A DNA stretch of 64,000 bases from Roseovarius litoreus (GTDB taxonomy: Bacteria; Pseudomonadota; Alphaproteobacteria; Rhodobacterales; Rhodobacteraceae): positions 372,001 to 436,000 of the forward strand of contig NZ_FRCB01000003.1 in the NCBI RefSeq assembly GCF_900142765.1, written 5' to 3'. The notes beneath the pieces are model-generated. The model searched no databases, was not told the DNA's origin, and saw only the letters and a list, made by a program, of their open reading frames with translations. Of the stretch, positions 1 to 64,000 are shown one piece after another (the first letter of the stretch is position 1; each line of letters starts with the position of its first letter). A program made the translations under genes and the position numbers.

Positions 1-267
1 GGCGAGACATTCGAAGCTGGTCGGATGATGGTGTTACGGCCCGGAGACCGGTTGTCTATGAAGGCGGGGCCTATGGGCGCCCGGGTGATGCTGCTCGGTG
101 GCGAAACGCTTGAGGGGTCCCGGTATATCTGGTGGAACTTCGTTGCATCATCGAAGGAACGGATCGAAGAAGCCAAGGAGGCATGGCGCGCGGGCGATTG
201 GCAAAACGGTCGGTTCCAACTGCCGCCGGGCGACGATGCAGAGTTCATACCGTTACCGGAAAAGTAG
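1..267 (+). CDS. Pirin family protein, C-terminal fragment (5' end outside window)
   Basis: The reading frame is open from the first base and ends at TAG 265-267, so only the C-terminal cupin part of a pirin-family protein is present. The segment RVMLLGGETLEGSRYIWWNF, followed by a helix rich in E, A and K and by an acidic LPPGDDAEFIPLPE tail, is the conserved end of pirin/YhhW-like proteins. Bacterial pirins are cupin dioxygenases; some oxidise quercetin and many have no known role. The metal-binding N-terminal cupin cannot be checked here. A Rho-independent terminator lies about 110 bases downstream. Family assignment is by recalled similarity. Confidence 0.8.
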   Translation, partial: GETFEAGRMMVLRPGDRLSMKAGPMGARVMLLGGETLEGSRYIWWNFVASSKERIEEAKEAWRAGDWQNGRFQLPPGDDAEFIPLPEK

Positions 268-629
268 ATGATGCATCCGACGTCAACGCCGACGGTTAAG
301 CTTCAAACGGCATAATCCAAATGCTCGATGCCGCTATCGTGCCGGAATGACGGCATATCAATTTGCGGGTCTTGGGCCGCCTCAAGGCGGCCTTTTTCTT
401 GAAAGCGACGGCGAAACGAATGGCGGGATTGTCCGCTTGGCGGTCATTTGGGACAACTGCCGCAAAAATCCGCTTTCGAGATTTAATGTGCATGACACGC
501 GCAGGCGCCAAGATGTTTAATCTACCTGAGGCCCAAATATCTGTTGGGGCAGGGGCCAAAGGCGTTCAACACGCGTATTCGCAAGTTACCGTTTTTAGTA
601 CCGGGAAAGCACCTATCGGAGTAACCTTT
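268..629. other. Intergenic region, no supported gene
   Basis: Between the pirin stop and the end of the convergent serine hydrolase I see only the terminator at 375-397. An open frame at 363-644 on the plus strand starts inside that terminator, has no ribosome binding site and resembles nothing I know, so I do not call it. Confidence 0.6.
375..397 (+). terminator. Rho-independent terminator after the pirin gene
   Basis: Perfect 7-bp stem GGCCGCC (375-381) / GGCGGCC (386-392) with a TCAA loop, followed by TTTTT (393-397). It fits termination of plus-strand transcription from the pirin gene. Confidence 0.8.
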
Positions 630-1742
630 TCACTGGATCAATGATGCCATCACGCGCTCTGTGAAGCCATTTATCGCGTCGCCCTCAATCCATCTTGCCA
701 CAACCACCATGTCGTTGTCCGGATCCACCCAAAGAAGGTTGGTCCCGACGCCGATCCCGAAAAAGCTCGATCGGCTTGCGGCAGGGTAGATCGGGCTGCC
801 ATCGGTGTTTAGCCACCACAGCATCCCATAGACCGGGTTCAAATCGCAGGGCGTCGTGATCGTTTCGATCCAGCGTTCCGACAGGATCCGCACACCGTTC
901 CAAACACCCTTGTTCAGCATCAACTGTCCGACGCGCGCGTGATCCATGGTGCTGATCCACAGACCGCCGCCCCAGTGTGCCCCGCCCGAAACAGCCTGCA
1001 TCTTTCGGCCAGCGATCTCGATCCAGGATTTCTCATATCCATGCCACTGCCAGGTCTCCGACGCGCCGATCGGGTCCATGATGCGCTCTTTCAGCACCTC
1101 GGGCAGCGGCCGTTCAAAAACGTGCATCAGGGCGAGGGACGCGACATTGACGCGAACATCGTTGTATTCCCAATGTGTGCCGGGGCGGTGCAGATCACGT
1201 TTCTGTCCTTTCGGGGCACCGTTGCCGGCTTGTCCCATCACGACGCGGTTATGATCGATCCAGTCGGGCTTGTCCCACATCGTGCCCTCCCACTCGCTGG
1301 TCAACTGGAGAAGCTGTCGCCAAGTGATGTCGCGGTTCTGGGGGCTGTCGAACCCGCAACCGGGCCGCACCAATTCACGGACGGGCGCATCGATGTCGGG
1401 AATGAGGCCGTCATCGACTGCAATCCCGGCGCAGAGCGACAGATAGCTTTTGCTGATGCTGAAGGTCATATCCACGCGGTCGACGTCGCCCCAACTGGCG
1501 ACGATTTTCCCGCGCCTCAGGAGGAGGCCGGACGGTCCAGCCCTGTTCTTGACCGGGCCGACGACTTCGCCGATTGGCCATGGCTCTCCGAAGTGACCAT
1601 CAGCCAGGGCCTGGCCGATGTCGCGGTTCATCGTGGACTCGTTGCCACGGGCGTAGTCGATGATCTGCTCCAAGGCGTCGGCATCAAGCCCAGCCTCCTC
1701 GGCATCGATCGTATCCCAGCCCTCAAAGGTTTTCTGATCCAT
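630..1742 (-). CDS. Serine hydrolase of the class C beta-lactamase / 6-aminohexanoate-hydrolase type
   Basis: A 370-aa protein of the beta-lactamase-related serine hydrolase superfamily (class C beta-lactamases, DD-peptidases, esterases, nylon-oligomer hydrolases). The nucleophile motif S-x-x-K appears as SISK in TFSISKSYLSL, about residue 100. A Tyr in WEYNDVRVN is a candidate for the YxN element, and HWGGGLWIS near the C-terminal third suits the fold. No signal peptide is seen, so a cytoplasmic hydrolase of small amides or esters is likely. I chose the start at MDQKTFEGW (1742) because the frame upstream to 1838 looks non-coding; no strong Shine-Dalgarno decides it. It stands alone, and the substrate cannot be predicted. 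A second member of this superfamily lies at 55426-56766. Confidence 0.82.
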   Translation of the reverse strand: MDQKTFEGWDTIDAEEAGLDADALEQIIDYARGNESTMNRDIGQALADGHFGEPWPIGEVVGPVKNRAGPSGLLLRRGKIVASWGDVDRVDMTFSISKSYLSLCAGIAVDDGLIPDIDAPVRELVRPGCGFDSPQNRDITWRQLLQLTSEWEGTMWDKPDWIDHNRVVMGQAGNGAPKGQKRDLHRPGTHWEYNDVRVNVASLALMHVFERPLPEVLKERIMDPIGASETWQWHGYEKSWIEIAGRKMQAVSGGAHWGGGLWISTMDHARVGQLMLNKGVWNGVRILSERWIETITTPCDLNPVYGMLWWLNTDGSPIYPAASRSSFFGIGVGTNLLWVDPDNDMVVVARWIEGDAINGFTERVMASLIQ

Positions 1743-2202
1743 ATTCAAAGGTCTCGCTTGTCTGAAAGCCTGACTTGTGCGGGAAGGAGCGTTGTCCGGG
1801 AGTGTCCGAGACCGGACTGCCATGGGCGATATCACCATGGCATATTTTCAGACGACATCAAGCACGTCCATTGGCCGGCCCAGAAACCCGTAGCGGCCAG
1901 CACGGTCTGTTCTCACGAACCTGGCTTGAGGCGGGCAGGGGGCGCTCGCAGTCTGTGATCATGACCAAACGCTCGCCCATCAAGGACTTCAAACAGCCCC
2001 GAGATCATCAGCCTGATGATGATACTGCATCGTAGCGGGTCCGCATTGGTCTGATCGCACCCTGCGTATGCTCCCGATGCTTTGGGTGCGCGGCCTGCGC
2101 ACCTTCGGAGATGTGCTGACCGAGATGTGCAAGCACAAGCGTTTGCTGCGGGATCTGAATGGCGACATGGACAGCAAGGGCTTAGGCCGGACACAACGCT
2201 GG
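1743..2202. other. Intergenic region, no supported gene
   Basis: About 460 bases between the serine hydrolase and the end of the acyl-CoA dehydrogenase operon. Short frames on both strands overlap one another. One (2068-2190, plus) reads LRTFGDVLTEMCKHKRLLRDL, vaguely like a DUF1127 helix, but has no ribosome binding site and runs on antisense into the dehydrogenase gene. I see no convincing gene, RNA or repeat. Confidence 0.5.
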
Positions 2203-3348
2203 TCACAGACGCTTGGCGATTTCTTCAAGCATCACCTCGGTCGCGCCGCCTCCGATTGCCTGCACGCGGGCATCGCGTACCATGCGTTCGATCTCGGTGC
2301 CGGACATGTAGCCGAAACCGCCGTGGAATTGCTGGCAGTCATACATCACCTTGTTGACCAGATCACCGCAGAGCGCCTTGATTGCAGAGACCTCGCGCAC
2401 GCAGTCATTGCCTGCATCCATCGCAAGTGCTGTCTGGTAGATCAGTGCCCGCGCCGCCGCCACCTCGGCCCAACGCTGTGACAAACGCTGCCGGATTGCC
2501 TGCTTGTCCCACAGCGTCGCGCCAAAGGCCTTGCGGTCCTTGACGTAATCCAGCGTAATCTCCAGAGCGCGCAGCGCCTCGCCCATGGCCTGTGCGCCCA
2601 GCACGATGCGCTCGTTCTGGAAATTCTGCATGATTGCGTAGAACCCGCCATCGATCTGGCCCAGCACCTGGTCGGCCGGGATGCGGACATCCTCGAAGAT
2701 CAGTTCGGCCGTGTCCGAACTGCGCCAGCCCGATTTGTCCAGTGGACGCGCCACGGTGAAGCCGGGAGTGCCCTTCTCGACGATGAAGATGGTCGTCCCG
2801 CGTGAGGATTTCTGCGCCATGTCGGTCCGCGCGGCCACGAAATAGAGATCCCCCAGAACCCCGTTGGTTATGTAAAGCTTGCGCCCGTTCAGCACCCAGT
2901 GGTTCCCGTCCAGTTGCGCACGGGTCTTTATACCGCTGACGTCCGATCCGGCATCCGGTTCGGTGACTGCCACCGCTGTAATCTTTCGCCCGGCGATGAT
3001 GTCGGGCATGTAGCGCGCCAGCTGATCGGGCGTGCCCGCATTGGCCAGATGAGGTGAGGCCATGTCGGTATGCACCAGCGCCGTGATTGCAAAACCGCCA
3101 TAGCCGGACCGTCCCAGTTCCTCGGCGAAAATGACCGTCGCCACCGTGTCCATCTCTGCCCCGCCATAGGTTTCGGGATAGCGAATGCCCAGAAAGCCCA
3201 ACTCGCCCATGCGGCGCAGGACCTCGCGCGGGATCTGGCCGTCCGCTTCCCATGTATCGCCATGGGGGCGGACTTCGTTCTCCACAAAGCGGCGCAGTTG
3301 ATCGCGGAAGATGCGATGCTCATCGGTCAGAAGGGGCATGTCGGTCAT
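2203..3348 (-). CDS. Acyl-CoA dehydrogenase
   Basis: A 381-aa flavoprotein of the acyl-CoA dehydrogenase family, which introduces an alpha,beta double bond into an acyl-CoA and passes electrons to ETF. Signatures: AVTEPDAGSDVSGIKT (FAD/substrate region), an internal NGRKLYITNG segment, and QFHGGFGYM near the C-terminus. At the position where medium-chain enzymes carry the YEGT catalytic Glu this protein has IGGGAT. A Glu in MQNFQNERIVLG fits the alternative base seen in isovaleryl-CoA and long-chain enzymes, as in LiuA and AtuD. It starts at ATG 3348 (MTDMPLL) and overlaps the end of the carboxylase gene by 29 bases. As the last gene of the operon it probably supplies the unsaturated CoA ester that the carboxylase uses. 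The exact substrate is inferred, not shown. Confidence 0.88.
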   Translation of the reverse strand: MTDMPLLTDEHRIFRDQLRRFVENEVRPHGDTWEADGQIPREVLRRMGELGFLGIRYPETYGGAEMDTVATVIFAEELGRSGYGGFAITALVHTDMASPHLANAGTPDQLARYMPDIIAGRKITAVAVTEPDAGSDVSGIKTRAQLDGNHWVLNGRKLYITNGVLGDLYFVAARTDMAQKSSRGTTIFIVEKGTPGFTVARPLDKSGWRSSDTAELIFEDVRIPADQVLGQIDGGFYAIMQNFQNERIVLGAQAMGEALRALEITLDYVKDRKAFGATLWDKQAIRQRLSQRWAEVAAARALIYQTALAMDAGNDCVREVSAIKALCGDLVNKVMYDCQQFHGGFGYMSGTEIERMVRDARVQAIGGGATEVMLEEIAKRL

Positions 3349-5320
3349 ATCCGGTATCCTCGTCAGGGGTAAATCGGGCCAGCAAGGCCCCGCTGGGAAC
3401 GGTTGCACCGGCAGCATGCGGCAGATCGGTCAGGATACCGTCGCAAGGCGCGGTCATGGTTTGCATGAGCTTCATTGCTTCGAAGACCAGAACGGGATCA
3501 CCCTCTTTCAGTGGTGTCCCCAAGGGGTGCAGTATCTCGGCCAAGAGGCCCGGCATGGGTGCATTGATATCGGTGCCGCCCGAGCCCCGGTCAGCGCCTG
3601 TGTGCTGCCGACCGTGGGGCACGCGGGTGGTCACAAGTCCTTCGGTCAGGGTGATCTCGGTCGCACTCCAGCCAACCGCGATCCGCCGCCGCACGCCGTC
3701 CGCTTCGAGATCCAGCGTATTGCCCTGCAATCGGGCATGGGCCGCGCGCAGCAAAACCGCGCCCGCGATGTCCATTACCTCATGCCCGGCGGCTGTCTCG
3801 TGTACGGCGTATTCCGCGCCGTCGATCATATGCCAGCTTGCTCCGCCACGCCCCGCTAAAGCCGTGAGACGCCAGGCGCCAAGATTTGTCCAAGGACCAA
3901 GATGACCCTGCGCGCCGCTGATACGCGCCGAGTGCAAGGCCAGGGCCAATGCCGCCAGCGCCTGCGTCTGTGCCGTTGGCGCAGAGGGCAGCGCCTGCGG
4001 ATGGCGCGCCAGGAAATCCGTGCCCAGCCGGGCGGAGGCGAAATCGGGCGTGGCCAGCACCATCGCCACCTGCGCCGCATTGGTGCCGATCCCCCCCACC
4101 TCGAGCGCCGCAAGTCCCGCACGCAGTCGCGCCAACGCCGTCGCGCGGTCGGGGCCATGGGCGATCAGCTTGGCGATCATCGGATCATAGTGATGCGACA
4201 CGGGGCTGCCTGCCTCAATGGCGCTGTCCAGCCGGAGCCCGGGCAGTTCAGGCAGATCCCAGTGGGTGACCACATTACCCCCTGGGCCGTCCAGCGCGAT
4301 ACGGGCCTCGATGGCGGCGCCACTCATGCGAATGTCGGATTGTGCCAGGGTCAGCGCCTGCCCCTGAGCGATACGGATCTGCCAAGCGACAAGATCAAGC
4401 CCGGTCACCGCCTCTGTTACCGGATGTTCGACTTGCAGACGTGTATTCATCTCAAGGAAGTGCCACGCATAGCTGTCCGGGTCGTAAAGAAATTCCACTG
4501 TGCCCGCGTTCCGATAGCCGATGCTGGCCGCCAGCCTGACCGCGGCCTCCGCCATGGCGGCGCGGATACTGTCGGGGATATCCGGAGCGGGCGCCTCTTC
4601 GATCAGTTTCTGGTGGTTCGACTGGACCGAACAATCCCGGTCGCCCAGATGCAGGACAGTGCCGTGATGGTCGGCCAGCACCTGCAGCTCGACATGGCGC
4701 GCGCCCTCTAGAAACCGTTCGAGCAGTACATCGGAATTGCCGAAGGCCGCTTGCGCCTCGCGCCGGGCAGAGGCAAGGGCTGCGGGGAAATCCGCCAGAT
4801 CATCCAACCGCCGGATGCCGCGCCCGCCGCCCCCGGCACTGGCCTTGATCAGCAACGGCGCGCCCAAGCTGGTTGCCTCGGCGAGCAGGGTCGTATCGGA
4901 TTGATCCGACCCGCGATAGCCGGGCAGGATCGGCACACCGGCGGCCTGGGCTTCGGCCTTGGCCGCAGCCTTCGATCCCATCAGCGCGATCACATCGGCA
5001 TCAGGGCCGATCCAGACCAGCCCGGCCTGCACAACGGCGCGGGCGAAATTGGCATTCTCGGACAGAAAGCCATAACCCGGATGCACCGCCTGAGCACCCG
5101 CGCGTCGCGCGGCATCCAGCAGCCGGTGGGGATCAAGATAGCTTTGCGCGGCCTCCGCCGGGCCGATGGGCAGGGCCAGATCAGCCTCGGCCACGAAAGG
5201 CGCATCGCGATCAGCCTCGGAATAGACGGCGACGGCGCCCAGACCCAGGCTGCGGCAGGCCCGGATGATGCGGCGCGCGATCTCGCCCCGGTTGGCGATG
5301 AGGACGGTATCAAAACTCAT
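3320..5320 (-). CDS. Acyl-CoA carboxylase alpha subunit (biotin carboxylase plus biotin carrier)
   Basis: A 666-aa biotin-dependent carboxylase subunit, a usual length for methylcrotonyl/geranyl-CoA carboxylase alpha chains. Order: biotin carboxylase domain (about 1-445) with the start ANRGEIARRIIRACRSLG, the ATP-grasp glycine loop KASAGGGGRGIR, and EMNTRLQVEHPVTE; a linker; then a biotinyl carrier domain near 585-650 with biotin Lys in EAMKLMQTM. AMKLM rather than AMKME is more typical of acetyl-CoA carboxylase carriers. Its start overlaps the hydratase stop by 4 bases (ATGA), indicating translational coupling. With the beta subunit at 6115-7710 it should carboxylate a branched enoyl-CoA. 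Methylcrotonyl-, geranyl- and a related CoA ester are all possible. Confidence 0.88.
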   Translation of the reverse strand: MSFDTVLIANRGEIARRIIRACRSLGLGAVAVYSEADRDAPFVAEADLALPIGPAEAAQSYLDPHRLLDAARRAGAQAVHPGYGFLSENANFARAVVQAGLVWIGPDADVIALMGSKAAAKAEAQAAGVPILPGYRGSDQSDTTLLAEATSLGAPLLIKASAGGGGRGIRRLDDLADFPAALASARREAQAAFGNSDVLLERFLEGARHVELQVLADHHGTVLHLGDRDCSVQSNHQKLIEEAPAPDIPDSIRAAMAEAAVRLAASIGYRNAGTVEFLYDPDSYAWHFLEMNTRLQVEHPVTEAVTGLDLVAWQIRIAQGQALTLAQSDIRMSGAAIEARIALDGPGGNVVTHWDLPELPGLRLDSAIEAGSPVSHHYDPMIAKLIAHGPDRATALARLRAGLAALEVGGIGTNAAQVAMVLATPDFASARLGTDFLARHPQALPSAPTAQTQALAALALALHSARISGAQGHLGPWTNLGAWRLTALAGRGGASWHMIDGAEYAVHETAAGHEVMDIAGAVLLRAAHARLQGNTLDLEADGVRRRIAVGWSATEITLTEGLVTTRVPHGRQHTGADRGSGGTDINAPMPGLLAEILHPLGTPLKEGDPVLVFEAMKLMQTMTAPCDGILTDLPHAAGATVPSGALLARFTPDEDTGYDRHAPSDR

Positions 5321-6111
5321 GAACCGCTCCGCCAGGGTGGGGTCTGGCCCGACAGGAACGCGTCAATCCCGATCTTGCCCTCGGTGCTGTCCCAGGCATC
5401 GGCCAAACGCTCTGCGGTCAGCGTCACATGATCCGCAGGTGCGGTCGCCACCACGTCTCGGATCAGTGCCTTGGTCGCGGCCACCGCACCGGGGGCGGCT
5501 TGCAGATGTGCGGTCACAACTTCCTCGACCGCCGCGTCCAGATCGTCGGCAGACACGGCGCGATCCAGCAACCCGATCCGTTCGGCATGGGCCGCATCGA
5601 ACAGCGCACCCGACAGCATCGTGGCGCGCGACCGTGCCGGCCCGATCCTGGCGATCACATGGGGCGAGATATTGGCCGGGATCAGGCCAAGCCGCACCTC
5701 GGTCAATCCAAAACGGGCGTCATCCGCGCCGATGGCCACATCACAGACTGCGATCATGCCGACACCTCCGCCATAGGCCGGGCCTTGGATGCGGCCAATC
5801 AGGGGCTTGGGCAGACGCGCCAGAGCCGCAAGCATCCGACCCAGATCGGCGCTTTGCGCCACGCGGCCCGCCCGGTCCAGCGCCAGCGTATCGCGAAACC
5901 AGCCAATATCGCCACCCGCGCAGAAACTGGCGCCCGCCCCGGTTAGCACCACGACGCGCACTGCATCATCCGCCGCAAGAAGCGCCGCCGCACGCGCTAG
6001 ATCGGCGATCAACGCTGCATTCAGCGCGTTATGCTTGTCTGGCCGGTTCAGCGTCAGGCGCGCCACACCACGTGCGTCCATCTCAAGCGTCAGTGTCTCG
6101 AAGTCAGCCAT
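5317..6111 (-). CDS. Enoyl-CoA hydratase/isomerase family protein (LiuC/AtuE-like by context)
   Basis: A 264-aa crotonase-fold protein. GVARLTLNRPDKHNALN at the N-terminus and the oxyanion-hole segments GAGASFCAGGDIGWF and IQGPAYGGGVGMIAVCDVAI are diagnostic. In the leucine and acyclic-terpene pathways the hydratase acts after carboxylation, on 3-methylglutaconyl-CoA or isohexenylglutaconyl-CoA. Its place between the two carboxylase subunits matches that role. The ATG at 6111 follows the beta-subunit stop by 3 bases, and its own stop overlaps the alpha-subunit start by 4. The family call is firm; the substrate is inferred from context. Confidence 0.88.
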   Translation of the reverse strand: MADFETLTLEMDARGVARLTLNRPDKHNALNAALIADLARAAALLAADDAVRVVVLTGAGASFCAGGDIGWFRDTLALDRAGRVAQSADLGRMLAALARLPKPLIGRIQGPAYGGGVGMIAVCDVAIGADDARFGLTEVRLGLIPANISPHVIARIGPARSRATMLSGALFDAAHAERIGLLDRAVSADDLDAAVEEVVTAHLQAAPGAVAATKALIRDVVATAPADHVTLTAERLADAWDSTEGKIGIDAFLSGQTPPWRSGS

Positions 6112-6114
6112 GGT

Positions 6115-7710
6115 TCACATCCTGTAGACGGGGGCGAAATGTGCGTCGTCAGGCCGAGAGGCCAGCAAGGACAGGCACAGGCCCAGTACATCGCGCGACA
6201 TTGCGGGTTCGATGAGCCCGTCATCCCAGAGCCGCGAGGTGGCGTAGTAGGGATCGCTCTGTTCGCCGTATTGCGCGCGCACCTGCGCTTCGATTGCCTC
6301 CAGCTCGGTCTGCGTGGGTTTCTGTCGAAGATTGCTGCGCCGCAGTTCCAGCATCACGTTGGCCGCGATATCGGCTGACATGGTCGCCAGCTTGGCCGAG
6401 GGCCAGGCGAAGAGGAAATCAGGCCGGAAACCACGCCCGCACATCCCGTAATTTCCCGCCCCATAAGAGCCGCCGACAATCACAGAGAGTTTGGGCACTC
6501 GGGCATTGGCCATGGCATAGACCATCTTGGCGCTGTCCTTGGCGATACCGCCGCGCTCTGCCGCAGTGCCGACCATGAAGCCAGTGATATTGTGCAGGAA
6601 AAGCAGCGGGATACGCCGCTGGTCACAGATCTGGATGAATTGAGCTGCCTTTAGCGAAGCCTCTGACACAAGTGCGCCATTGTTGCCAATGATACCCACC
6701 TGGCAGCCATGGATCTTACTGAAGGCGCAGACTGCATTTGCGCCCCATTCGGGTTTGAATTCGGACAGGTCGCTGGCATCGACCAACCGGGCCATGATCT
6801 CGCGCGCGTCATAAGGGCTCTTTGGATCGGCGCTGACGATGCCGGGAATCTCGGACGGATCCAGTACAGGCGGCACCGGTTGGTTCGGCGGGGTCCAGCC
6901 GGCGCGCGGATCAGGCAGATCGGCCACCAGTCGACGCAGAAGGTCCAGACCTTCGGGTTCGGTTGCCACGCGGTGATCGCTGACACCCGACACGGTCGTG
7001 TGCATGGCCGCGCCGCCCAAGGTTTCGCCATCCACATCCTCGTTGATCGCGACCTTGACGATGGAGGGGCCGCCCAGGTGGATGCGAGCGTTGCCTTCGA
7101 CCATGATCACCTGATCGGCCAGCGCCGGGATATAGGCCCCACCTGCCGTGCAGCCGCCAAAAACGAGCGCGATTTGCGCCAGCCCAGAGGCCGACATCCG
7201 GCATTGCCGCCAGAAGGCGTTCCCGAAATGGTCGCGATCCGGAAAGACACGGTCCTGTTCGGGCAGGTAAGCGCCGCCGCAATCGACAAGATAGAGGCAG
7301 GGCAGTCGCAGGTTGGCAGCGATTTCCTGCGCACGGGAGTGTTTCTTGACCGTCTCGTGGAAAAAGCTGCCACCTTTCACGGTGGCGTCATTGGCGATGA
7401 TGGCAACGGGCCGGCCTTGCACGACGCCGATGCCCGTGACGATCCCGGCGCCGGGCACATCGTTGTCGTACTGCCCCCAGGCCGCGAGGGTGGAAAGTTC
7501 CAGGAAAGCGGTTCCCGGATCGCATAGCCTGTCGATCCGGTCACGTACCAAAAGCTTGCCGCGCGCCAGATGCCGGGCCACATGCGCGGGATTGCCGCCT
7601 TGCGTGACCCGCGCGACGCGGGCGCGCAATTCATCAATCAAAGCCTGGTAAGCGGCCCTGTTGGCGCAAAAATTTTCACTGTCAGTGCGGATCGCTGTCT
7701 CGAATATCAC
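6115..7710 (-). CDS. Acyl-CoA carboxylase beta subunit (carboxyltransferase; methylcrotonyl/geranyl-CoA carboxylase-like)
   Basis: A 531-aa carboxyltransferase with the two crotonase-like halves of the MCC/GCC/PCC beta family. The N-terminal half carries LFLVDCGGAYLPEQ-type sequence and LGGPSIVKVAINEDVDGETL; the C-terminal half has NITGFMVGTAAERGGIAKDS and GSYGAGNYGMCGRGF, all conserved in MCC and GCC beta chains. An oddity is the segment after FAWPSAKLATMSAD: MCC/GCC proteins normally have a GGEQAA block there, while this one has SADIAANV. That suggests a distinct subfamily, possibly with a different acyl substrate. Its start overlaps the TetR stop by 4 bases (ATGA), so regulator and enzyme are co-translated. 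Confidence 0.87.
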   Translation of the reverse strand: MIFETAIRTDSENFCANRAAYQALIDELRARVARVTQGGNPAHVARHLARGKLLVRDRIDRLCDPGTAFLELSTLAAWGQYDNDVPGAGIVTGIGVVQGRPVAIIANDATVKGGSFFHETVKKHSRAQEIAANLRLPCLYLVDCGGAYLPEQDRVFPDRDHFGNAFWRQCRMSASGLAQIALVFGGCTAGGAYIPALADQVIMVEGNARIHLGGPSIVKVAINEDVDGETLGGAAMHTTVSGVSDHRVATEPEGLDLLRRLVADLPDPRAGWTPPNQPVPPVLDPSEIPGIVSADPKSPYDAREIMARLVDASDLSEFKPEWGANAVCAFSKIHGCQVGIIGNNGALVSEASLKAAQFIQICDQRRIPLLFLHNITGFMVGTAAERGGIAKDSAKMVYAMANARVPKLSVIVGGSYGAGNYGMCGRGFRPDFLFAWPSAKLATMSADIAANVMLELRRSNLRQKPTQTELEAIEAQVRAQYGEQSDPYYATSRLWDDGLIEPAMSRDVLGLCLSLLASRPDDAHFAPVYRM

Positions 7711-8342
7711 CTGTCTTCTCGCTCTTTCAGACCAGCCAGCAGCACGCGACCAACCTGATCGGCCAACACGTCAAGATCGCCACGATCGGGGTCGAACCAT
7801 TCCAGCGTGGCATTCAGCGCCCCGATGACGAAGGGAACACGAATGGCCAGCATCTCGAGGTTGTCGGGACAGGTCGCAGACAGAAGATCGGCCCATATTT
7901 CCTGATAGGCGCGTCGTTCGGGTAGGTTGGCGCGACGAAGTTCCTCCGGAAGCTGCCCGAAGATGCGCACATTCGCCGATGTGTAATCGCTCAGCCCGTG
8001 CAGGGCGCGCAGATGGACGCGCATGGCCGTTTCCAGCTTCGCGAAGGGTTCCGCATCAGGTGGGAGGGCCGCAAGCGCTTCTGTCACGGCTTCGCGCACC
8101 ACGGCAATCCCGCGGTTCATGACGGCGATGACCAGATCGTCCTTCGACGGGAAATGATAATAAAGGCTGGGGGTGCGCATGCCCGCCTCGGTCGCGATGT
8201 CGCGCAGTGATACGGCCGCGTATCCACGCGCGCGAAACTGGCGCGCCGCGATATCCATGATCTGATCGGGCCGCGCGGCAGGGAGCGCGCCTTTGGTCTT
8301 ACGGGGAGCGCTGAGCTTGACTGATGGATCTGCGGCTGACAT
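7707..8342 (-). CDS. TetR/AcrR family transcriptional regulator, first gene of the acyl-CoA carboxylase operon
   Basis: A 211-aa regulator. Residues about 25-75 form the TetR helix-turn-helix: IMDIAARQFRARGYAAVSL, then RDIATEAGMRTPSLYYHFPS. The C-terminal part is a ligand-binding helical domain of TetR_C type. The gene leads the operon and overlaps the carboxyltransferase start, so autoregulation by a CoA ester is likely; AtuR of the acyclic terpene operon is also a TetR protein, whereas LiuR is MerR-type. Upstream on the minus strand there is a perfect -35 TTGACA (8404-8399) but no good -10, and an imperfect palindrome CTAACGATAG (8362-8371) as a possible operator. Confidence 0.87.
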   Translation of the reverse strand: MSAADPSVKLSAPRKTKGALPAARPDQIMDIAARQFRARGYAAVSLRDIATEAGMRTPSLYYHFPSKDDLVIAVMNRGIAVVREAVTEALAALPPDAEPFAKLETAMRVHLRALHGLSDYTSANVRIFGQLPEELRRANLPERRAYQEIWADLLSATCPDNLEMLAIRVPFVIGALNATLEWFDPDRGDLDVLADQVGRVLLAGLKEREDR

Positions 8343-8626
8343 CGGGTGAGCAATCGCCTAACTAACGATAGATAGAATGTCATACAGCATACGCCCCCTG
8401 TCAAGTGCTGGCGCAGCACGGCTGCAAATTCAACGGGTCTTGTCAGGTTGACTTGTCTGGACGCGGGCAGGGGGGGGGCGTAGCCTCTGAAGATGATGAA
8501 ACGGTGCCCGCTCCAACATTTCAAAACCAGTCCCGAGATTAGCCAATGGCCGCTTTCGGGCGCATGGCCGCGACCACGCCGATCACATCATAGGGGCAAG
8601 AACGGTGATCCGGTCTCGTGGCAGGG

Positions 8627-10039
8627 TCAGAGTGGTGCGATCTTCGGCCAGGGGTGCGCCGCTTCGAAATGCGCCGCCAGTCCGAGCACGAGATCATCCT
8701 CGAGCCTGCGTCCGGCGATCTGCAGGCCGACGGGCAGCCCCTCGTCGCAGAGCCCGCACGGCACCGAGATGACCGGGTGTCCTGTCATGTTCATCGGGTA
8801 GGTCAGGAACCAGCCGATCAGCGGATTGACCGGCTGTCCCGAAATATCCGACGGCGGGCCGCCTGACTGGGCAAAGGCGGTAACGCAGGTCGTGGGGCAG
8901 AGCAGGATATCGACCTTGTCAAAAAGCGCGGTCATGGCCTGCCATACGCGGTCACGGGTCTTGAGGGCCTTGCCGAAGCGCACCATGTCGATGGCGCGCC
9001 CTTCTTCGATCAGGGTTTGGACGACCGGTTCGAGAAGATCGAGATCGCCCGCGCCGAGTTCTCCATAAAGGCCCGCGACCTTGGCGCGCCAGAGATCGAG
9101 AAACGCCGCTTCGGTGTCCGGGGGCAGCGTCAGATCGGCCTCGACCACCTGACAGCCGAGGGTGGCGAACACTTCGGCACTCTTGCGACAGGCCCGCGCG
9201 ACATCGGCGCGCACGGGAAAGAGGCCGAGATCGGGGCTGAAGCCCACGCGAATGTCGCAAAGCGGTTTCTGCGCAAGACCGTTCGGTTGCTCGACCGGGA
9301 GCGAGAAGATGCCGCCAGCGGTGGGGCCGAGCATCGCGCGGTAAAGCAGATCGGCATCCGCCACGCTGCGCGCGATCGGTCCGTTGTGGAAATAGGGCGT
9401 GTGGCTGAAGAAGCTTTGCGCCACATCCGGCACCCGCCCGAAGGTGGGCTTGAAGCCCACCGTGCCGCAGATGCTGGCGGGAATTCGGATCGATCCGGCG
9501 CCGTCGCTGCCTTCGGCGAAAGGCACCAGCGCCGCCGCCACGGCCGCTGCCGACCCGCCGCTTGACCCTCCTGCGATCCGGTCGAGCCGCCAGGGGTTGG
9601 CCGTTGGGCCGAAGATCGCATTGTCGGTCACCGCCTTATGCCCGAATTCGGGCGTGTTGGTCTTGCCGAGGACAATCGCGCCCTGATCCTTGAGCCGGGT
9701 GACGAGGGCCGCATCCTCGGACGGGATCCAGTTTTCGAAAAGCCGCGAGCCGCGTGTCGTGCGGATGCCGGCGGTGGGCGTGAGGTCCTTGAGCACGATG
9801 GGCAGCCCCATGAGGCTGCGTCCTGCGCCAAGGCCCGCCGCGATGTCACGATCAAGCGCATCAGCCGTGTCCAGCGCGCGGTCGGCATCCAGCGTGCAGA
9901 TCGCGTTGATCGTGGGATTGTGCGTCTCGATCTTGTTGAGAAAGGCGCCAGTCACTTCGCGGCAGCTGATGCGCCGAGCCCGGATCAGCGCAGCAAGCTC
10001 CACGGCGGAAAGCTGGGTGATGTCATCGGTATGGGACAC
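8627..10039 (-). CDS. Amidase (amidase signature family)
   Basis: A 470-aa amidase-signature hydrolase that splits amides to a carboxylic acid and an amine or ammonia. The Ser-cisSer-Lys triad can be placed at Lys84 (IVLKDLTPTAG), Ser159 in GGSSGGSAA and Ser183 in GSDGAGSIRIPAS; the 24-residue spacing between the serines is standard. Its length is normal for the family and no signal peptide is visible. It lies 284 bases upstream of the TetR operon on the same strand and could supply an acid for CoA activation there, but no acyl-CoA ligase is present in the window. It may equally be independent; the substrate is unknown. Confidence 0.88.
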   Translation of the reverse strand: MSHTDDITQLSAVELAALIRARRISCREVTGAFLNKIETHNPTINAICTLDADRALDTADALDRDIAAGLGAGRSLMGLPIVLKDLTPTAGIRTTRGSRLFENWIPSEDAALVTRLKDQGAIVLGKTNTPEFGHKAVTDNAIFGPTANPWRLDRIAGGSSGGSAAAVAAALVPFAEGSDGAGSIRIPASICGTVGFKPTFGRVPDVAQSFFSHTPYFHNGPIARSVADADLLYRAMLGPTAGGIFSLPVEQPNGLAQKPLCDIRVGFSPDLGLFPVRADVARACRKSAEVFATLGCQVVEADLTLPPDTEAAFLDLWRAKVAGLYGELGAGDLDLLEPVVQTLIEEGRAIDMVRFGKALKTRDRVWQAMTALFDKVDILLCPTTCVTAFAQSGGPPSDISGQPVNPLIGWFLTYPMNMTGHPVISVPCGLCDEGLPVGLQIAGRRLEDDLVLGLAAHFEAAHPWPKIAPL

Positions 10040-10113
10040 GGCTTATCCTCGGGTTTTGGGATCGGGCACCTGTTGAACAGACGCCCCGCTCAGGTTTAGA
10101 CAGCGAGCAGGAT

Positions 10114-10323
10114 ATCACCAATGACCACATCTCTGACCAGCAGGACAACAACCGTATAGCCCATGATGTTGCGAATGCCCAAGCCCGCGATGGCCAGTAT
10201 GGGCACCGGTGTCACAACCGGACATGCATCACCCCCGAGCACCTGCAGATCGGCTCGCAGGCGGACAACAAGCGCGACGACTGGGAGAACTGGGCTTACG
10301 GGGTTGACCCGCACTTCCTCTGA
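10114..10323 (+). pseudogene. Remnant of an HNH endonuclease gene (C-terminal part)
   Basis: The frame ending at TGA 10321-10323 reads GHRCHNRTCITPEHLQIGSQ and continues ADNKRDDWENW. This is the C-terminal half of a small HNH nuclease: an H..C.N..C..P.HL metal-binding core followed by the G...DN..D helix common in phage and mobile-element HNH proteins. The sequence before it (about 10114-10170) in the same frame has no HNH N-terminal domain and no start codon with a ribosome binding site, so I read it as a decayed fragment. It lies just outside the putative island end at 10456 and may be a trace of an earlier insertion. Confidence 0.6.
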
Positions 10324-10455
10324 CCTTCGCGCGCAGGAGGGGCCACGCCGAGCCGACCTAGGCGTCACCCGAGCCACCCGTCGCGGGACACTTTCCGGGG
10401 CACTTTGGCCCGGGGGCAACCCGCGCGGCGCATCGGTTCAAGAATCGGGAGGAGT

Positions 10456-10472
10456 TGGCTGGGGTGGTAGGA
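10456..10472 (+). repeat. 17-base direct repeat of the tRNA-Gln 3' end (putative att site)
   Basis: TGGCTGGGGTGGTAGGA here is identical, in the same orientation, to 27306-27322, the 3' end of tRNA-Gln (CCA plus acceptor and T-stem). Identity stops exactly at both sides. Tyrosine-recombinase islands leave just such a 3' tRNA fragment at the end far from the intact tRNA. Confidence 0.7.
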
Positions 10473-10567
10473 ACTGCTCTGCTCCCCAACACTGATAGAA
10501 GCCCGGGTTGGCTCGAGAATGATCGAATAAACGGCGAGTTTCGAAATATCTTGAAAAATGGACATGG

Positions 10568-10605
10568 ACAGATGTGTTGCAATTCATGCTATCTGCAACA
10601 TCTGT
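10568..10605. promoter_or_regulatory. Inverted repeat upstream of the TAXI TRAP operon
   Basis: ACAGATGTGTTGCA (10568-10581) and TGCAACATCTGT (10594-10605) are complementary apart from a 2-base bulge, with 12 bases between them. They sit about 100 bases before the TRAP binding-protein start and could be an operator or a leader hairpin. No known regulator motif is assigned. Confidence 0.45.
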
Positions 10606-10705
10606 AGCGAGCGAACGCAATTAGAGACAGACGATCCTGAGCATTCGTAAGATACGCTCCGACATTCTCATGCTGGAGTTTCAGTTAAACATCGAGGGAG
10701 AGAAC

Positions 10706-11701
10706 ATGACGACGACACTTTTCAAAGTCGTGGCACTTGGGACTACCATCACGGCGGGAGCCGTTTTTGCCGACACCACTCAAGACCGCACGGGCTGGCC
10801 CGAAGGATTCACGGTTGGCACGGCATCACAGGGTGGCACCTATTTCGCCTATGGTTCGGGCTGGGCGAGCCTTGTTGCCGAAGAGCTTGGCCTGACCGGT
10901 GGCGCCGAAGTGACCGGTGGCCCGATGCAGAATATGGCGCTGGTGCATACCGGCGAAGCCCAGTTCGGCATGACGACCATGGGACCGGCGGCAGAATCGC
11001 TGGCAGGCACCAACCCGATCGCACCGGGTCTGCAGATGACCAACGCATGTGCCATGTTCCCGATGTATCAGACGCCGTTCAGCGTAACCGCTCTGTCCTC
11101 GTCGGGCATCACGTCGGTTTCCGAAATCCCCGCCGGTGCGCGCATCGGCTTTGGTCCCGCGGGATCGACCTCGGACACCTATTTTCCGCGCATGATGGAA
11201 ACGCTCGGCGTCGAGTTCGAGCGCCGCAACGGCGGTTGGGGCGATCTTGGCAGCCAGCTTCAGGACGGTCTTCTGGACGTGATCGCCTTCGCGGCGGGCG
11301 TGCCGGTGCCGGCGGTGTCGCAGCTTGAAGTGCAGACCGACGTGAACATCATCGAATTCACCGAAGAAGAGCAGGCCAAGCTGCTCGAGGCCTTCCCGGT
11401 TTCGGAATTCGAGATCGCGGCGGACATCTATACCACGCTCGAGGCACCGGCGCGGTCCGTGTCGATGTGGAACTTCGCGGTCGCCAATTGCGATCTGCCC
11501 GCAAGCTTCGTGAAGGCCACCGTCGATGTGGTGATGTCGGATAACGAGCGGATGATGAACATTCACCGCGCCGCCCGGTCGACGCTGCCCGAGAACTGGG
11601 ACAAGAACAAGGTCATGAAATGGCACCCGGGTGCTGCGGAATGGTTCAAGGAAAACGCCGGAGCCGACATTCCGGACGACATGATCCATTCGGCGATGTA
11701 A
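10706..11701 (+). CDS. TRAP transporter solute-binding protein, TAXI family
   Basis: A 331-aa periplasmic binding protein of the TAXI family, the substrate-capturing part of a TRAP transporter. A signal peptide covers residues 1 to about 22 (FKVVALGTTITAGAVFA, then DTTQ). The mature start FTVGTASQGGTYFAYGSGWA is the defining T-A-x-x-G-G-T-Y element. Later segments (GEAQFGMTTMGPAAE; RIGFGPAGSTSDTYF) also match. ATG 10706 is preceded by GAGGGAGAG, which decides the start against ATG 10670. The fused permease follows 100 bases downstream behind a strong hairpin. TAXI proteins are linked to glutamate, other dicarboxylates and uncharacterised acids; the ligand is unknown here. Confidence 0.9.
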   Translation: MTTTLFKVVALGTTITAGAVFADTTQDRTGWPEGFTVGTASQGGTYFAYGSGWASLVAEELGLTGGAEVTGGPMQNMALVHTGEAQFGMTTMGPAAESLAGTNPIAPGLQMTNACAMFPMYQTPFSVTALSSSGITSVSEIPAGARIGFGPAGSTSDTYFPRMMETLGVEFERRNGGWGDLGSQLQDGLLDVIAFAAGVPVPAVSQLEVQTDVNIIEFTEEEQAKLLEAFPVSEFEIAADIYTTLEAPARSVSMWNFAVANCDLPASFVKATVDVVMSDNERMMNIHRAARSTLPENWDKNKVMKWHPGAAEWFKENAGADIPDDMIHSAM

Positions 11702-11724
11702 TATCCAATAAGTGACCCAACAAA

Positions 11725-11754
11725 GCGCCGTGCCCCTTCGGTGGGGCGCGGCGC
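11725..11754 (+). promoter_or_regulatory. Strong intercistronic hairpin between TRAP binding protein and permease
   Basis: A 12-bp stem, GCGCCGTGCCCC (11725-11736) / GGGGCGCGGCGC (11743-11754), with one G-U pair and a TTCGGT loop. No T-run follows. Such hairpins usually stabilise the upstream mRNA or partly terminate, so that the binding protein is made in excess over the permease. Confidence 0.65.
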
Positions 11755-11801
11755 ATCCGTATAAAAGAAGGCAAAAGCCGCAGCACGAGGGAAGAGTTGA
11801 C

Positions 11802-14069
11802 GTGTCGGACGAAAGATCAGAAATTGTCGAACCCGTTATTGCAGAAGGCGTCGACCAGGAACCGGTCGAACCCAATCGCAGACAATTCACCGGCCTGATG
11901 GCCAAGTTTGCGGCATTTCTCGCCATCGTCTATGCGGCGTTCCACATGGCGGCGCTGAACGGTGTTTCGATATCCGACTATACCGGGATCGATCTGCCGC
12001 TTCTGCCTCAGTTTCCCATGGAAACCTGGAATTTCCGCGTCGTGCATATCGCCGGGGCACTGGTTCTGGGGTTTCTCATGTTCGCCGCATACAGGGTGAA
12101 CACGGATGACGACCCGCGTGAGACACCAATCCTGCGCCTGACGGGTTATGCTCTGCTGATCCCCGTTGCGATCGCGGCCTGGACCGTGGTCCAGTTCCTT
12201 TTGCGGCTCAACAGTGGCGAGCTGCCCGTCATGGGGGGCTTGGTGACATGGCCCGCCTTTCCCGGAACAGAGGTCTACGCGCAAGAACTTTGGTGGTATG
12301 GCACACCGCTCTTGATCGCCACGTTCGGGGCCATCATCCTGAGCTGGTTCGAGCGCAGCAAGCCACAAACTATGGCAGCCTCGGATATAGTCATGGCGTT
12401 GTGCGGCGTTCTCGTGGCGCTCTACCTCGTTGCGATCTATTCGACCGCGGCGCGCAATTCGGTCGGCACGTCCTTCGTGCCCATCGGCGTGGCTTTTGCC
12501 GCGACGGCCGGCTCCGCCCTGATCCTCGAGCTGACGCGGCGGGTGGCCGGGCTTGCGCTGGTCATCATCGCCGGCGTGTTTCTTGCCTATACCTTCACCG
12601 CGCATCTGCTGCCCGGGGTCCTTGCCGTTCAGAGCGCCTATACCTGGCAGCGCTTTTTCGGCCATGTCTATTCCGACGCGGGCATTCTCGGACCGACTAC
12701 TGCGGTCAGTTCGACCTATATCATCCTCTTCATCATCTTCGCGGCTTTCCTGCAGGCCTCGAAAGTTGGTGATTACTTTGTGAACTTTGCTTTCGCCGCG
12801 GCAGGGCGCGCGCGCGGTGGCCCGGCCAAGGTGGCGATTTTTGCATCGGGCCTCATGGGTATGATCAACGGCACATCGGCGGGCAATGTCGTGGCCACAG
12901 GCTCGCTCACGATCCCGTTGATGAAAAAGGTCGGCTACCATAGACGAACCGCCGGCGCGATCGAGGCGGCCGCCTCGACCGGGGGGCAAATCATGCCGCC
13001 GATCATGGGTGCGGGCGCCTTCATCATGGCCGAGATCACTGGCATTCCCTATACCGAGATCGCATTCGCGGCGATCATCCCCGCCGTGCTTTACTTCGTG
13101 TCGATCTATTTCATGGTCGACTTCGAGGCCGCAAAGCTGGGCATGCGCGGCATGCGCGAGGACGAGCTTCCCAAGCTCAAGGAGATGATCAAGCGGGTTT
13201 ACCTGTTCATCCCGATCATCATCCTGATCGTGGCGCTTTTCCTTGGATATTCGGTCATCCGTGCCGGCACGCTGGCCACGATTTCGGCGGCGGTCGTCAG
13301 TTGGCTGACACCGGTGCGCATGGGGCCGCGCGCCATCGTCAAGGCGCTCGAGCTTGCGGGCCTCATGTCGATCCAGATCATCGCCGTCTGTGCCGCGGCC
13401 GGTATCATCGTAGGCGTCATCAGCCTGACCGGCGTCGGCGCGCGCTTCTCGGCACTGCTGCTGAACCTGGCGGGCCTGAGCCAGCTTCTGGCGCTTATGT
13501 TCGCGATGTGCATCGCGATCCTTCTGGGTATGGGGATGCCGACCACCGCCGCCTATGCCGTTGCCGCCTCGGTGGTGGCGCCCGGTCTGATCGAGATCGG
13601 AATTCCACCGCTGACGGCACATTTCTTCGTCTTCTACTTCGCGGTCGTCTCGGCCATCACACCGCCTGTGGCCTTGGCGTCCTATGCGGCGGCCGGCATT
13701 TCGGGCGGCAACCCGATGTCGACCTCGGTTGCCTCGTTCAAGATCGGCATCGCAGCGTTCATCGTGCCCTTCATGTTCTTCTACAACAGTGCGCTCCTGA
13801 TGGATGGCGGCACCTTCGAAATCCTGCGTGCAGGGGCCACGGCGATCTTCGGGGTCTTCCTGCTGAGCGCAGGGGTCCAGGGATGGTTCATCGGCGCGCG
13901 TCCGGCATGGTTCCTGCGTGCCGGGCTGATCCTGGCGGCGCTGTTCATGATCGAAGGCGGGGTTATCACGGACCTGATCGGCATTGGGGCGGCGCTGGCG
14001 GTGTTCTTCGTGCAAAAGGTGCTTGCCCCACCGCCTGATGCACAGCTCGACGTTCGAGGAATGGACTGA
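11802..14069 (+). CDS. TRAP transporter permease, fused small and large membrane subunits
   Basis: About 755 aa with a short acidic N-terminus, roughly four membrane helices (small-subunit-like part, to about residue 130), then a long DctM-like part with a dozen or more helices. INGTSAGNVVATGSLTIPLM, AAASTGGQIMPPIMGAGAF and GMGMPTTAAYAVAASVVAP are hallmark DctM/TAXI-permease segments. It imports the ligand of the adjacent TAXI protein using an ion gradient. I prefer GTG 11802 (VSDERSEIVEP) because GAGGGAAGAG lies just before it; the longer frame from 11712 runs through the intercistronic hairpin. A soluble insertion near residue 475-490 (KLKEMIKRVY) separates two helix blocks. It forms an operon with 10706-11701. 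Confidence 0.9.
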   Translation: MSDERSEIVEPVIAEGVDQEPVEPNRRQFTGLMAKFAAFLAIVYAAFHMAALNGVSISDYTGIDLPLLPQFPMETWNFRVVHIAGALVLGFLMFAAYRVNTDDDPRETPILRLTGYALLIPVAIAAWTVVQFLLRLNSGELPVMGGLVTWPAFPGTEVYAQELWWYGTPLLIATFGAIILSWFERSKPQTMAASDIVMALCGVLVALYLVAIYSTAARNSVGTSFVPIGVAFAATAGSALILELTRRVAGLALVIIAGVFLAYTFTAHLLPGVLAVQSAYTWQRFFGHVYSDAGILGPTTAVSSTYIILFIIFAAFLQASKVGDYFVNFAFAAAGRARGGPAKVAIFASGLMGMINGTSAGNVVATGSLTIPLMKKVGYHRRTAGAIEAAASTGGQIMPPIMGAGAFIMAEITGIPYTEIAFAAIIPAVLYFVSIYFMVDFEAAKLGMRGMREDELPKLKEMIKRVYLFIPIIILIVALFLGYSVIRAGTLATISAAVVSWLTPVRMGPRAIVKALELAGLMSIQIIAVCAAAGIIVGVISLTGVGARFSALLLNLAGLSQLLALMFAMCIAILLGMGMPTTAAYAVAASVVAPGLIEIGIPPLTAHFFVFYFAVVSAITPPVALASYAAAGISGGNPMSTSVASFKIGIAAFIVPFMFFYNSALLMDGGTFEILRAGATAIFGVFLLSAGVQGWFIGARPAWFLRAGLILAALFMIEGGVITDLIGIGAALAVFFVQKVLAPPPDAQLDVRGMD

Positions 14070-14605
14070 GGCCTCCGTTTAAATGGCACGTGTAACGGTG
14101 GTGTTTGCTCCGGGTTTTTCACGAAAATGGCGACGTGTTTGGAATGCTTTCAAGCATTTCAAACACTTATCAGTCTCTGCTGGTCAAGGGAGGGAACGCA
14201 TTGCCCGAGCAGGCTCTCACCCAAGCAGCACAGCTTGACGCAATGGCGCGGTTTGACATGAGAAATCCAAAACCGGCGAACCAGAGGCCATTGCCGATAC
14301 TGCTTTCGCGTTCTAGACGCCGAGCCTCAAGGCCTGCGGTCCGTATCGTTTCAGCGCATAGTGATCGAGATTGAGATTAAGGTCAGGAGAAGTATTGCTT
14401 CAGAATTGTCTATGAACGTCCGAAGCCACTTCTTTCACGGTCCGACCCACTGTCTCAAGACCATTGCCGCCGCCTTGGCTAGCTACGCGAACGAAACCAC
14501 CGTTCGACTTAGGTTTTCGAATGTCCGCCTTGTTTCTAGGAACTATGGACAACATATCTGTTCGTGAATTTCTGCGCAGGGGCTTCTTTAAGGCAGGTAT
14601 GCTGT
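14070..14605. other. Intergenic region with one hairpin
   Basis: About 535 bases. Apart from the inverted repeat at 14137-14164 I recognise nothing. The frames at 14105-14374 and 14361-14567 have no ribosome binding site and no familiar motif. Confidence 0.5.
14137..14164 (+). terminator. Hairpin downstream of the TRAP permease
   Basis: GTTTGGAATGCTT (14137-14149) / AAGCATTTCAAAC (14152-14164), 13 bp with one mismatch and a two-base centre. There is no T-run after it on either strand, so termination is only a guess; an operator is also possible. Confidence 0.4.
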
Positions 14606-14941
14606 ATGACCCAATCCTTTGATCGCCTCGTGGAGCGTCAAATCCAAAAGGTGCTGGCGGAGGGCAAACTGCGCGGTCTCAAAGGTGAGGGGAAGCCGCT
14701 GCCCGATCGCTCAGGCGAGGCTTTTACCGACATGGCAACAGCAGTGGCAGTTCGAATAATGGCCGAAGCAGGCGCACTGCCCGAGGAGTTCAAAATCAAG
14801 AAACTGCTGGACGCAGCAAAGCAAAGCTACAGGGAAGCTGAAGGCGAGGATGCCAGACGCATTGCAATGGCCCTAATCGCTGACCTTCAGCAGCGTTACA
14901 ACATAGCGGTCGAGGCAAGGCGTAGGTTTATGGGGAATTAG
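14606..14941 (+). CDS. DUF1992 domain protein (DnaJ-homologue C28-like)
   Basis: A 111-aa soluble protein made almost entirely of the DUF1992 (DNAJC28 conserved) domain: VERQIQKVLAEGKLRGLKGE, then GKPLPDR, then a helical ADEA-type stretch (MATAVAVRIMAEAGALPEEF) and a basic C-terminal helix. Bacterial members such as YhdN are short, of unknown function, and lack a J domain, as here. I chose ATG 14606 (MTQSFDRLV) since the family begins with an F-D-x-L-V-E motif; the upstream frame MNFCAGASLRQ is not conserved. It stands alone inside the putative island. Confidence 0.85.
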   Translation: MTQSFDRLVERQIQKVLAEGKLRGLKGEGKPLPDRSGEAFTDMATAVAVRIMAEAGALPEEFKIKKLLDAAKQSYREAEGEDARRIAMALIADLQQRYNIAVEARRRFMGN

Positions 14942-15624
14942 ACTGACTCGGCCACTCATCTAAGGCTTGCATCAGCTCGTCCAGCTCTGCGAAATCAGAG
15001 ATAGCCTTGCTGAAGAGCATGTCCTTCGTGAACAGCTGTTGGCCGCCACATCCACGTCTTTACCTTTCAACTGACTTCAAAGATGATGAACGTGCATGTG
15101 ATGCGCGTCATTCTCGCCTCGATCATCCTGCGAGATGCGCGAGATGGTCATGAAGGTTTTCAGACGGAAGGCGTGGAACTTTATGCACGCTTTCGTTCAT
15201 AGCGGGAAGGCTGGGTGCAGGCGATAGTGCCCGCCGCGATAGGCTATGCGTTTATGCCATAATTTTCCGTCAGCCTTCCCGGTTTGATACAACGCCCGTT
15301 CGTGGAACCCGAGGTTGAACGCCAGGCTGCAGCCATGACGGTCCCTGGCCGAAAATTTTCTCCAGGACTGAGTTCTTTCATGCGAACGGCGAACAGGTTC
15401 ACCCGGCCTGACTGAACGCGTTGCAGGGCAGGGCGCGGTTTGGACCGCTCACGACAGTAGAAGCGTTCGCGCTTTGGGAAGCGTTGCAGCGGCCAGTCCG
15501 ATTTCACCCTGTTTCACAGACAGCGAGTGTAGATCAACCGCGTCATAACAGTAAGCCGTTCGTATTGCCTTGAGGTATACTTGAATTCGGAAGCACCCGC
15601 TCTAGGTGTAATTCCGGGGGCGTC
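14942..15624. other. Gene-free stretch holding a degenerate repeat copy
   Basis: It contains copy 1 of the dispersed repeat (14964-15131). An open frame at 15244-15507 (minus, 87 codons, RFPKRERFYCRERSKPRPAL) is rich in Arg, has no ribosome binding site and looks like decayed or chance sequence. I see no intact gene. Confidence 0.5.
14964..15131 (-). repeat. Dispersed degenerate repeat, copy 1
   Basis: About 168 bases roughly 75-80% identical by eye to 23326-23496, in the same orientation. Read on the minus strand, one frame gives LFTKDMLFSKAISDFAELDE, matching LFTNDMLLSKAIFDFAAKLD in copy 2; the copies differ by an in-frame 3-base indel. Both carry stop codons upstream in that frame. This looks like a duplicated remnant of an unidentified coding sequence. 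Confidence 0.6.
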
Positions 15625-15721
15625 ATGGACAAGAACGCAAAGCCGACATCACAGAGTGGGTTCAAGTCGTTGAGCCCACTGACCAAGCACGAATTCTCAC
15701 GTCAAAAAAATCCGAGACGCA

Positions 15722-16381
15722 GTGGCGCGCTGTGGGTCAGGTATTCACCTGATCGACCCGACGACCGGTGTGAACCTGCCAACAGGATTGAAGAGTTCCG
15801 ATTTCGTCGTTCTGGCCAGCTCTGATTATCACCAGATTTGTACCACGGCGAGCCATCTCGATCAGGCGCAGGGGAGAATACCTGCGGTCATCTACTTGCC
15901 AAAATATGACGAAGTGGCCGAGTTGTTGGGGCTTCGCCTCGGAGTGTATGACGTGGTTCATCACAGGATGAGCACCGGGGTGATCAAGGAACGCATCACG
16001 GCGGCGCAAAGCCTTCACATTCACGGCACTGGACCACTTTCCTCACGAATGGGTGTGGAAAGTGCCGTCGCCGGTCCGCATATCGACGTCGACATTCAGA
16101 ACCAGCATCTTTTGGTAGAAGGGCGAAAGATCAGTCTTACCCCTGCTGAAACCAAGATTGTCGAAGTTTTGTGGAACAGCCGGGACAGTCTGATCAGCAG
16201 AGAGGATTTGGCCAAAGCCTTGGACCCGAACATGCCCAAGGCCAAAAGTCGAGTGATCGACAGTCACATCAAGCGGATCAGAACCAAACTTCTGGATGCC
16301 GGTATCTCGAAGCATTTGATCACATCCGTATATGGCAGCGGATACAAGATGGTCTGCGAACAACGTCTAGGTCCAAGCTGA
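15722..16381 (+). CDS. OmpR-type winged-helix regulator with degenerate receiver-like N-terminus; possible N-terminal frameshift
   Basis: The C-terminal part (about residues 130-212) is a clear OmpR/PhoB winged helix: ISLTPAETKIVEVLWNSRD, then LISREDLAKAL, a recognition helix SRVIDSHIKRIRTKLL, and the wing SVYGSGYKMV. The N-terminal part alternates strands and helices like a receiver domain (DFVVLASSD, PAVIYLPKYDEVAELL, YDVVHHRMS) but lacks the Asp/Lys phosphorylation set. GTG 15722 is the only in-frame start. However, in-frame codons just upstream read KKIRDAVARCG like a real helix, and another frame with an ATG at 15625 runs into a run of seven A (15703-15709). Losing one A would join them into a longer protein of about 250 aa. 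Its partner gene follows after 12 bases. Confidence 0.75.
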   Translation: MARCGSGIHLIDPTTGVNLPTGLKSSDFVVLASSDYHQICTTASHLDQAQGRIPAVIYLPKYDEVAELLGLRLGVYDVVHHRMSTGVIKERITAAQSLHIHGTGPLSSRMGVESAVAGPHIDVDIQNQHLLVEGRKISLTPAETKIVEVLWNSRDSLISREDLAKALDPNMPKAKSRVIDSHIKRIRTKLLDAGISKHLITSVYGSGYKMVCEQRLGPS

Positions 16382-16393
16382 AAAGTCGGACGC

Positions 16394-17137
16394 ATGAAAT
16401 TCTCCAACCTATCACGCAAACTCGAGCAGACTAAGGCGGGTAAGCTCACTCGAGATACTCTGGATTGGCAGACAAGCCAGCCAAATGTCGCCTTGGCTGG
16501 CGTGGTGGGAAGTGTCGCTGTTGGGCTTGTAACCCTCACTACCCTGCTTGTCGCAGGTCGGTTAATCCTGGCGTCATTGCTGATCGCCTGGGGCGCCCAG
16601 ATCATGTCGTTCCTAGGCATTCACGCCATCGGCTTCATCAGTGTCCAACGCCGAGACATGGCATGTCTCGAGGCCGATGACACATGCGATGAATCACACG
16701 GTCCGGGTGACGTATGGCGTTCTTATGATCAACGGGCCGCTGCGTCATTCCCTTTAAGGGTCGCTGCTTTCGGTCGTTACGCGGCACAAAGCCGTATCAT
16801 CGGAACCGATCTCGCGGGTCTTGGACATGAGGTTCATCACTCCACCGACAGCAATGCAATTCTGAAAAGCATCTGTGATCAGCCTGAGACTTGGGATTTG
16901 CTGATCTTCGACCTTGATGCAGGTTCCTGCATTGAGGCAAGCGTCGATGATCTGATGGATTTCCGACAAGCCTGCTCCCACATACCGATAATCCTTTTGT
17001 CCAGTACGGCGAAAAAAGATGATTTCTCATGCCATAGGAAATCGATCGGCGACGTCACATTATACAAGCCAGTCTTTCGGAACCGTTTGCTTGAGGGCTT
17101 GGATAATGTTGGGCTGCAGGTCTGCTTAAGCCGTTGA
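16394..17137 (+). CDS. Membrane-anchored receiver-like protein of unknown function
   Basis: 247 aa. Two hydrophobic segments (about 33-55 and 57-82, VGSVAVGLVTLTTLLVAG and LASLLIAWGAQIMSFLGIHA) suggest a hairpin membrane anchor. From about 120 on, the sequence follows a response-regulator receiver: LRVAAFGRYAAQSRIIG, then WDLLIFDLD with a candidate phospho-Asp, PIILLSS with a switch Ser, and LYKPV with a Lys-Pro. The acidic pair normally at the end of strand 1 is missing, so phosphorylation is uncertain. It starts 12 bases after the winged-helix regulator and is surely co-transcribed with it. No kinase lies nearby. I infer a membrane-tethered signal partner of that regulator; I do not recognise a named family. 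Confidence 0.65.
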   Translation: MKFSNLSRKLEQTKAGKLTRDTLDWQTSQPNVALAGVVGSVAVGLVTLTTLLVAGRLILASLLIAWGAQIMSFLGIHAIGFISVQRRDMACLEADDTCDESHGPGDVWRSYDQRAAASFPLRVAAFGRYAAQSRIIGTDLAGLGHEVHHSTDSNAILKSICDQPETWDLLIFDLDAGSCIEASVDDLMDFRQACSHIPIILLSSTAKKDDFSCHRKSIGDVTLYKPVFRNRLLEGLDNVGLQVCLSR

Positions 17138-17428
17138 TGGAATGGGAGGGCAAGAGTTCCCTGATGCGCAGTCGGGCTCAGGAATGGCTAAGCATTCACG
17201 TTCATGCCAATGCTGGCCGTCGGATCCCAGACGCAAGTCGAACTCCTAGAAATTCCAGTGAACAGCGTTGGGGATGCCTTCCGGCGCCATCAGACTCTGG
17301 CGATTGAAACCTACCAATTCAATTGTTTTTGGTCTGGAAGTCTGCTTCAACGATTTCTCCGCAGTGCCGTTCCAGCTCTATGGCCAAATCGCTCATTTGC
17401 ATCCCAAAAGGTCACGCATATTACAAGA

Positions 17429-17851
17429 TCACTCGGCCACCGTGTTGGGCGTGCCGACGGCACCTGCAAACACGACGAATATCCGCGCAATGCCCGCGCC
17501 GGTATTGGTGCCCTGATGCCAGGAGCCCAAGGCCTCCACCAGCGTGTCGCCCTCGCGATAGACCCGCGTTCCATCCGCGCCGTAATCGACGGTCAATTCT
17601 CCCTCCAGCATATGCGCGGTCAGCGGCGCCTCGTGCAGGTGCCAGCCCGTCTTTTGACCGCTTTGCATGGTGACGATCGCCACCGTGATCTGCGCCGGGC
17701 CTTTGGGGTAGGCAATCGGTTGGCCGATCACCGTCGTTTCCGTCTGCAAAAGCACCTCGACCGGCGGGTAGCTGTCTTTAGCTAGGCCGGGCGCCGCCAG
17801 AAGGGCCAGCGCCGGCACCGCAATCAAACACTTGGTCATTGTTCTGAACAT
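17429..17851 (-). CDS. Secreted cupin-domain protein
   Basis: About 140 aa: a signal peptide (MTKCLIAVPALALLAAPGLA) and a single small cupin barrel. GWHLHEAPLTAHMLEGELTV carries the first cupin motif (H-x-H...E) and the second half has EGDTLVEALGSWHQGTN with a further His. It is therefore a likely periplasmic metal-binding cupin, possibly ligand-binding or protective. I chose ATG 17851 because GAAGGGA lies 10 bases before it; ATG 17881, overlapping the upstream stop by 4 bases, is a real alternative and would make the gene translationally coupled. It is the last gene of the hybrid transporter operon. Confidence 0.8.
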   Translation of the reverse strand: MFRTMTKCLIAVPALALLAAPGLAKDSYPPVEVLLQTETTVIGQPIAYPKGPAQITVAIVTMQSGQKTGWHLHEAPLTAHMLEGELTVDYGADGTRVYREGDTLVEALGSWHQGTNTGAGIARIFVVFAGAVGTPNTVAE

Positions 17852-17877
17852 CTGTGATATTTCCCTTCGGTCTTGCT

Positions 17878-19110
17878 TCATCTCGCAGCGCCCGCGGTCA
17901 GTCGTCGCCAATCTTCCAACTTGGCGCGCGCCCGTCCCGATACGCTCACCCGGTTGATCAATCCCGCACTCAAAGCCATCAACAACATCTCCAGCCGGCC
18001 CGGATTGCGTCCTTGGGCGTGGGCGCGGATTTGCCGCTCGATCAGTCCGCCGGCGAGCCACAAGCCCACCAGCGTCAACGCTTCCAGCATATATTTGATT
18101 GTCCGATACCCTTGCGTGATCACGAACAGCGCGAAGATCGCCACCGAGAATTCATCGATCAAACTGCCCCAATAGGTGCCGAATAACCGGTAACTCCAGG
18201 GCCGCCCAGATTGCGTGTAATCCCTGGCTTCGGGCAATAACGGCAGACGCGTGCCCACTATGTCAGGATACTGCCCCATCCGGGCAATCGCCGTGGCGGA
18301 CTGATGTCTGCGCTCCAGCGCGTCCAACATAGCGAAGGCCAGCGCCGGATGCAGATCCGTATGGGTGATGACATTTACCTCTGCGCCTACAAGGTCCAGA
18401 TTGCCGGGAGGCAATGACTGCGACAGGTCGAACCCACCCGCCGGCAGCATGGTGGTGCTCAGATAATCAAGGTTGATCGTTATCGAGCGTGCGTCTCCAT
18501 AGCTGAACGCCGCAAGATCTCTGTCTCGAGCCAAAGTGTGAATCAATGGGTTTTCAGCGGCCAGCATGAAAAAGCCCGCATCAGCCTCCCCATCGGTGAG
18601 CCGCCTTGCGGCTTCGGTGATCTCGGCATGCTCGATCGTGGCGGTCTGTGGCGTCACCCCGTAAAGCGTCAGCAATGCGCGCGCGGCCACGGCCGTGGCA
18701 CTGCCCTCGGGGGGCATTATCACGCGCCGACCACGCAGGTTCACTGGTGACACAAGTTCGCCCAACGCAATGGAATGAAACATGAAAAGCGGCTGAAGTT
18801 CCACCTTTGCGAGGCTCCGCACCCGCGGCGTGGCCGCCGGATCGACAGGCTGCGCGACAAAGCCGATATCAACGCCGCTGTCGGGAGCGTTCACATTGTC
18901 GATGATCTCGGCGGAGTTTGGGTTGGCGCGCAGCTCGGTTGTGAAGCCGTGCTCGGCCAGCACCTCTGCATAGGCCCTGGCATGAGCATGATACGTGCCG
19001 CCCACTGGCCCGGCCTCGATTACGATGCCGCGTGGCGGCAGCGCCAACACGACATATAGGCCCAAGGCCGCGGCGCACAGCGTCACCACCACGACCTTGA
19101 GCCGGATCAT
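17878..19110 (-). CDS. Membrane-anchored TAXI-family solute-binding protein
   Basis: 410 aa with an N-terminal membrane segment (residues 5-24) and a TAXI-like binding domain to about 300: IVIEAGPVGGTYHAHARAYA carries the G-G-T-Y element. A C-terminal hydrophobic segment follows (IDEFSVAIFALFVITQGYRT, and YMLEALTLVGLWLAGGLI), then a basic tail. Standard TAXI proteins are free in the periplasm and pair with a TRAP permease; this one is anchored at both ends and no TRAP permease gene accompanies it. Its start overlaps the ABC permease stop by 4 bases (ATGA), placing it in one operon with ABC parts. It could be a receptor or an auxiliary binding protein. Confidence 0.8.
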   Translation of the reverse strand: MIRLKVVVVTLCAAALGLYVVLALPPRGIVIEAGPVGGTYHAHARAYAEVLAEHGFTTELRANPNSAEIIDNVNAPDSGVDIGFVAQPVDPAATPRVRSLAKVELQPLFMFHSIALGELVSPVNLRGRRVIMPPEGSATAVAARALLTLYGVTPQTATIEHAEITEAARRLTDGEADAGFFMLAAENPLIHTLARDRDLAAFSYGDARSITINLDYLSTTMLPAGGFDLSQSLPPGNLDLVGAEVNVITHTDLHPALAFAMLDALERRHQSATAIARMGQYPDIVGTRLPLLPEARDYTQSGRPWSYRLFGTYWGSLIDEFSVAIFALFVITQGYRTIKYMLEALTLVGLWLAGGLIERQIRAHAQGRNPGRLEMLLMALSAGLINRVSVSGRARAKLEDWRRLTAGAAR

Positions 19111-19763
19111 CGGGCTGCGTCCGCGGTCATTTGCGCCGACATGGCGCGCCGGTCCGTAACCCTGTGCAGGATGCCAAAGGGTATGACGCAGATCCGCTGC
19201 GCCGCGACAAACAGAAGGCCGACCGCCACGAAGAAAATCAGCCGCGCAGCTTCATCCGCGATCTGCTCGGCGGTGAAAATCACTACGGACATCGCCTCAG
19301 GCACGCCAATCGCCGCCCCCAGACAGGATGACGATATCACCATCTGCAAAGCCCGCCCGAAACTGGGAATGACCAGAAGCGCGGCGCGCCTGTCGCCTTT
19401 CCTCAGATGTCGGAACATGGCGACGAATTGATCGGCCCCATAGGCCGCAACATAAGGGATATTGCCCAACACGAGCAGCACAAGGGGCCGCATCTCGGCC
19501 AGCGGGCCAAGCCGTGCGCCCCCGTTCGGCAACAGGCCCGACAGGAAGAACAGGACCACGAAGACCGGCAGTGCGTGCAACAGTCGATTATAGGTTTTGA
19601 ACAAACGCGCCACGATCCCGACCCGCGACAACATACCCAACGCCGCTACGAGGGCCAGCGGCAGGCCGATCGCCAGCGCCAGCACTGATGCACCCAGATT
19701 CAGGGAAAACCCGCGCAGGAACGCCATAAGGAAATCCGGCGACACCGCCTCCAACAGCATCAT
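19107..19763 (-). CDS. Amino-acid-type ABC transporter permease (HisM/GlnP-like)
   Basis: 218 aa with about five membrane segments. FLRGFSLNLGASVLALAIGL is the N-terminal signature of polar amino-acid permeases, and the cytoplasmic EAA-type loop is recognisable in LLVIPSFGRALQMVISSSCL, though it departs from the consensus EAA...G pattern. ATG 19763 overlaps the stop of the upstream fusion gene (ATGATG arrangement), so the 416-codon frame extending to 20357 is an artefact. It probably pairs with the permease half of 19760-21403. No ABC ATPase gene is in this operon or nearby. Confidence 0.82.
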   Translation of the reverse strand: MMLLEAVSPDFLMAFLRGFSLNLGASVLALAIGLPLALVAALGMLSRVGIVARLFKTYNRLLHALPVFVVLFFLSGLLPNGGARLGPLAEMRPLVLLVLGNIPYVAAYGADQFVAMFRHLRKGDRRAALLVIPSFGRALQMVISSSCLGAAIGVPEAMSVVIFTAEQIADEAARLIFFVAVGLLFVAAQRICVIPFGILHRVTDRRAMSAQMTADAAR

Positions 19764-21403
19764 GAGACGGCTCCTTCCGAGGGTAGAATCCGGGACAGTC
19801 CCCGCCGCGTTAGCTGTGCCGCAAACAGCACTGCGACGATATAGAACAGCACCAGAAGCCAGTAATAGAACGTCTGTGACCCGGAAAAGGCGGTGATGCC
19901 GTTCAGCGCGTTGACCAGATCGGGCACGCCCACGACACTCGCCGCCGAAATGCCACGCACCGCATTGATCAGGTAACTGTCCACCTGTGCAGAGGACAGG
20001 CTGAGCGCGCGCATGAACCGCGATGTGCCCTCGCGGGCCTCGGTGATCCTGTAGGCTTCGGCCACAGCGGCACCGGCGAAGCTGCCGTTCATCCCCGCGA
20101 TCGCCAGAATGGCCGCCAGCATGGCCGAACTGTAGGAATACGAAAACGTCCAAACGGTCAGCGTGCCCATCACCACCAGGACAAGCATGACCGGCGCATT
20201 CTGAAAGACCGTCAGCACCGATTTCGCCAACGCCCTCAACAGCCAGATCGGGCTGACCAGCATCTTGCCAATTGACAGGCCCACCAGCGTCGTCGCCATC
20301 AGCGCAAGGCTTACCGCAAGCATGGATGTCCCAAGACCGCCCAGAAACAAGCGCCAAGCTACGTCGCTTTCCATGAATCCCAGACGAACCTCGATCCCCA
20401 GCCGCGCTTTCAGTGCGCTCTCGAACCGCGCGCCCAGACCAGCCACCGGGCTACGTGCCAGTTGCACGTTCAGCGGCGGCGACAGGCAGCTTTCGGGCGC
20501 GGCACGGCACTCCGCCGATTGCCAGCGCTCTTGTTCCTCGGTCAGGAACGCTACCGGCACATCATATTTGCGGGCAAGCCGCAGAAAGCTTCCGTCGCGG
20601 TGCATCTCCTTCAGAATCTCCGACATAGCCGCCGCCATCTCGTCGGATATTCCCAAGGGCATTGCCATCCCCCAAGGCACCGGCGCAAAGCCAAGCTTGC
20701 GCTCGAACCGGCTCGGTTCGGTTTCGGATGATACTAGCGGCAGCAGCAGCGTGTCATCCTGCGCGATGAGCGGGCACATCTCGTTCAACAGCGCATCGAT
20801 TAGTTGTTGCGACCGCGAGAACAGCATCAAGCGCCCCACATCAGGCGCAAGGATCACGTTGGAATAATTCCCCACCGTCGTGCAGACCAGACGCGCCTCC
20901 AGGTCCTCCCACGCCAGCGGAGTCTGATCCCCTGCGCCCACAACGATCGTCTCGCTCTGAAAGTAATGCGGGCGCAGGAAATGAACTGTGGGATCGCGCT
21001 GCGTGTTATGCCCCATGGTCGCGATGACCAGATCGACCTCTCCCTCGCCTAGCTTCGAGATCCGGTTCACCGGCGTGACCTCCACAGCCTCCAACGCCAC
21101 GTCCAGCCGTGCCGCGATCTCACGCGCGACATCGGCCTCGAACCCGGTGGCGCCAGCCGGCCCGATCTCGGCGAAGCGCGGATAGTCGCCGCGCAGCCCG
21201 ACCCGCAGAAGCCGGTCGCAGACCACCCGCGTTTCCACCGACCGGGTTTCGTTGGCTTGGTTCTCACAGCCTGCGGCAACTTTCGCGTGAAGAGCTTTGA
21301 CCGCTGGTAGTTCGGTGCTCTGCGTCGCGCCCGGCGTCGGCGCTATCACCCAGATCAGTGCGGCTAGCGTGAAAAGGGCGCCGAAGCCTTGAAGCCTGCT
21401 CAT
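19760..21403 (-). CDS. Fused amino-acid binding protein and ABC permease
   Basis: 547 aa. Signal peptide (1-28), then a family-3 solute-binding domain (about 60-285) with LLRVGLRGDYPRFAE, GFEADVAREIAARLDVALE and GEGEVDLVIATMGHNTQRDP. Next come a Cys-containing linker (ECRAAPESC) and a permease domain (about 345-535) with several helices and an EAA-like loop (REGTSRFMRALSLSSAQVDS). Such fusions exist in the amino-acid ABC family, so the ligand site is tethered to the pore. The gene is coupled by ATGA overlaps to the methyltransferase before it and the second permease after it. The ligand is unknown; a cationic or polar amino acid is only the family default. Confidence 0.85.
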   Translation of the reverse strand: MSRLQGFGALFTLAALIWVIAPTPGATQSTELPAVKALHAKVAAGCENQANETRSVETRVVCDRLLRVGLRGDYPRFAEIGPAGATGFEADVAREIAARLDVALEAVEVTPVNRISKLGEGEVDLVIATMGHNTQRDPTVHFLRPHYFQSETIVVGAGDQTPLAWEDLEARLVCTTVGNYSNVILAPDVGRLMLFSRSQQLIDALLNEMCPLIAQDDTLLLPLVSSETEPSRFERKLGFAPVPWGMAMPLGISDEMAAAMSEILKEMHRDGSFLRLARKYDVPVAFLTEEQERWQSAECRAAPESCLSPPLNVQLARSPVAGLGARFESALKARLGIEVRLGFMESDVAWRLFLGGLGTSMLAVSLALMATTLVGLSIGKMLVSPIWLLRALAKSVLTVFQNAPVMLVLVVMGTLTVWTFSYSYSSAMLAAILAIAGMNGSFAGAAVAEAYRITEAREGTSRFMRALSLSSAQVDSYLINAVRGISAASVVGVPDLVNALNGITAFSGSQTFYYWLLVLFYIVAVLFAAQLTRRGLSRILPSEGAVS

Positions 21404-22137
21404 GCCGTTTTCTCCCGTCCCGATATTGACCGGCGCTCTGGCCCTTCGCTTTCGACCACGACCAGCACCACCTCGAGGAACACGAAACCCGCCATCTCGA
21501 TCAGACCTTCAGGCTCGTGGCTGATCCTCGAGAGTGCCGCGAGCTTGTCCGGCCCGACCGGCACCAACGCCGTTTCCACGACACGTGCGCCGCAACCAGC
21601 CTCCGCCAGACGGTCCAATGTCATGCGCAACCCGACGCAGCGGTTCTGCGTGAAGACCGCGCTGCCGCCTTGCCGAAGCCGCTTTGGCAGACCGGCAAGA
21701 AATGGATCGAGCACCTTACGGCCATCCTCACCGCCCACCGACCAGAACGCGGCACGGCTTCCGCTCTGAAGTTGCTCGGCGGGAAAATTGGGCAGGTTTG
21801 CCAGCACCAGATCGAACCGGAGGTCCGATTCGACCGCGTCCCACATGGCGCCCTGGCCAAGCTGCACACGGGCCTCGGGCGCGATCCGTGCCAACCGGTC
21901 TTCGGCAAGATGCAATGCATCGGGATCCAGATCGGTCGCCACGACATCTGTCGCCCCAAGCTGCAGGGCAGTTCCGGCCAGAACCCCCGATCCGGTGCCC
22001 AGATCGAGGACGTGGCGCCCCCGGCACAGGCCCGGATGCCGCATCAGATGCCGGACGATCAGTCCGGAATAATCGCTAGGCCAGAAAGGGCGCAGCCCGG
22101 CGATCCCGGTGCTGGTCATCACTCCGAGGTCATCCAC
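21400..22137 (-). CDS. SAM-dependent methyltransferase (HemK/PrmC-like fold)
   Basis: About 245 aa. HVLDLGTGSGVLAGTALQLG is motif I of class I methyltransferases, and VVATDLDPDALHLAEDRL carries the acidic residue binding the ribose. LVLANLPN occupies the place of the catalytic N-P-P-Y of HemK/PrmC and N6-adenine enzymes; the P-P-Y change makes the target unclear. The start is uncertain: GTG 22137 has GGAAAGGG nine bases before it and overlaps the preceding gene, while ATG 22119 has its purine tract too close. The stop overlaps the next gene by 4 bases. A methyltransferase between transporter parts suggests modification of the ligand or of a protein, but this is speculation. Confidence 0.8.
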   Translation of the reverse strand: MDDLGVMTSTGIAGLRPFWPSDYSGLIVRHLMRHPGLCRGRHVLDLGTGSGVLAGTALQLGATDVVATDLDPDALHLAEDRLARIAPEARVQLGQGAMWDAVESDLRFDLVLANLPNFPAEQLQSGSRAAFWSVGGEDGRKVLDPFLAGLPKRLRQGGSAVFTQNRCVGLRMTLDRLAEAGCGARVVETALVPVGPDKLAALSRISHEPEGLIEMAGFVFLEVVLVVVESEGPERRSISGREKTA

Positions 22138-23128
22138 GGCCAAGCACCCTTTCCAATTGCGCCAGGCTGGCAGCGCGCACAGGGGCGGGCAGGGGGACGA
22201 AGCCCGCCGAGATCGCAAGCTCGCCGCCATGCAACAGGCAATGCCGGAAGAAACGCGCCACCGCATTCGACCGTTCCGCCAGCGCCGCCGCGCGCGGTAT
22301 CAAAATCCGCGTGCGCGTCAGCAGCGGCCATTCATGCGCGGTCGCGCCATGGTCCGGTTGCCATGTTGAGAAACCGCCATCTGCGAGCTCCAGATCAAGC
22401 ATCTCGAGCCCGAATAGCCGCGCCGTGGAGAATTCCAGGTATCCGATACTGCCGCGCAAACGGCGCACTGTCTGCGCCACCCCATGCGCTCCGAAAACCG
22501 CAAGGCCCGGCGTTGCCGTGAAGGGCGTGTCCTTGGCCTGAGCGTTTGAACGTTGCCCGGCCAGCCACGCTGCCGCCAAGCGCGAAGACCCCGACACATC
22601 CCGCCGGACGACAGGCGTGATCGCAAGATCCGGCAGCGCCAGCCCCGGATTTCCCGCGCGCAACCGTGCATCGGACCACACACGGATCTCACCCTCGAAG
22701 ATCGCCCGCACATCATCCCGACGCAGCCGCAGCCGGCCCACGTCAATCCCCGGAAGGTGCACCGCGAATCCAAGTGCCGCCGCAACGATAGGGACTTGCT
22801 CAAGATCGGCGCGCTCAAGCTCGACGCGCGGCATGGCAATGTCCGAGCCTCCGAAATCGGCCTCGCGGTTGCGCGCCGCCCTCAGTCCGGTCCCGGACCC
22901 AAGCGGCACATATCCGAGCTTGATCCCCAGCTCCGGTCCAAAACGGTCGGCCCATGCCAAGTAGATCGGATGCGGCACCGACGCGCCAACCCCGCGCAGC
23001 CATAGTGTGCGCGTCGGCTCGGCCCCGAAGGCCCACGCGGGGTGACTTAGAGTGACAAGGCTCGTGACCGCGCCCAGACCAAAGGCACGACGGGATAGAG
23101 GCACGTCATGGGCATCAACCCGCCGCAA
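22130..23128 (-). CDS. PstS-like periplasmic binding protein with twin-arginine signal
   Basis: 332 aa. The N-terminus PLSRRAFGLGAVTSLVTL is a Tat-type signal (S-R-R-x-F). The mature part follows PstS/PBP-like-2 proteins: LWLRGVGASVPHPIYLAWAD, LGYVPLGSGTGLRA, DFGGSDIAMP, and a late SGSSRLAAAWLAG with SIGYLEFS. The GxGSGxG-type loop and F-GGSD-P are the phosphate-binding elements of PstS, so phosphate or another oxyanion is possible. The first in-frame start is TTG 23128; GTG 23104, directly before the Tat motif, is an alternative. It is the first gene of the hybrid operon, and no PstCAB genes accompany it. Confidence 0.8.
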   Translation of the reverse strand: MRRVDAHDVPLSRRAFGLGAVTSLVTLSHPAWAFGAEPTRTLWLRGVGASVPHPIYLAWADRFGPELGIKLGYVPLGSGTGLRAARNREADFGGSDIAMPRVELERADLEQVPIVAAALGFAVHLPGIDVGRLRLRRDDVRAIFEGEIRVWSDARLRAGNPGLALPDLAITPVVRRDVSGSSRLAAAWLAGQRSNAQAKDTPFTATPGLAVFGAHGVAQTVRRLRGSIGYLEFSTARLFGLEMLDLELADGGFSTWQPDHGATAHEWPLLTRTRILIPRAAALAERSNAVARFFRHCLLHGGELAISAGFVPLPAPVRAASLAQLERVLGRG

Positions 23129-23139
23129 GGTATATTCCG

Positions 23140-23168
23140 TCTAATTGTGCGTGACCCGCACATGCCAA
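23140..23168 (-). promoter_or_regulatory. Candidate promoter with embedded operator for the hybrid transporter operon
   Basis: On the minus strand: -35 TTGGCA (23168-23163), a 17-base spacer and -10 ATTAGA (23145-23140). The spacer holds a perfect inverted repeat GTGCG-N5-CGCAC (23147-23161), a placement typical of a repressor or MerR-like site. The leader to TTG 23128 would be very short, which favours the GTG 23104 start. This is found by eye only. Confidence 0.35.
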
Positions 23169-23325
23169 GACCCGAGCTTGCAGGGCCGGCTCAGGCGTAT
23201 GTGCCATTGGCTGTGCTCGTGCGCGGATCGAATGCATATCGGCCTTTCCAGTGCCTAAACTGGGTAGACCAGCAAAAGGCTTGGACCTATCTATCTTTGG
23301 AGAGACGATCTCCGATGGATCGTTG

Positions 23326-23496
23326 GGCTTGCATTAGCTCGTCCAGCTTTGCCGCGAAATCAAAGATAGCCTTGCTTAAGAGCATGTCATTCGTGAACAG
23401 TTAGTCGCCGTCAAATCCGTGCCATTACCTTTCATCTGGCGTAGATGGCGGTCACCAGACTGATAATGCGCGTCATGCTCGCCTCGATGATCTGTA
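23326..23496 (-). repeat. Dispersed degenerate repeat, copy 2
   Basis: About 171 bases similar to 14964-15131, in the same orientation. The minus-strand frame LFTNDMLLSKAIFDFAAKLD continues as ELMQAQRSIGDRLSKDR to a stop, a little longer than in copy 1. A TAA directly precedes LFT, so the reading frame is broken. The parent gene was not identified. Confidence 0.6.
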
Positions 23497-23804
23497 TTTG
23501 AGTGCATCTGTCATGTGCGTTGCCGCACGCCAAAACCAAACGGAACGAAAGCGGCTTGACAGCTCTGGCTCGCGTGCAGAAGCACGCTGCTGTCGGCTAT
23601 TCGACATGCGTCATCCTCGGTTGTGTGACGCTTGTGGATATGCGCCATACCCTGAGCTTACGTTTCAAGTGAACTAGGCTTATTCCGGGCACCTGAACAA
23701 AGGTTGGTATCAGCAACCAACCCTTCTCATCATAAGGCGATTCAGGCCAATAGCGACACTCATCAAGCGTGAGCGGGTTAGTTCAATTCCTCGCGTTCAG
23801 ATTA

Positions 23805-25400
23805 TCAGCCGGAAGCTTTAGGCGTCCAACTGAACGGAAACGGCCGCACCCCGAGGAGCACGACGGTCATACGCGTCAGGAAAGTGCCGAGGACGGTAAT
23901 GATAATGGCCAGTTGGATTTCTTCCGGCGCCAGCACGTCGGGACGAGTCAACAAGAAGACCGAAAAGGCCAGCCCCCAGAAAAAGGGAACTTCGGCGTAA
24001 AGCTCGGTCTTGAGGGTTCCAACTTGACCGGATTGGCGCACGATGTCGCGCAGGATGCCGCCACCGGCGGCTGTCAGCATCGCGATAATGGGTCCCCATA
24101 GCCACAGCGGTTCGGCATCCATGGATATTGCGATGGCAAGGCCAGAAACCGTAAAAACAGCCATTCCCATTGAGTCCGCAAGTTCCTGAATATTTGCCAT
24201 CGTGAGAAACCGCGGCGCTTTAGGCAGGCGCGACAAGGTCCAGCCCCGGCCTGCCAGTAGTCGCATCGCTAGAATGATGGAAAAGCCAACCAAAACGGTG
24301 ACACCAACCAGGCACAGGTAGAGCGGCGATGACATCATGCCCATTGGGTGCCGATCCAACAGTATGTCCCGCAAGGCCCCCCCGCCCAAGGCGGGAAGGG
24401 CGGACAGCACCAGTGCGCCAAAGAAGCTGAAATTTTCGCGGTAGGCGATCAATACCCCTGAGACTGCAAAAGCCACTGTCCCGACAATTGTCAGAATGTA
24501 GAACAGCGTGGTATCGAGCACGTAGCTCATCAGGACAGAAGAAATGCCTGAATGCAGGCGTTTCTTCAACTGTCCGTTGTCTTCAAGTGTCTTAATCGCT
24601 TGATCGATGGCGGCCAGTGTTTTGGGTTGCATGGTAGTTTTACTGAAAATGAAGTGAACACTCGCGATACCCGGCATCACGATTTCGGCGGCCTGAAACT
24701 TAAGCCCAGCCTCGAGTGCCGACGTCGATACGCCAAGCCTGTCTCCAACAAACCCATCGATCCGTCCTGCCAATAGGTTACGCAGGTTTTCCTCGTCACT
24801 CGATGCGTTAACAATACGCCCGGCCCGTGTCGCGGTTTTTATGCTTCCATTCAGTGCGGAGTCTGCGAACAGGCGACCCGGAACTACTCCAAGCCGGAAG
24901 TCGGGCAGTTCGTTTATCAGCTTGGCGATATCGGTCGTGTCATACAGGTTGGTCTCGTCCTTTCTGACATAAAGCGAGATCCGCGCCCATCGATAAGGAA
25001 GAGAATAATGGAACCGGTCGTCGCCGTTGTCTGGCTTGAAAGCCCCAAGCGCAATATCGCCCCGACCTTCGGCAAGATATTGCAGCTGATCATGCCAAGA
25101 CTGCCTGCGCAAATTAGCTTCGATGCCAGCTAGCTGCAAAACATCTGTCAGGATCGTGATATCCAGCCCTTCAACGCCCTGCAGCTGTCCGGCCACTGGA
25201 AATTGGTAAGGTTTGGACATGATCCATCCACCACGCAGGACAGCCGTGCCGTATTTCGGTAGCGCTGGCGGAGGAGCTGTTCCCGATGGACCTACTATGT
25301 CCTGCGCCATCGCCGCTGGAATGAGTGGGACGCAGAGGCTCAAAGCAGTAGCGAAGCTCAAGGTAGTGAAAAACAGGAATACCTGGGCCCAGGATCGCAT
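23805..25400 (-). CDS. Fusion of a family-3 solute-binding domain with a TRIC/UPF0126 (YadS-type) channel domain
   Basis: 531 aa. Signal peptide or anchor (1-33, ending AAMAQD). Residues about 50-285 form a family-3 binding domain: AVLRGGWIMSKPYQF, GLDITILTDVLQLAGIEANL, GRGDIALGAFKPDNGDDRFH and a hinge region LAGRIDGFVGDRLGVS. From about 300 on come seven or so membrane helices with two UPF0126 repeats, each carrying its glycine-rich motif: TVAFAVSGVLIAYRENF...GGGALRDILL and GMAVFTVSGLAIAISMD...GGGILRDIV. UPF0126 proteins are prokaryotic TRIC cation channels. The fusion suggests a channel gated by, or coupled to, a periplasmic amino-acid-like ligand. The gene is monocistronic. Domain calls are firm; the function is inferred. 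Confidence 0.85.
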   Translation of the reverse strand: MRSWAQVFLFFTTLSFATALSLCVPLIPAAMAQDIVGPSGTAPPPALPKYGTAVLRGGWIMSKPYQFPVAGQLQGVEGLDITILTDVLQLAGIEANLRRQSWHDQLQYLAEGRGDIALGAFKPDNGDDRFHYSLPYRWARISLYVRKDETNLYDTTDIAKLINELPDFRLGVVPGRLFADSALNGSIKTATRAGRIVNASSDEENLRNLLAGRIDGFVGDRLGVSTSALEAGLKFQAAEIVMPGIASVHFIFSKTTMQPKTLAAIDQAIKTLEDNGQLKKRLHSGISSVLMSYVLDTTLFYILTIVGTVAFAVSGVLIAYRENFSFFGALVLSALPALGGGALRDILLDRHPMGMMSSPLYLCLVGVTVLVGFSIILAMRLLAGRGWTLSRLPKAPRFLTMANIQELADSMGMAVFTVSGLAIAISMDAEPLWLWGPIIAMLTAAGGGILRDIVRQSGQVGTLKTELYAEVPFFWGLAFSVFLLTRPDVLAPEEIQLAIIITVLGTFLTRMTVVLLGVRPFPFSWTPKASG

Positions 25401-25701
25401 TTCAATACTGCTCGTTCCGGTTACCAGTCACTGCGTCGCGGACACACGAACGTTCTCGTTACTGGAGCAGTGACCTTGTTGATCACCGCACAGGTTTCGT
25501 TAGATTCATGCAAGCGCTATTTCCTAAGCGAGGGACACTTGATGATTGGTTGGAGGATTACATCCCAGAATACAAGATAAAATTGCCGATCGGCTTGTGA
25601 GGCCCAGTGAGCGGTTTGGACTACTGCAGAAGCTGCCTGACAGGGACTGGACTTGCCCTGAAAAAGTGGAGAGCACCAACTGAGGAACCAGGAGGTGTTT
25701 T

Positions 25702-25986
25702 ATGGGAAACGGAAACAGACCGACGCCGGAGTTTCGGCGCGAAGCGGTCAGGCTGGCACTGACCAGCGGACGCACACGACGTGAAATCGCAGATGATCTC
25801 GGCATGGGCCTCTCAACGCTGACGCGATGGGTGAGGCAGGATCGGGATGCCGAGGAGCCTGCGGAAGACCAGGCCGATCTCCGGGCCGAGCTGAAGCGGC
25901 TGCGCAAGGAGAACGCGGTGCTGAAGCAGAAGCGCGACATCCTAAAAAAAGCCGCAGCCTTCTTCGCGAAAGACGCAAGTCGATGA
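25702..25986 (+). CDS. IS3-family transposase OrfA
   Basis: A 94-aa OrfA: helix-turn-helix (RREAVRLALTSGRTRREIAD, then DLGMGLSTLTRWVRQ) and a leucine-zipper-like C-terminus (LRAELKRLRKENAVLKQKRD). AGGAGG lies before ATG 25702. A slippery A AAA AAG run near 25945-25952 allows -1 frameshifting into the orfB frame, giving the fused OrfAB transposase typical of the family. OrfA overlaps the orfB start as ATGA (25983-25986). Confidence 0.9.
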   Translation: MGNGNRPTPEFRREAVRLALTSGRTRREIADDLGMGLSTLTRWVRQDRDAEEPAEDQADLRAELKRLRKENAVLKQKRDILKKAAAFFAKDASR

Positions 25987-26849
25987 GCTTTGCCTTCATC
26001 GAAGCGGAAAAGGCCAGCTTGCCCATCAGTCGCATGTGCCAGACTCTGGGTGTCAGCCAGAGCGGCTTCTTTGCGTGGCGGGAACGCCCGGCCTGCCAGC
26101 GCCAGCGGCAGGACATGGTCTACCTCGCGCATATCCGCACGGCCTTCGCCTTGTCGAACGGCACCTATGGCAGCCCGCGGATGCACCGGGATCTGATCGA
26201 CGACGGGCACCGGATCGGGCGTCACCGAACGGTCCGACTGATGCGCGAGAACGGCCTCGTGGCAAGGCAGAAACGGCGGTTCAAGCGGACGACGGACAGC
26301 CAGCATGTTTGGCCGGTCGCCCCCAACCTGATCGCCTAGGACTTCCGGGCCGAGAAGCCGGACCGGAAATGGGGCGCTGACATTTCCTACATCTGGACGG
26401 CGCAGGGTTGGCTCTATCTCGCGGTGGTCATTGACCTCTACTCGAGGCGGGTCGTCGGCTGGGCGACGAGTGACCGGCTGAAGCGCGGCCTCGCAGTCGA
26501 GGCTCTGCGGCGCGCCATCGTGAACCGCGAACCTGCGCCGGGGCTGGTCCATCATTCCGATCGTGGATCGCAATACTGCTCTGTCGATTATCAGGCCGCG
26601 CTCCGAAAACGCGGCATCCTGATCTCGATGAGCGGCAAGGGGAACTGCTACGACAACTCGATGGTCGAGACCTTCTTCAAGTCCATCAAGTCGGAACTGA
26701 TCTGGCCGGTCGCCTGGCAAACCCGGAAACAGGCTGAAAACGCCATCGTCAGATACATCGACGGGTTCTATAATCCCGTCAGGCGACATTCATCGCTCGG
26801 CTTTCTCAGCCCCATCGCATTCGAGCGAAAAGCCCGGAAAGTGAGCTAA
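25983..26849 (+). pseudogene. IS3-family transposase OrfB, interrupted by an amber codon
   Basis: The orfB frame starts at ATG 25983 (MSFAFIEAEKASLPI) with the HTH_21 region ISRMCQTLGVSQSGFFAWRE and TYGSPRMHRDLIDDGHRIG. It stops at TAG 26337-26339 and resumes without a frame change as DFRAEKPDRKWGADISYIW. The integrase core is complete after the stop: Asp in WGADISYI, Asp in HHSDRGSQYCS, Glu in NSMVETFFKSIKSEL. In relatives this position is normally CAG (Gln), so one C-to-T change explains it. Without suppression no full transposase is made. Confidence 0.88.
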
Positions 26850-26878
26850 ACGCTCTCCACTAAATCCGGGAAAGTCCA

Positions 26879-27305
26879 CACACTAGACAAAGTGCATGGG
26901 ATCCGACGAAGTCCTAGACTTTTCGTCAAGCACGACGGGGATGCAGTCTGGCGTCGGCACGGTCCGACGACCTATCCTCCCATAGCCGCAGACTTCGAGG
27001 TCGATCTCAAACGGCCCGCGATACGCTCGCTCCCAATGAACACGACCGCGGTGGCGATTTCAAAACGGGTCATTTTGAACGCTTATTGGCAGTCATGGAC
27101 CCGCGTGACTGTAGCATCCGCGGGTTCAGGTTGCGCCGTTTCAGTTGAAGTGTCCGAACGGTCAGCCGCGGTCTGTTATCTGTCTTGACCGACTCGTCGG
27201 CTCAACGGCAGATCAAAATGGGACGGAAGCATGGTCCCCAAAAGTGTTCCGGAGGCGCGAAGTAGCGCCAAGTTAAGTTATTGAAAAATAATGATTTAAG
27301 GGTAG
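26879..27305. other. Gene-free stretch between the IS element and tRNA-Gln
   Basis: This is where a tRNA-linked integrase gene would be expected, but I find none. The frame at 26892-27188 (plus, about 98 codons) has no ribosome binding site and no recombinase motif. A small GGCGC/GCGCC hairpin (27254-27269), with a T-rich tract on its minus-strand side toward the tRNA, may lie in the tRNA 3' trailer. Confidence 0.5.
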
Positions 27306-27322
27306 TGGCTGGGGTGGTAGGA
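27306..27322 (+). repeat. tRNA-Gln 3' end, partner of the direct repeat at 10456-10472
   Basis: TGGCTGGGGTGGTAGGA, written on the plus strand, is the complement of the tRNA 3' end. With its copy it brackets 16.85 kb. Intact tRNA at one end and a 3' fragment at the other is the normal layout after integrase-mediated insertion. Confidence 0.7.
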
Positions 27323-27380
27323 TTCGAACCTACGGTACACGGTACCAAAAACCGCTGCCTTACCGCTTGGCTACACCCCA
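27306..27380 (-). tRNA. tRNA-Gln (TTG anticodon)
   Basis: A 75-base tRNA on the minus strand with encoded CCA. Acceptor 5' TGGGGTG pairs with 3' CACCCCA; the anticodon loop reads TTTTGGT with TTG; the T-arm GTAGGTTCGAATCCTAC is perfect. The 3' end (27306-27322) is duplicated at 10456-10472, marking this as the probable island integration site. Its own promoter lies just upstream. Confidence 0.95.
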
Positions 27381-27391
27381 ACGTGCCGCGC

Positions 27392-27420
27392 TAATTACTC
27401 TGGACCTCTGGGCTGTTCAA
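27392..27420 (-). promoter_or_regulatory. Promoter of tRNA-Gln
   Basis: Minus strand: -35 TTGAAC (27420-27415), 17-base spacer, -10 TAATTA (27397-27392). Transcription would start near 27385, about five bases before the mature tRNA. This is a good sigma-70 type match at the expected place. Confidence 0.7.
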
Positions 27421-27507
27421 GGCCGGAAATGAAAAAAATGCGCCTAAAGAGGACGAGCCGGGCAACATTGCGAAGAAGCGGCGCGGCTGGGGCGGGTTCG
27501 TGCCGCG

Positions 27508-28008
27508 TCACTCGAGGATTTCATCCGCGCCGACGCCCCAGATCGCCGATTTCGGCGCCCAGCCGTCATAGCCGCCTGCCGATATCTCGCACCAGTCGGG
27601 CGCACAGGACTTTATCCGGGCGATCACGCCCAACTCGAGCCGGGCCGTCACCCGGGTCGAGGGATCGGGGCGGACATGCAGGTCGAGCATGTCCTTTTCG
27701 ACGATCGCGGTGCGGCTGCCCGACAGGAGCGAATAATGCACCCAGCCTCCCGCGCCGTCACGGTCGCGCACGCGGCGCCAGTGGCCATGTTCGGCGGTGA
27801 TCTCGAGCGGCACGTCGCGGCGCTTGAAGACCCAGTCGATCCGGTGGGTCAGGCTGGGACCACGGCGCACATTGCCTTCGCTCGCCTTCATCGACACGAA
27901 GCGCGGCAGGGGAAGATTCGTCACCGGGCCACGCTCTTGTTGCTGTGCCTGGCCAACAGATCCGACCGACACCAACAGCGCGCACAGCAACACAAGCAGT
28001 GTTTTCAT
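27508..28008 (-). CDS. Secreted SH3-domain protein
   Basis: 166 aa with a signal peptide (MKTLLVLLCALLVSVGSVGQ, then AQQQ) and two bacterial SH3-like repeats. The first (about 38-100) has FVSMKASEGNVRRGPSLTHR and WVHYSLLSGSRTAIV; the second (about 105-160) has DMLDLHVRPDPSTRVTARLE, GVIARIKSCAPDWCEIS and GWAPKSAIWGV. These are typical of the alphaproteobacterial YgiM-like family. It is probably periplasmic and may bind peptidoglycan or a protein partner. ATG 28008 is chosen because the longer frame lacks a signal peptide at its start. It is divergent from the 2-hydroxyacid dehydrogenase. Confidence 0.85.
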   Translation of the reverse strand: MKTLLVLLCALLVSVGSVGQAQQQERGPVTNLPLPRFVSMKASEGNVRRGPSLTHRIDWVFKRRDVPLEITAEHGHWRRVRDRDGAGGWVHYSLLSGSRTAIVEKDMLDLHVRPDPSTRVTARLELGVIARIKSCAPDWCEISAGGYDGWAPKSAIWGVGADEILE

Positions 28009-28119
28009 TTCACGTGATCCGATTTCTGCCCGACGATTTGCATGGGGTTCTTGTGCCCCGTCCGTTCCTGCGCCAGTCTGGCAGTATTGCGCAGGCAAGA
28101 AAAGAAAAAGGAGGGGGAC

Positions 28120-29106
28120 ATGTCATCTGGACGCTTGAGTGTTGTCGTTACGCGACGCTTGCCCGAGCCGGTCGAGAAACGGTTGAGCGAGCTTTTCGAC
28201 GTGTCCCTGCGGGAGGATGACACCCCGATGAGCCGCGCGGACCTGGTCGAGGCCGTGCGGACGGCGGATGTGATCGTGCCTACGCTGACCGACCGGATCG
28301 ATGCCGCGTTGATCGCACAGGCCGGCGACCAGCTTCGGTTGATCGCGAATTACGGCGCGGGGGTGGACCATATCGACGTGCACACGGCGCGTCAGCACGG
28401 CATCCTCGTGTCCAATACGCCGGGCGTTTCGGCCGATGATACGGCGGATATGGCGATGGCGCTGATCCTGGGGGTCACGCGGCGGATTCCCGAAGGGCTG
28501 GCGGTGATGCAGGCAGGCGGCTGGGACGGCTGGTCGCCGACGGCGCTTCTGGGCGGGCGTCTGGCGGGGCGGCGCCTTGGAATCCTGGGGCTTGGCCGGA
28601 TCGGGCAGGCGGTGGCGCGGCGCGCGGCGGCGTTCGGCATGCAGATCCATTACCACAACCGGCGCCGGCTGCGCGAAGAGACTGAACAGGACCTGGGCGC
28701 GACCTTTTGGGAAAGTCTGGATCAGATGGTGGCGCGGATGGATGTTCTGAGCATCAACTGTCCGCATACGCCCTCGACCTTTCATCTGATGAACGCGCGG
28801 CGGCTGAAGCTGATGAAGCCGGATGCGGTGATCGTCAACACCAGCCGCGGCGAGGTGATCGACGAGAACGCGCTGACGCGGATGCTGCGGGCGGGCGAGA
28901 TCGCGGGGGCGGGCCTCGATGTCTATGAGAACGGTCCCGAGGTGAACCCGCGGCTGCGCGCGTTGCCGAATGTGGTTTTGCTGCCGCATATGGGATCGGC
29001 GACGCTGGAGGGGCGGATCGAGATGGGCGAAAAGGTGATCTTGAACATCAAGACGTTTCACGACGGCCATCGCCCGCCCGATCAGGTGGTTCCGGCGATG
29101 CTTTGA
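28120..29106 (+). CDS. D-2-hydroxyacid dehydrogenase (glyoxylate/hydroxypyruvate reductase type)
   Basis: 328 aa. Catalytic domain, then a Rossmann domain with LGILGLGRIGQAVARRAAAF (GxGxxG), INCPHTPSTFHLM, the catalytic Arg in VNTSRGEVIDE, Glu in LDVYENGPEVNP and His in VLLPHMGSAT. NADH- or NADPH-dependent reduction of glyoxylate or hydroxypyruvate is the usual role of this subgroup. The NRRRL stretch after the second strand, with Arg residues, favours NADPH. AGGAGGGGG directly before ATG 28120 fixes the start; the 26 extra codons upstream are not needed. It is followed 61 bases later by the gamma-glutamyltransferase, possibly in one transcript. Confidence 0.9.
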   Translation: MSSGRLSVVVTRRLPEPVEKRLSELFDVSLREDDTPMSRADLVEAVRTADVIVPTLTDRIDAALIAQAGDQLRLIANYGAGVDHIDVHTARQHGILVSNTPGVSADDTADMAMALILGVTRRIPEGLAVMQAGGWDGWSPTALLGGRLAGRRLGILGLGRIGQAVARRAAAFGMQIHYHNRRRLREETEQDLGATFWESLDQMVARMDVLSINCPHTPSTFHLMNARRLKLMKPDAVIVNTSRGEVIDENALTRMLRAGEIAGAGLDVYENGPEVNPRLRALPNVVLLPHMGSATLEGRIEMGEKVILNIKTFHDGHRPPDQVVPAML

Positions 29107-29167
29107 CGGCTGAGCGCCCCCGCCGCATGCCGGGTGATGCCGCGCCAGAGACGGCAAGGAGACAGCC

Positions 29168-30949
29168 ATGAGACTGCCGGCCATAGGATTGATCCTGTTC
29201 GTTTTTTCCGGAGCGGCGCTGGCGCAGCAGGCCGCGGATGCCGTGGCGCCCGAAGGGGAAGGTACAGGGCGCGTCGCGGCCACGCCCGAGCTTGAGGCGG
29301 CGCAGGCGGCACGGGATGCCGGGCGCCCTGCTGAGGCGCGAGAATGGATGATCGCGGCGGCCAATCCGGTGGCGGTCGGTGCCGGGGCAAGGGTGTTGCG
29401 CGCGGGCGGCACGGCGGCGGATGCGATGGTGGCTGTGCAGGCGGTGCTTGGGCTGGTGGAGCCGCAAAGCTCGGGGTTGGGGGGCGGTGCCTTTCTGGTC
29501 TGGCAGGACGGCGCGACCGGCGAGATCACAACGCTGGACGGGCGAGAGACCGCGCCTTTGGCGGCGAACCCACGGTTATTTCAGGATAAAAACGGAGAGC
29601 CGCTGGACTTCTACGATGCGGTTGTGGGTGGGCTTTCGGTGGGGGTGCCGGGGACGCCGGCGCTGATGCAGGAGGCGCATGAGCGGTGGGGACGGTCGGA
29701 CTGGGCGGGCCTTTTCGACGAGGCGATCCGGCTGGCCGAAGAGGGGTTCGAGGTCAGTCCGAGGCTCGCGGGGATGGTGGCGCTGGATGCGCTGAGGCTG
29801 TCGCGCTTCAAGGCGACGCGGGAGTATTTCCTGAGCGATAACAGTCTATTGGAAGTGGGCGAGGTGCTGCGCAACCCGGCCTATGCCGACACGCTGCGGA
29901 CCCTTGCCAGCCAAGGGGTCGGGGCCTTTTACGCAGGTGATATCGCGCGCGATATCGTGGCGGCGGTGCAGGGTGCGGCGGGCAATCCGGGGCGGCTGTC
30001 CGAGGTCGATCTGGCGATCTACCAGGTCAGGGAGCGCGCGGCGGTCTGCGTGCCTTACCGGGTCTGGGAGGTGTGCGGGATGGGGCCGCCCTCGTCGGGG
30101 GGGCTGACGGTGGGGCAGATTCTTGGACTGCTGGAGCCCTTCGATCTGGCGGCGATGGGACCAAAAAGCGCGCAGGCCTGGCGGCTGATCGGGGATGCGA
30201 GCCGTCTGGCCTTTGCCGACAGGGGCCGCTACATGGCCGATGAGGATTTCGTCCCCGTTCCGGTCAAGGGATTGATTGCAAAGGAATATATTGAGGAGCG
30301 CAGCCAGCTATTGCAGGGCGATGACGCGCTGCCCGAGGTCGCGCCGGGACGGCCCGAGTTCGATCACAGTCTGAACCTGGCCGATGATATCTCGTTTGAG
30401 TTTCCGTCGACCACGCATATTTCGATAACGGATCGTTACGGCAACGCACTGTCCATGACCTCGACCATCGAGAATGCGTTCGGGTCGCGGGTGATGGTGC
30501 GGGGGTTTTTGCTGAACAACGAGTTGACCGATTTTTCCTTTCGATCTCATGAAGAGGGCGTCCCGATCGCCAATCGGGTCGAGCCGGGAAAGCGCCCCAG
30601 ATCGTCCATGGCGCCGACCATCGTGCTGAAAGACGGCGTGCCGGTGATGATCGTCGGCAGTCCCGGAGGCAGCCGGATCATCGGCTATGTGGTCAAGGCG
30701 ATCATCGCGCATCTGGACTGGAAAATGGATGTGCAACAAGCGGTTAGCATGCCCAACATGGTCAACAGGTTCGGCGTTTTCGATCTGGAGGCCGGCACAT
30801 GGGCGGCGGATCTTGCGCCGGATCTCGAGGCGTTGGGCTATGAGGTCAGGATTGCGCCGATGGTGTCGGGGCTGCATGCGATATCGCTTGGCGAAGGGTT
30901 GCGCGGCGGGGCCGATCCGCGCCGCGAAGGCATCGCCCTGGGCGATTGA
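29168..30949 (+). CDS. ggt: Gamma-glutamyltransferase (gamma-glutamyltranspeptidase)
   Basis: 593 aa with a signal peptide (RLPAIGLILFVFSGAALAQQ). It is a periplasmic Ntn-hydrolase that transfers or hydrolyses gamma-glutamyl groups of glutathione and related amides. GGTAADAMVAVQAVLGLVEP and SSGLGGGAFLVWQD belong to the large chain. Self-cleavage is expected before the nucleophile Thr in FPSTTHISITD (about residue 414), after which DRYGNALSMTSTIENAFGS and SPGGSRIIGYV match the small chain. The gene is complete. The small-chain residues needed for glutamate binding appear present, so activity is likely. Confidence 0.9.
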   Translation: MRLPAIGLILFVFSGAALAQQAADAVAPEGEGTGRVAATPELEAAQAARDAGRPAEAREWMIAAANPVAVGAGARVLRAGGTAADAMVAVQAVLGLVEPQSSGLGGGAFLVWQDGATGEITTLDGRETAPLAANPRLFQDKNGEPLDFYDAVVGGLSVGVPGTPALMQEAHERWGRSDWAGLFDEAIRLAEEGFEVSPRLAGMVALDALRLSRFKATREYFLSDNSLLEVGEVLRNPAYADTLRTLASQGVGAFYAGDIARDIVAAVQGAAGNPGRLSEVDLAIYQVRERAAVCVPYRVWEVCGMGPPSSGGLTVGQILGLLEPFDLAAMGPKSAQAWRLIGDASRLAFADRGRYMADEDFVPVPVKGLIAKEYIEERSQLLQGDDALPEVAPGRPEFDHSLNLADDISFEFPSTTHISITDRYGNALSMTSTIENAFGSRVMVRGFLLNNELTDFSFRSHEEGVPIANRVEPGKRPRSSMAPTIVLKDGVPVMIVGSPGGSRIIGYVVKAIIAHLDWKMDVQQAVSMPNMVNRFGVFDLEAGTWAADLAPDLEALGYEVRIAPMVSGLHAISLGEGLRGGADPRREGIALGD

Positions 30950-31166
30950 GACCGGCCCAAAAGCGCCAAAACCGGGCATCGGTATCACGTCGGTATTACG
31001 TCGGTGCGATATCGGTGTGATTCCGGGGCCGCGCGCGCGGCGCCCCGGATCGTCGTCCGTGAAATGCGAAGGCGTCGGTTTTGCGCGTTCTTGTGTCGGC
31101 TGGACCCACCTTGGCGCAACAGGACTGCTAAACAGGGCGCAATCGCTAGCCAAGGAGTCGCTGCTC

Positions 31167-33665
31167 ATGAAGACCCACGTCAAAGCCCTTATCGTCGGTG
31201 GCGGCGCCATCGGCACGTCGATCGCCTATCATCTGGCCCGGTTCGGTTGGGACGATGTGGTGCTGCTGGAGCGCGACGAGCTGACCAGCGGATCGACCTG
31301 GCACGCGGCGGGGCTTTTGCCGCTGTTCAACATGTCCTACGCGGTCACGCATATCCACGACTATTCGGTGAAGTTCTACAAGACTCTGGAAGAAGAGACC
31401 GGGCTGAATGCAGGCTTCTCGGTGGTGGGCAACCTGCGCATGGCGCAGACCGATGCGCGGATGGATGAATACCGGGTCTATGCCTCGACCGCCGAGACGG
31501 TGGGTGTGCCCTTCGAGTGGATGACGCCTGCACAGATCAAGGAGCGCTGGCCGCTGGTCAAATGCGACGACCTGAAGGGCGCGATCTATCATCCGACCGA
31601 CGGCTATATCAACCCGGCGGACGTCACGATGGCGATGGCCAAGGGCGCGCGTCAGCGCGGCGTCACGATCGAGCGCAAGTGGCAGGCGGATGCCTATCAC
31701 TGGAACGGCGAGGCCTGGGAGGTGACCTGCACCAAGATGGTGGAGAAGGGCGGCAATCTTGTGCCCTCCGAAGAGCAGGTCGTGGTCACCGCCGAGCATG
31801 TGGTCACCGCCACCGGCAACCACGCGCAACGCACCGCGAAACTTCTGGGCATCAAGACGCCCGCGATCCCGGTGGAGCATCAGTTCATCGTCACCGAGCC
31901 GGATCCCGCGCTGGTGGAATATCGCAAGACCAACCCCGAGCATCCCGTGCTGCGCGATGCCGATGCCAAATGGTATGTGCGCGAAGAGCGCGGTGGCTGG
32001 ATCCTTGGCCCCTATGAGCATGGCGCGCCGGCACGGTTCGAATATGGCGTGCCCGACAGTTTCCGCGCCGATCTGTTCCCGCTCGATCTTGACCGGATCG
32101 AGGAAGAATACATGTCGATGATCCACCGGATCCCCAGCTCGGAGACGGTGGGTCTCAAGGACGATTTCAACGGTCCGATCTGCTACACGCCGGATGGCAA
32201 CCCGCTGGTCGGTCCGGCGCCGGGGCTACGCAACATGTGGCTGGCCGAGGGCTTCAGCTTTGGCATCACCGCCGCGGGCGGCACAGGGCATTACATGGCG
32301 CAGATGATGGTCGAGGGCGAGGCCGAGATCGACATGGCGTCGCTCGATCCCAAGCGGTTCGGGTCGTGGATGACCACCGAATATGCCGCGCGCAAGGACG
32401 AGGAAGCCTATAGCCACGTCTATATCCTGCATCACCCCGACGAAGAGCGCGAGGCCTGCCGCCCGCTGCGCACCGCGCCGAGCTATGACCGGCTCAAGGC
32501 GCGCGGCGCGCAGTTCGGCTGCGTCAACGGGTTCGAGCGGCCCAATTACTATGGTCCGCTGGATGCGCCCGAAAGCTTCGATCACGACGCGCGCAGCTTC
32601 CGCCGTGGGGGCTGGTGGTCCTATGCGGTGGAAGAGGCGAAGGCGGTGCGCGAGGGTGTGGGCCTGATCGATGCGTCGGCCTTTACCAAGCACACGGTGA
32701 AGGGACCGGGCGCCACGGCGTTCCTGGATTGGTTCACCTGCAACAAGCTGCCCAAGATCGGGCGGATCAACCTGACCTATGCACTGACGCCGGCTGGCAC
32801 GACGCGCACCGAATACACCATCGTGCGGCTTGCCGAGGACAGCTATTACCTTGTCTCGGCGGGCGCGCTGACCGACTACGACGGCGATTACCTGCGCAAA
32901 TGCGCCGAGGACAAGGCGGCTGAGTTCGGTTACATCGCGATCGAGGATGTGACCACGCAATGGGGTGTCTTCGCCATCGCCGGGCCGAAATCGCGCGATG
33001 TGCTGAAAGAGGTGGTCAAGGATGCCGAGCCGGACACGGTTCTGTCCAACAAACGGTTCCCGTGGCTGAGCCAGCGCGACATCGAACTGGGCATGTGCCC
33101 GGTGCGCGCGATCCGCGTGGCCTATACCGGGGAGTTGGGCTGGGAGCTGCATCATCCGATCGAGATGCAGAACTACCTGTTCGACCTGCTGGAAAAGGCC
33201 GGAGAAAAGCATGGGCTGAAGCTGGTGGGCGCACGGGCGCAAAACTGGCTGCGGCAGGAGAAATCCTATCGCGCCTTCGGCAATGAGCTGGGCCGGGATG
33301 CCACCCCGCTCGAGGCCGACTTGCCGCGCTTCGTGGATCAGTCCAAGGCGTTTCAGGGCAAGGACGCGATGAACGCGATCGGCGTGCGGTTCAAATGCGT
33401 GACCGTGTTGATCGACGGGCCGCAGGATGCCGACCCTTGGGGTGCCGAGGCGCTCTATGATGGCGATGAGCGCGTCGGGCGCCTGACTTCGGGGGGATAT
33501 TCGGTGGCGTTCGGCAAGTCGATCGGCATGGGCTATGTGAGCCCCGACAAGGCCGAGGTTGGCCAGAAACTGCAGGTGCGTATCCTGGGCGAGCTGTGGC
33601 CAGCCGAGGTGGTGCAGGACAGCCCTTATGATCCGGAAAACAAGACCATCCGCGTGGATGGCTGA
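31167..33665 (+). CDS. FAD-dependent dimethylglycine/sarcosine dehydrogenase-like protein with GcvT domain
   Basis: 832 aa. N-terminal DAO-type FAD domain: ALIVGGGAIGTSIAYHLARF, then STWHAAGLLPLFN in which His46 is the probable covalent flavin site of DMGDH/SarDH enzymes. A substrate domain follows, and after about residue 430 a GcvT aminomethyltransferase module (YDRLKARGAQFGCVNGFERP; EGVGLIDASAFTKHTVKGPG; GELGWELHHPIEMQNYLFDL) that passes formaldehyde units to tetrahydrofolate. Roseobacters use many such enzymes for N-methylated amines such as glycine betaine breakdown products. AAGGAG lies nine bases before ATG 31167; the 160 extra codons upstream overlap ggt and are rejected. The precise methylamine is unknown. 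Confidence 0.88.
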   Translation: MKTHVKALIVGGGAIGTSIAYHLARFGWDDVVLLERDELTSGSTWHAAGLLPLFNMSYAVTHIHDYSVKFYKTLEEETGLNAGFSVVGNLRMAQTDARMDEYRVYASTAETVGVPFEWMTPAQIKERWPLVKCDDLKGAIYHPTDGYINPADVTMAMAKGARQRGVTIERKWQADAYHWNGEAWEVTCTKMVEKGGNLVPSEEQVVVTAEHVVTATGNHAQRTAKLLGIKTPAIPVEHQFIVTEPDPALVEYRKTNPEHPVLRDADAKWYVREERGGWILGPYEHGAPARFEYGVPDSFRADLFPLDLDRIEEEYMSMIHRIPSSETVGLKDDFNGPICYTPDGNPLVGPAPGLRNMWLAEGFSFGITAAGGTGHYMAQMMVEGEAEIDMASLDPKRFGSWMTTEYAARKDEEAYSHVYILHHPDEEREACRPLRTAPSYDRLKARGAQFGCVNGFERPNYYGPLDAPESFDHDARSFRRGGWWSYAVEEAKAVREGVGLIDASAFTKHTVKGPGATAFLDWFTCNKLPKIGRINLTYALTPAGTTRTEYTIVRLAEDSYYLVSAGALTDYDGDYLRKCAEDKAAEFGYIAIEDVTTQWGVFAIAGPKSRDVLKEVVKDAEPDTVLSNKRFPWLSQRDIELGMCPVRAIRVAYTGELGWELHHPIEMQNYLFDLLEKAGEKHGLKLVGARAQNWLRQEKSYRAFGNELGRDATPLEADLPRFVDQSKAFQGKDAMNAIGVRFKCVTVLIDGPQDADPWGAEALYDGDERVGRLTSGGYSVAFGKSIGMGYVSPDKAEVGQKLQVRILGELWPAEVVQDSPYDPENKTIRVDG

Positions 33666-33671
33666 GGGACT

Positions 33672-33696
33672 GGCCGGGCCTGAAGCCCGGCCTTTT
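33672..33696 (+). terminator. Rho-independent terminator after the dehydrogenase
   Basis: GGCCGGGC (33672-33679) / GCCCGGCC (33685-33692) with a CTGAA loop and TTTT (33693-33696). The convergent LysR gene ends at its edge. Confidence 0.85.
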
Positions 33697-34580
33697 CATT
33701 GCCGGGGCAAGGCGGCGCGAAGGGCGTCCCAGCATTCGAGTGCGGCGTGGCGGATCGGTTCGGCGAGCCGGATCATGCGCAGATCGAGCATGTGATCCGG
33801 GCCGTCCTGTGGCAGGCGCACAAGTCGGCCCTGGGACAGCGGGTCGTGGACCACCGAGAGGGGCAGCCAGGCGATGCCGATGCCGTCGAGCGCATATTGG
33901 CAGGCGGCCAGGGTCAGGGCGGTTTCTGCCTTGCGGTCAAGCTCGGTGCCCGGGGGCAGGCGCGAGAACACCGCCCGTTCCACCACCCGGCCAAGAAACA
34001 CGTCGCCGGGATAGGTGATCACCGGCAGGGGCGATGTGCCGGACAGTGGCGCAAGGGCGGGGGCGCAGACCGCGACCAGCGGCTCGGTCCCGATCGAGAC
34101 CTCTTCGAAGGCGCGGCTGTCGGGGCGGGGCGGGCCATGGGTGGAATCGTAGATCACCGCGATATCCACCTCGCCGGTGATGAGCTGACCGAGGCAGTCA
34201 TCGCGATTGCCCGAGCGGACGCGCACGGCGCGGTCACGGGCAAGGATCTGCACGAGGCGCGGCGACACGGTGGTGGTGATCGCATGTTGGCAGGCCAAGG
34301 CCACCGTGCGACCGGCTCCGGCCGCGGAGCGGCGCAACCCGTCGCGCAGGGCGCGCAGATCGGCGGCCATGCGGCGCATCTCGTCTTCATGGGCGCGGAC
34401 GGCCGCCAGAAGTTGCACCGGCTTGCGCGAGCGGTCGAAAAGCGGCGTTCCGATCCCGTCCTCTATGCTGCGGATGCGGCGGGTGAAGGCCGATTGCGTC
34501 AGGTTGCGCGCTTCGGCGGCGCGGGCGAAAGAGCCTGTGTCGAGCACGGCGAGGATATCTTCGAGCCAATCCAGTCGCAT
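33696..34580 (-). CDS. cuyR: LysR-type regulator, probable CuyR
   Basis: 294 aa. N-terminal winged helix-turn-helix LEDILAVLDTGSFARAAEAR, then NLTQSAFTRRIRSIEDGIG, and a C-terminal type-2 periplasmic-binding-like effector domain. It is divergent from cuyA with 126 bases between the starts. In Ruegeria pomeroyi a LysR gene (cuyR) sits next to cuyA, and this arrangement is the same. The intergenic region carries a T-N11-A inverted repeat placed about 64 bases before the predicted cuyA start point, as expected for a LysR activator. The inducer is probably L-cysteate, by inference from context. Confidence 0.8.
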   Translation of the reverse strand: MRLDWLEDILAVLDTGSFARAAEARNLTQSAFTRRIRSIEDGIGTPLFDRSRKPVQLLAAVRAHEDEMRRMAADLRALRDGLRRSAAGAGRTVALACQHAITTTVSPRLVQILARDRAVRVRSGNRDDCLGQLITGEVDIAVIYDSTHGPPRPDSRAFEEVSIGTEPLVAVCAPALAPLSGTSPLPVITYPGDVFLGRVVERAVFSRLPPGTELDRKAETALTLAACQYALDGIGIAWLPLSVVHDPLSQGRLVRLPQDGPDHMLDLRMIRLAEPIRHAALECWDALRAALPRQ

Positions 34581-34610
34581 GGCTCATGGGATAGGGCAGG
34601 GCGCAATAAC

Positions 34611-34625
34611 TTGCAAGATATGCAA
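34611..34625. promoter_or_regulatory. LysR-type operator between cuyR and cuyA
   Basis: TTGCAAGATATGCAA is a perfect inverted repeat (TTGCA-N5-TGCAA) that contains the LysR T-N11-A core. Its centre lies about 64 bases upstream of the predicted cuyA transcription start near 34682, the classical recognition-site position. A weaker related element, TTGCGCGTTTCGCA, lies just downstream at 34632-34645, where an activation site would be. Confidence 0.65.
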
Positions 34626-34646
34626 GATGGCTTGCGCGTTTCGCAT

Positions 34647-34675
34647 TTGCAGAGGGGGCGCAACCCGCGTTATCT
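34647..34675 (+). promoter_or_regulatory. Candidate cuyA promoter
   Basis: -35 TTGCAG (34647-34652), 17-base spacer, -10 TTATCT (34670-34675); predicted start near 34682, a 25-base leader with AAGGAGGT before ATG 34707. The modest match fits an activator-dependent promoter. Confidence 0.5.
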
Positions 34676-34706
34676 GCTCGGTATCGCATCATAAGGAGGT
34701 ATCCGC

Positions 34707-35729
34707 ATGCATCTCGCCCGATTCCCACGTCATTTCCTGGCCCATCTGCCCACCCCGCTGGAACGCATGGACCGTCTGAGCGCCGAGTTGGGCGGTCCGG
34801 AAATCTGGATCAAGCGCGACGATTGCACCGGCCTGTCCACGGGGGGCAACAAGACCCGCAAGCTGGAATTCCTGATGGCCGAGGCCGAGGCGCAGGGCGC
34901 CGAGATGGTGATGACGCAAGGCGCCACCCAGTCGAACCATGCTCGCCAGACCGCCGCCTTTGCCGCCAAGCTGGGCATGAAGTGTCATATCCTGCTGGAA
35001 GACCGCACCGGCTCGAACGATCCGAACTACAATTACAACGGCAACGTGCTGCTGGATCACCTGCATGGCGCGACCACCGAAAAACGCCCCGGCGGCGGTG
35101 ACATGAATGCCGAGATGGAAGCCGTGGCGGACAAGCTGCGCGCAGATGGCAAGAAGGTCTATACCATCCCCGGCGGCGGATCGAACCCGACAGGGGCGCT
35201 TGGCTATGTCAACTGTGCCTTCGAGCTGCTGAGCCAGGTCAATGGCACGGGTCTCAAGATCGACCATATCGTGCACGCCACCGGCAGCGCGGGCACGCAG
35301 GCAGGTCTGATCACAGGCCTCAAGGCGATGAATGCGCAGATCCCGCTTCTGGGGATCGGGGTGCGCGCGCCCAAGCCCAAGCAGGAAGAGAATGTCTATA
35401 ACCTGGCCTGCGCCACTGCCGAAAAGCTGGGCTGCGCGGGTGTGGTTCAGCGCGAGGATGTGGTCGCCAATACCGACTATGTCGGTGAAGGCTATGGCAT
35501 TCCGACGGAAAGCGGGCTGGAAGCGATCCGCATGTTCGCCGAGCTGGAAGCGATCCTGCTTGATCCGGTCTATTCGGCCAAGGGGGCCGCGGGCCTGATC
35601 GATCTGATCCGCAAGGGTCATTTCAAGAAGGGCGAGCGGGTTGTCTTCCTGCATACCGGGGGTGCCGCGGCGCTGTTCGGCTATGATCACGCGTTCGATT
35701 TCGCTGACCGCTGGAGCAACGCGGGCTGA
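34707..35729 (+). CDS. cuyA: L-cysteate sulfo-lyase
   Basis: 340 aa, PLP-dependent, of the ACC deaminase/D-cysteine desulfhydrase family. It degrades L-cysteate to pyruvate, ammonia and sulfite during use of C3 sulfonates. [20 protein letters not shown] carries the PLP Lys (Lys49 of GGNKT), followed by [20 protein letters not shown], a Ser/His active-site segment, and [16 protein letters not shown] for the phosphate cup. The N-terminus [20 protein letters not shown] is nearly the one I recall for CuyA of Ruegeria pomeroyi. D-cysteine desulfhydrase activity is the alternative, but the divergent LysR gene favours CuyA. AAGGAGGT fixes ATG 34707, and a strong terminator follows, so the gene is monocistronic. 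Confidence 0.85.
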
Positions 35730-35760
35730 GGCTCTCGGTCAGGCCAATCTGGTAAGAATA

Positions 35761-35792
35761 AAAAGGGCAGGCGGAAGCGTCTGCCCTTTTTT
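35761..35792 (+). terminator. Rho-independent terminator after cuyA
   Basis: AAAAGGGCAGGCG (35761-35773) / CGTCTGCCCTTTT (35778-35790), 13 bp with one G-U pair and a GAAG loop, ending in T6. The A and T tracts make it bidirectional, so it also suits the convergent DUF938 gene. Confidence 0.9.
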
Positions 35793-35875
35793 CGGTTCAT
35801 GATCGATATGGGTCCGGTCCTTGCTGCGAGGATCAGACCGTCACCAAGATCGTATCGCTGCAAGGGGCTGAGCGA

Positions 35876-36535
35876 TCAGGCTGGCCGCCGCGCCACGATG
35901 CCGAGATTGTTGGCGGGCATCTCGACCACGTCGACAAGGATCAGACCGGCCTCGTGCATCCAGTCGATCACGTCGAAATCGTCCTTGTAGCCGATCTCGG
36001 GGTCCTGGGCGCGCAGGCTGGCATCGAAGCTGGCATCGCCTTCGGATGTCGTCTCGCCCGCGCGCAGGAAGGGGCCGTAGACGATCAGGCGGCCATCCGG
36101 GGCCAGGGCTTGTGCTGCCTCGGCGATCAGGATGCGGGCCTCGGGCGTGCTGATGAGGTGCAGGAGATTGACCGTCAGGATCATGTCCTGTCCGGGATGC
36201 GCCGCGCCCCAGCCGGGAGCGGTGGCGTCAAGGGCGATGGCGGGCCGCAGCTTGGGCGCCTGTGCGTTGGCGGCCCATGCGTCGATGCTGGCGCGGCGGG
36301 TGGGGTCGATCTCGGTCGGTTGCCAGTCAAGCCCGGGCAGGGCGGCGGCAAAGGCCGCGGCATGCTGGCCTGTACCCGAGGCGAGTTCCAGCACATTGCC
36401 CGCAGCGGGGCCGTGATGGCGGATCAGCGACAGGATCGGGCCGGTGTTGCGTTCGGCGGAGGGGGCATGCAGGCGGCCGTCCTCGCCCGGGGAGGCGACC
36501 GAGGCTGTGTCGGGCAGTCTTTCGCGGCGGGGCAT
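35876..36535 (-). CDS. DUF938 SAM-dependent methyltransferase-like protein
   Basis: 219 aa of the DUF938 family. APSAERNTGPILSLIRHH is its typical start, followed by motif I VLELASGTGQHAAAFAAALP and TEIDPTRRASIDAWA with the SAM-ribose acid. ILTVNLLHLI and LIVYGPFLRAGETTSEGDA are family blocks. The function is unknown; the fold is that of a class I methyltransferase. ATG 36535 lies one base after the aldo/keto reductase stop, so the two are co-transcribed. Confidence 0.87.
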   Translation of the reverse strand: MPRRERLPDTASVASPGEDGRLHAPSAERNTGPILSLIRHHGPAAGNVLELASGTGQHAAAFAAALPGLDWQPTEIDPTRRASIDAWAANAQAPKLRPAIALDATAPGWGAAHPGQDMILTVNLLHLISTPEARILIAEAAQALAPDGRLIVYGPFLRAGETTSEGDASFDASLRAQDPEIGYKDDFDVIDWMHEAGLILVDVVEMPANNLGIVARRPA

Positions 36536-36536
36536 G

Positions 36537-37469
36537 TCAGGCCTCTTCCAGCCGGTCCGTTGCGGGGGGTGGCGTGGGGCTGAGGGCGCAAAGCCGGGCA
36601 TAAAGCGCGTCATCCATGTGGAAGGAGACCGCGTCCAGCGAGGGCTTCAGCTGCTCGGCGGAGCGGCCCGACAGGATTGGTGTGGGGCCAGCCGGATGGC
36701 GCGCGGCCCATGCGGCGGCGAGCGTGGCGGGGTGGATGCCAAGCTCGTCGGCGGTGAGTGTGAGGTCACGGGCGGTCTGGTGCATCCAGTCCTGACCGTA
36801 GCGCGCGGCGTAGCGGTCGTTATCGGTCAGGCGGCCTGTGCCGCCTTGCGCGTATTTGCCGGTCAGAAGCCCGCCCGCCAGCGGCGAATAGGGGGCGATG
36901 GCGATGCCTTCGGAGCGGCACATGGGCAGGATCTCGACCTCGGCCTGCCGTTTCACGAGGTTGTACATCGGTTGCAGGATCGACACGCAAAGCTCGAACT
37001 CCTGCGCGATGCAGGCGGCCTTCATCACCTGCCATGCGGCGAAGTTCGACAGGCCCACATGGCCGATTTTTCCCGCGTCACGCAGGCTGGCGAAGGTCTC
37101 AAGCGTTTCGCGCAGGTCGGTGTCGGGATCGAAGCGGTGCAGATAGAGGATCTCGACATGGTCCATGCCGAGCCTGCGGCGCGATATGTCGAACTGTGCC
37201 AGGATGTTATCGCGCCCGGCACCCCCCGCATAGCCCGCCTTGGTGGCGATCACCAGCCGGTCGCGGAGGGGGGCTGCGAAGCGGCCGAGCACCTCTTCGG
37301 AGGCGCCGTCGGTGTAAAGATGGGCGGTGTCGAAATGGGTGATGCCGGCCTCGATGCAGGCGTCGAACATGGCGCGGCTGGCGGCCTCATCGGCGGCGCC
37401 GCCGAATTGCATGGTGCCAAAGGCGAAACGGCTGGCCGGGATACCGGCGGGGGATGCGATCTGTGTCAT
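36537..37469 (-). CDS. Aldo/keto reductase
   Basis: 310 aa TIM-barrel NAD(P)H-dependent oxidoreductase. RFAFGTMQFGGAADEAASRA, then GITHFDTAHLYTDGASEEVL with catalytic Asp and Tyr, Lys in LVIATKAGYAG, His in ILYLHRFDPDT, and the coenzyme-binding C-terminal GGLLTGKYAQG and PILSGRSAEQL regions. It belongs to the Tas/YajO-like (AKR11-13) type; the substrate is unknown. ATG 37469 (MTQIASPAG) is preferred over longer frames running into GC-rich sequence. It precedes the DUF938 gene in one unit. Confidence 0.88.
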   Translation of the reverse strand: MTQIASPAGIPASRFAFGTMQFGGAADEAASRAMFDACIEAGITHFDTAHLYTDGASEEVLGRFAAPLRDRLVIATKAGYAGGAGRDNILAQFDISRRRLGMDHVEILYLHRFDPDTDLRETLETFASLRDAGKIGHVGLSNFAAWQVMKAACIAQEFELCVSILQPMYNLVKRQAEVEILPMCRSEGIAIAPYSPLAGGLLTGKYAQGGTGRLTDNDRYAARYGQDWMHQTARDLTLTADELGIHPATLAAAWAARHPAGPTPILSGRSAEQLKPSLDAVSFHMDDALYARLCALSPTPPPATDRLEEA

Positions 37470-37687
37470 GGCGCGAAGATGGCACGTGTTCGCGCCGGGG
37501 GGAAGGGGGGTACGGCGCGGGAGCGCGATGTGCCGCTTGCCCGGAGACGTTTGCGCGCATGTCGGTTCTGCGCATCGCCGCAAGGCCTGTCCAAGATCAT
37601 GAGGCGTATTTTCCCGCTCTCCCCCTTGGCTTTGCCTGCGGCGTGCAGTCTTATATGGTTTTGACGCAGCGCGGACAGGAGCGGATT

Positions 37688-38227
37688 TTGATAGTCACAT
37701 CGGATATTGACGGACGGCAGGCCCAGATTGCCGAGCTATTCGTGCAGGCCTTCACGGCCTCCGATGGAGCAGAGGAGGGCGCGATGGTCGGCGGGTTGGT
37801 GCGCGCGCTTCTGGACGAGATGGCGCAGGGCGATGTCATGGTCTTTGTCGCCGAGGATGAGGGTCGGATCGTTGGGGCCGCGATCTTTTCGCGGCTGCGC
37901 TATGGCACGGACCCACGCCATGTGATGATCCTGTCGCCGATGGCGGTGGCCAGCGACCGGCAGGGGCAGGGGATCGGCCAGCGCCTTTTGACCGAGGCGC
38001 TCGCGACGCTGCGCGCGGCGGGTGTCGACGTGGCGATGACCTATGGCGACCCGGCATTCTATGGCAAGGTCGGTTTTGAGCCCATGGCGCAGGATGTGGT
38101 GCCCGCGCCGCTGCCTCTCAGCCAGCCCGAAGGCTGGATCGGGCAATCCCTGACCGGGGACGAGATCATGCCGCTGCATGGGCCATGCACCTGCGTCAGC
38201 GCCCTCTCCGATCCGTCGATCTGGTAG
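37688..38227 (+). CDS. GNAT family N-acetyltransferase (YhbS-like)
   Basis: About 179 aa. The acetyl-CoA binding motif A is seen in ILSPMAVASDRQGQGIGQRL (R/Q-x-x-G-x-G/A), preceded by VFVAEDEGRIVGAAIFSRL and followed by YGDPAFYGKVGFEPM, the YhbS-like signature. The acceptor is unknown. I prefer TTG 37688 because AGGAG lies six bases upstream and the protein then begins right at the first strand; ATG 37655 is the alternative. The coding end is 8 bases before the rsgA start, so they are probably one transcript. Confidence 0.82.
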   Translation: MIVTSDIDGRQAQIAELFVQAFTASDGAEEGAMVGGLVRALLDEMAQGDVMVFVAEDEGRIVGAAIFSRLRYGTDPRHVMILSPMAVASDRQGQGIGQRLLTEALATLRAAGVDVAMTYGDPAFYGKVGFEPMAQDVVPAPLPLSQPEGWIGQSLTGDEIMPLHGPCTCVSALSDPSIW

Positions 38228-38235
38228 GCGGGGTG

Positions 38236-39312
38236 ATGGGGCGCGATCCTGAAGGTGGGCCAGGGGGCCATGACGACGATGCCAAGGCCATTCCCGTGAC
38301 GCTGCAGCAATTGGGCTGGGGTCCGTTCTTTGCCGCGCAGGTCGATGTCGATGAGATGGTCGCGACGCCCCCTGTGCGGGTGGTGACCGTGCATCGCAGC
38401 GGCTTTCAGGTGTTGGGCGAGGGGATCGAGGCCAAGGTGCCGCCGCGCGCCGATGTGACCGTGGGCGACTGGCTGCTTTTGGACCGCGACACTCCTGCGG
38501 CCAGCCGCACCTTGGAGCGCAGCAGTCTGCTCAAACGCAGGGCGCCGGGCCATGACCGGCAGGTGCAGCTGATCGCGGCCAATATCGACACGGTGTTCAT
38601 CGTCACCTCGTGCAACGAGGATTTCAACATTGCCCGGCTGGAGCGCTACGTGGCGCTGACCTTCGAGTCCGGGGCCGAGCCGGTGATCGTGTTGACCAAG
38701 ACCGATCTTGCCACGGATGCGGCGGGTTTTGTGGAGGCCGCGCGCGGTGTCTCGGACCGGGTGGCGGTGGTTGCGCTCGATGCCCGCGCCGAAGAGCCCG
38801 GAAAGGCTTTGGCCGAATGGTGCAGGCCGGGGCGGACGGTGGCGTTTCTCGGCTCGTCCGGGGTGGGGAAATCCACCCTGACAAATGCGCTTGCCGGCAC
38901 CGAGGATATCGCCACGCAAGCGGTGCGCGAGGCCGATGCACGAGGCCGGCATACCACGACGCGCCGCCAGCTTTACATGGTGCCCGGTGGCAGCATCGTG
39001 CTGGACACGCCGGGGATGCGCGAGTTGCAATTGGCGGATGCGGCGTCGGGGATCGCGGATGTGTTTGAGGATATCGAGGCGCTGACCACGGGCTGCCGGT
39101 TCCGCGATTGCGCGCATGACACCGAGCCGGGCTGTGCTGTGCAACAGGCGGTTGCCGAGGGCAGGCTTGACGCTGCGCGGCTGGCGCGCTGGCGCAAGCT
39201 GCAGGAGGAGGACGCGCATAATTCCCTCAGCCTGAACCAGCGGCGCTCAAAAGATCGCGCCTTTGGCAAGGTGGTGCGTCAGGCGACAAAGGAGAAACCG
39301 CGCAACCGGTAG
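38236..39312 (+). CDS. rsgA: Small ribosomal subunit biogenesis GTPase RsgA
   Basis: About 358 aa. A circularly permuted GTPase that releases assembly factors from the 30S subunit. An OB-fold region comes first (about 25-100), then G4 LTKTD, G1 GSSGVGKSTLTNALAG, the G2 region with RGRHTTTRRQLY, and G3 LDTPGMREL. The C-terminal zinc finger is complete: CRFRDCAHDTEPGCAV (C-x4-C-x-H-x5-C type). The start could be ATG 38236 or the frame's first ATG at 38185, which would overlap the acetyltransferase; I take 38236. Confidence 0.92.
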   Translation: MGRDPEGGPGGHDDDAKAIPVTLQQLGWGPFFAAQVDVDEMVATPPVRVVTVHRSGFQVLGEGIEAKVPPRADVTVGDWLLLDRDTPAASRTLERSSLLKRRAPGHDRQVQLIAANIDTVFIVTSCNEDFNIARLERYVALTFESGAEPVIVLTKTDLATDAAGFVEAARGVSDRVAVVALDARAEEPGKALAEWCRPGRTVAFLGSSGVGKSTLTNALAGTEDIATQAVREADARGRHTTTRRQLYMVPGGSIVLDTPGMRELQLADAASGIADVFEDIEALTTGCRFRDCAHDTEPGCAVQQAVAEGRLDAARLARWRKLQEEDAHNSLSLNQRRSKDRAFGKVVRQATKEKPRNR

Positions 39313-39327
39313 GGCGCGAGAGGGGCG

Positions 39328-39353
39328 GCGCGCCGATCCTGCGACCGGCGCGC
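39328..39353. terminator. GC hairpin between convergent rsgA and BMP operon
   Basis: GCGCGCCG (39328-39335) pairs with CGGCGCGC (39346-39353) across a 10-base loop. There is no T-run, so it may simply block read-through from both sides. Confidence 0.4.
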
Positions 39354-39399
39354 GCCTTGGCTTTGTGTGACCGGATCGGTCGGAAGGGCAGCGCCCGCC

Positions 39400-40479
39400 T
39401 TATTGCGGAATGTCGCCTTCCAGCCCCTCGACATAGAAATCCATGCCCAGAAGCGTGCCGTCATCGGCGGTTTCGCCTTCGGCCAGCCAGTCCGAGCCGT
39501 CCTGCTTTTTCAGCGGGCCGGTGAAGGGGTGATATTCACCCGAGGCGATGGCGGCTTTCATGGCCAGTGCCTCTTCGCGGACATCGGCGGGCACGGCGTC
39601 GGTGATCTCGCCGATCTCGACCATGCCTTCCTTGATGCCGTGCCAGACCTGCTGGGTTTCCCATGTACCGTCGATCACCGCTTGTGTCCGGGCGATGTAA
39701 TAGGGCGCCCAATTGTCGATGATGGAGCTGACGCGCGGGAAGGGCTTGTATTCGGCCATGTCGGAGGCCTGTCCGAAGGTCACCACGCCGCCCGCCTTTT
39801 CGGCGGCCGCCTGAGGTGCGGTCGAGTCGGTGTGCTGCAGGATCACGTCGGCGCCCTGTTCGATCAGTGCCGTGGCGGCGTCGGCCTCTTTTGCGGGGTC
39901 GAACCAGGTATAGGCCCAGATGATCTTGAACTGCACATCGGGATTGACCTTGCGGGCATGGATGAAGGCGGCGTTGATGCCGCGGATGACCTCGGGGATC
40001 GGATAGGAAGCGATGTAGCCCACGATGTTGGATTTGGTCATCTTGCCGGCGATGTGGCCCTGGATCGCGCGGCCCTCGTAGAAGCGGGCCGAATAGGTCG
40101 CGAGGTTCGGCGCGGTCTTGTAGCCGGTGGCATGTTCGAATTTCACGTCGGGGAATTTCTCGGCCACGCTGACGGTGGCATCCATGAAGCCGAAGGAGGT
40201 GGTGAAGATCAGATCGGCGCCGCTGAGCGCCATCTGGGTGATCGCCCGGCTGGCATCGGCGCCTTCGGACACGCTTTCGCGGTAGATGGTTTCGACCTTG
40301 TCGCCGAAATGCTCCTCGATGGCGAGCCGGCCCTTGTCATGCTCATAGGTCCAGCCACCATCGCCGATCGGGCCGACATAGATGAAGCCGACCTTGGTCT
40401 TGTCGTCCTGCGCCAGCGCGATCGTGCTGGTCAGGCCAAGCGCCAGTACCGCGCCTGTGAGAAGGGTCTTTAGGGTCAT
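39400..40479 (-). CDS. BMP-family ABC transporter substrate-binding protein
   Basis: 359 aa with a signal peptide (TLLTGAVLALGLTSTIALAQ). The BMP/PnrA family binds nucleosides or related compounds. KVGFIYVGPIGDGGWTYEHD, RESVSEGADASRAITQMALS and GADLIFTTSFGFMD are typical; the last aligns with the ligand-stacking region. There is no lipobox Cys, so it is free in the periplasm. AGGGAG precedes ATG 40479. It is the last gene of a four-gene importer operon with two permeases and an ATPase. A purine nucleoside is the family default, but roseobacter members are diverse. Confidence 0.9.
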   Translation of the reverse strand: MTLKTLLTGAVLALGLTSTIALAQDDKTKVGFIYVGPIGDGGWTYEHDKGRLAIEEHFGDKVETIYRESVSEGADASRAITQMALSGADLIFTTSFGFMDATVSVAEKFPDVKFEHATGYKTAPNLATYSARFYEGRAIQGHIAGKMTKSNIVGYIASYPIPEVIRGINAAFIHARKVNPDVQFKIIWAYTWFDPAKEADAATALIEQGADVILQHTDSTAPQAAAEKAGGVVTFGQASDMAEYKPFPRVSSIIDNWAPYYIARTQAVIDGTWETQQVWHGIKEGMVEIGEITDAVPADVREEALAMKAAIASGEYHPFTGPLKKQDGSDWLAEGETADDGTLLGMDFYVEGLEGDIPQ

Positions 40480-40520
40480 GCGGAATACTCCCTGTTGGAT
40501 TGAAAGTGGATGGCAGCGCC

Positions 40521-41441
40521 TCATTGCGAGGCATGGAAGATGCGGCCCAAAGAGCCGGGCGCGCGGGATTTGTCGGCGGACATGATGACCAGCACCAATA
40601 TGGTCACGAGATAGGGCGACATCGACAGGTATTCGACCGGCACCGCGACGCCTGCCGCCTGAAGGTTGAGCTGCAGGACGCTGACACCGCCGAAGAGCCA
40701 AGCGCCGAGCAGCACGCGCCCGGCCTTCCAGGAGGCGAAGACCACCAGCGCCAGTGCGATCCAGCCGACGCCTGCGGTCATGCCTTCGGTCCATTGCGGC
40801 ACGCGCACGAGGCTGAGATAGGCGCCGCCCAGACCGGCACAGGCGCCGCCGAAGGCGATGGCCAGCACCCGGACGCGCACCACCTTGTAGCCAAGCGCAT
40901 GGGCGGCGTCGTGATTTTCGCCCACCGCCCGCAGGATCAGCCCGGCTCGGGTGTATTTGAGCATACCCCAGACCGCCGCCACCAGCGCCAGCGCGAGATA
41001 CACCATCAGGTCATGCGAAAAGAGCACCGGGCCGAGGATCGGGATATCGCTGAGCAGGGGGATGTCGAGCTTGGGCGTGGGCGGCGGCTTGATGCCGACA
41101 TAGCCTTGTCCGAGCAGCGAGCTCAGCCCAAGGCCGAACAGCGTGAGCGCCAGACCCGAGGCCACGTGATTGGCAAGCGCGATCTGGGTCAGGGCGGCAA
41201 AGAGCAGCGACAGCGCAGCACCCCCCAGGGCCGCCATCACGAAGCCCGCGAAAGGCGAGCCGGTATTGACAGCGATGGCGAAGCCGCAGATCGCGCCGGT
41301 GATCATCATCCCCTCGACCCCGAGGTTGAGAACGCCTGCGCGTTCCACCACCAGCTCGCCGATGGCCGCAAGAAGGATCGGTGTGGAGGCCGCAATGAGC
41401 GAGGCCAGCAGAAGCACGGGGTTGATCGAGGAGAGATCCAT
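40521..41441 (-). CDS. BMP-type ABC transporter permease, second subunit
   Basis: 306 aa with 8 or so membrane segments, of the branched-chain-amino-acid/RbsC permease superfamily. GELVVERAGVLNLGVEGMMI is the hallmark of the nucleoside-type permease (NupQ/YufQ-like), and ALGYKVVRVRVLAIAFGGAC the cytoplasmic coupling loop. ATG 41441 shares its A with the preceding stop (TGATG), so translation is coupled to the other permease. The much longer frame to 41930 is an artefact. Confidence 0.88.
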   Translation of the reverse strand: MDLSSINPVLLLASLIAASTPILLAAIGELVVERAGVLNLGVEGMMITGAICGFAIAVNTGSPFAGFVMAALGGAALSLLFAALTQIALANHVASGLALTLFGLGLSSLLGQGYVGIKPPPTPKLDIPLLSDIPILGPVLFSHDLMVYLALALVAAVWGMLKYTRAGLILRAVGENHDAAHALGYKVVRVRVLAIAFGGACAGLGGAYLSLVRVPQWTEGMTAGVGWIALALVVFASWKAGRVLLGAWLFGGVSVLQLNLQAAGVAVPVEYLSMSPYLVTILVLVIMSADKSRAPGSLGRIFHASQ

Positions 41442-42541
41442 CACAGGCTCCGGCTGGGATCGGGGGCACGCGAAAGCAGGCGCAAGCGGTAGTTGGTCAG
41501 CACATCCACCGCCAGCAGGAAGAACAGAAGCATCCCCTGAAAGACCTGGATCGCGGCGGCGGGCAGGCCCAGTTCGGACTGGGCGATCTCGCCGCCGATA
41601 TAGGTCAGCGCCATCAGCAGGCCCGCGGCCAGAATGCCCAACGGGTGCAGCCGGCCCAGAAAGGCGACGATGATCGCGGTGAAGCCGTAGCCCACATTGA
41701 AATCGATGCTGACCTGTCCGGCGGGGCCGGAGACTTCGAAAAGGCCCGCCATGCCCGCCAGGGCCCCGGATGTGCCAAGGCAGAAAAGGATCAGCCGGGC
41801 CGGATTGACGCCTGCGAAGCGCGCGGCGCGCGGTGCCTGACCGGTCAGGCGGATCTGGTAGCCCAGGATATGCCGGCCCAGCAGGATATGCGCGAAGATC
41901 ACCGCGATCAGCGCCGCAACCACACCCCAATGCATCCCCGATCCCGCGATCAGCTCGGCATTATGGGCCGCAGGATAGTTCTGCAGGTTGCGGCTGCCGG
42001 GAAAGCCCATGCCCTCGGGGTTGCGCATCGGCCCGAGGGCCATGGCGGCGAGCAATTGCTCGGCCACGTAGACCAGCATCAGCGACACGAGGATTTCATT
42101 GGTGCCGAAGCGCAATTTGAGAAGCGCCGGGATCATCCCCCAGGCCAGCCCGCCAAGCGCGCCCGCAAGGATCATCAGCCCGAAGAGAAACCACGCATCG
42201 AGAGGGTAGAAGGCCAGCGCCACGCCTGCGCCGGTGAGCGCGCCGACAATATATTGCCCCTCGGCGCCGATATTCCAGATCCCCGCCCGGAAGCCGAGTG
42301 CGAGGCCGATGGCGATCAGCACGAGCGGTGCGCCCTTCACCAGAAGCTGGGGACGGTAGTAGAAGGCGAATTCACCGAAAAGCGGCTCCCAGAAGATGGT
42401 GGAGATGGCCGCGACCGGGTTCTTGCCCAAGGCGGCGAAGAGTGCGCCACCCGCCAGCATGGTGACCAGCACCGCGAGGACCGGCGAGAGGTAGATCCAG
42501 TGCCGCGCGGGCTGCGGGCGCTTTTCCAGCCGGAGCCTCAT
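41441..42541 (-). CDS. BMP-type ABC transporter permease, first subunit
   Basis: 366 aa, membrane-embedded, NupP/YufP-like. GFRAGIWNIGAEGQYIVGAL and GTNEILVSLMLVYVAEQLLA are conserved, and QIRLTGQAPRAARFAGVNPA forms the ATPase-contact loop. It forms the translocation pore with 40521-41441. The ATPase gene lies upstream, separated by 117 bases that hold repeat hairpins. Confidence 0.88.
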   Translation of the reverse strand: MRLRLEKRPQPARHWIYLSPVLAVLVTMLAGGALFAALGKNPVAAISTIFWEPLFGEFAFYYRPQLLVKGAPLVLIAIGLALGFRAGIWNIGAEGQYIVGALTGAGVALAFYPLDAWFLFGLMILAGALGGLAWGMIPALLKLRFGTNEILVSLMLVYVAEQLLAAMALGPMRNPEGMGFPGSRNLQNYPAAHNAELIAGSGMHWGVVAALIAVIFAHILLGRHILGYQIRLTGQAPRAARFAGVNPARLILFCLGTSGALAGMAGLFEVSGPAGQVSIDFNVGYGFTAIIVAFLGRLHPLGILAAGLLMALTYIGGEIAQSELGLPAAAIQVFQGMLLFFLLAVDVLTNYRLRLLSRAPDPSRSL

Positions 42542-42573
42542 GGGCGGGCGGCCTTATTTGTGGGAGCGGTGCG

Positions 42574-42655
42574 GGGGGCTCTGCCCCCGACATTGAAAAT
42601 CCGGGGATTTTCAACGCCTCCCCCGGGATATTTGAGGCCAGAAGAAACAGGGGGG
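42574..42655 (-). repeat. Intergenic repeat-like element with two hairpins
   Basis: GGGGGC-TCT-GCCCCC (42574-42588), then TTGAAAATC-CGGG-GATTTTCAA (42593-42614), then CTCCCCCGGGATATTTGAGG and an A-rich end. This combination looks like an extragenic repeat I recall from many Rhodobacteraceae genomes. It lies between the ATPase and permease genes and could modulate their relative expression. The recall needs a database search to confirm. Confidence 0.5.
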
Positions 42656-42658
42656 CGC

Positions 42659-44176
42659 TCAGACATGGGCCACCTCCATGTCATGCGCGCCGCCCATCAT
42701 CAGCCCGATCTGGTCGAGGCCGAGTTGGGCGGTGGGTCGGATCTCGGACAGGCGGCCTTCGTTGAGCGCGCCGAAACGGTCGGCGATTTCCATCAGTTCG
42801 TCGAGATCCTGGCTGATGCACAGGATCGCGGCGCCTTCGGCTGCGAGATCGAGCAGAGCCTGACGGATCGCGGCCGCGGCGGCGGCATCGACGCCCCATG
42901 TGGGCTGGTTGACGATCAGCACCTCGGGGCGTTGCAGCACCTCGCGGCCGATCACGAATTTCTGCAGGTTGCCGCCTGACAGCGCGCGCGCAGCAGTGCC
43001 GGGGCCGGGGGTGCGCACGTCGAAACGCGCGATGATGCGGCGCGCGAAACCTTCGGTCTCGGGCCAGCGGATGAAGCCGCGCGTCACCAGCCCCTCGCGG
43101 CCCGCGCCGGTGAGAAAGGCGTTTTCCGTGAGGCTCATGTCCGGGGCCGCGGCATGGCCCAGCCGTTCCTCGGGGGCGGCGAGAAGGCCCAGGCGGCGCC
43201 GTGCATCGGGGCGCAGCCGGCCGATGGGCGTGCCATGCAGGCGGATCGCGTCCGAGGGGCTGCGCAGTTCGCCCGAAAGGGCGGCGAGGAGTTCGTCCTG
43301 ACCGTTGCCGGCGACACCGCCGATGCCGATGATTTCCCCTGAGCGGAGGGAGAAGCGGATATCTTTCAGAGCGGTGCCGAAAGGGCTGGGCGAGTGGAGC
43401 GAGAGGCCGGTGACCTCGAGCGCGACGTCCCCAAGCGGGCGGGCTGCGCGGGTCGGCGGGGTGATCGCCGTGCCGACCATCATCTGCGCCATCTCGCGGG
43501 CGGTGGTCTCGGCGGGCAGGCAGGTGCCGACATTGCGCCCCTGCCGCAGGATCGTGGCGCGGTCGCACAGCGCGCGGATTTCCTCGAGCTTGTGGGAAAT
43601 GTAGAGGATGGCCACGCCTTCGGCGGTCAGTTTGCGCAGGGTCGAAAAGAGGATCTCGACCTCTTGCGGGGTCAGCACCGAGGTGGGCTCGTCCATGATC
43701 AGAAGCCGGGGGTCCTGCAGCAGGCAGCGCAGGATCTCGACCCGCTGGCGTTCGCCGGCCGACAGATCGCCCACCACCCGGTCGGGATCGAGCGGCAGGC
43801 CGTAGGTTTCGCTGACCGCGCGGATGCGGCGCGCCAGATCCCCCATAGGCGGCGGGGTTTCCATCCCGAGGGCGATATTCTCGGCGACGCTGAGCGCGTC
43901 GAAGAGCGAGAAGTGCTGAAACACCATGGCCACGCCGCAGGCCCGGGCAGCGCGCGGCTCGGCGGGGGCATAGGGCGCGCCGTGCAATGTCATGGTGCCG
44001 CTGTCAGGCTTGACCAGCCCGTAGATCATCTTGACCAGCGTGGATTTGCCGGCGCCGTTTTCGCCCAGAAGCGCATGCACCTCGCCGCGGCCTATGTCGA
44101 AGGACACGTCGTCATTTGCGACGGCGCCGGGATAGGCCTTGGTCAGTCCCGAGATGGCAAGAAGGCTGGCTGTCAC
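42659..44176 (-). CDS. BMP-type ABC transporter ATP-binding protein (two nucleotide-binding domains)
   Basis: 505 aa with two tandem ABC cassettes, as in NupO/RbsA. Domain 1: Walker A LLGENGAGKSTLVKMIYGL, signature LSAGERQRVEILRC, Walker B LLIMDEPTSVLTPQE. Domain 2: degenerate Walker A GIGGVAGNGQDELLAALSGE, signature LSGGNLQKFVIGRE, and VLIVNQPTWGVD in place of a DEP box. Such asymmetry is normal for sugar and nucleoside importers. The start is GTG 44176 with AGGGGA five bases upstream; long frames reading further upstream are antisense to dnaE. First gene of the importer operon, divergent from dnaE. Confidence 0.9.
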   Translation of the reverse strand: MTASLLAISGLTKAYPGAVANDDVSFDIGRGEVHALLGENGAGKSTLVKMIYGLVKPDSGTMTLHGAPYAPAEPRAARACGVAMVFQHFSLFDALSVAENIALGMETPPPMGDLARRIRAVSETYGLPLDPDRVVGDLSAGERQRVEILRCLLQDPRLLIMDEPTSVLTPQEVEILFSTLRKLTAEGVAILYISHKLEEIRALCDRATILRQGRNVGTCLPAETTAREMAQMMVGTAITPPTRAARPLGDVALEVTGLSLHSPSPFGTALKDIRFSLRSGEIIGIGGVAGNGQDELLAALSGELRSPSDAIRLHGTPIGRLRPDARRRLGLLAAPEERLGHAAAPDMSLTENAFLTGAGREGLVTRGFIRWPETEGFARRIIARFDVRTPGPGTAARALSGGNLQKFVIGREVLQRPEVLIVNQPTWGVDAAAAAAIRQALLDLAAEGAAILCISQDLDELMEIADRFGALNEGRLSEIRPTAQLGLDQIGLMMGGAHDMEVAHV

Positions 44177-44362
44177 GCGGTCCCCTGATGCGTTGTGATG
44201 GGCGGCTGACCGATGACTAGCGCAGGCGTGGCGGGATGGGCAATGGTCCGGGGCGCTTTTCCGGGCCAAAGCCGGCAGCTTTGACTGCGGCTTGGGCAAA
44301 AAACGCGCGCCTTGCGGGATCGTGGCTTTTGCCGGGGCGCGCGGGCGGCTAATCTGCGGGGC

Positions 44363-47300
44363 ATGAGCAGTTCCCCCCGATTCATTCATCTTCGCGTCCA
44401 TACCGAATATTCCCTGCTGGAAGGTGCTGTGCGGCTCAAGTCGCTGGCGGGCCTGTGCGAGAAGGCGGGGATGCCGGCGGTGGCGGTGACCGACACCAAC
44501 AACATGTTCGCCGCACTGGAGTTTTCCGTCACCGCGAGCGGGGCGGGCATCCAGCCGATCATGGGCTGTCAGGTCGATCTGGACTATCTCGAGACCCAGC
44601 CGGGTGAGCGGGCCAAGCCGCCTGCGCCGCTGGTTCTGCTGGCCCAGAACGAGGCGGGCTACGAGAACCTGATGAAGCTCAACTCGTGTCTCTATCTGCG
44701 CGGCGACGGGCAATTGCCGCATGTCACGCTGGCTGAGCTCGAAGCGCATGCGGAGGGGGTGATCTGTCTGACGGGTGGGCCGGACGGGCCGGTGGGGCGC
44801 TTGTTGCAGGCCGGGCAGCGCCCGGCGGCCGAGGCGTTGATGGGCCAGTTGCTGGAGGCGTTCGCAGACCGGCTTTATGTCGAGCTGCAGCGTCACCCGG
44901 GCGAGGATGGCGCGCCCGAGGCCGAACGGCTGACCGAGCGGGGCTTTGTCGAGATGGCCTATGCGATGGGTATTCCGCTGGTGGCCACGAATGACGTCTA
45001 TTTCCCCGATGCGGGCATGTACGAGGCGCATGATGCGCTCTTGTGTGTGGCCGAGGGCACCTATGTCGATCAGGCCGAGCCGCGCCGGAGGCTGACCGCG
45101 CAGCATTACTTCAAGACGCCGCAGGAGATGGCGACGCTTTTCGCCGATCTGCCCGAGGCGCTGGAGAATACCGTCGAGATCGCGCGGCGCTGTGCCTTTG
45201 GCGCCTACAGGCGCGATCCGATCCTGCCGCGCTTTGCCGATGACGAGGTGGACGAGCTGCGCCGTCAGGCCAAGGAGGGGCTGGAGGCGCGGCTGGCGGT
45301 GATCCCGCATGCCGCCTCGGTGGAGGAGTATCACAAGCGGCTGGAGTTCGAACTGGGCATCATCGAGGGAATGGGCTTTCCGGGCTATTTCCTGATCGTT
45401 GCTGATTTCATCAAATGGGCCAAGGAACAGGATATTCCGGTGGGGCCGGGGCGCGGCTCGGGGGCGGGCAGTCTGGTGGCCTATGCCTTGACCATCACCG
45501 ATCTCGATCCGCTGCGCTACAGCCTGCTGTTCGAACGCTTCCTGAACCCCGAGCGGGTCAGTATGCCGGATTTCGACATCGATTTCTGCATGGATCGCCG
45601 AGAGGAGGTGATCCAGTATGTGCAGCGCAAATACGGGCGCGACAAGGTGGGGCAGATCATCACCTTCGGTGCGCTTCTGTCCAAGGCTGCCGTGCGCGAT
45701 ATCGGCCGGGTGCTGCAGATGCCCTATGGCCAGGTCGACAAGCTGTCGAAGATGATCCCCGTGGAAGGGGTCAAGCCGGTGTCGATCCAGCAGGCCTTGG
45801 CACAGGAGGATCGCCTGCGAGAGGCGGCGCGCAGCGAAGAGGTCGTGGACCGGCTGCTGAATTACGGCATGAAGGTCGAGGGGCTGTTGCGCAATGCCTC
45901 GACCCATGCGGCGGGGGTGGTGATCGGGGACAGGCCGCTGGATGCGCTGGTTCCGCTCTATCAGGATCCGCGCTCGGACATGCCGGCCACGCAATTCAAC
46001 ATGAAATGGGTCGAGCAGGCAGGGCTGGTCAAGTTCGACTTTCTGGGTCTCAAGACGCTGACGGTGATCCAGAACGCGATCGGGCAGATCCATGCCGAGG
46101 GGCGCGACCTGCATATCGCTGCCGATGGCAGCACCATCTATGAGCCGTTCGAGGGCGCCGAGAACGATATCGGCCAGATCCCGCTGGATGACGCCAAGAC
46201 CTATGAGCTTTACGCGCGCGCAAGGACGGTGGCGGTGTTCCAGGTGGAAAGCTCGGGCATGATGGATGCGCTCAAGCGGATGAAACCCACCTGCATCGAG
46301 GACATCGTGGCGCTTGTGGCGCTCTATCGTCCCGGCCCGATGGAGAACATCCCCAAATATTGCGAGGTCAAGAACGCGCTGAGCGAGCGTGACAGGCTGC
46401 ATCCGCTGATCGACCATATCCTCGACGAGACGCAGGGCATCATCGTCTATCAGGAACAGGTGATGCAGATCGCGCAGGAGATGGCGGGCTATACGCTTGG
46501 CGGTGCTGACCTTTTGCGCCGCGCCATGGGCAAGAAGATCCAGGCCGCGATGGATGCCGAACGCCCCAAGTTCATCGCCGGGGCCAAGGCCAACGGGGTG
46601 GATGACGCCAAGGCGCTGGAAGTGTGGAACCTGCTCGACAAGTTCGCCAATTACGGCTTCAACAAATCGCACGCGGCGGCCTATGCGGTGGTCAGCTATC
46701 AGACGGCGTGGCTCAAGGCCAACCACCCGGTCGAATTCATGGCCGGGGTGATGAATTGCGATATCCACCTGACCGACAAGCTGGCGGTCTATTTCCAGGA
46801 AGTGAAGAAGGGGCTGCAACTGCCCTATGCGCCGCCTTGCGTGAACCGGTCGGATGCGGTCTTTCAGGTGCGCGGCGGCGTGCTGCATTACGCGCTTGGT
46901 GCGCTCAAGAACGTCGGCGTCGAGGCGATGCGCCTGATCGTGGAGGGGCGCGGCGACAAGCCCTTTGCGACGCTTTACGATGTCGCGCGGCGCGTCGATC
47001 TGAAACGGATCGGCAAGCGGCCGCTTGAGATGCTGGCGCGCGCCGGGGCCTTCGATGAGCTTGATCGCAACCGGCGCCGCGTGTTCGACAGCATCGAGCC
47101 GCTGATGAACTATTCGGCGGCGATTTTCGATCAGAAGACCTCGAGCCAGGTGTCGCTCTTTGGCGAGGCGGGCGACGATCTGCCCGAGCCGCGCCTCAGC
47201 CCGGTGGAGGATTGGCTGCCCGCCGAGCGCCTGACCGAGGAATTCAAGGCGATCGGCTTTTACCTGTCGGGCCATCCACTCGACGACTACATGGGCGCGC

Positions 47301-47866
47301 TGCGGCGCAAGGACGTCAAGACCCTCGACGAGGTCACTGCAATGGCCGAGCAAAAGGGCGCGCTGGTGGCCAAGATGGCCGGTGTCGTGTCAGGCAGGCA
47401 GGAGCGCAAATCGGCGCGCGGCAACCGGTTTGCCTTTGTGCAATTGTCGGACACGACCGGCGGCTTCGAGGTGACGCTGTTTTCCGAAACGCTGGAGAAA
47501 TCCCGCGATCATCTGGAGACCGGTGCGCAGGTCGTGGTCACGGTCGAGGCGACGATGGAAAGCGATCAGCTGAAACTGCTTGGCCGGGCTGTGTCACCAA
47601 TCGACGGGGTCGTGGCGGATGCGGGCGCCATGGGGCTGCGTATCTTCGTCGAAACCGAAGAGGCGATTCCCTCGGTGGCCTCGGTGCTGCAGAACGCGGT
47701 CACATCGGTCAAATCCGGGGGGCGCGGGCCGATCCGGTTCTGCCTGATGGGGCCGAGCCTTCCGGGTGAGATCGAGATCGACACAGGGCAGGACTACCCT
47801 GTTACCCCGCAAATCAAGGGCGCAATCAAAAGCCTGAGCGGCGTTCTGGCTGTGGAAGAGATGTAG
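44363..47866 (+). CDS. dnaE: DNA polymerase III alpha subunit
   Basis: 1167 aa, the usual DnaE1 length, the replicative polymerase. Order: PHP domain (FIHLRVHTEYSLLEGAVRLK), palm with the catalytic motif MPDFDIDFCMDRREEVIQY near residue 400, finger and thumb regions (FVxFNKSHAAAYAVVSYQTA-like NYGFNKSHAAAYAV), helix-hairpin-helix, and an OB-fold near 1000 (VVSGRQERKSARGNRFAFVQ). PHP residues after HTEYS look intact. ATG 44363 begins MSSSPRFIHL; there is no strong Shine-Dalgarno. The long minus-strand frame opposite it (to 47353) is a GC artefact. Confidence 0.95.
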   Translation: MSSSPRFIHLRVHTEYSLLEGAVRLKSLAGLCEKAGMPAVAVTDTNNMFAALEFSVTASGAGIQPIMGCQVDLDYLETQPGERAKPPAPLVLLAQNEAGYENLMKLNSCLYLRGDGQLPHVTLAELEAHAEGVICLTGGPDGPVGRLLQAGQRPAAEALMGQLLEAFADRLYVELQRHPGEDGAPEAERLTERGFVEMAYAMGIPLVATNDVYFPDAGMYEAHDALLCVAEGTYVDQAEPRRRLTAQHYFKTPQEMATLFADLPEALENTVEIARRCAFGAYRRDPILPRFADDEVDELRRQAKEGLEARLAVIPHAASVEEYHKRLEFELGIIEGMGFPGYFLIVADFIKWAKEQDIPVGPGRGSGAGSLVAYALTITDLDPLRYSLLFERFLNPERVSMPDFDIDFCMDRREEVIQYVQRKYGRDKVGQIITFGALLSKAAVRDIGRVLQMPYGQVDKLSKMIPVEGVKPVSIQQALAQEDRLREAARSEEVVDRLLNYGMKVEGLLRNASTHAAGVVIGDRPLDALVPLYQDPRSDMPATQFNMKWVEQAGLVKFDFLGLKTLTVIQNAIGQIHAEGRDLHIAADGSTIYEPFEGAENDIGQIPLDDAKTYELYARARTVAVFQVESSGMMDALKRMKPTCIEDIVALVALYRPGPMENIPKYCEVKNALSERDRLHPLIDHILDETQGIIVYQEQVMQIAQEMAGYTLGGADLLRRAMGKKIQAAMDAERPKFIAGAKANGVDDAKALEVWNLLDKFANYGFNKSHAAAYAVVSYQTAWLKANHPVEFMAGVMNCDIHLTDKLAVYFQEVKKGLQLPYAPPCVNRSDAVFQVRGGVLHYALGALKNVGVEAMRLIVEGRGDKPFATLYDVARRVDLKRIGKRPLEMLARAGAFDELDRNRRRVFDSIEPLMNYSAAIFDQKTSSQVSLFGEAGDDLPEPRLSPVEDWLPAERLTEEFKAIGFYLSGHPLDDYMGALRRKDVKTLDEVTAMAEQKGALVAKMAGVVSGRQERKSARGNRFAFVQLSDTTGGFEVTLFSETLEKSRDHLETGAQVVVTVEATMESDQLKLLGRAVSPIDGVVADAGAMGLRIFVETEEAIPSVASVLQNAVTSVKSGGRGPIRFCLMGPSLPGEIEIDTGQDYPVTPQIKGAIKSLSGVLAVEEM

Positions 47867-47892
47867 CGCGCCGGTGATCGCAGGGCCACGCC

Positions 47893-48087
47893 TTACCAGT
47901 GCGGCGGGCGTTCATCGCCAAGCGTGATACCGCCGCCCAGATCGCTTTCGCGTTCCGCCTCGCGCTCGAGCAGCAGTTGCACCCGGCGCGTCAACAGGGC
48001 GATCTCGCGTTCCTGCCGGGTCACGACATCCGACAGATCGTCAAGCGCGCGGGTCAGATGGGCGATTTGTTCTTCAAGCGTATCCAT
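47893..48087 (-). CDS. slyX: SlyX family protein
   Basis: 64 aa, a short coiled coil (LEEQIAHLTRALDDLSDVVT, then EREIALLTRRVQLLLERE) followed by a short tail ending PPHW. The size, heptad pattern and P-P-H-(W/Y) ending match SlyX, a small protein of unknown function present in many Proteobacteria. It is convergent with dnaE and divergent from hisS. Confidence 0.85.
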   Translation of the reverse strand: MDTLEEQIAHLTRALDDLSDVVTRQEREIALLTRRVQLLLEREAERESDLGGGITLGDERPPHW

Positions 48088-48204
48088 GCGTCGAGCTAGC
48101 GGTTTTGGGCTGTCGACGTCAATCGCCTTGTTGCCCCGGCTTGCCCCCGCGTGCCCCTTCGGCTAGACGCTGCGACAAGCAGCAAACCCCGGTGGATCCC
48201 CCAG

Positions 48205-49680
48205 ATGGCCAAGGAAAAGAAACAGCCCCGCCCCAAGGCCGAGACGCCCAAGGGCTTTCGCGATTACTTCGGCACCGAAGTGACCGAGCGCGCCGAGATG
48301 TTGCGCAAGATTGCGGGCGTGTATCATCTTTATGGGTTCGAGGCGCTTGAATCGAGCGCGGTGGAAACCGTCGAGGCGTTGGGCAAGTTCCTGCCGGATG
48401 TGGACCGGCCGAATGAAGGCGTGTTTGCCTGGCAGGAGGACGAGGGCGACTGGCTGGCGCTGCGCTATGATCTCACGGCACCGCTGGCGCGGGTCTATGC
48501 GCAGCACCGCAACGATCTGCCGACGCCCTACAGGCGCTATGCAATGGGGCCTGTCTGGCGTAATGAAAAGCCGGGGCCGGGGCGGTTTCGTCAGTTTTAT
48601 CAATGCGATGCGGATACGGTTGGCGCGCCTTCGGTGGCGGCTGACGCCGAGATCTGCGCGATGCTGGCCGACACCCTGGAACAGGTGGGCATCCCGCGCG
48701 GCGACTACATCGTGCGGGTGAACAACCGCAAGGTTCTCAATGGTGTGCTCGAGGTCATGGGGCTGGACGAGGGCGCGCAGCGCGATGCCGTCCTGCGCAC
48801 CATCGACAAGTTCGACAAGGTAGGCGAAAGCGGTGTGCGCGAGTTGCTGGGCAAGGGGCGGCTGGACGCCTCGGGCGCCTATATCGACGGGGTCGGGCTG
48901 AGCGACGATCAGGCGGGGCCGGTGCTGGCGTTCCTCACGTCAAAGGCTGAGACTGCGGCGCGGACGCTGGACAATCTGCGTGCCGCCGTGGGGGAGAGCG
49001 CGATTGGTCTTGAGGGTGTGCAAGAGCTTGAAACCATTGCCGATCTTCTGGAGGCCCAAGGCTATGGGCCGGACCGGATCGTGATCGATCCATCGGTCGT
49101 GCGGGGGCTTGGATATTACACCGGGCCTGTGTTCGAAGCCGAGTTGACCTTTGAAATCCTTGATGAAAAAGGCCGCAAGCGGCAATTCGGCTCGGTTGCG
49201 GGGGGCGGGCGTTATGACGATCTGGTCAAGCGCTTTACCGGGCAGGCGGTGCCGGCGACGGGTGTGTCCATCGGGGTGGACCGGCTGCTGGCGGCGCTGC
49301 GCGAAAAGGGCCGGATCGGCGGGACGGTGGAAGGTCCGGTGGTGGTGACCGTGATGGACCGCGACCGGATGGCCGATTATCAACATATGGTGGGTGAATT
49401 GCGGCGCGCGGGTATCCGGGCGGAGGTGTATCTGGGCAATCCGAAGAACTTCGGAAACCAGATGAAATACGCCGACCGGCGCGGTGCGCCCATCGCGGTG
49501 ATCGAGGGCGGCGACGAGAAAGAGCGCGGCGTCATCCAGATCAAGGACCTGATCCTCGGGGCGCAGATGGCCGAGAATGCGACCCTCGAAGAGTGGAAGG
49601 AACGACCCAGCCAGTTCGAGGTTCCGCGCGCGCAACTTGTTGAAAAGGTGCGTAAAATTCTGGACGGGCAGGGGCAATGA
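48205..49680 (+). CDS. hisS: Histidyl-tRNA synthetase
   Basis: 491 aa class II synthetase. Motif 1 lies in the N-terminal region [20 protein letters not shown]; motif 2 is [20 protein letters not shown] with [10 protein letters not shown]; histidine-specific blocks include [17 protein letters not shown] (HisA motif) and GGGRYDDLV; motif 3 is [12 protein letters not shown]-terminal anticodon-binding domain follows (about 400-490). ATG 48205 (MAKEKKQ) is chosen because upstream codons look non-coding. It overlaps hisZ by 4 bases, so charging and biosynthesis of histidine share one operon. Confidence 0.95.
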
Positions 49681-50762
49681 CCGACCGCGCCGCGATCCGG
49701 GCCGAGGCGGCGCGGCTGCGCGCGGTCTTCGAGGCCGAGGGGGCGCAGCCGGTGGAAACGACGGTGCTGCAACCCGCCGAGGTCCTGCTTGATCTCTATG
49801 GCGAGGATATGCGGGCGCGGGCCTATGTGACCTCGGATGCGTTGCGCGGGGAGCAGATGCTCAGGCCGGATTTCACGGTGCCGGTGGTGCAGATGCATAT
49901 GGCGCATGGGGCGGAACCGGCCTGTTACACCTATTCCGGGGAGGTTTTTCGGCGGCAGGAGGACGATCCCGACCGGGCCAACGAATATATGCAGGTCGGC
50001 TTCGAACTGTTTGACCGCGCGGCGCCAGAGGCGGCGGATGCACGTGTTTTCTGCATTATTTTCAATGCCTTGGAGCCTCTGGGCCTGCGCGCAGCGACCG
50101 GTGATATCGGCCTCTTGATGGCGGCGGTGGGCGGCTTGCGGACCACCGAGGCGCGCAAGAAGGCGTTGTTGCGGCATATCTGGAGGCCGAGACGGTTTCG
50201 GGCATTGATGGATCGCTATTCTGGCCGGGTGCCGGTGCCGGAGAGCCGGGCGGCGCTGCTGGCCAAGGCGGAGCCGATGGCCGAGGCGGGGCCGATGATC
50301 GGATTGCGCAGCGAAGCGGAAATACTGAGCCGGATCAAAGCCTTGCAAGAGGATGCTCAGGTTGCGCCGATCTCGGATGACGAGGTGGCGCTGATCGATG
50401 CCATTCTGGCCGTGCGAGAAACGTCCGATAACGCCTTGGAAAGATTGCGAGATATTGCAGTGGACATGGGCGCGATCCAACCTGCGGTGGACCGGCTGGC
50501 GCGGCGTCTGGAGGCGATGGCGGGACGCGGTCTGGACATCACCAAGCTTGATTTCGAGGCCAGTTACGGGCGCACCAACATGGAATACTATGACGGCTTT
50601 GTCTTTGGATTCTATGCAGAAAAACGGCCTGACCTGCCGCCTGTGGCGACCGGCGGGCGCTATGACGCGCTGACCCGACAGCTGGGTCGTGGACGAGAGA
50701 TACCGGCGGTCGGCGGAGTGGTGCGGCCGGGGCTGGTGGTGGATCTGGGGGGGCTGTCATGA
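49677..50762 (+). CDS. hisZ: ATP phosphoribosyltransferase regulatory subunit
   Basis: 361 aa, a HisRS-like paralogue without tRNA-charging function that forms the active complex with short HisG and carries histidine feedback. [20 protein letters not shown] corresponds to motif 1/2 of His[22 protein letters not shown] to motif 2, and [17 protein letters not shown] to the late glycine block. The C-terminal anticodon domain is absent, as expected. It overlaps hisS upstream (ATGA) and hisG downstream (ATGA). Confidence 0.92.
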
Positions 50763-51454
50763 GCCTCAAGCTGGGGGTGCCGTCCAAGGGGCGGCTGATG
50801 GAAAAAACCTTTGAATGGTTCGGCAAGCGCGGCATCGAACTGGGCCGTGCGGGATCGGATCGCGAATATGCGGGCTATGTCCAAGGTATTGATAATGTTG
50901 ACCTTGTTCTCTTGTCTGCCGGGGAAATCCCAAGAGAGCTGGCCGCTGGGCGCATCCATCTTGGGGTGACGGGCACCGATCTGGTGCGCGAGAAACTGGG
51001 CCAATGGGACAATCGGGTCGAGGAAATCGCTGAGCTGGGCTTTGGTCAGGCCGATCTGGTGCTGGCGGTGCCGGGCGCATGGGTCGATGTGAACACGCTG
51101 GACGATCTTGATGCAGTGGCTTCAGCATTCCGCGCAACCCACGGATTTCGTTTGAGAATTGCCACGAAGTATCACCGACTTGTGCGGGAGTTTCTGCGCG
51201 AGAACGGGGTGGCGGATTACCAGCTTGTGGACAGTCAGGGCGCCACGGAAGGCACGGTGAAGAACGAGACCGCCGAGGCGATTGCCGATATCACCTCGAC
51301 CGGTGACACCTTGCGCGCCAACCATTTGAAAATATTGGAAGATGGGCTGATCCTGCGCAGTCAGGCGACGTTGTTTCGGGCCCGGCGCGTGCCGTTGAGC
51401 GACATGGATCGCAGCACCCTCGCGGAGTTGCTCAAGAGCCTGTCGCTCGACTGA
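50759..51454 (+). CDS. hisG: ATP phosphoribosyltransferase catalytic subunit, short form
   Basis: 231 aa, the short HisG that needs HisZ. It joins ATP and PRPP in the first step of histidine synthesis. LKLGVPSKGRLMEKTFEWFG at the start, GVTGTDLVREKLGQWDN, IATKYHRLVREFLRENGVAD, and the PRPP-binding stretch VDSQGATEGTVKNETAEAIADI, seen in part, match the family. The ACT-like regulatory domain of long HisG is absent. Last gene of the hisS-hisZ-hisG operon. Confidence 0.95.
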   Translation: MSLKLGVPSKGRLMEKTFEWFGKRGIELGRAGSDREYAGYVQGIDNVDLVLLSAGEIPRELAAGRIHLGVTGTDLVREKLGQWDNRVEEIAELGFGQADLVLAVPGAWVDVNTLDDLDAVASAFRATHGFRLRIATKYHRLVREFLRENGVADYQLVDSQGATEGTVKNETAEAIADITSTGDTLRANHLKILEDGLILRSQATLFRARRVPLSDMDRSTLAELLKSLSLD

Positions 51455-51461
51455 CATCCTG

Positions 51462-51478
51462 TCGTACGATCCGTACGA
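51462..51478. promoter_or_regulatory. Perfect palindrome just after hisG
   Basis: TCGTACG-ATC-CGTACGA, a perfect 7-bp inverted repeat 7 bases after the hisG stop. It could be a protein site or a weak mRNA 3' hairpin; no T-run follows. Confidence 0.35.
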
Positions 51479-51574
51479 AACCTACGCGCCTTTGGGACGA
51501 AACCGGGACCCGATCGCGGGATTTGTGTCCATCCTGTACGCAATCGTTGCGGTATAACGGAAGACGACGGCAAA

Positions 51575-51602
51575 ACGGGCGTGCCGGGGAGGGCACGCCC
51601 GT
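51575..51602. terminator. Terminator between convergent hisG and the outer-membrane protein gene
   Basis: ACGGGCGTGCC (51575-51585) / GGCACGCCCGT (51592-51602), perfect 11-bp stem. On the minus strand it is followed by TTTT (51574-51571), so it terminates the outer-membrane protein gene; it may also stop hisG transcripts. Confidence 0.75.
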
Positions 51603-51644
51603 CAGGGTCCGGAGGGAGGGACCATCGCGGGTCAGGGACCCGGA

Positions 51645-52238
51645 TCAGAAGCGGAACGCACCACGCAGCTGAACGGTGGTGGCATCCACATCGGTCGTGG
51701 TCGAGTTGAAATTGTCGAACTCGTGATAGAGCACTTCGCCACCGAGCGAGATATTCTGGGTGACCATGTGCTCATAGCCCGCGCCGATGAAATAGCCGTC
51801 ATCGTCACCGAGCGTGCTGGTGTCGGCCTGCGCCCAGCCACCTGTGCCATAGAGCAAGCCATTGCCGATCTTGTAGCCGCCGCGCGCCTTGACGCGGAAC
51901 ACGTTCTCGAGCGTGGGATTGCCCGCGCCAAGACCGATATCGGCCCAGTCGTAATCCAGACCGCCGCCGACGACCCATTGGCCGAAATCGTAATCATAGC
52001 CCGCGATCAGGCCGCCGATCACATCGTCGCCGCTGACGCCGGGCAGATTGGTGTCGACATTGCCCCAGCCGATCTGACCGCCCACATACGGCCCGGTCCA
52101 GTCGGGGCTGGAGGGGACAGGCGGTGGTGCCGGTGTGGCGATGACCGGATCGGGTTCTGGGGGCGTCGCCGAGCCGGCAAGGGCCGGACCCGTGGCGAGG
52201 GCCAGTGCGGCCAATAGAGTGGAACCTTGTTTCAACAT
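51645..52238 (-). CDS. Small outer-membrane beta-barrel protein (OmpA-like/Omp25 type)
   Basis: 197 aa. Signal peptide (LKQGSTLLAALALATGPALA), a Pro-rich linker (residues 25-45), then an eight-stranded barrel pattern from DWTGPYVGGQIGWGN to the end. It finishes VQLRGAFRF, whose terminal Phe is the BamA recognition residue. GxxYxxGG-type strands (GYDYDFGQWVVGGGLDYDWA; RVKARGGYKIGNGLLYGTGG) fit the outer-membrane beta-barrel domain of alphaproteobacterial Omp25/31-like proteins. There is no OmpA C-terminal peptidoglycan domain. It is probably a structural surface protein, transcribed alone. Confidence 0.88.
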   Translation of the reverse strand: MLKQGSTLLAALALATGPALAGSATPPEPDPVIATPAPPPVPSSPDWTGPYVGGQIGWGNVDTNLPGVSGDDVIGGLIAGYDYDFGQWVVGGGLDYDWADIGLGAGNPTLENVFRVKARGGYKIGNGLLYGTGGWAQADTSTLGDDDGYFIGAGYEHMVTQNISLGGEVLYHEFDNFNSTTTDVDATTVQLRGAFRF

Positions 52239-52515
52239 CGCTCAAACCTCTTTCTTGTCATGTCGATCTCCGCGCGGTGATGCGGATTTACCTTGTCGAA
52301 ACCTTCGGGTCGGGAAGGGCCGAAGATGCCCGGATGCAGGATGTGCCTGCTTGGGTGTGACAGAGGTGGGCCGGTTGTGCGGCACGATCAACCGATGCGC
52401 GCGCAGGCAGCATGTTCCTGCCCGTTGACGCCGGGTGATGCGCTGAAAAATGCCGGTTTTCAGAGGAAATTAGCCCAAAAGCCGGGCGAGCGGTCAAAAC
52501 CCCGTGAGGCGCGCG

Positions 52516-52944
52516 TCAGATGACGCCGATATCGGCCAAGGCCGCCGAAAGCTCGGGCGGGAGGCTGTCTTCGTTCTGGCGGTGGGCGGCCAGATCGGCG
52601 GGCGCATCGGAGGGCTGCAGGTAGCGCCAGCCCTGAAAGGGACGCTTGGGCGCGGTGGTTGTGCGGATGATTTCGGGGTCGAGGACAAAGGCGCAGCGGC
52701 GAATGCCGTCGGCGCCGGTGACCTCGTCGAACCGCAGGATGCGCTGGCGGCATTGCACGAGGCCCTGCACCACCCAATAGATCGAGCCGCCGTCCAGCAC
52801 CTCGTCGGCGCGTTTGGGCCACATGCGGGTGATGTGGCGCGGCTGGCCGTCGGGGCCGCGCGCCTGCGCCGAGGACTGCCAGCGCATCAGGCTTTCGACG
52901 CTGTCGGAACCGACGCTGAGCTTGATGAGATGCAGTTTGGCCAT
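52516..52944 (-). CDS. DUF1489 family protein
   Basis: 142 aa, soluble. KLHLIKLSVGSDSVESLMRW, then HITRMWPKRADEVLDGGSIY and WVVQGLVQCRQRILRFDEV are the conserved blocks of DUF1489, a family almost confined to alphaproteobacteria with no known function. ATG 52944 (MAKLHLIKL) matches the family start. It is divergent from nrdJ with 97 bases between the starts. Confidence 0.87.
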   Translation of the reverse strand: MAKLHLIKLSVGSDSVESLMRWQSSAQARGPDGQPRHITRMWPKRADEVLDGGSIYWVVQGLVQCRQRILRFDEVTGADGIRRCAFVLDPEIIRTTTAPKRPFQGWRYLQPSDAPADLAAHRQNEDSLPPELSAALADIGVI

Positions 52945-53041
52945 GTGGTGCGATTCCCCCCGAACAGGCCACATAGGGTAGTGGAAATGCGGAGGGCTTC
53001 AAGCTATTGTGTGTCTTCCCGAGCTGCCGAGGAGTCGCACC

Positions 53042-55321
53042 ATGTCCTGTTTCACCGCCCCCATCGCCCAATCCATCTGGGACATGAAGTATCGCCTGAA
53101 AGAGGCGGATGGCACGCCCATAGACAAGAGCGTCGAGGATACATGGCGGCGAATCGCGAGGTCGCTGGCGGCGGTCGAGGATGAGCCTGCGCATTGGGAG
53201 CAGAAATTCTATGCGGCGCTGGAGGATTTCAAATACCTGCCGGCGGGGCGGATCACCGCGGGGGCGGGCACCGGGCGCGGCGTGACGTTGTTCAACTGTT
53301 TCGTGATGGGCACGATCCCGGACGATATGGGCGGGATCTTCGAGATGCTGAAGGAGGCCGCGCTGACCATGCAGCAGGGTGGCGGGATCGGCTATGATTT
53401 CAGCACGATCCGGCCCAAGGGCGCCGAGGTGAAAAGCGTGGCCGCCGATGCCAGCGGGCCGCTCAGCTTCATGGATGTATGGGATGCGATGTGCCGCACC
53501 ATCATGAGCGCGGGCAGCCGGCGCGGCGCGATGATGGCGACGATGCGCTGCGACCATCCCGATATCGAGGATTTCATCGCCGCCAAGGCGGATGCCGCAC
53601 GGCTGCGGATGTTCAACCTGTCGGTGCTGGTGACGGATGATTTCATGGAGGCGGTCAAGGCGGACGGGCCGTGGGAGCTGGAGTTCGGCGGCAAGGTCTA
53701 TCGCACTGTAGAAGCGCGCGACCTGTGGAACCGGATCATGCAGGCGACCTATGATTACGCCGAACCGGGGGTGATCTTCATCGACCGGATCAATGCGGCC
53801 AACAACCTCAATTACTGCGAGACGATTTCGGCCACCAACCCGTGCGGCGAGCAGCCCCTGCCGCCTTATGGCGCCTGTCTGCTGGGGTCGATCAACATGG
53901 CGCGGCTGGTGACGGACCCGTTCGGGCCGGAGGCCGCGCTGGATGAGGATGCGCTGGACGATCTGGTGGCCGTGGCGGTGCGGATGATGGACAATGTGGT
54001 GGATGCCAGCCGCTTTCCGCTGGAGGCGCAGGCCCGCGAGGCCGAGGCCAAGCGGCGGATCGGGCTGGGGGTCACCGGGCTTGCGGATGCGCTGTTGATG
54101 GTGGGGCTGCGCTATGGCAGCGACGAGGCGGTGGCGCAGACCGAGGCGTGGCTGCATCAGATCGCGCGCGCGGCCTATCTGGCGAGTGTGGATCTGGCGC
54201 GTGAGAAGGGGCCGTTTCCGCTGTTCGATGCGGGGGCGTTTCTGGCGTCGGGGAATATGCGCGGGATGGATGCGGATGTGCGCGAGGCGATCGCCGAGCA
54301 CGGCATTCGCAACGCTCTGTTGACCTCGATCGCGCCGACGGGAACCATCAGCCTTTACGCGGGCAATGTGAGTTCGGGGATCGAGCCGGTCTTCGCCTAT
54401 TCCTACACCCGCAAGGTGTTGCAGAAGGACGGCAGCCGCACCGAGGAAGAGGTGGTGGATTACGCCGTGCAGATGTGGCGCGAAAAGTTCGGCGATGCCG
54501 AATTGCCCGACTATTTCGTGAACGCGCAGACGCTGGCGCCCGAGGATCACGTCAAGATGCAGGCCGCCGCACAACGCTGGGTGGACAGCAGTATCTCCAA
54601 GACGATCAATTGCCCCGCCGATATCGGGTTCGAGGCGTTCAAGGATGTCTACATGCAGGCCTATGAGACGGGCTGCAAGGGCTGCACCACCTATCGGCCC
54701 AACGATGTGACGGGCAGCGTGCTGAGCGTGTCGGAGGCCAGCGACGCGGCCCCCGGAGAGGCCGGTGCGCAGATGCCCCATGAGGGCGGCGAGATCGTCT
54801 ATATGTCAGAGCCGCTGGACCGGCCCACGGAGCTGGAGGGGGCGACCTACAAGCTGAAATGGCCCGACAGCAACCATGCGATCTATATCACGGTGAACGA
54901 TATCGTGCTGCATGGGCACCGGCGGCCCTTCGAGGTGTTCATCAACTCGAAGAACATGGAGCATTTCGCCTGGACCGTGGCGCTGACGCGGATGATCTCG
55001 GCGGTGTTCCGGCGCGGCGGCGATGTGAGTTTCGTGGTCGAGGAGCTGAAGGCGGTGTTCGATCCGCGCGGCGGCGCGTGGATGCAGGGCAAGTACATCC
55101 CGTCGATCCTTGCGGCGATCGGGGGGATTCTCGAGCAGCACATGATCTCGATCGGATTCCTGGAGGGCGAGGGGCTTGGGCTGAAGTCGGACCCGACGCA
55201 GACGGTGGTGAATTTCGACGCGCCGCGCGGACCAAGCTGCCCGTCCTGCGGCGGATATGACATGCGGATGATCGAAGGCTGCATGACCTGCGCCAGCTGC
55301 GGACATTCGAAATGCGGGTAA
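53042..55321 (+). CDS. nrdJ: Adenosylcobalamin-dependent ribonucleoside-diphosphate reductase (class II)
   Basis: 759 aa. It makes deoxyribonucleotides using adenosylcobalamin as radical source. FNCFVMGTIPDDMGGIFEML holds one redox Cys; the active-site block ATNPCGEQPLPPYGACLLGS holds the thiyl Cys (about 268) and Glu (about 270); TSIAPTGTISLYAGNVSSGI is the conserved PTGS-like loop. The last 30 residues carry two CxxC pairs (CPSCGG, CASCGHSKC), the reducible tail typical of class II enzymes. GAGGAG lies before ATG 53042. No cobalamin riboswitch is visible in the short upstream region. Confidence 0.93.
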   Translation: MSCFTAPIAQSIWDMKYRLKEADGTPIDKSVEDTWRRIARSLAAVEDEPAHWEQKFYAALEDFKYLPAGRITAGAGTGRGVTLFNCFVMGTIPDDMGGIFEMLKEAALTMQQGGGIGYDFSTIRPKGAEVKSVAADASGPLSFMDVWDAMCRTIMSAGSRRGAMMATMRCDHPDIEDFIAAKADAARLRMFNLSVLVTDDFMEAVKADGPWELEFGGKVYRTVEARDLWNRIMQATYDYAEPGVIFIDRINAANNLNYCETISATNPCGEQPLPPYGACLLGSINMARLVTDPFGPEAALDEDALDDLVAVAVRMMDNVVDASRFPLEAQAREAEAKRRIGLGVTGLADALLMVGLRYGSDEAVAQTEAWLHQIARAAYLASVDLAREKGPFPLFDAGAFLASGNMRGMDADVREAIAEHGIRNALLTSIAPTGTISLYAGNVSSGIEPVFAYSYTRKVLQKDGSRTEEEVVDYAVQMWREKFGDAELPDYFVNAQTLAPEDHVKMQAAAQRWVDSSISKTINCPADIGFEAFKDVYMQAYETGCKGCTTYRPNDVTGSVLSVSEASDAAPGEAGAQMPHEGGEIVYMSEPLDRPTELEGATYKLKWPDSNHAIYITVNDIVLHGHRRPFEVFINSKNMEHFAWTVALTRMISAVFRRGGDVSFVVEELKAVFDPRGGAWMQGKYIPSILAAIGGILEQHMISIGFLEGEGLGLKSDPTQTVVNFDAPRGPSCPSCGGYDMRMIEGCMTCASCGHSKCG

Positions 55322-55425
55322 GGCAGGGCTGAGGCCGGGGCTGTGATCGGACAGAGGCGCGCGCAACGCCAGCTCACGAGGCGTCGTGGCGCCCGATCCA
55401 TAGGCTTCCTTTCGTCGTCAGCTCA

Positions 55426-56766
55426 TCAGGTCCTCGACATCAGGAACTCGGCCACCGCCTGATAGGCTGGCAGCGAGGTGGGATCGATGAAGCCGTTCTG
55501 TGCGCGCGGGTAGGACGCGAGCCGCACCAGAACCATCTGGGCGGTGGGATCGACATAGATCGTCTGCCCGTGCACGCCGCGCGCCGCAAAGGCGCCGTGA
55601 TCGTTATGCAGGACCCACCACTGGCTGGTGTAGCTTCCGTCCGGGATCGTCGGAAAGCCGCTGAACTTTGACGGGTCACCGCCGGAGCGGATCTTTTCGA
55701 CCACCTCGGCGGGGAACAAACGCTCACCGTTGAGCGCGCCCTCGTTGAGCATCAGTTGGCCCAGACGCCCCAGGTCGCGCAGCCCGGCGGTGATCCCGCC
55801 CCCGGCGAAAGGCACGCCTTTGCCGTCGACCGTCTGATAGGCGTCCTGCTCGGTCCCGAGGCGCCGCCACAGACGCTCCGAGGCCAGCTCTGTCACCGCC
55901 TTGCCCGACACACGGCTGATGATCCAGCCCAGCATGTCGGAGTTGATCGTCTTGTAGTGGAACGCGTCACCGTGATTGCCCTCGGGTTCGACCTGCTGGA
56001 GGTATTCCCAGTAGCCGTCCGGCCCCACATAGTCGTCGGGCTTGGGCAGGGGGCTGGCCGCGCGTGAATAGAGCCAGATATCGGCGTCGGGGTCCGAGTA
56101 GTCCTCGGAGTATTTCACGCCCGTGGTCATATCCATGACCTGCCGCACGGTGGCCGCCGCAAAGGCGCTGTCGCCGATTTCGGGAATGATCTCGCGCACC
56201 AGCTTGGTGTCGTCCAGCATGCCCTCGACCACCATGATCTCGGCCAGAAGGCCGGTGACCGATTTTGTCATCGACATGATGGCGTGCTTGCCGTCTTCTT
56301 CGAGGCAGCCGAAGTAGCGTTCGTAAACGACCTCACCCCTGTGCAGGATCAGCATGCCGTCTGTGTAGTTGGCATGGAGCGAGGCTTCCCACGTCATCTC
56401 TTTGTCGCTGTTCTGCGGCGTGAAGGTGACGGCGTCGATCGCTGCCCGCATGTCGGCGAAATCGGACGGCGAAGGATAGCTCAAGGGCACCGGCGCGCCG
56501 AGGCCGCGGCTGATCTCTTCGGTGGGCAGAAACTCCCGCAGGTGACAGACGGACCAGCGAAGCTTCGGGAAGCTGAAATAGACGCTGTCGGGCTGCGTGA
56601 TCATCTTGTCGGCAGGCGGCGGAAAGCCCTGCATCCAGCCCATGACATTCGGGTCGGACTCCTGCGCCGACAAAGGGGCGGATTGCGCCTTTGCCTCGGG
56701 TGATATGCTCAGCGCCATGGCAACACAGGCAGCCGCTGCGATCAGATTGGTGGGTGAAGGCGACAT
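55426..56766 (-). CDS. Secreted serine hydrolase, class C beta-lactamase-like
   Basis: 446 aa with a signal peptide (NLIAAAACVAMALSISPEAKA). The nucleophile motif is SMTK in AIMSMTKSVTGLLAEIMVVE (S-x-x-K), typical of 6-aminohexanoate-oligomer hydrolase-like and esterase-like members. YERYFGCLEEDGKHA precedes it, and HYKTINSDMLGWIISRVSG and GLRDLGRLGQLMLNEGALNG follow the family pattern. ARGVHGQTIYVDPTAQMVLV near the end fits the H-x-G element. It is a probable periplasmic hydrolase of unknown substrate. Compared with 630-1742 it is longer and exported; the two share only the superfamily. Confidence 0.87.
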   Translation of the reverse strand: MSPSPTNLIAAAACVAMALSISPEAKAQSAPLSAQESDPNVMGWMQGFPPPADKMITQPDSVYFSFPKLRWSVCHLREFLPTEEISRGLGAPVPLSYPSPSDFADMRAAIDAVTFTPQNSDKEMTWEASLHANYTDGMLILHRGEVVYERYFGCLEEDGKHAIMSMTKSVTGLLAEIMVVEGMLDDTKLVREIIPEIGDSAFAAATVRQVMDMTTGVKYSEDYSDPDADIWLYSRAASPLPKPDDYVGPDGYWEYLQQVEPEGNHGDAFHYKTINSDMLGWIISRVSGKAVTELASERLWRRLGTEQDAYQTVDGKGVPFAGGGITAGLRDLGRLGQLMLNEGALNGERLFPAEVVEKIRSGGDPSKFSGFPTIPDGSYTSQWWVLHNDHGAFAARGVHGQTIYVDPTAQMVLVRLASYPRAQNGFIDPTSLPAYQAVAEFLMSRT

Positions 56767-57196
56767 TGACGAAATCTCCTGTGCAAGGGGAAGCGTTCCG
56801 GATGCTTCGGCGACCTAATCCCATCAGGCGGTCTTCCTTGAGTGGGCTTTCAAGCGATTGATCAGGAAACGGCATAGTCTGTGAGGGGACACGCGATCCT
56901 GGCTGATGACTTTCAAAAATGCGTAACTGGATGGCATTGTAGCTCAAGACTGTCCTTGCACAAAATGCGCAAAGCATCAGGCGCCGGTTTTCATGCAGGC
57001 ATGCGATGGCGAAGAAGGCGTCTTGATCAAGCCGGATTTTGGCAGGGGTTGACCCGTGGCTCGCGTGGGCTGCACCCGCTTTCCCCTGCAGCTGCGCCAG
57101 CGGTGCGGCGGTGATCTTGACCCGCCGCGGGCTTGACATGAGAGCGCTGGGCGAGAAGGCTGGGGGGATATTCAGACAAGATATTCAAGGCAAGAC
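56767..57196. other. Intergenic region between divergent genes
   Basis: About 430 bases. A TTGACA hexamer (57133-57138) sits upstream of the VPLPA gene, but no matching -10 stands at a proper distance. The small frames here (56881-57114 plus; 57027-57293 minus) are unsupported. I see nothing else. Confidence 0.5.
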
Positions 57197-59407
57197 ATGA
57201 ATTTACGCGGCCCTTCTTTCGCATGTGCACTTTCCATCGGCATGATCCCGGCAGCGGCGTGGGCCGATTGCGCCCCCATCCCGTTCGATCCAAGCGCGGT
57301 CCTGTGCTCCGGGGTCGATATCGACGGGTTCGCCTCTGGGCTGGGCCATGTCACCGTGAGTATTTTGGGAACGGTGATATCGACGACGGATGCGCTGTGG
57401 CTGACCGGGGTCGCGCCGACGATCCTCAATCAGGGCGAGGTCAATGGCGTGCAAAGGGGCGTGGTGGCGCCGCTGCAGGCGGTCATCCGGAATGCCGGCA
57501 CCATCATCGGCCAGAGTGCGGCGGCGATCGATGTGGCGCAAGGCGCCACGATCACCAACATGTCCGGCGCGACGATCCGGAGCCTGTCGGGGCAGGCGAT
57601 TGTCGCGGGCACGGGGCTGACCCTGAGCAATCAGGGCAGTTTGTCCTCTGCCGGGCGCGCGGCGACGGTGGCGGGCGGTGTGTCGGCCAAGGTGATGAAC
57701 ATGGCGGGCGGCGAGATCCTGTCGGTGGACGGGACCGCGCTCAAGGCGGGGCTGGGTCTTGAGTTGACCAATTCCGGCGCGCGCATCAGTGCCGGGGCCA
57801 ATGGCGATGCCGTCACCGCCGACGCCGGCTATGCGATCCGCAACGATGTGGGCGCCGAGATCAGCGCGGTCGCCGGCGATGCGATTTCGCTGCGTGGCGA
57901 GGGGGTGATCACCAATCAGGCGGGGGCGCGGATCTCGTCGCTGCAAGGCTCGGCCATCCGCGCGGCGGATGGGGCGCTTGTCGCCAATACCGCGGCCACG
58001 ATCCGGGCGACGGGACCGGCCTCGACGATCAGGGGATTGAGCCGTTTAACGGTGCGCAATACGGGCGAGGGACGGATCACCGCGCTGAGCGGCTCCGCGA
58101 TCGAGGCGGGTGTCGGGCTGTCGCTGAGCAATGGGCCGCTATCGGTGATCGAGAGCCAGTTCGGACTTGGGGTGGATGCGGGACTATCGGGTGTCGTGAC
58201 GAATTCCGGCACCATCTCAGGGGGGATGGGCGGTGTTGCGCTGGGTGCAGGCTCGAGGCTGCGCAACGAGGGCATCGGGTCGATCCGGAGCGCCGGGGGG
58301 CCTGCGGTGTCGGGGCGGGGCGCGGTGGAGATCGGCAACGCGGCGGGGGCCGGGATCATCGCCAGCGCAAGCGCGCCGGCCGTGGCGTTGCAGGCCGCGA
58401 CCGGCTCGAGGCTGCGCAACGAGGGGCTGATCGAAGGCCGGTCGGGCGATGCGGTGGATATCGAGGGTCTTGATGCGATCCGCGTCGAGAACGGGATCAC
58501 CGGGGAGATCCGCAGCGTGACCGGAACCGGGATCGTGATCGATGCGAATGCGGCGCGTGTCGAGAATGAGGGGATCATCCGGGGCGAGGCCGGCGGGATC
58601 CGGCAAAGCGGCGGCGTCCGGCTCGATGTGGTCAACCGGGCCGGGGGGCGCATCGCGAGCGCGTCGGGCACGGCGCTCGAGGTGATCGAGGGGCAGGTGG
58701 AGACCGAGCGCAACAGCGATATCTCGGGCTGGACCTTCGGGGTGAGCATCGCCAGCGGGCGGGTGCGGAATGACGGGCGCATCGAGGCGCGGGCGGAGCG
58801 GAGCGGCAGTGCCGCCCTGCATGTCGCGGCCTCGGGGAGGGATCTTTTTCTGGGCAATGGCGGGGAAATCCGGGGATATGCCGGGATCGTTCTTGATGAG
58901 CGCAACAGCGCGCATCAGCAGATCGAGAATGCGGGCCGGATCGAGGGCACGGGCGGCACGGCGATCCGCTTCGGGCAGGGGCATATGCGCAGCACCGTGA
59001 GCCTGCTCGATGACAGCGAGATCGTGGGGGATGTGCTGTTCGGGGCGTCGGACGATTTCCTGAATATCTTCGATATCGCCTCGGGGACGTTGATCCGGAA
59101 CGGCATTTTCGACGGCGGCGCGGGGCGCGATACGCTGACATTCGCGACGAGCTATGATTGGGAGGATATCCTGAAGGTCGATCTGCTGGATGAGACCGCC
59201 TTCGGGATCACCGTTCGGGCGCAGGACGGCGCGTCCTTGTTCGGGGAGTTCCGGAATTTCGAGCGTTTCGTGATTGCCGGCACGGCGCGGAGCGGTGCGG
59301 AGCTGCGCGAGGCCTTCATCGCGCCGGTGCCGCTTCCGGCGGGCTTGCCGATGCTGGCGGCGGGGATCGGGCTTATCTTCGGGCTGCGCCGGATGCGGCG
59401 GCCCTGA
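57197..59407 (+). CDS. Beta-solenoid surface protein with VPLPA-CTERM sorting signal
   Basis: 736 aa. Signal peptide (1-23, PAAAWA then DCAP). Residues about 75-600 are built of irregular 18-25 residue repeats such as ITNQAGARISSLQGSAIRA, RLRNEGIGSIRSAGGPAV and RLRNEGLIEGRSGDAVDI, which alternate short strands with N-x-G and AI/AV ladders, a parallel beta-solenoid as in autotransporter passengers. There is no autotransporter barrel. Instead the end is VPLPAGLPMLAAGIGLIFGL plus RRMRRP, the VPLPA-CTERM tripartite signal (motif, membrane helix, Arg cluster) handled by an exosortase in Rhodobacterales. AAGG lies before ATG 57197. No exosortase is in the window. It is probably a secreted surface or matrix protein. 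Confidence 0.85.
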   Translation: MNLRGPSFACALSIGMIPAAAWADCAPIPFDPSAVLCSGVDIDGFASGLGHVTVSILGTVISTTDALWLTGVAPTILNQGEVNGVQRGVVAPLQAVIRNAGTIIGQSAAAIDVAQGATITNMSGATIRSLSGQAIVAGTGLTLSNQGSLSSAGRAATVAGGVSAKVMNMAGGEILSVDGTALKAGLGLELTNSGARISAGANGDAVTADAGYAIRNDVGAEISAVAGDAISLRGEGVITNQAGARISSLQGSAIRAADGALVANTAATIRATGPASTIRGLSRLTVRNTGEGRITALSGSAIEAGVGLSLSNGPLSVIESQFGLGVDAGLSGVVTNSGTISGGMGGVALGAGSRLRNEGIGSIRSAGGPAVSGRGAVEIGNAAGAGIIASASAPAVALQAATGSRLRNEGLIEGRSGDAVDIEGLDAIRVENGITGEIRSVTGTGIVIDANAARVENEGIIRGEAGGIRQSGGVRLDVVNRAGGRIASASGTALEVIEGQVETERNSDISGWTFGVSIASGRVRNDGRIEARAERSGSAALHVAASGRDLFLGNGGEIRGYAGIVLDERNSAHQQIENAGRIEGTGGTAIRFGQGHMRSTVSLLDDSEIVGDVLFGASDDFLNIFDIASGTLIRNGIFDGGAGRDTLTFATSYDWEDILKVDLLDETAFGITVRAQDGASLFGEFRNFERFVIAGTARSGAELREAFIAPVPLPAGLPMLAAGIGLIFGLRRMRRP
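58250..58425 (+). repeat. Exact 23-base direct repeat inside the solenoid gene
   Basis: Positions 58250-58272 and 58403-58425 are identical over 23 bases (beginning GGCTCGAGGCTGCGCAACGA), 153 bases apart and in frame. Identity at synonymous sites points to recent internal duplication or gene conversion in the solenoid. Confidence 0.8.
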
Positions 59408-59458
59408 GCGGGGAAGGCGGCGCGCGCGACGTGTTCGGCGCGACTCTACGGCAGGAGA

Positions 59459-60268
59459 TCAGGCCGGATCGGACGCGCCCAGGCCGCCTGAGCGGTAGGG
59501 CTGGAACGACGGCGAGATCGCGTTGGCGGTGTCCTGAAGCGCGGGCAGAATGTGCTGCTCGATCTTTTCGCGGCTCCAGGTATGGGCGGAAACCGAGCAT
59601 TGGACGGCGGCATGCGCGCGCCCGTCATGGCCGATGATCGGAGAGGCGACGCCGATTTCGTTGAGGATCATCTGACCCGTGGAGATCGCGAACCCGTCAT
59701 GCACCGCCTCTTCGACGCTGCGCCGGATCTCGGCGCGGTCGGTGGTGGTGCCGGGGGTGAATACCTTGATCGGCCAGTTGTCGATCGCGGCGTTGCGTTC
59801 TTGTTCGGGATAGGTGGAGAGAATCGCCCGGCCCGCTGATGTCGAGAGCGCAGGCAGACGACGCCCGATGATCGTTGCCGCGAAATAGGTGCGTTTGCAG
59901 GGCAGGCGGCTGACATAGACGATATGATCGCCGGACATCTCGGCGAGGTTCACCGTCTCGCCCAGCTCCTGCGCGAGGTCGATCAGCTTGGGGATCGCCT
60001 GTCCGACCAGAGGATCGGACCAGTAATAGGCATAGGCCAGCTGCAGCCAGGCGTGAGAGGGGCGGAAGCGGCGCGTGTCGGGATCCTTGTCGAGCATCCC
60101 CTCCATGTGAAGCGTGTTGGCCAGACGCTGGGTCGCGCTTTTGTCGAGCCCGCTGCGCTGGGCCAGTTCGCCCAGTGACAGCTCGGTATTGCCTTCGTCA
60201 AAGGCGCGCAGGAGGCGCAGCCCTTTGGCAAGCGATGCGACATAGAGCGTGTTCTGTTTCGAGTCCAT
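59459..60268 (-). CDS. IclR family transcriptional regulator
   Basis: 269 aa. N-terminal winged helix (SLAKGLRLLRAFDEGNTELS, then LGELAQRSGLDKSATQRLAN) and a C-terminal IclR effector domain (LGETVNLAEMSGDHIVYVSR; LPALSTSAGRAILSTYPEQE; EIGVASPIIGHDGRAHAAV). IclR proteins bind small acids and repress or activate the adjacent catabolic or transport genes. ATG 60268 (MDSKQNTLYV) fits the family start. It is divergent from a peptide-type ABC importer; a perfect 17-bp palindrome in the shared promoter is the probable operator. Confidence 0.9.
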   Translation of the reverse strand: MDSKQNTLYVASLAKGLRLLRAFDEGNTELSLGELAQRSGLDKSATQRLANTLHMEGMLDKDPDTRRFRPSHAWLQLAYAYYWSDPLVGQAIPKLIDLAQELGETVNLAEMSGDHIVYVSRLPCKRTYFAATIIGRRLPALSTSAGRAILSTYPEQERNAAIDNWPIKVFTPGTTTDRAEIRRSVEEAVHDGFAISTGQMILNEIGVASPIIGHDGRAHAAVQCSVSAHTWSREKIEQHILPALQDTANAISPSFQPYRSGGLGASDPA

Positions 60269-60308
60269 GGACGTGCCCTGTGTTTGCGCGCGCGGCGGAG
60301 GAAAGGGG

Positions 60309-60336
60309 TTGACGCTCAGCCCCGGTTTCGCATTAT
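60309..60336 (+). promoter_or_regulatory. Candidate promoter of the peptide-type ABC importer
   Basis: -35 TTGACG (60309-60314), 16-base spacer, -10 CATTAT (60331-60336). The predicted start near 60343 lies just before the palindrome at 60357-60373, so a bound repressor would block initiation or early elongation. Confidence 0.5.
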
Positions 60337-60356
60337 GGATCATATATAAGTTTTAA

Positions 60357-60373
60357 GTATCATAATATGATAC
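60357..60373. promoter_or_regulatory. Perfect 17-bp palindrome, probable IclR operator
   Basis: GTATCATAATATGATAC is a perfect inverted repeat with a single central base, in an AT-rich patch of the iclR/ABC divergent region. Its length and symmetry suit an IclR dimer. It lies 67 bases before the importer start. Confidence 0.65.
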
Positions 60374-60439
60374 GGCGTCAAGATATAAACCGGGCGAACG
60401 GAACATGACGGATCGTCCTTTCACGCAAGGGAGACAGTG

Positions 60440-61957
60440 ATGCGGAAAACATGGTTGAAATCCTCGATCGCGGGGCTGGCGCTGGCGGCGTCGGCGGGGG
60501 CTGCGCTGGCCGACAAGGCGAATGACACGCTGCGCGTGGCCTTCACCAAGGAGCTGGAAAACGTGGACAGCTATTTCAACTCGTCGCGCGAGGGCGTGGT
60601 CCTGCAGCGTGCGATCTGGGATGGTCTGATCTATCGCGATCCGGTGACCAACGAGTATTCGGGCAATCTGGCCACGTCGTGGGAATGGATCGACGACACG
60701 ACGCTGGAGTTGAAGCTGCGCGAGGGTGTGACCTTCCACAATGGCGAGCCGTTCAACGCCGATGACGTGGTCTACACGGTCAATTTCGTCGCCAAGGAAG
60801 AAAACGGCGTCAAGACGCAGCGCAATGTCAACTGGATGAAATCGGCCGAGAAGGTCGATGATTACACGGTGCGCATCCTGCTGAAGGAAAAATTCCCGGC
60901 GGCGATCGAATTCCTGTCGGGTCCGGTGTCGATGTATCCCGATCAGTATTACGCCGAGGCAGGACCCAGCGGCATGGGGCTCAATCCGGTGGGGACCGGG
61001 CCTTACAAGGTCGTGTCGGTCGTTCCGGGCCAGCATTTCGTGCTCGAGAAGAACGAGAATTATCACGACAGCCCCAAGGGTCAGCCTGAGATCGGCAATG
61101 TGGATATCCGCACGATCCCGGATGTGAACACCCAGATGGCCGAGCTGTTCAGCGGATCGCTGGACATGATCTGGCAGGTGCCTGCCGATCAGGCCGAAAA
61201 GCTGGCCGAGATGGGCCGCTTCACGGTGCAGAACGAATCCACGATGCGGGTGGGATACCTGAACATGGATGCGGCGGGCCGGTCGGGCGATACGCCGGTC
61301 ACCGATCTGCGGGTGCGGCGGGCGATCAATCACGCGATCAACCGCGAAGAGCTGGTGAATGCGCTGCTGAAGGGCAAGTCGCGCGTCGTCTATACGCCCT
61401 GCTTCCCCAGCCAGTTCGGCTGTGTCGAAGAGGCGGCCAAGACCTATGACTACGATCCCGAGAAGGCGCGCGCGCTTCTGGCCGAGGCGGGCTATCCCGA
61501 CGGGTTCACCATCGAGTTCTATGCCTATCGCGACCGCGAATATGCCGAAGCGATCATGAGCTATCTGAACGCGGTCGGCATCAAGACCGATTTCAAGTTC
61601 CTGCAATATTCCGCCCTGCGCGAGCAGAACATGAAAGGCGAGGTGCCGCTGGCCTTCCTGACCTGGGGCAGCTTCTCGATCAACGATGCCTCGGCGATGG
61701 TGAGTCAGTTCTTCAAGCATGGCTCGCTGGACGATGCGCGCGACGACCAGGTTCTGGCGGATCTGAACGTGGCCGACAGTTCGACCGATCCGGAGGTGCG
61801 CATCGAGCATTACACCAAGGCCATCGAGCGGATCACCGATCAGGCCTATTGGGCGCCGATGTTCTCGTACAACACGAATTACGTCTATACCGACGAGGTC
61901 GCGTACACGCCCACCGCCGATGAGGTGCTGCGCTTCACGACCATGTCCTGGAACTGA
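60440..61957 (+). CDS. Family-5 (peptide/nickel type) ABC transporter substrate-binding protein
   Basis: 505 aa with a signal peptide (SIAGLALAASAGAALA, then DKAND). The DppA/OppA-like fold shows in LRVAFTKELENVDSYFNSSR, LKLREGVTFHNGEPFNADDV (the family signature region), NPVGTGPYKVVSVVPGQHFV and VRRAINHAINREELVNALL. It takes up oligopeptides or, often in roseobacters, other compounds such as opines or glycosides. AAGGGAGA precedes ATG 60440; GTG 60437 is directly adjacent. It heads an operon with two permeases and at least one ATPase, under probable IclR control. Confidence 0.9.
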   Translation: MRKTWLKSSIAGLALAASAGAALADKANDTLRVAFTKELENVDSYFNSSREGVVLQRAIWDGLIYRDPVTNEYSGNLATSWEWIDDTTLELKLREGVTFHNGEPFNADDVVYTVNFVAKEENGVKTQRNVNWMKSAEKVDDYTVRILLKEKFPAAIEFLSGPVSMYPDQYYAEAGPSGMGLNPVGTGPYKVVSVVPGQHFVLEKNENYHDSPKGQPEIGNVDIRTIPDVNTQMAELFSGSLDMIWQVPADQAEKLAEMGRFTVQNESTMRVGYLNMDAAGRSGDTPVTDLRVRRAINHAINREELVNALLKGKSRVVYTPCFPSQFGCVEEAAKTYDYDPEKARALLAEAGYPDGFTIEFYAYRDREYAEAIMSYLNAVGIKTDFKFLQYSALREQNMKGEVPLAFLTWGSFSINDASAMVSQFFKHGSLDDARDDQVLADLNVADSSTDPEVRIEHYTKAIERITDQAYWAPMFSYNTNYVYTDEVAYTPTADEVLRFTTMSWN

Positions 61958-62082
61958 TCGCTGAAAAGCTGCGGGCGGTGCGTGATGCGCCGCCCGCCGG
62001 TTTGCCCGGTGCCCCGAGAGGGTCCGCCCGACATTGACCGTGGTCTCGCGCCCGTGCGCGCGACGAGAAAAGGGTTTTGCCC

Positions 62083-63000
62083 GTGCTTATCTTTATTCTG
62101 AAACGATTGGGGCTTGCCGTTCTGGTGGCCTTTACCGTCTCGTTCATCAGTTTCACGTTGCTGTTCATGGCCGGCGATCCTGCGGCTGCGCTGGCCGGGG
62201 AGACCGGCAGCGGCGAGGATATCGAAGCGATCCGCAAGCTGTATGGCTTCGATCGGCCGATGCTGGTGCAGTATTTCGACTGGCTGCTGTCGGCGGTGCA
62301 GGGCGATTTCGGGGAGAGCTATTATTTCCGGCTGCCGGTGGCGTCGCTCATCGCCGAGCGGCTGAGCGTGACGATGACGCTTGGGGTCTGCGGGATCACC
62401 TTTGCGCTGGCGACCGCCGTGCCGCTTGGCGTGGCGGCCGCGATCCGGCCGAATTCGATCATCGACCGGGTGGCGCTGTTTCTGTCGGTGGCGGGGCAGG
62501 CGATGCCGAGCTTCTGGTTCGGTCTGATCCTGATCGTGGTTTTCGCGATCAAGCTGGGCTGGTTGCCGCCCTCGGGCGCGTCGAGCCCGGCGCATTTCAT
62601 CATGCCGACCATCGTGTTGGGCTATTACGCGATGCCCGCGATCATGCGCCTGACGCGGGCGGGGATGCTGGATGTGCTGGCATCCGATTACATCCGCACG
62701 GCGCGCGCCAAGGGCGCGCCCGAGGGGCGGGTGCTGTTCCGGCACGCGCTGCGCAATGCGATCATCCCGGTGGTGTCGCTGGCGGCGGTGCAGATGGGGT
62801 TCATGCTGGGCGGCTCGATCGTGGTGGAGTCGATCTTTGCGCTGCATGGCGCGGGTTATCTGGCGTGGGAAAGCATCGCGCGCAACGATCTGCCCACGGT
62901 GCAGGCGCTGATCCTGGTCTTTTCGATGTTCTACATCGTTTTCACTTTTCTCGCGGATGTGCTGAACGCATGGCTCGATCCGCGCATGCGGAGCAGCTGA
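62083..63000 (+). CDS. Peptide-type ABC transporter permease (DppB-like)
   Basis: About 305 aa with six membrane segments. The N-terminus FILKRLGLAVLVAFTVSFIS and GDFGESYYFRLPVASLIAER are DppB/OppB family marks. The EAA loop is clear in YIRTARAKGAPEGRVLFRHA. It pairs with the DppC-like subunit to form the pore. I prefer GTG 62083, since AAAAGGG lies eight bases upstream, over TTG 62077, which is too close to it. There is a 125-base gap after the binding-protein gene. Confidence 0.9.
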   Translation: MLIFILKRLGLAVLVAFTVSFISFTLLFMAGDPAAALAGETGSGEDIEAIRKLYGFDRPMLVQYFDWLLSAVQGDFGESYYFRLPVASLIAERLSVTMTLGVCGITFALATAVPLGVAAAIRPNSIIDRVALFLSVAGQAMPSFWFGLILIVVFAIKLGWLPPSGASSPAHFIMPTIVLGYYAMPAIMRLTRAGMLDVLASDYIRTARAKGAPEGRVLFRHALRNAIIPVVSLAAVQMGFMLGGSIVVESIFALHGAGYLAWESIARNDLPTVQALILVFSMFYIVFTFLADVLNAWLDPRMRSS

Positions 63001-63001
63001 C

Positions 63002-63904
63002 ATGGCGATGAGCGAAACCAAAGACCCGCTTCTTCAGGAGATCATCGGCCCGACCCCGGGACAGATGCTGCGCAAGCGCATCTTCGGCCATCAGGGGTTG
63101 CTGATCGGGGCCGTCGTGCTGGGGCTGTTGCTGTTCGTGGCGATCTTTGCGCCGCTGCTGGCGCCGCATGATCCTTATGCCCAGAGCCTGATGAACCGGA
63201 TGGAGCCGCCGGTGTTTCTGGGGGGCAGCTGGGAGCATCCGCTTGGCACCGACCATCTGGGCCGCGATTACCTGTCGCGCCTGATCTATGGCGCGCGGGT
63301 GTCGCTGATGATCGGGGCGATTGCCGCGCTGATCTCGGGTGTGATCGGCACGGCGATGGGGGTGGCCGCGGGCTATTTCGGGGGGCGCGTGGACATGGTT
63401 GTCACGTTCCTCATCAATGTGCGCCTTGCGATGCCGGTGGTGCTGGTGGCGCTGGCGGTGGTGGCCATTCTGGGCGGCTCGTTGCAGGTGGTGATCGTGG
63501 TGCTGGGGCTTTTGCTGTGGGACCGCTTCGCGGTGGTCATGCGCGCCTCGACATTGCAGGTGAGGGGGCGCGAATACGTGGCCGCCGCACGCGCGATCGG
63601 CGCGTCGACCCCGCGTGTGATCCTGTCCGAGATCATGCCCAATATCGCCAACAACCTCATCGTGGTGGTCACGCTGGAAATGGCGCATGCCATCTTGCTG
63701 GAGGCGGCGCTGTCCTTTCTGGGTCTGGGCGTCCAGCCGCCGACCCCGAGCTGGGGGCTGATGGTGTCGGAGGGCAAGAACATGATGCTGTTCGAGCCGT
63801 GGCTGGTGCTTATTCCCGGCGCGGTGCTGTTCCTGCTGGTGCTGGCGATCAATCTGATGGGGGACGGTCTGCGCGACGTGACCGCCCCGGAAAACCGGAG
63901 CTGA
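63002..63904 (+). CDS. Peptide-type ABC transporter permease (DppC-like)
   Basis: 300 aa. An N-terminal OppC_N region (RIFGHQGLLIGAVVLGLLLF) comes first; then HPLGTDHLGRDYLSRLIYGA, the DppC hallmark; the EAA loop YVAAARAIGASTPRVILSEI; and late helices with LEAALSFLGLGVQPPTPSWG. ATG 63002 begins one base after the DppB-like stop, so the two are translated together. Confidence 0.92.
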   Translation: MAMSETKDPLLQEIIGPTPGQMLRKRIFGHQGLLIGAVVLGLLLFVAIFAPLLAPHDPYAQSLMNRMEPPVFLGGSWEHPLGTDHLGRDYLSRLIYGARVSLMIGAIAALISGVIGTAMGVAAGYFGGRVDMVVTFLINVRLAMPVVLVALAVVAILGGSLQVVIVVLGLLLWDRFAVVMRASTLQVRGREYVAAARAIGASTPRVILSEIMPNIANNLIVVVTLEMAHAILLEAALSFLGLGVQPPTPSWGLMVSEGKNMMLFEPWLVLIPGAVLFLLVLAINLMGDGLRDVTAPENRS

Positions 63905-63908
63905 GAGA

Positions 63909-64000
63909 ATGGACAAACCTTTGCTGAGTGTCCGAAACCTTACCATCGACATTCCGGTCGGGGGTGGCACGCTGCACGCGGTGCGGGGGATCGATTTCGA
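63909..64000 (+). CDS. Peptide-type ABC transporter ATP-binding protein, N-terminal fragment
   Basis: ATG 63909 begins MDKPLLSVRNLTIDIPVGGG, continuing TLHAVRGIDF, the usual first strands of a DppD/OppD-type ATPase. The gene runs off the window before Walker A. It follows the DppC-like gene by 4 bases. Confidence 0.85.
   Translation, partial: MDKPLLSVRNLTIDIPVGGGTLHAVRGIDF

Follow-up and report, generated by a model that had tools for sequence, protein, structure and literature searches.

The locus raises the question of what a set of genes that joins ligand-binding proteins of three import families to a pair of ABC-type permeases, and encodes no ABC ATPase, could do for its host. Within the 64,000-nt stretch of Roseovarius litoreus DNA analyzed here (the window), six intact frames on the minus strand encode a PstS-like protein, a methyltransferase (MT), a fusion of a binding protein (SBP) with a permease-like membrane half (FUS), a second permease-like protein (PER), a TAXI-family protein, and a cupin, as the original prediction had described (Table 1). 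ATGA overlaps, which had been proposed to join most of the genes, were identified at four of the five junctions (MT/FUS, FUS/PER, PER/TAXI, and TAXI/cupin); the PstS/MT junction is instead an 8-nt overlap with a GTG start. Neither an ABC ATPase nor a TRAP permease was found within the operon, again as anticipated; PstB and PstCA were likewise absent, and the operon does not constitute a Pst phosphate importer.

Table 1. Features of the operon and its surroundings in the window
Feature	Position	Strand	Evidence	dN/dS
Pair of TAXI-like SBP (by eye) and TRAP permease	10670..14069			
TRAP permease	11712..14069	+	PF06808	
Cupin, hydrophobic N-terminus	17429..17881	-	PF07883 (7.5e-11); hydropathy, residues 15-33	0.17 (76 codons only)
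TAXI-family ligand-binding protein	17878..19110	-	TIGR02122 (1.5e-12, under cut-off); PF16868 (9.6e-7)	0.12
PER, second ABC-permease-like protein	19107..19763	-	PF00528 (0.045, under cut-off); TIGR01726, polar-amino-acid permease domain (1.6e-9, under cut-off)	0.10
FUS, amino-acid-type SBP with ABC-permease-like membrane half	19760..21403	-	PF00497 (SBP_bac_3; 3.5e-21); membrane half without Pfam call	0.18
MT, SAM-dependent methyltransferase, PrmA/HemK type	21400..22137	-	PF06325 (2.1e-12)	0.23
PstS-like binding protein	22130..23128	-	PF12849 (3.7e-23); TIGR00975 (6.6e-39, under its cut-off)	0.29
SBP-Gly_transporter (UPF0126/TRIC-like) fusion	23805..25400			
IS3-like (name presumed)	25702..26849			

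The PstS-like protein may start at TTG (23128) or GTG (23104), has what we take to be a twin-arginine-like N-terminus (Tat motif judged by eye), and aligned with PstS proteins in the PDB (top match 2z22_X; E value, 7.8e-34). Those PstS-like relatives from the order search that were examined (L159 to L163) were set aside, as each had an ATPase close by, the arrangement expected of a regular Pst operon. The TAXI protein had been predicted to be doubly anchored; hydropathy peaks lie at residues 6 to 24 and 314 to 332, the second of them weak (1.63), making an anchor at both ends only plausible. Judging from its hydrophobic N-terminus, the cupin is probably secreted. Comparison with a relative 89% identical revealed purifying selection on all six genes (dN/dS, 0.10 to 0.29), with PER the most constrained, and because the gene order also recurs elsewhere, the operon is more than a chance assembly. 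Decay or inactivity of the operon would fit its patchy distribution (P0001 had no match at an E value of ≤1e-25 in 10 listed same-genus genomes) and a locus in which the PstS gene is degraded and TAXI absent (L025), but with six intact frames and these dN/dS values, which contradict it, decay is exceedingly improbable.

The six-gene operon was found again in two other assemblies with its order kept (L024 and L026), and no normal ATPase comes next to it, so that the refutation test set by the original prediction spoke in its favor. The MT-FUS-PER core is spread more widely: of 63 genome loci, 56 are headed by a gene for a cyclase with a Cache domain, three are of the PstS type, three are cut by a contig end, and one is another fusion. 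The view of the operon as a single hybrid of three import families is right about its composition but has to be recast: in most cases a Cache-cyclase precedes the more widespread MT-FUS-PER module, and the window branch carries PstS, TAXI, and cupin around this module in the cyclase's stead. In plain family searches, P0003 was matched in 19 of 248 genomes (E value, 1e-20), most matches covering the SBP part only, and it was unmatched in plasmids at an E value of ≤1e-30. A class-wide search using alignment A6 identified matches in 17 of 200 genomes, the weaker ones being mostly ordinary permeases; G394 and G414 belong to the receptor type, and a receptor-type PER accounted for the matches in G353, G312, and the genome of the window itself.

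PstS, TAXI, and cupin could be a separate uptake or scavenging unit that merely shares the transcript, with TAXI feeding the TRAP permease located ∼3.4 kb from the operon on the other strand. A PstS-TAXI pair does occur alone (L145), and the permease is close by. Nevertheless, ATGA overlaps flank MT-FUS-PER on both sides, the order is the same in L024 and L026, and the TRAP permease directly follows another TAXI-like gene, which discounts it as the partner of the operon TAXI protein; we therefore regard a separate unit as improbable. For the same reason, and with no TRAP permease in the operon, we do not class the operon TAXI gene as part of a TAXI-TRAP system.

An AlphaFold2 model of PER (pLDDT, 86.5) adopted a type I permease fold (4yms_C; Z score, 17.3; RMSD, 3.9; 192 aligned), and the SBP half of the FUS model (pLDDT, 81.7) had 1xt8_B as its top match (Z score, 23.8). 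The fold search with whole FUS returned SBP matches only, and its permease half was judged by alignment alone; on this footing, the locus has the two permease domains of a type I ABC importer, one by fold and one by alignment. R136 and D216 of FUS, which we presume to have a role in ligand binding, were invariant across 52 rows. The FUS binding domain keeps an amino-acid signature and resembles amino-acid binding proteins, and the modified anionic compound originally suggested as ligand is not supported for FUS; the PstS-like protein may still bind an oxyanion.

The EAA loop of ABC permeases is the docking site for the ATPase. To compare this region, 52 FUS and 50 PER sequences (full-length or nearly so, from the window and related loci) were aligned with 22 ordinary permease frames recovered with the PER profile (E value, ≤0.01) and trimmed to their last 260 residues. 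The distance between anchors around the loop was 73 residues in all 22 ordinary permeases versus 53 in all 50 PER sequences, corresponding to a 20-residue deletion in this part of every PER. FUS is shortened less, with an anchor spacing of 58 to 72 residues (median, 64), and its EAA motif is gone or replaced. Consistent with this, alignment of the PER profile with ArtQ (4yms_D) stops at position 128, and all 13 weaker class-wide matches likewise align only up to that position. The sequence expected to provide the permease coupling contacts, which the original prediction had singled out for inspection, is lost in PER as a stretch and in FUS as a motif.

Frames were scored as ATPase-like from their Walker A and LSGG-type motifs. 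Of the 46 receptor-type loci in which the available sequence extends for 2 kb or more ahead of FUS and 1 kb or more past PER, one contained an ATPase-like frame less than 2 kb from the FUS-PER block, and this was unrelated and on the other strand. A gene in L059 is given the name ABC-F here by assumption. Around ordinary permeases, with distances taken from the midpoint of each permease frame, an ATPase-like frame lay within 0.8 kb in 10 of 12 such loci from the class-wide search, and an EAA-like pattern was also present in 10 of 12; the two without an ATPase-like frame that close were L182 and L185. L182 encodes a related fusion of SBP and permease whose coupling loops are intact, yet it too has no ATPase nearby, and so a missing ATPase neighbor alone proves little. 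Some ABC importers do share ATPases, and together with L182 this would accommodate the earlier proposal that the importer is served by an ATPase from another locus. Loss of the docking stretch in 50 of 50 PER sequences and of the EAA motif in FUS, in a core without an adjoining ATPase at nearly all loci, rules this out as the main reading and leaves it very unlikely. On this sequence evidence, we propose that the FUS-PER core has lost the customary means of docking an ATPase, and that FUS links an amino-acid binding domain to a membrane part that no longer works as a transporter.

What adjoins the core in relatives is signaling enzymes. The cyclase was present ahead of the core in all four same-family genomes with full-length FUS, and its catalytic residues, to which we assign roles by assumption, were kept in 53 of 53 sequences (the rows of more than 600 residues out of 60; the other seven are shorter, most at contig ends). 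Its Cache sensor domain carries a published amino-acid motif. In a distant branch, the permease pair is followed by a HAMP-SpoIIE phosphatase in four of four loci, and in L140 PER is fused to HATPase_c_2, an RsbW-like kinase domain. A related amidase gene in 38 loci, just ahead of the cyclase in the cases listed, was rejected as part of the system; it was not found in the Rhodobacterales loci L038 and L087 to L090, in Nisaea (L054 and L077), or in the betaproteobacterial L029 and L031.

We consider it probable that these modules are amino-acid receptors derived from ABC importers and equipped with interchangeable signaling outputs, the second of the two options raised originally, a receptor complex that would no longer transport. 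The type I permease pair FUS and PER would have been rebuilt as a ligand receptor: binding of an amino acid, or of a close analogue, would close the fused SBP domain on the membrane core formed by FUS and PER, and the resulting conformational change would be relayed to an output protein rather than used for transport. For most relatives, that output would be the neighboring Cache-cyclase, itself perhaps amino-acid sensing, and in the distant branch the HAMP-SpoIIE phosphatase, once with the RsbW-like domain. MT, in which an NLP[HN]F motif was present in all 65 aligned sequences, probably methylates part of the complex and could so tune it. In the window branch, without a cyclase, PstS and TAXI may supply additional ligand inputs; the output might be the TAXI tail or an unlinked partner. 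Against the receptor reading are the window itself, in which no signaling output was recognised (nor a class III cyclase found in its genome) whereas a cyclase or SpoIIE is adjacent in relatives; L137, where MT-FUS-PER has no adjoining cyclase and an IS-like frame lies upstream; L158, in which no output gene was recognised; L182; and the smaller loss of residues in FUS than in PER. Neighborhood, moreover, is no proof of interaction.

An alternative that we hold to be unlikely, though less so than those above, is a ligand-gated facilitator or channel, in which SBP closure opens a FUS-PER pore without ATP and the cyclase or phosphatase reports or follows the flux. The retained membrane fold and the strong constraint on PER agree with it, as do related SBP domains fused to Gly_transporter (in L078 and next to the operon in the window) and GluR0-like genes near L092 and L093. 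Yet we know of no type I permease that conducts without its ATPase, and the partners are signaling enzymes, not enzymes for the metabolism of one substrate.

ABC importers are textbook examples of transporters, and an amino-acid receptor built from one would show a path from transporter to receptor in which the ATPase contact is lost and the ligand domain and membrane core are kept. It would also provide natural uncoupled permeases for study, suggest amino acids as ligands of orphan alphaproteobacterial and betaproteobacterial cyclases, and warn that genes resembling those of ABC transporters may not transport. Polar-amino-acid type I importers such as Art(QN)2 (PDB 4yms) have the SBP family, permease fold, and two permease subunits in common with this system, and SBP-permease fusions of the GlnPQ kind are likewise comparable; here, there is no ATPase gene, the EAA stretch is deleted or replaced, and MT and signaling enzymes are linked. 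Transporter folds are reused for sensing in UhpC, CbrA, and Amt-type sensors, none of which, to our knowledge, is based on an ABC-importer permease pair. The literature covered, with most subscription papers outside its scope, contained no description of an ABC permease pair that has no ATPase and is accompanied by a cyclase or phosphatase. At somewhat less than an even chance, we would put forward an undescribed receptor class: an uncoupled permease pair as a general sensing module with swappable outputs (adenylate cyclase or SpoIIE/RsbW partner switching), a version in the window branch in which PstS and TAXI bring the inputs to three, and tuning by MT resembling chemotaxis adaptation.

According to the report on actinobacterial GlnH-GlnX-PknG (PMC9769921), an ABC-type amino-acid binding protein signals through a membrane protein without transport, as is proposed here; unlike FUS-PER, GlnX is described there as a four-TM receptor of other architecture, with a separate lipoprotein binder and a Ser/Thr kinase output. 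The amino-acid motif of the relatives' cyclase Cache domain is the one given in PMC10104139 for dCache_1 amino-acid receptors such as PctA, which have a chemoreceptor output, whereas in the relatives a cyclase is joined by a receptor pair of ABC-like origin. TAXI-TRAP transporters share the TAXI ligand domain with the operon, which differs in having no TRAP permease, an extra C-terminal segment on TAXI, and ABC-type permeases alongside. The SBP-Gly_transporter fusion neighboring the operon (P0007) was represented among 110 family genomes by the window's own copy only (E value, ≤1e-40).

Consecutive genes of the operon overlap, once by 8 nt and four times as ATGA, in the order PstS-like protein, SAM methyltransferase (MT), SBP-permease fusion (FUS), second permease (PER), TAXI protein and cupin; these names, from the original prediction, were backed by domain searches. 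The permease half of FUS and PER were too divergent for calls at Pfam cut-offs, and their matches to the NCBIfam polar-amino-acid permease domain were under cut-off (0.0011 and 1.6e-9, respectively). Compared with locus L024, whose FUS was 89% identical, dN/dS was 0.29 for PstS-like, 0.23 for MT, 0.18 for FUS, 0.10 for PER, 0.12 for TAXI and 0.17 for the cupin (76 codons only); the operon is under purifying selection.

Features with coordinates in the window and in other loci
Sequence	Position	Strand	Feature
Window	8627-14069	-, +, +	Amidase-like frame, TAXI-like SBP, fused TRAP permease (PF06808)
Window	17429-23128	-	Six-gene operon
Window	23805-25400	-	Fusion of an amino-acid-type SBP with two UPF0126/TRIC-like (Gly_transporter) repeats
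Window	25702-26849	+	Transposase frames judged by eye to be IS3-like
L078	9839-12430	+	Triple fusion SBP_bac_3, NMT1, Gly_transporter
L092	5801-7141	+	GluR0-like gene
L093	9876-11090	-	GluR0-like gene
L140	8406-9560	+	ATPase-less PER in frame with RsbW-like HATPase_c_2 domain
L182	5182-7573	-	SBP-permease fusion and permease, EAA loops intact

A FUS scan of genome contigs yielded 63 loci. Recurrence of the gene set in other genomes, a point raised by the original prediction, was found in L024 and L026, where the six-gene order is the same and a contig end cuts the cupin and PstS genes, respectively. At L025 the PstS gene is degraded, and a transposase follows MT-FUS-PER. These three loci and the window formed one clade in the FUS tree (support, 100/100), neighbored by L137, where MT-FUS-PER lies behind an IS-like frame. 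At 56 of the 63 loci, MT is preceded by a Cache-cyclase gene encoding, where complete, ∼690 to 730 residues with a class III cyclase domain and a dCache-type sensor, which exceeded the Pfam cut-off in two of the three cases tested. L078 carries another kind of fusion, and L052, L056 and L057 start too near the core for the gene preceding MT to be visible. All four same-family genomes with a full-length FUS match (38 to 41%) had the cyclase-MT-FUS-PER order, and hosts of FUS loci include Reyranella, Enhydrobacter, Nisaea, Acetobacteraceae, Betaproteobacteria and Rhodobacterales. Because this order recurs while genes upstream of it vary among the host groups inspected, the unit is cyclase-MT-FUS-PER, and the window branch has PstS, TAXI and cupin around MT-FUS-PER instead. 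One genome carried the PstS-TAXI pair alone (TAXI 47% identical), with a cyclase-type operon on another contig. Spread in random genome samples is narrow: counting the window genome, the PER profile matched 11 of 385 class genomes (E ≤ 1.3e−20) and 5 of 398 phylum genomes (E ≤ 1e−15).

The EAA loop of ABC permeases docks the ATPase. In an alignment of 50 PER sequences, the membrane halves of 52 FUS and 22 frames of ordinary polar-amino-acid permeases, the anchors flanking this loop were 73 residues apart in all 22 ordinary permeases, compared with 53 in all 50 PER and 58 to 72 (median, 64) in FUS. The EAA...G motif falls inside the stretch absent from PER, and alignments to the PER profile stop at position 128 both for ArtQ, the permease of the Art(QN)2 importer, and for 13 weaker matches of a class-wide search. 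The AF2 model of PER (pLDDT, 86.5) kept the type I fold (4yms_C: Z, 17.3; rmsd, 3.9; 192 aligned). Ordinary permeases had an ATPase-like frame within 0.8 kb at 10 of 12 loci. Of 46 receptor-type loci, by contrast, 4 had such a frame within 5 kb of FUS-PER and 1 within 2 kb; the latter is an opposite-strand, ABC-F-like gene. The absent neighbor alone proves little, since L182, with intact coupling loops, also has no ATPase close by; it may be an ancestor-like form.

In a more distant branch, a HAMP-SpoIIE phosphatase follows the permease pair at all four loci (L138 to L141; the L141 contig begins within PER), including after the L140 in-frame arrangement. At L091, a SAM-cyclase-AAA gene lies ≤0.35 kb upstream. 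GluR0-like genes with the SBP split around membrane segments lie 0.7 to 0.9 kb from ATPase-less SBP-permease fusions, on the same strand, at L092 and L093. L157 has the order TAXI-methyltransferase-FUS-PER, the methyltransferase being from another subfamily, and no output was recognized beside the pair at L158. Since different signaling enzymes adjoin the same uncoupled permease pair, FUS-PER is best explained as an input device. The original prediction had allowed either an importer borrowing an ATPase or a nontransporting receptor; two defining features of ABC importers were tested and not found, placing the system outside that group, and its best reading is a receptor derived from an ABC importer. 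SBP-coupled and transporter-derived receptors are already known, and the system would work like the former, of which GlnH-GlnX is an example; a literature search found no receptor with an ABC permease pair as its core. In L078, an SBP 50% identical to that of FUS places a FUS-type ligand domain on another membrane module.

All 53 cyclase sequences examined conserve the catalytic residues. A search of the window genome for a class III cyclase found none, the PF00211 control being positive in 5 of 14 known genomes. FUS has an SBP half similar to amino-acid binding proteins, and its R136 and D216, kept in 52 of 52 rows, align with the Arg and Asp that bind the ligand there. The NLP[HN]F motif was invariant in 65 of 65 MT sequences and suggests a HemK-type N-methyltransferase. 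The cyclase Cache domain carries a motif (Y179, R184, W186, Y187, F204 and D232 in L077 numbering; each in 53 of 53 sequences except Y187, in 52) matching the one given for amino acid recognition by PctA in PMC10104139 (Y121, R126, W128, Y129, Y144 and D173), although the distance to F204 exceeds that in PctA by two residues.

Upstream of the operon, the SBP-Gly_transporter fusion is a candidate ligand-gated channel or transporter, with no further match at E ≤ 1e−40 among 110 family genomes, including its own; the IS3-like frames also lie upstream. Besides the amidase-like frame in the window, an amidase lies next to the cyclase operon of Reyranella-like loci.
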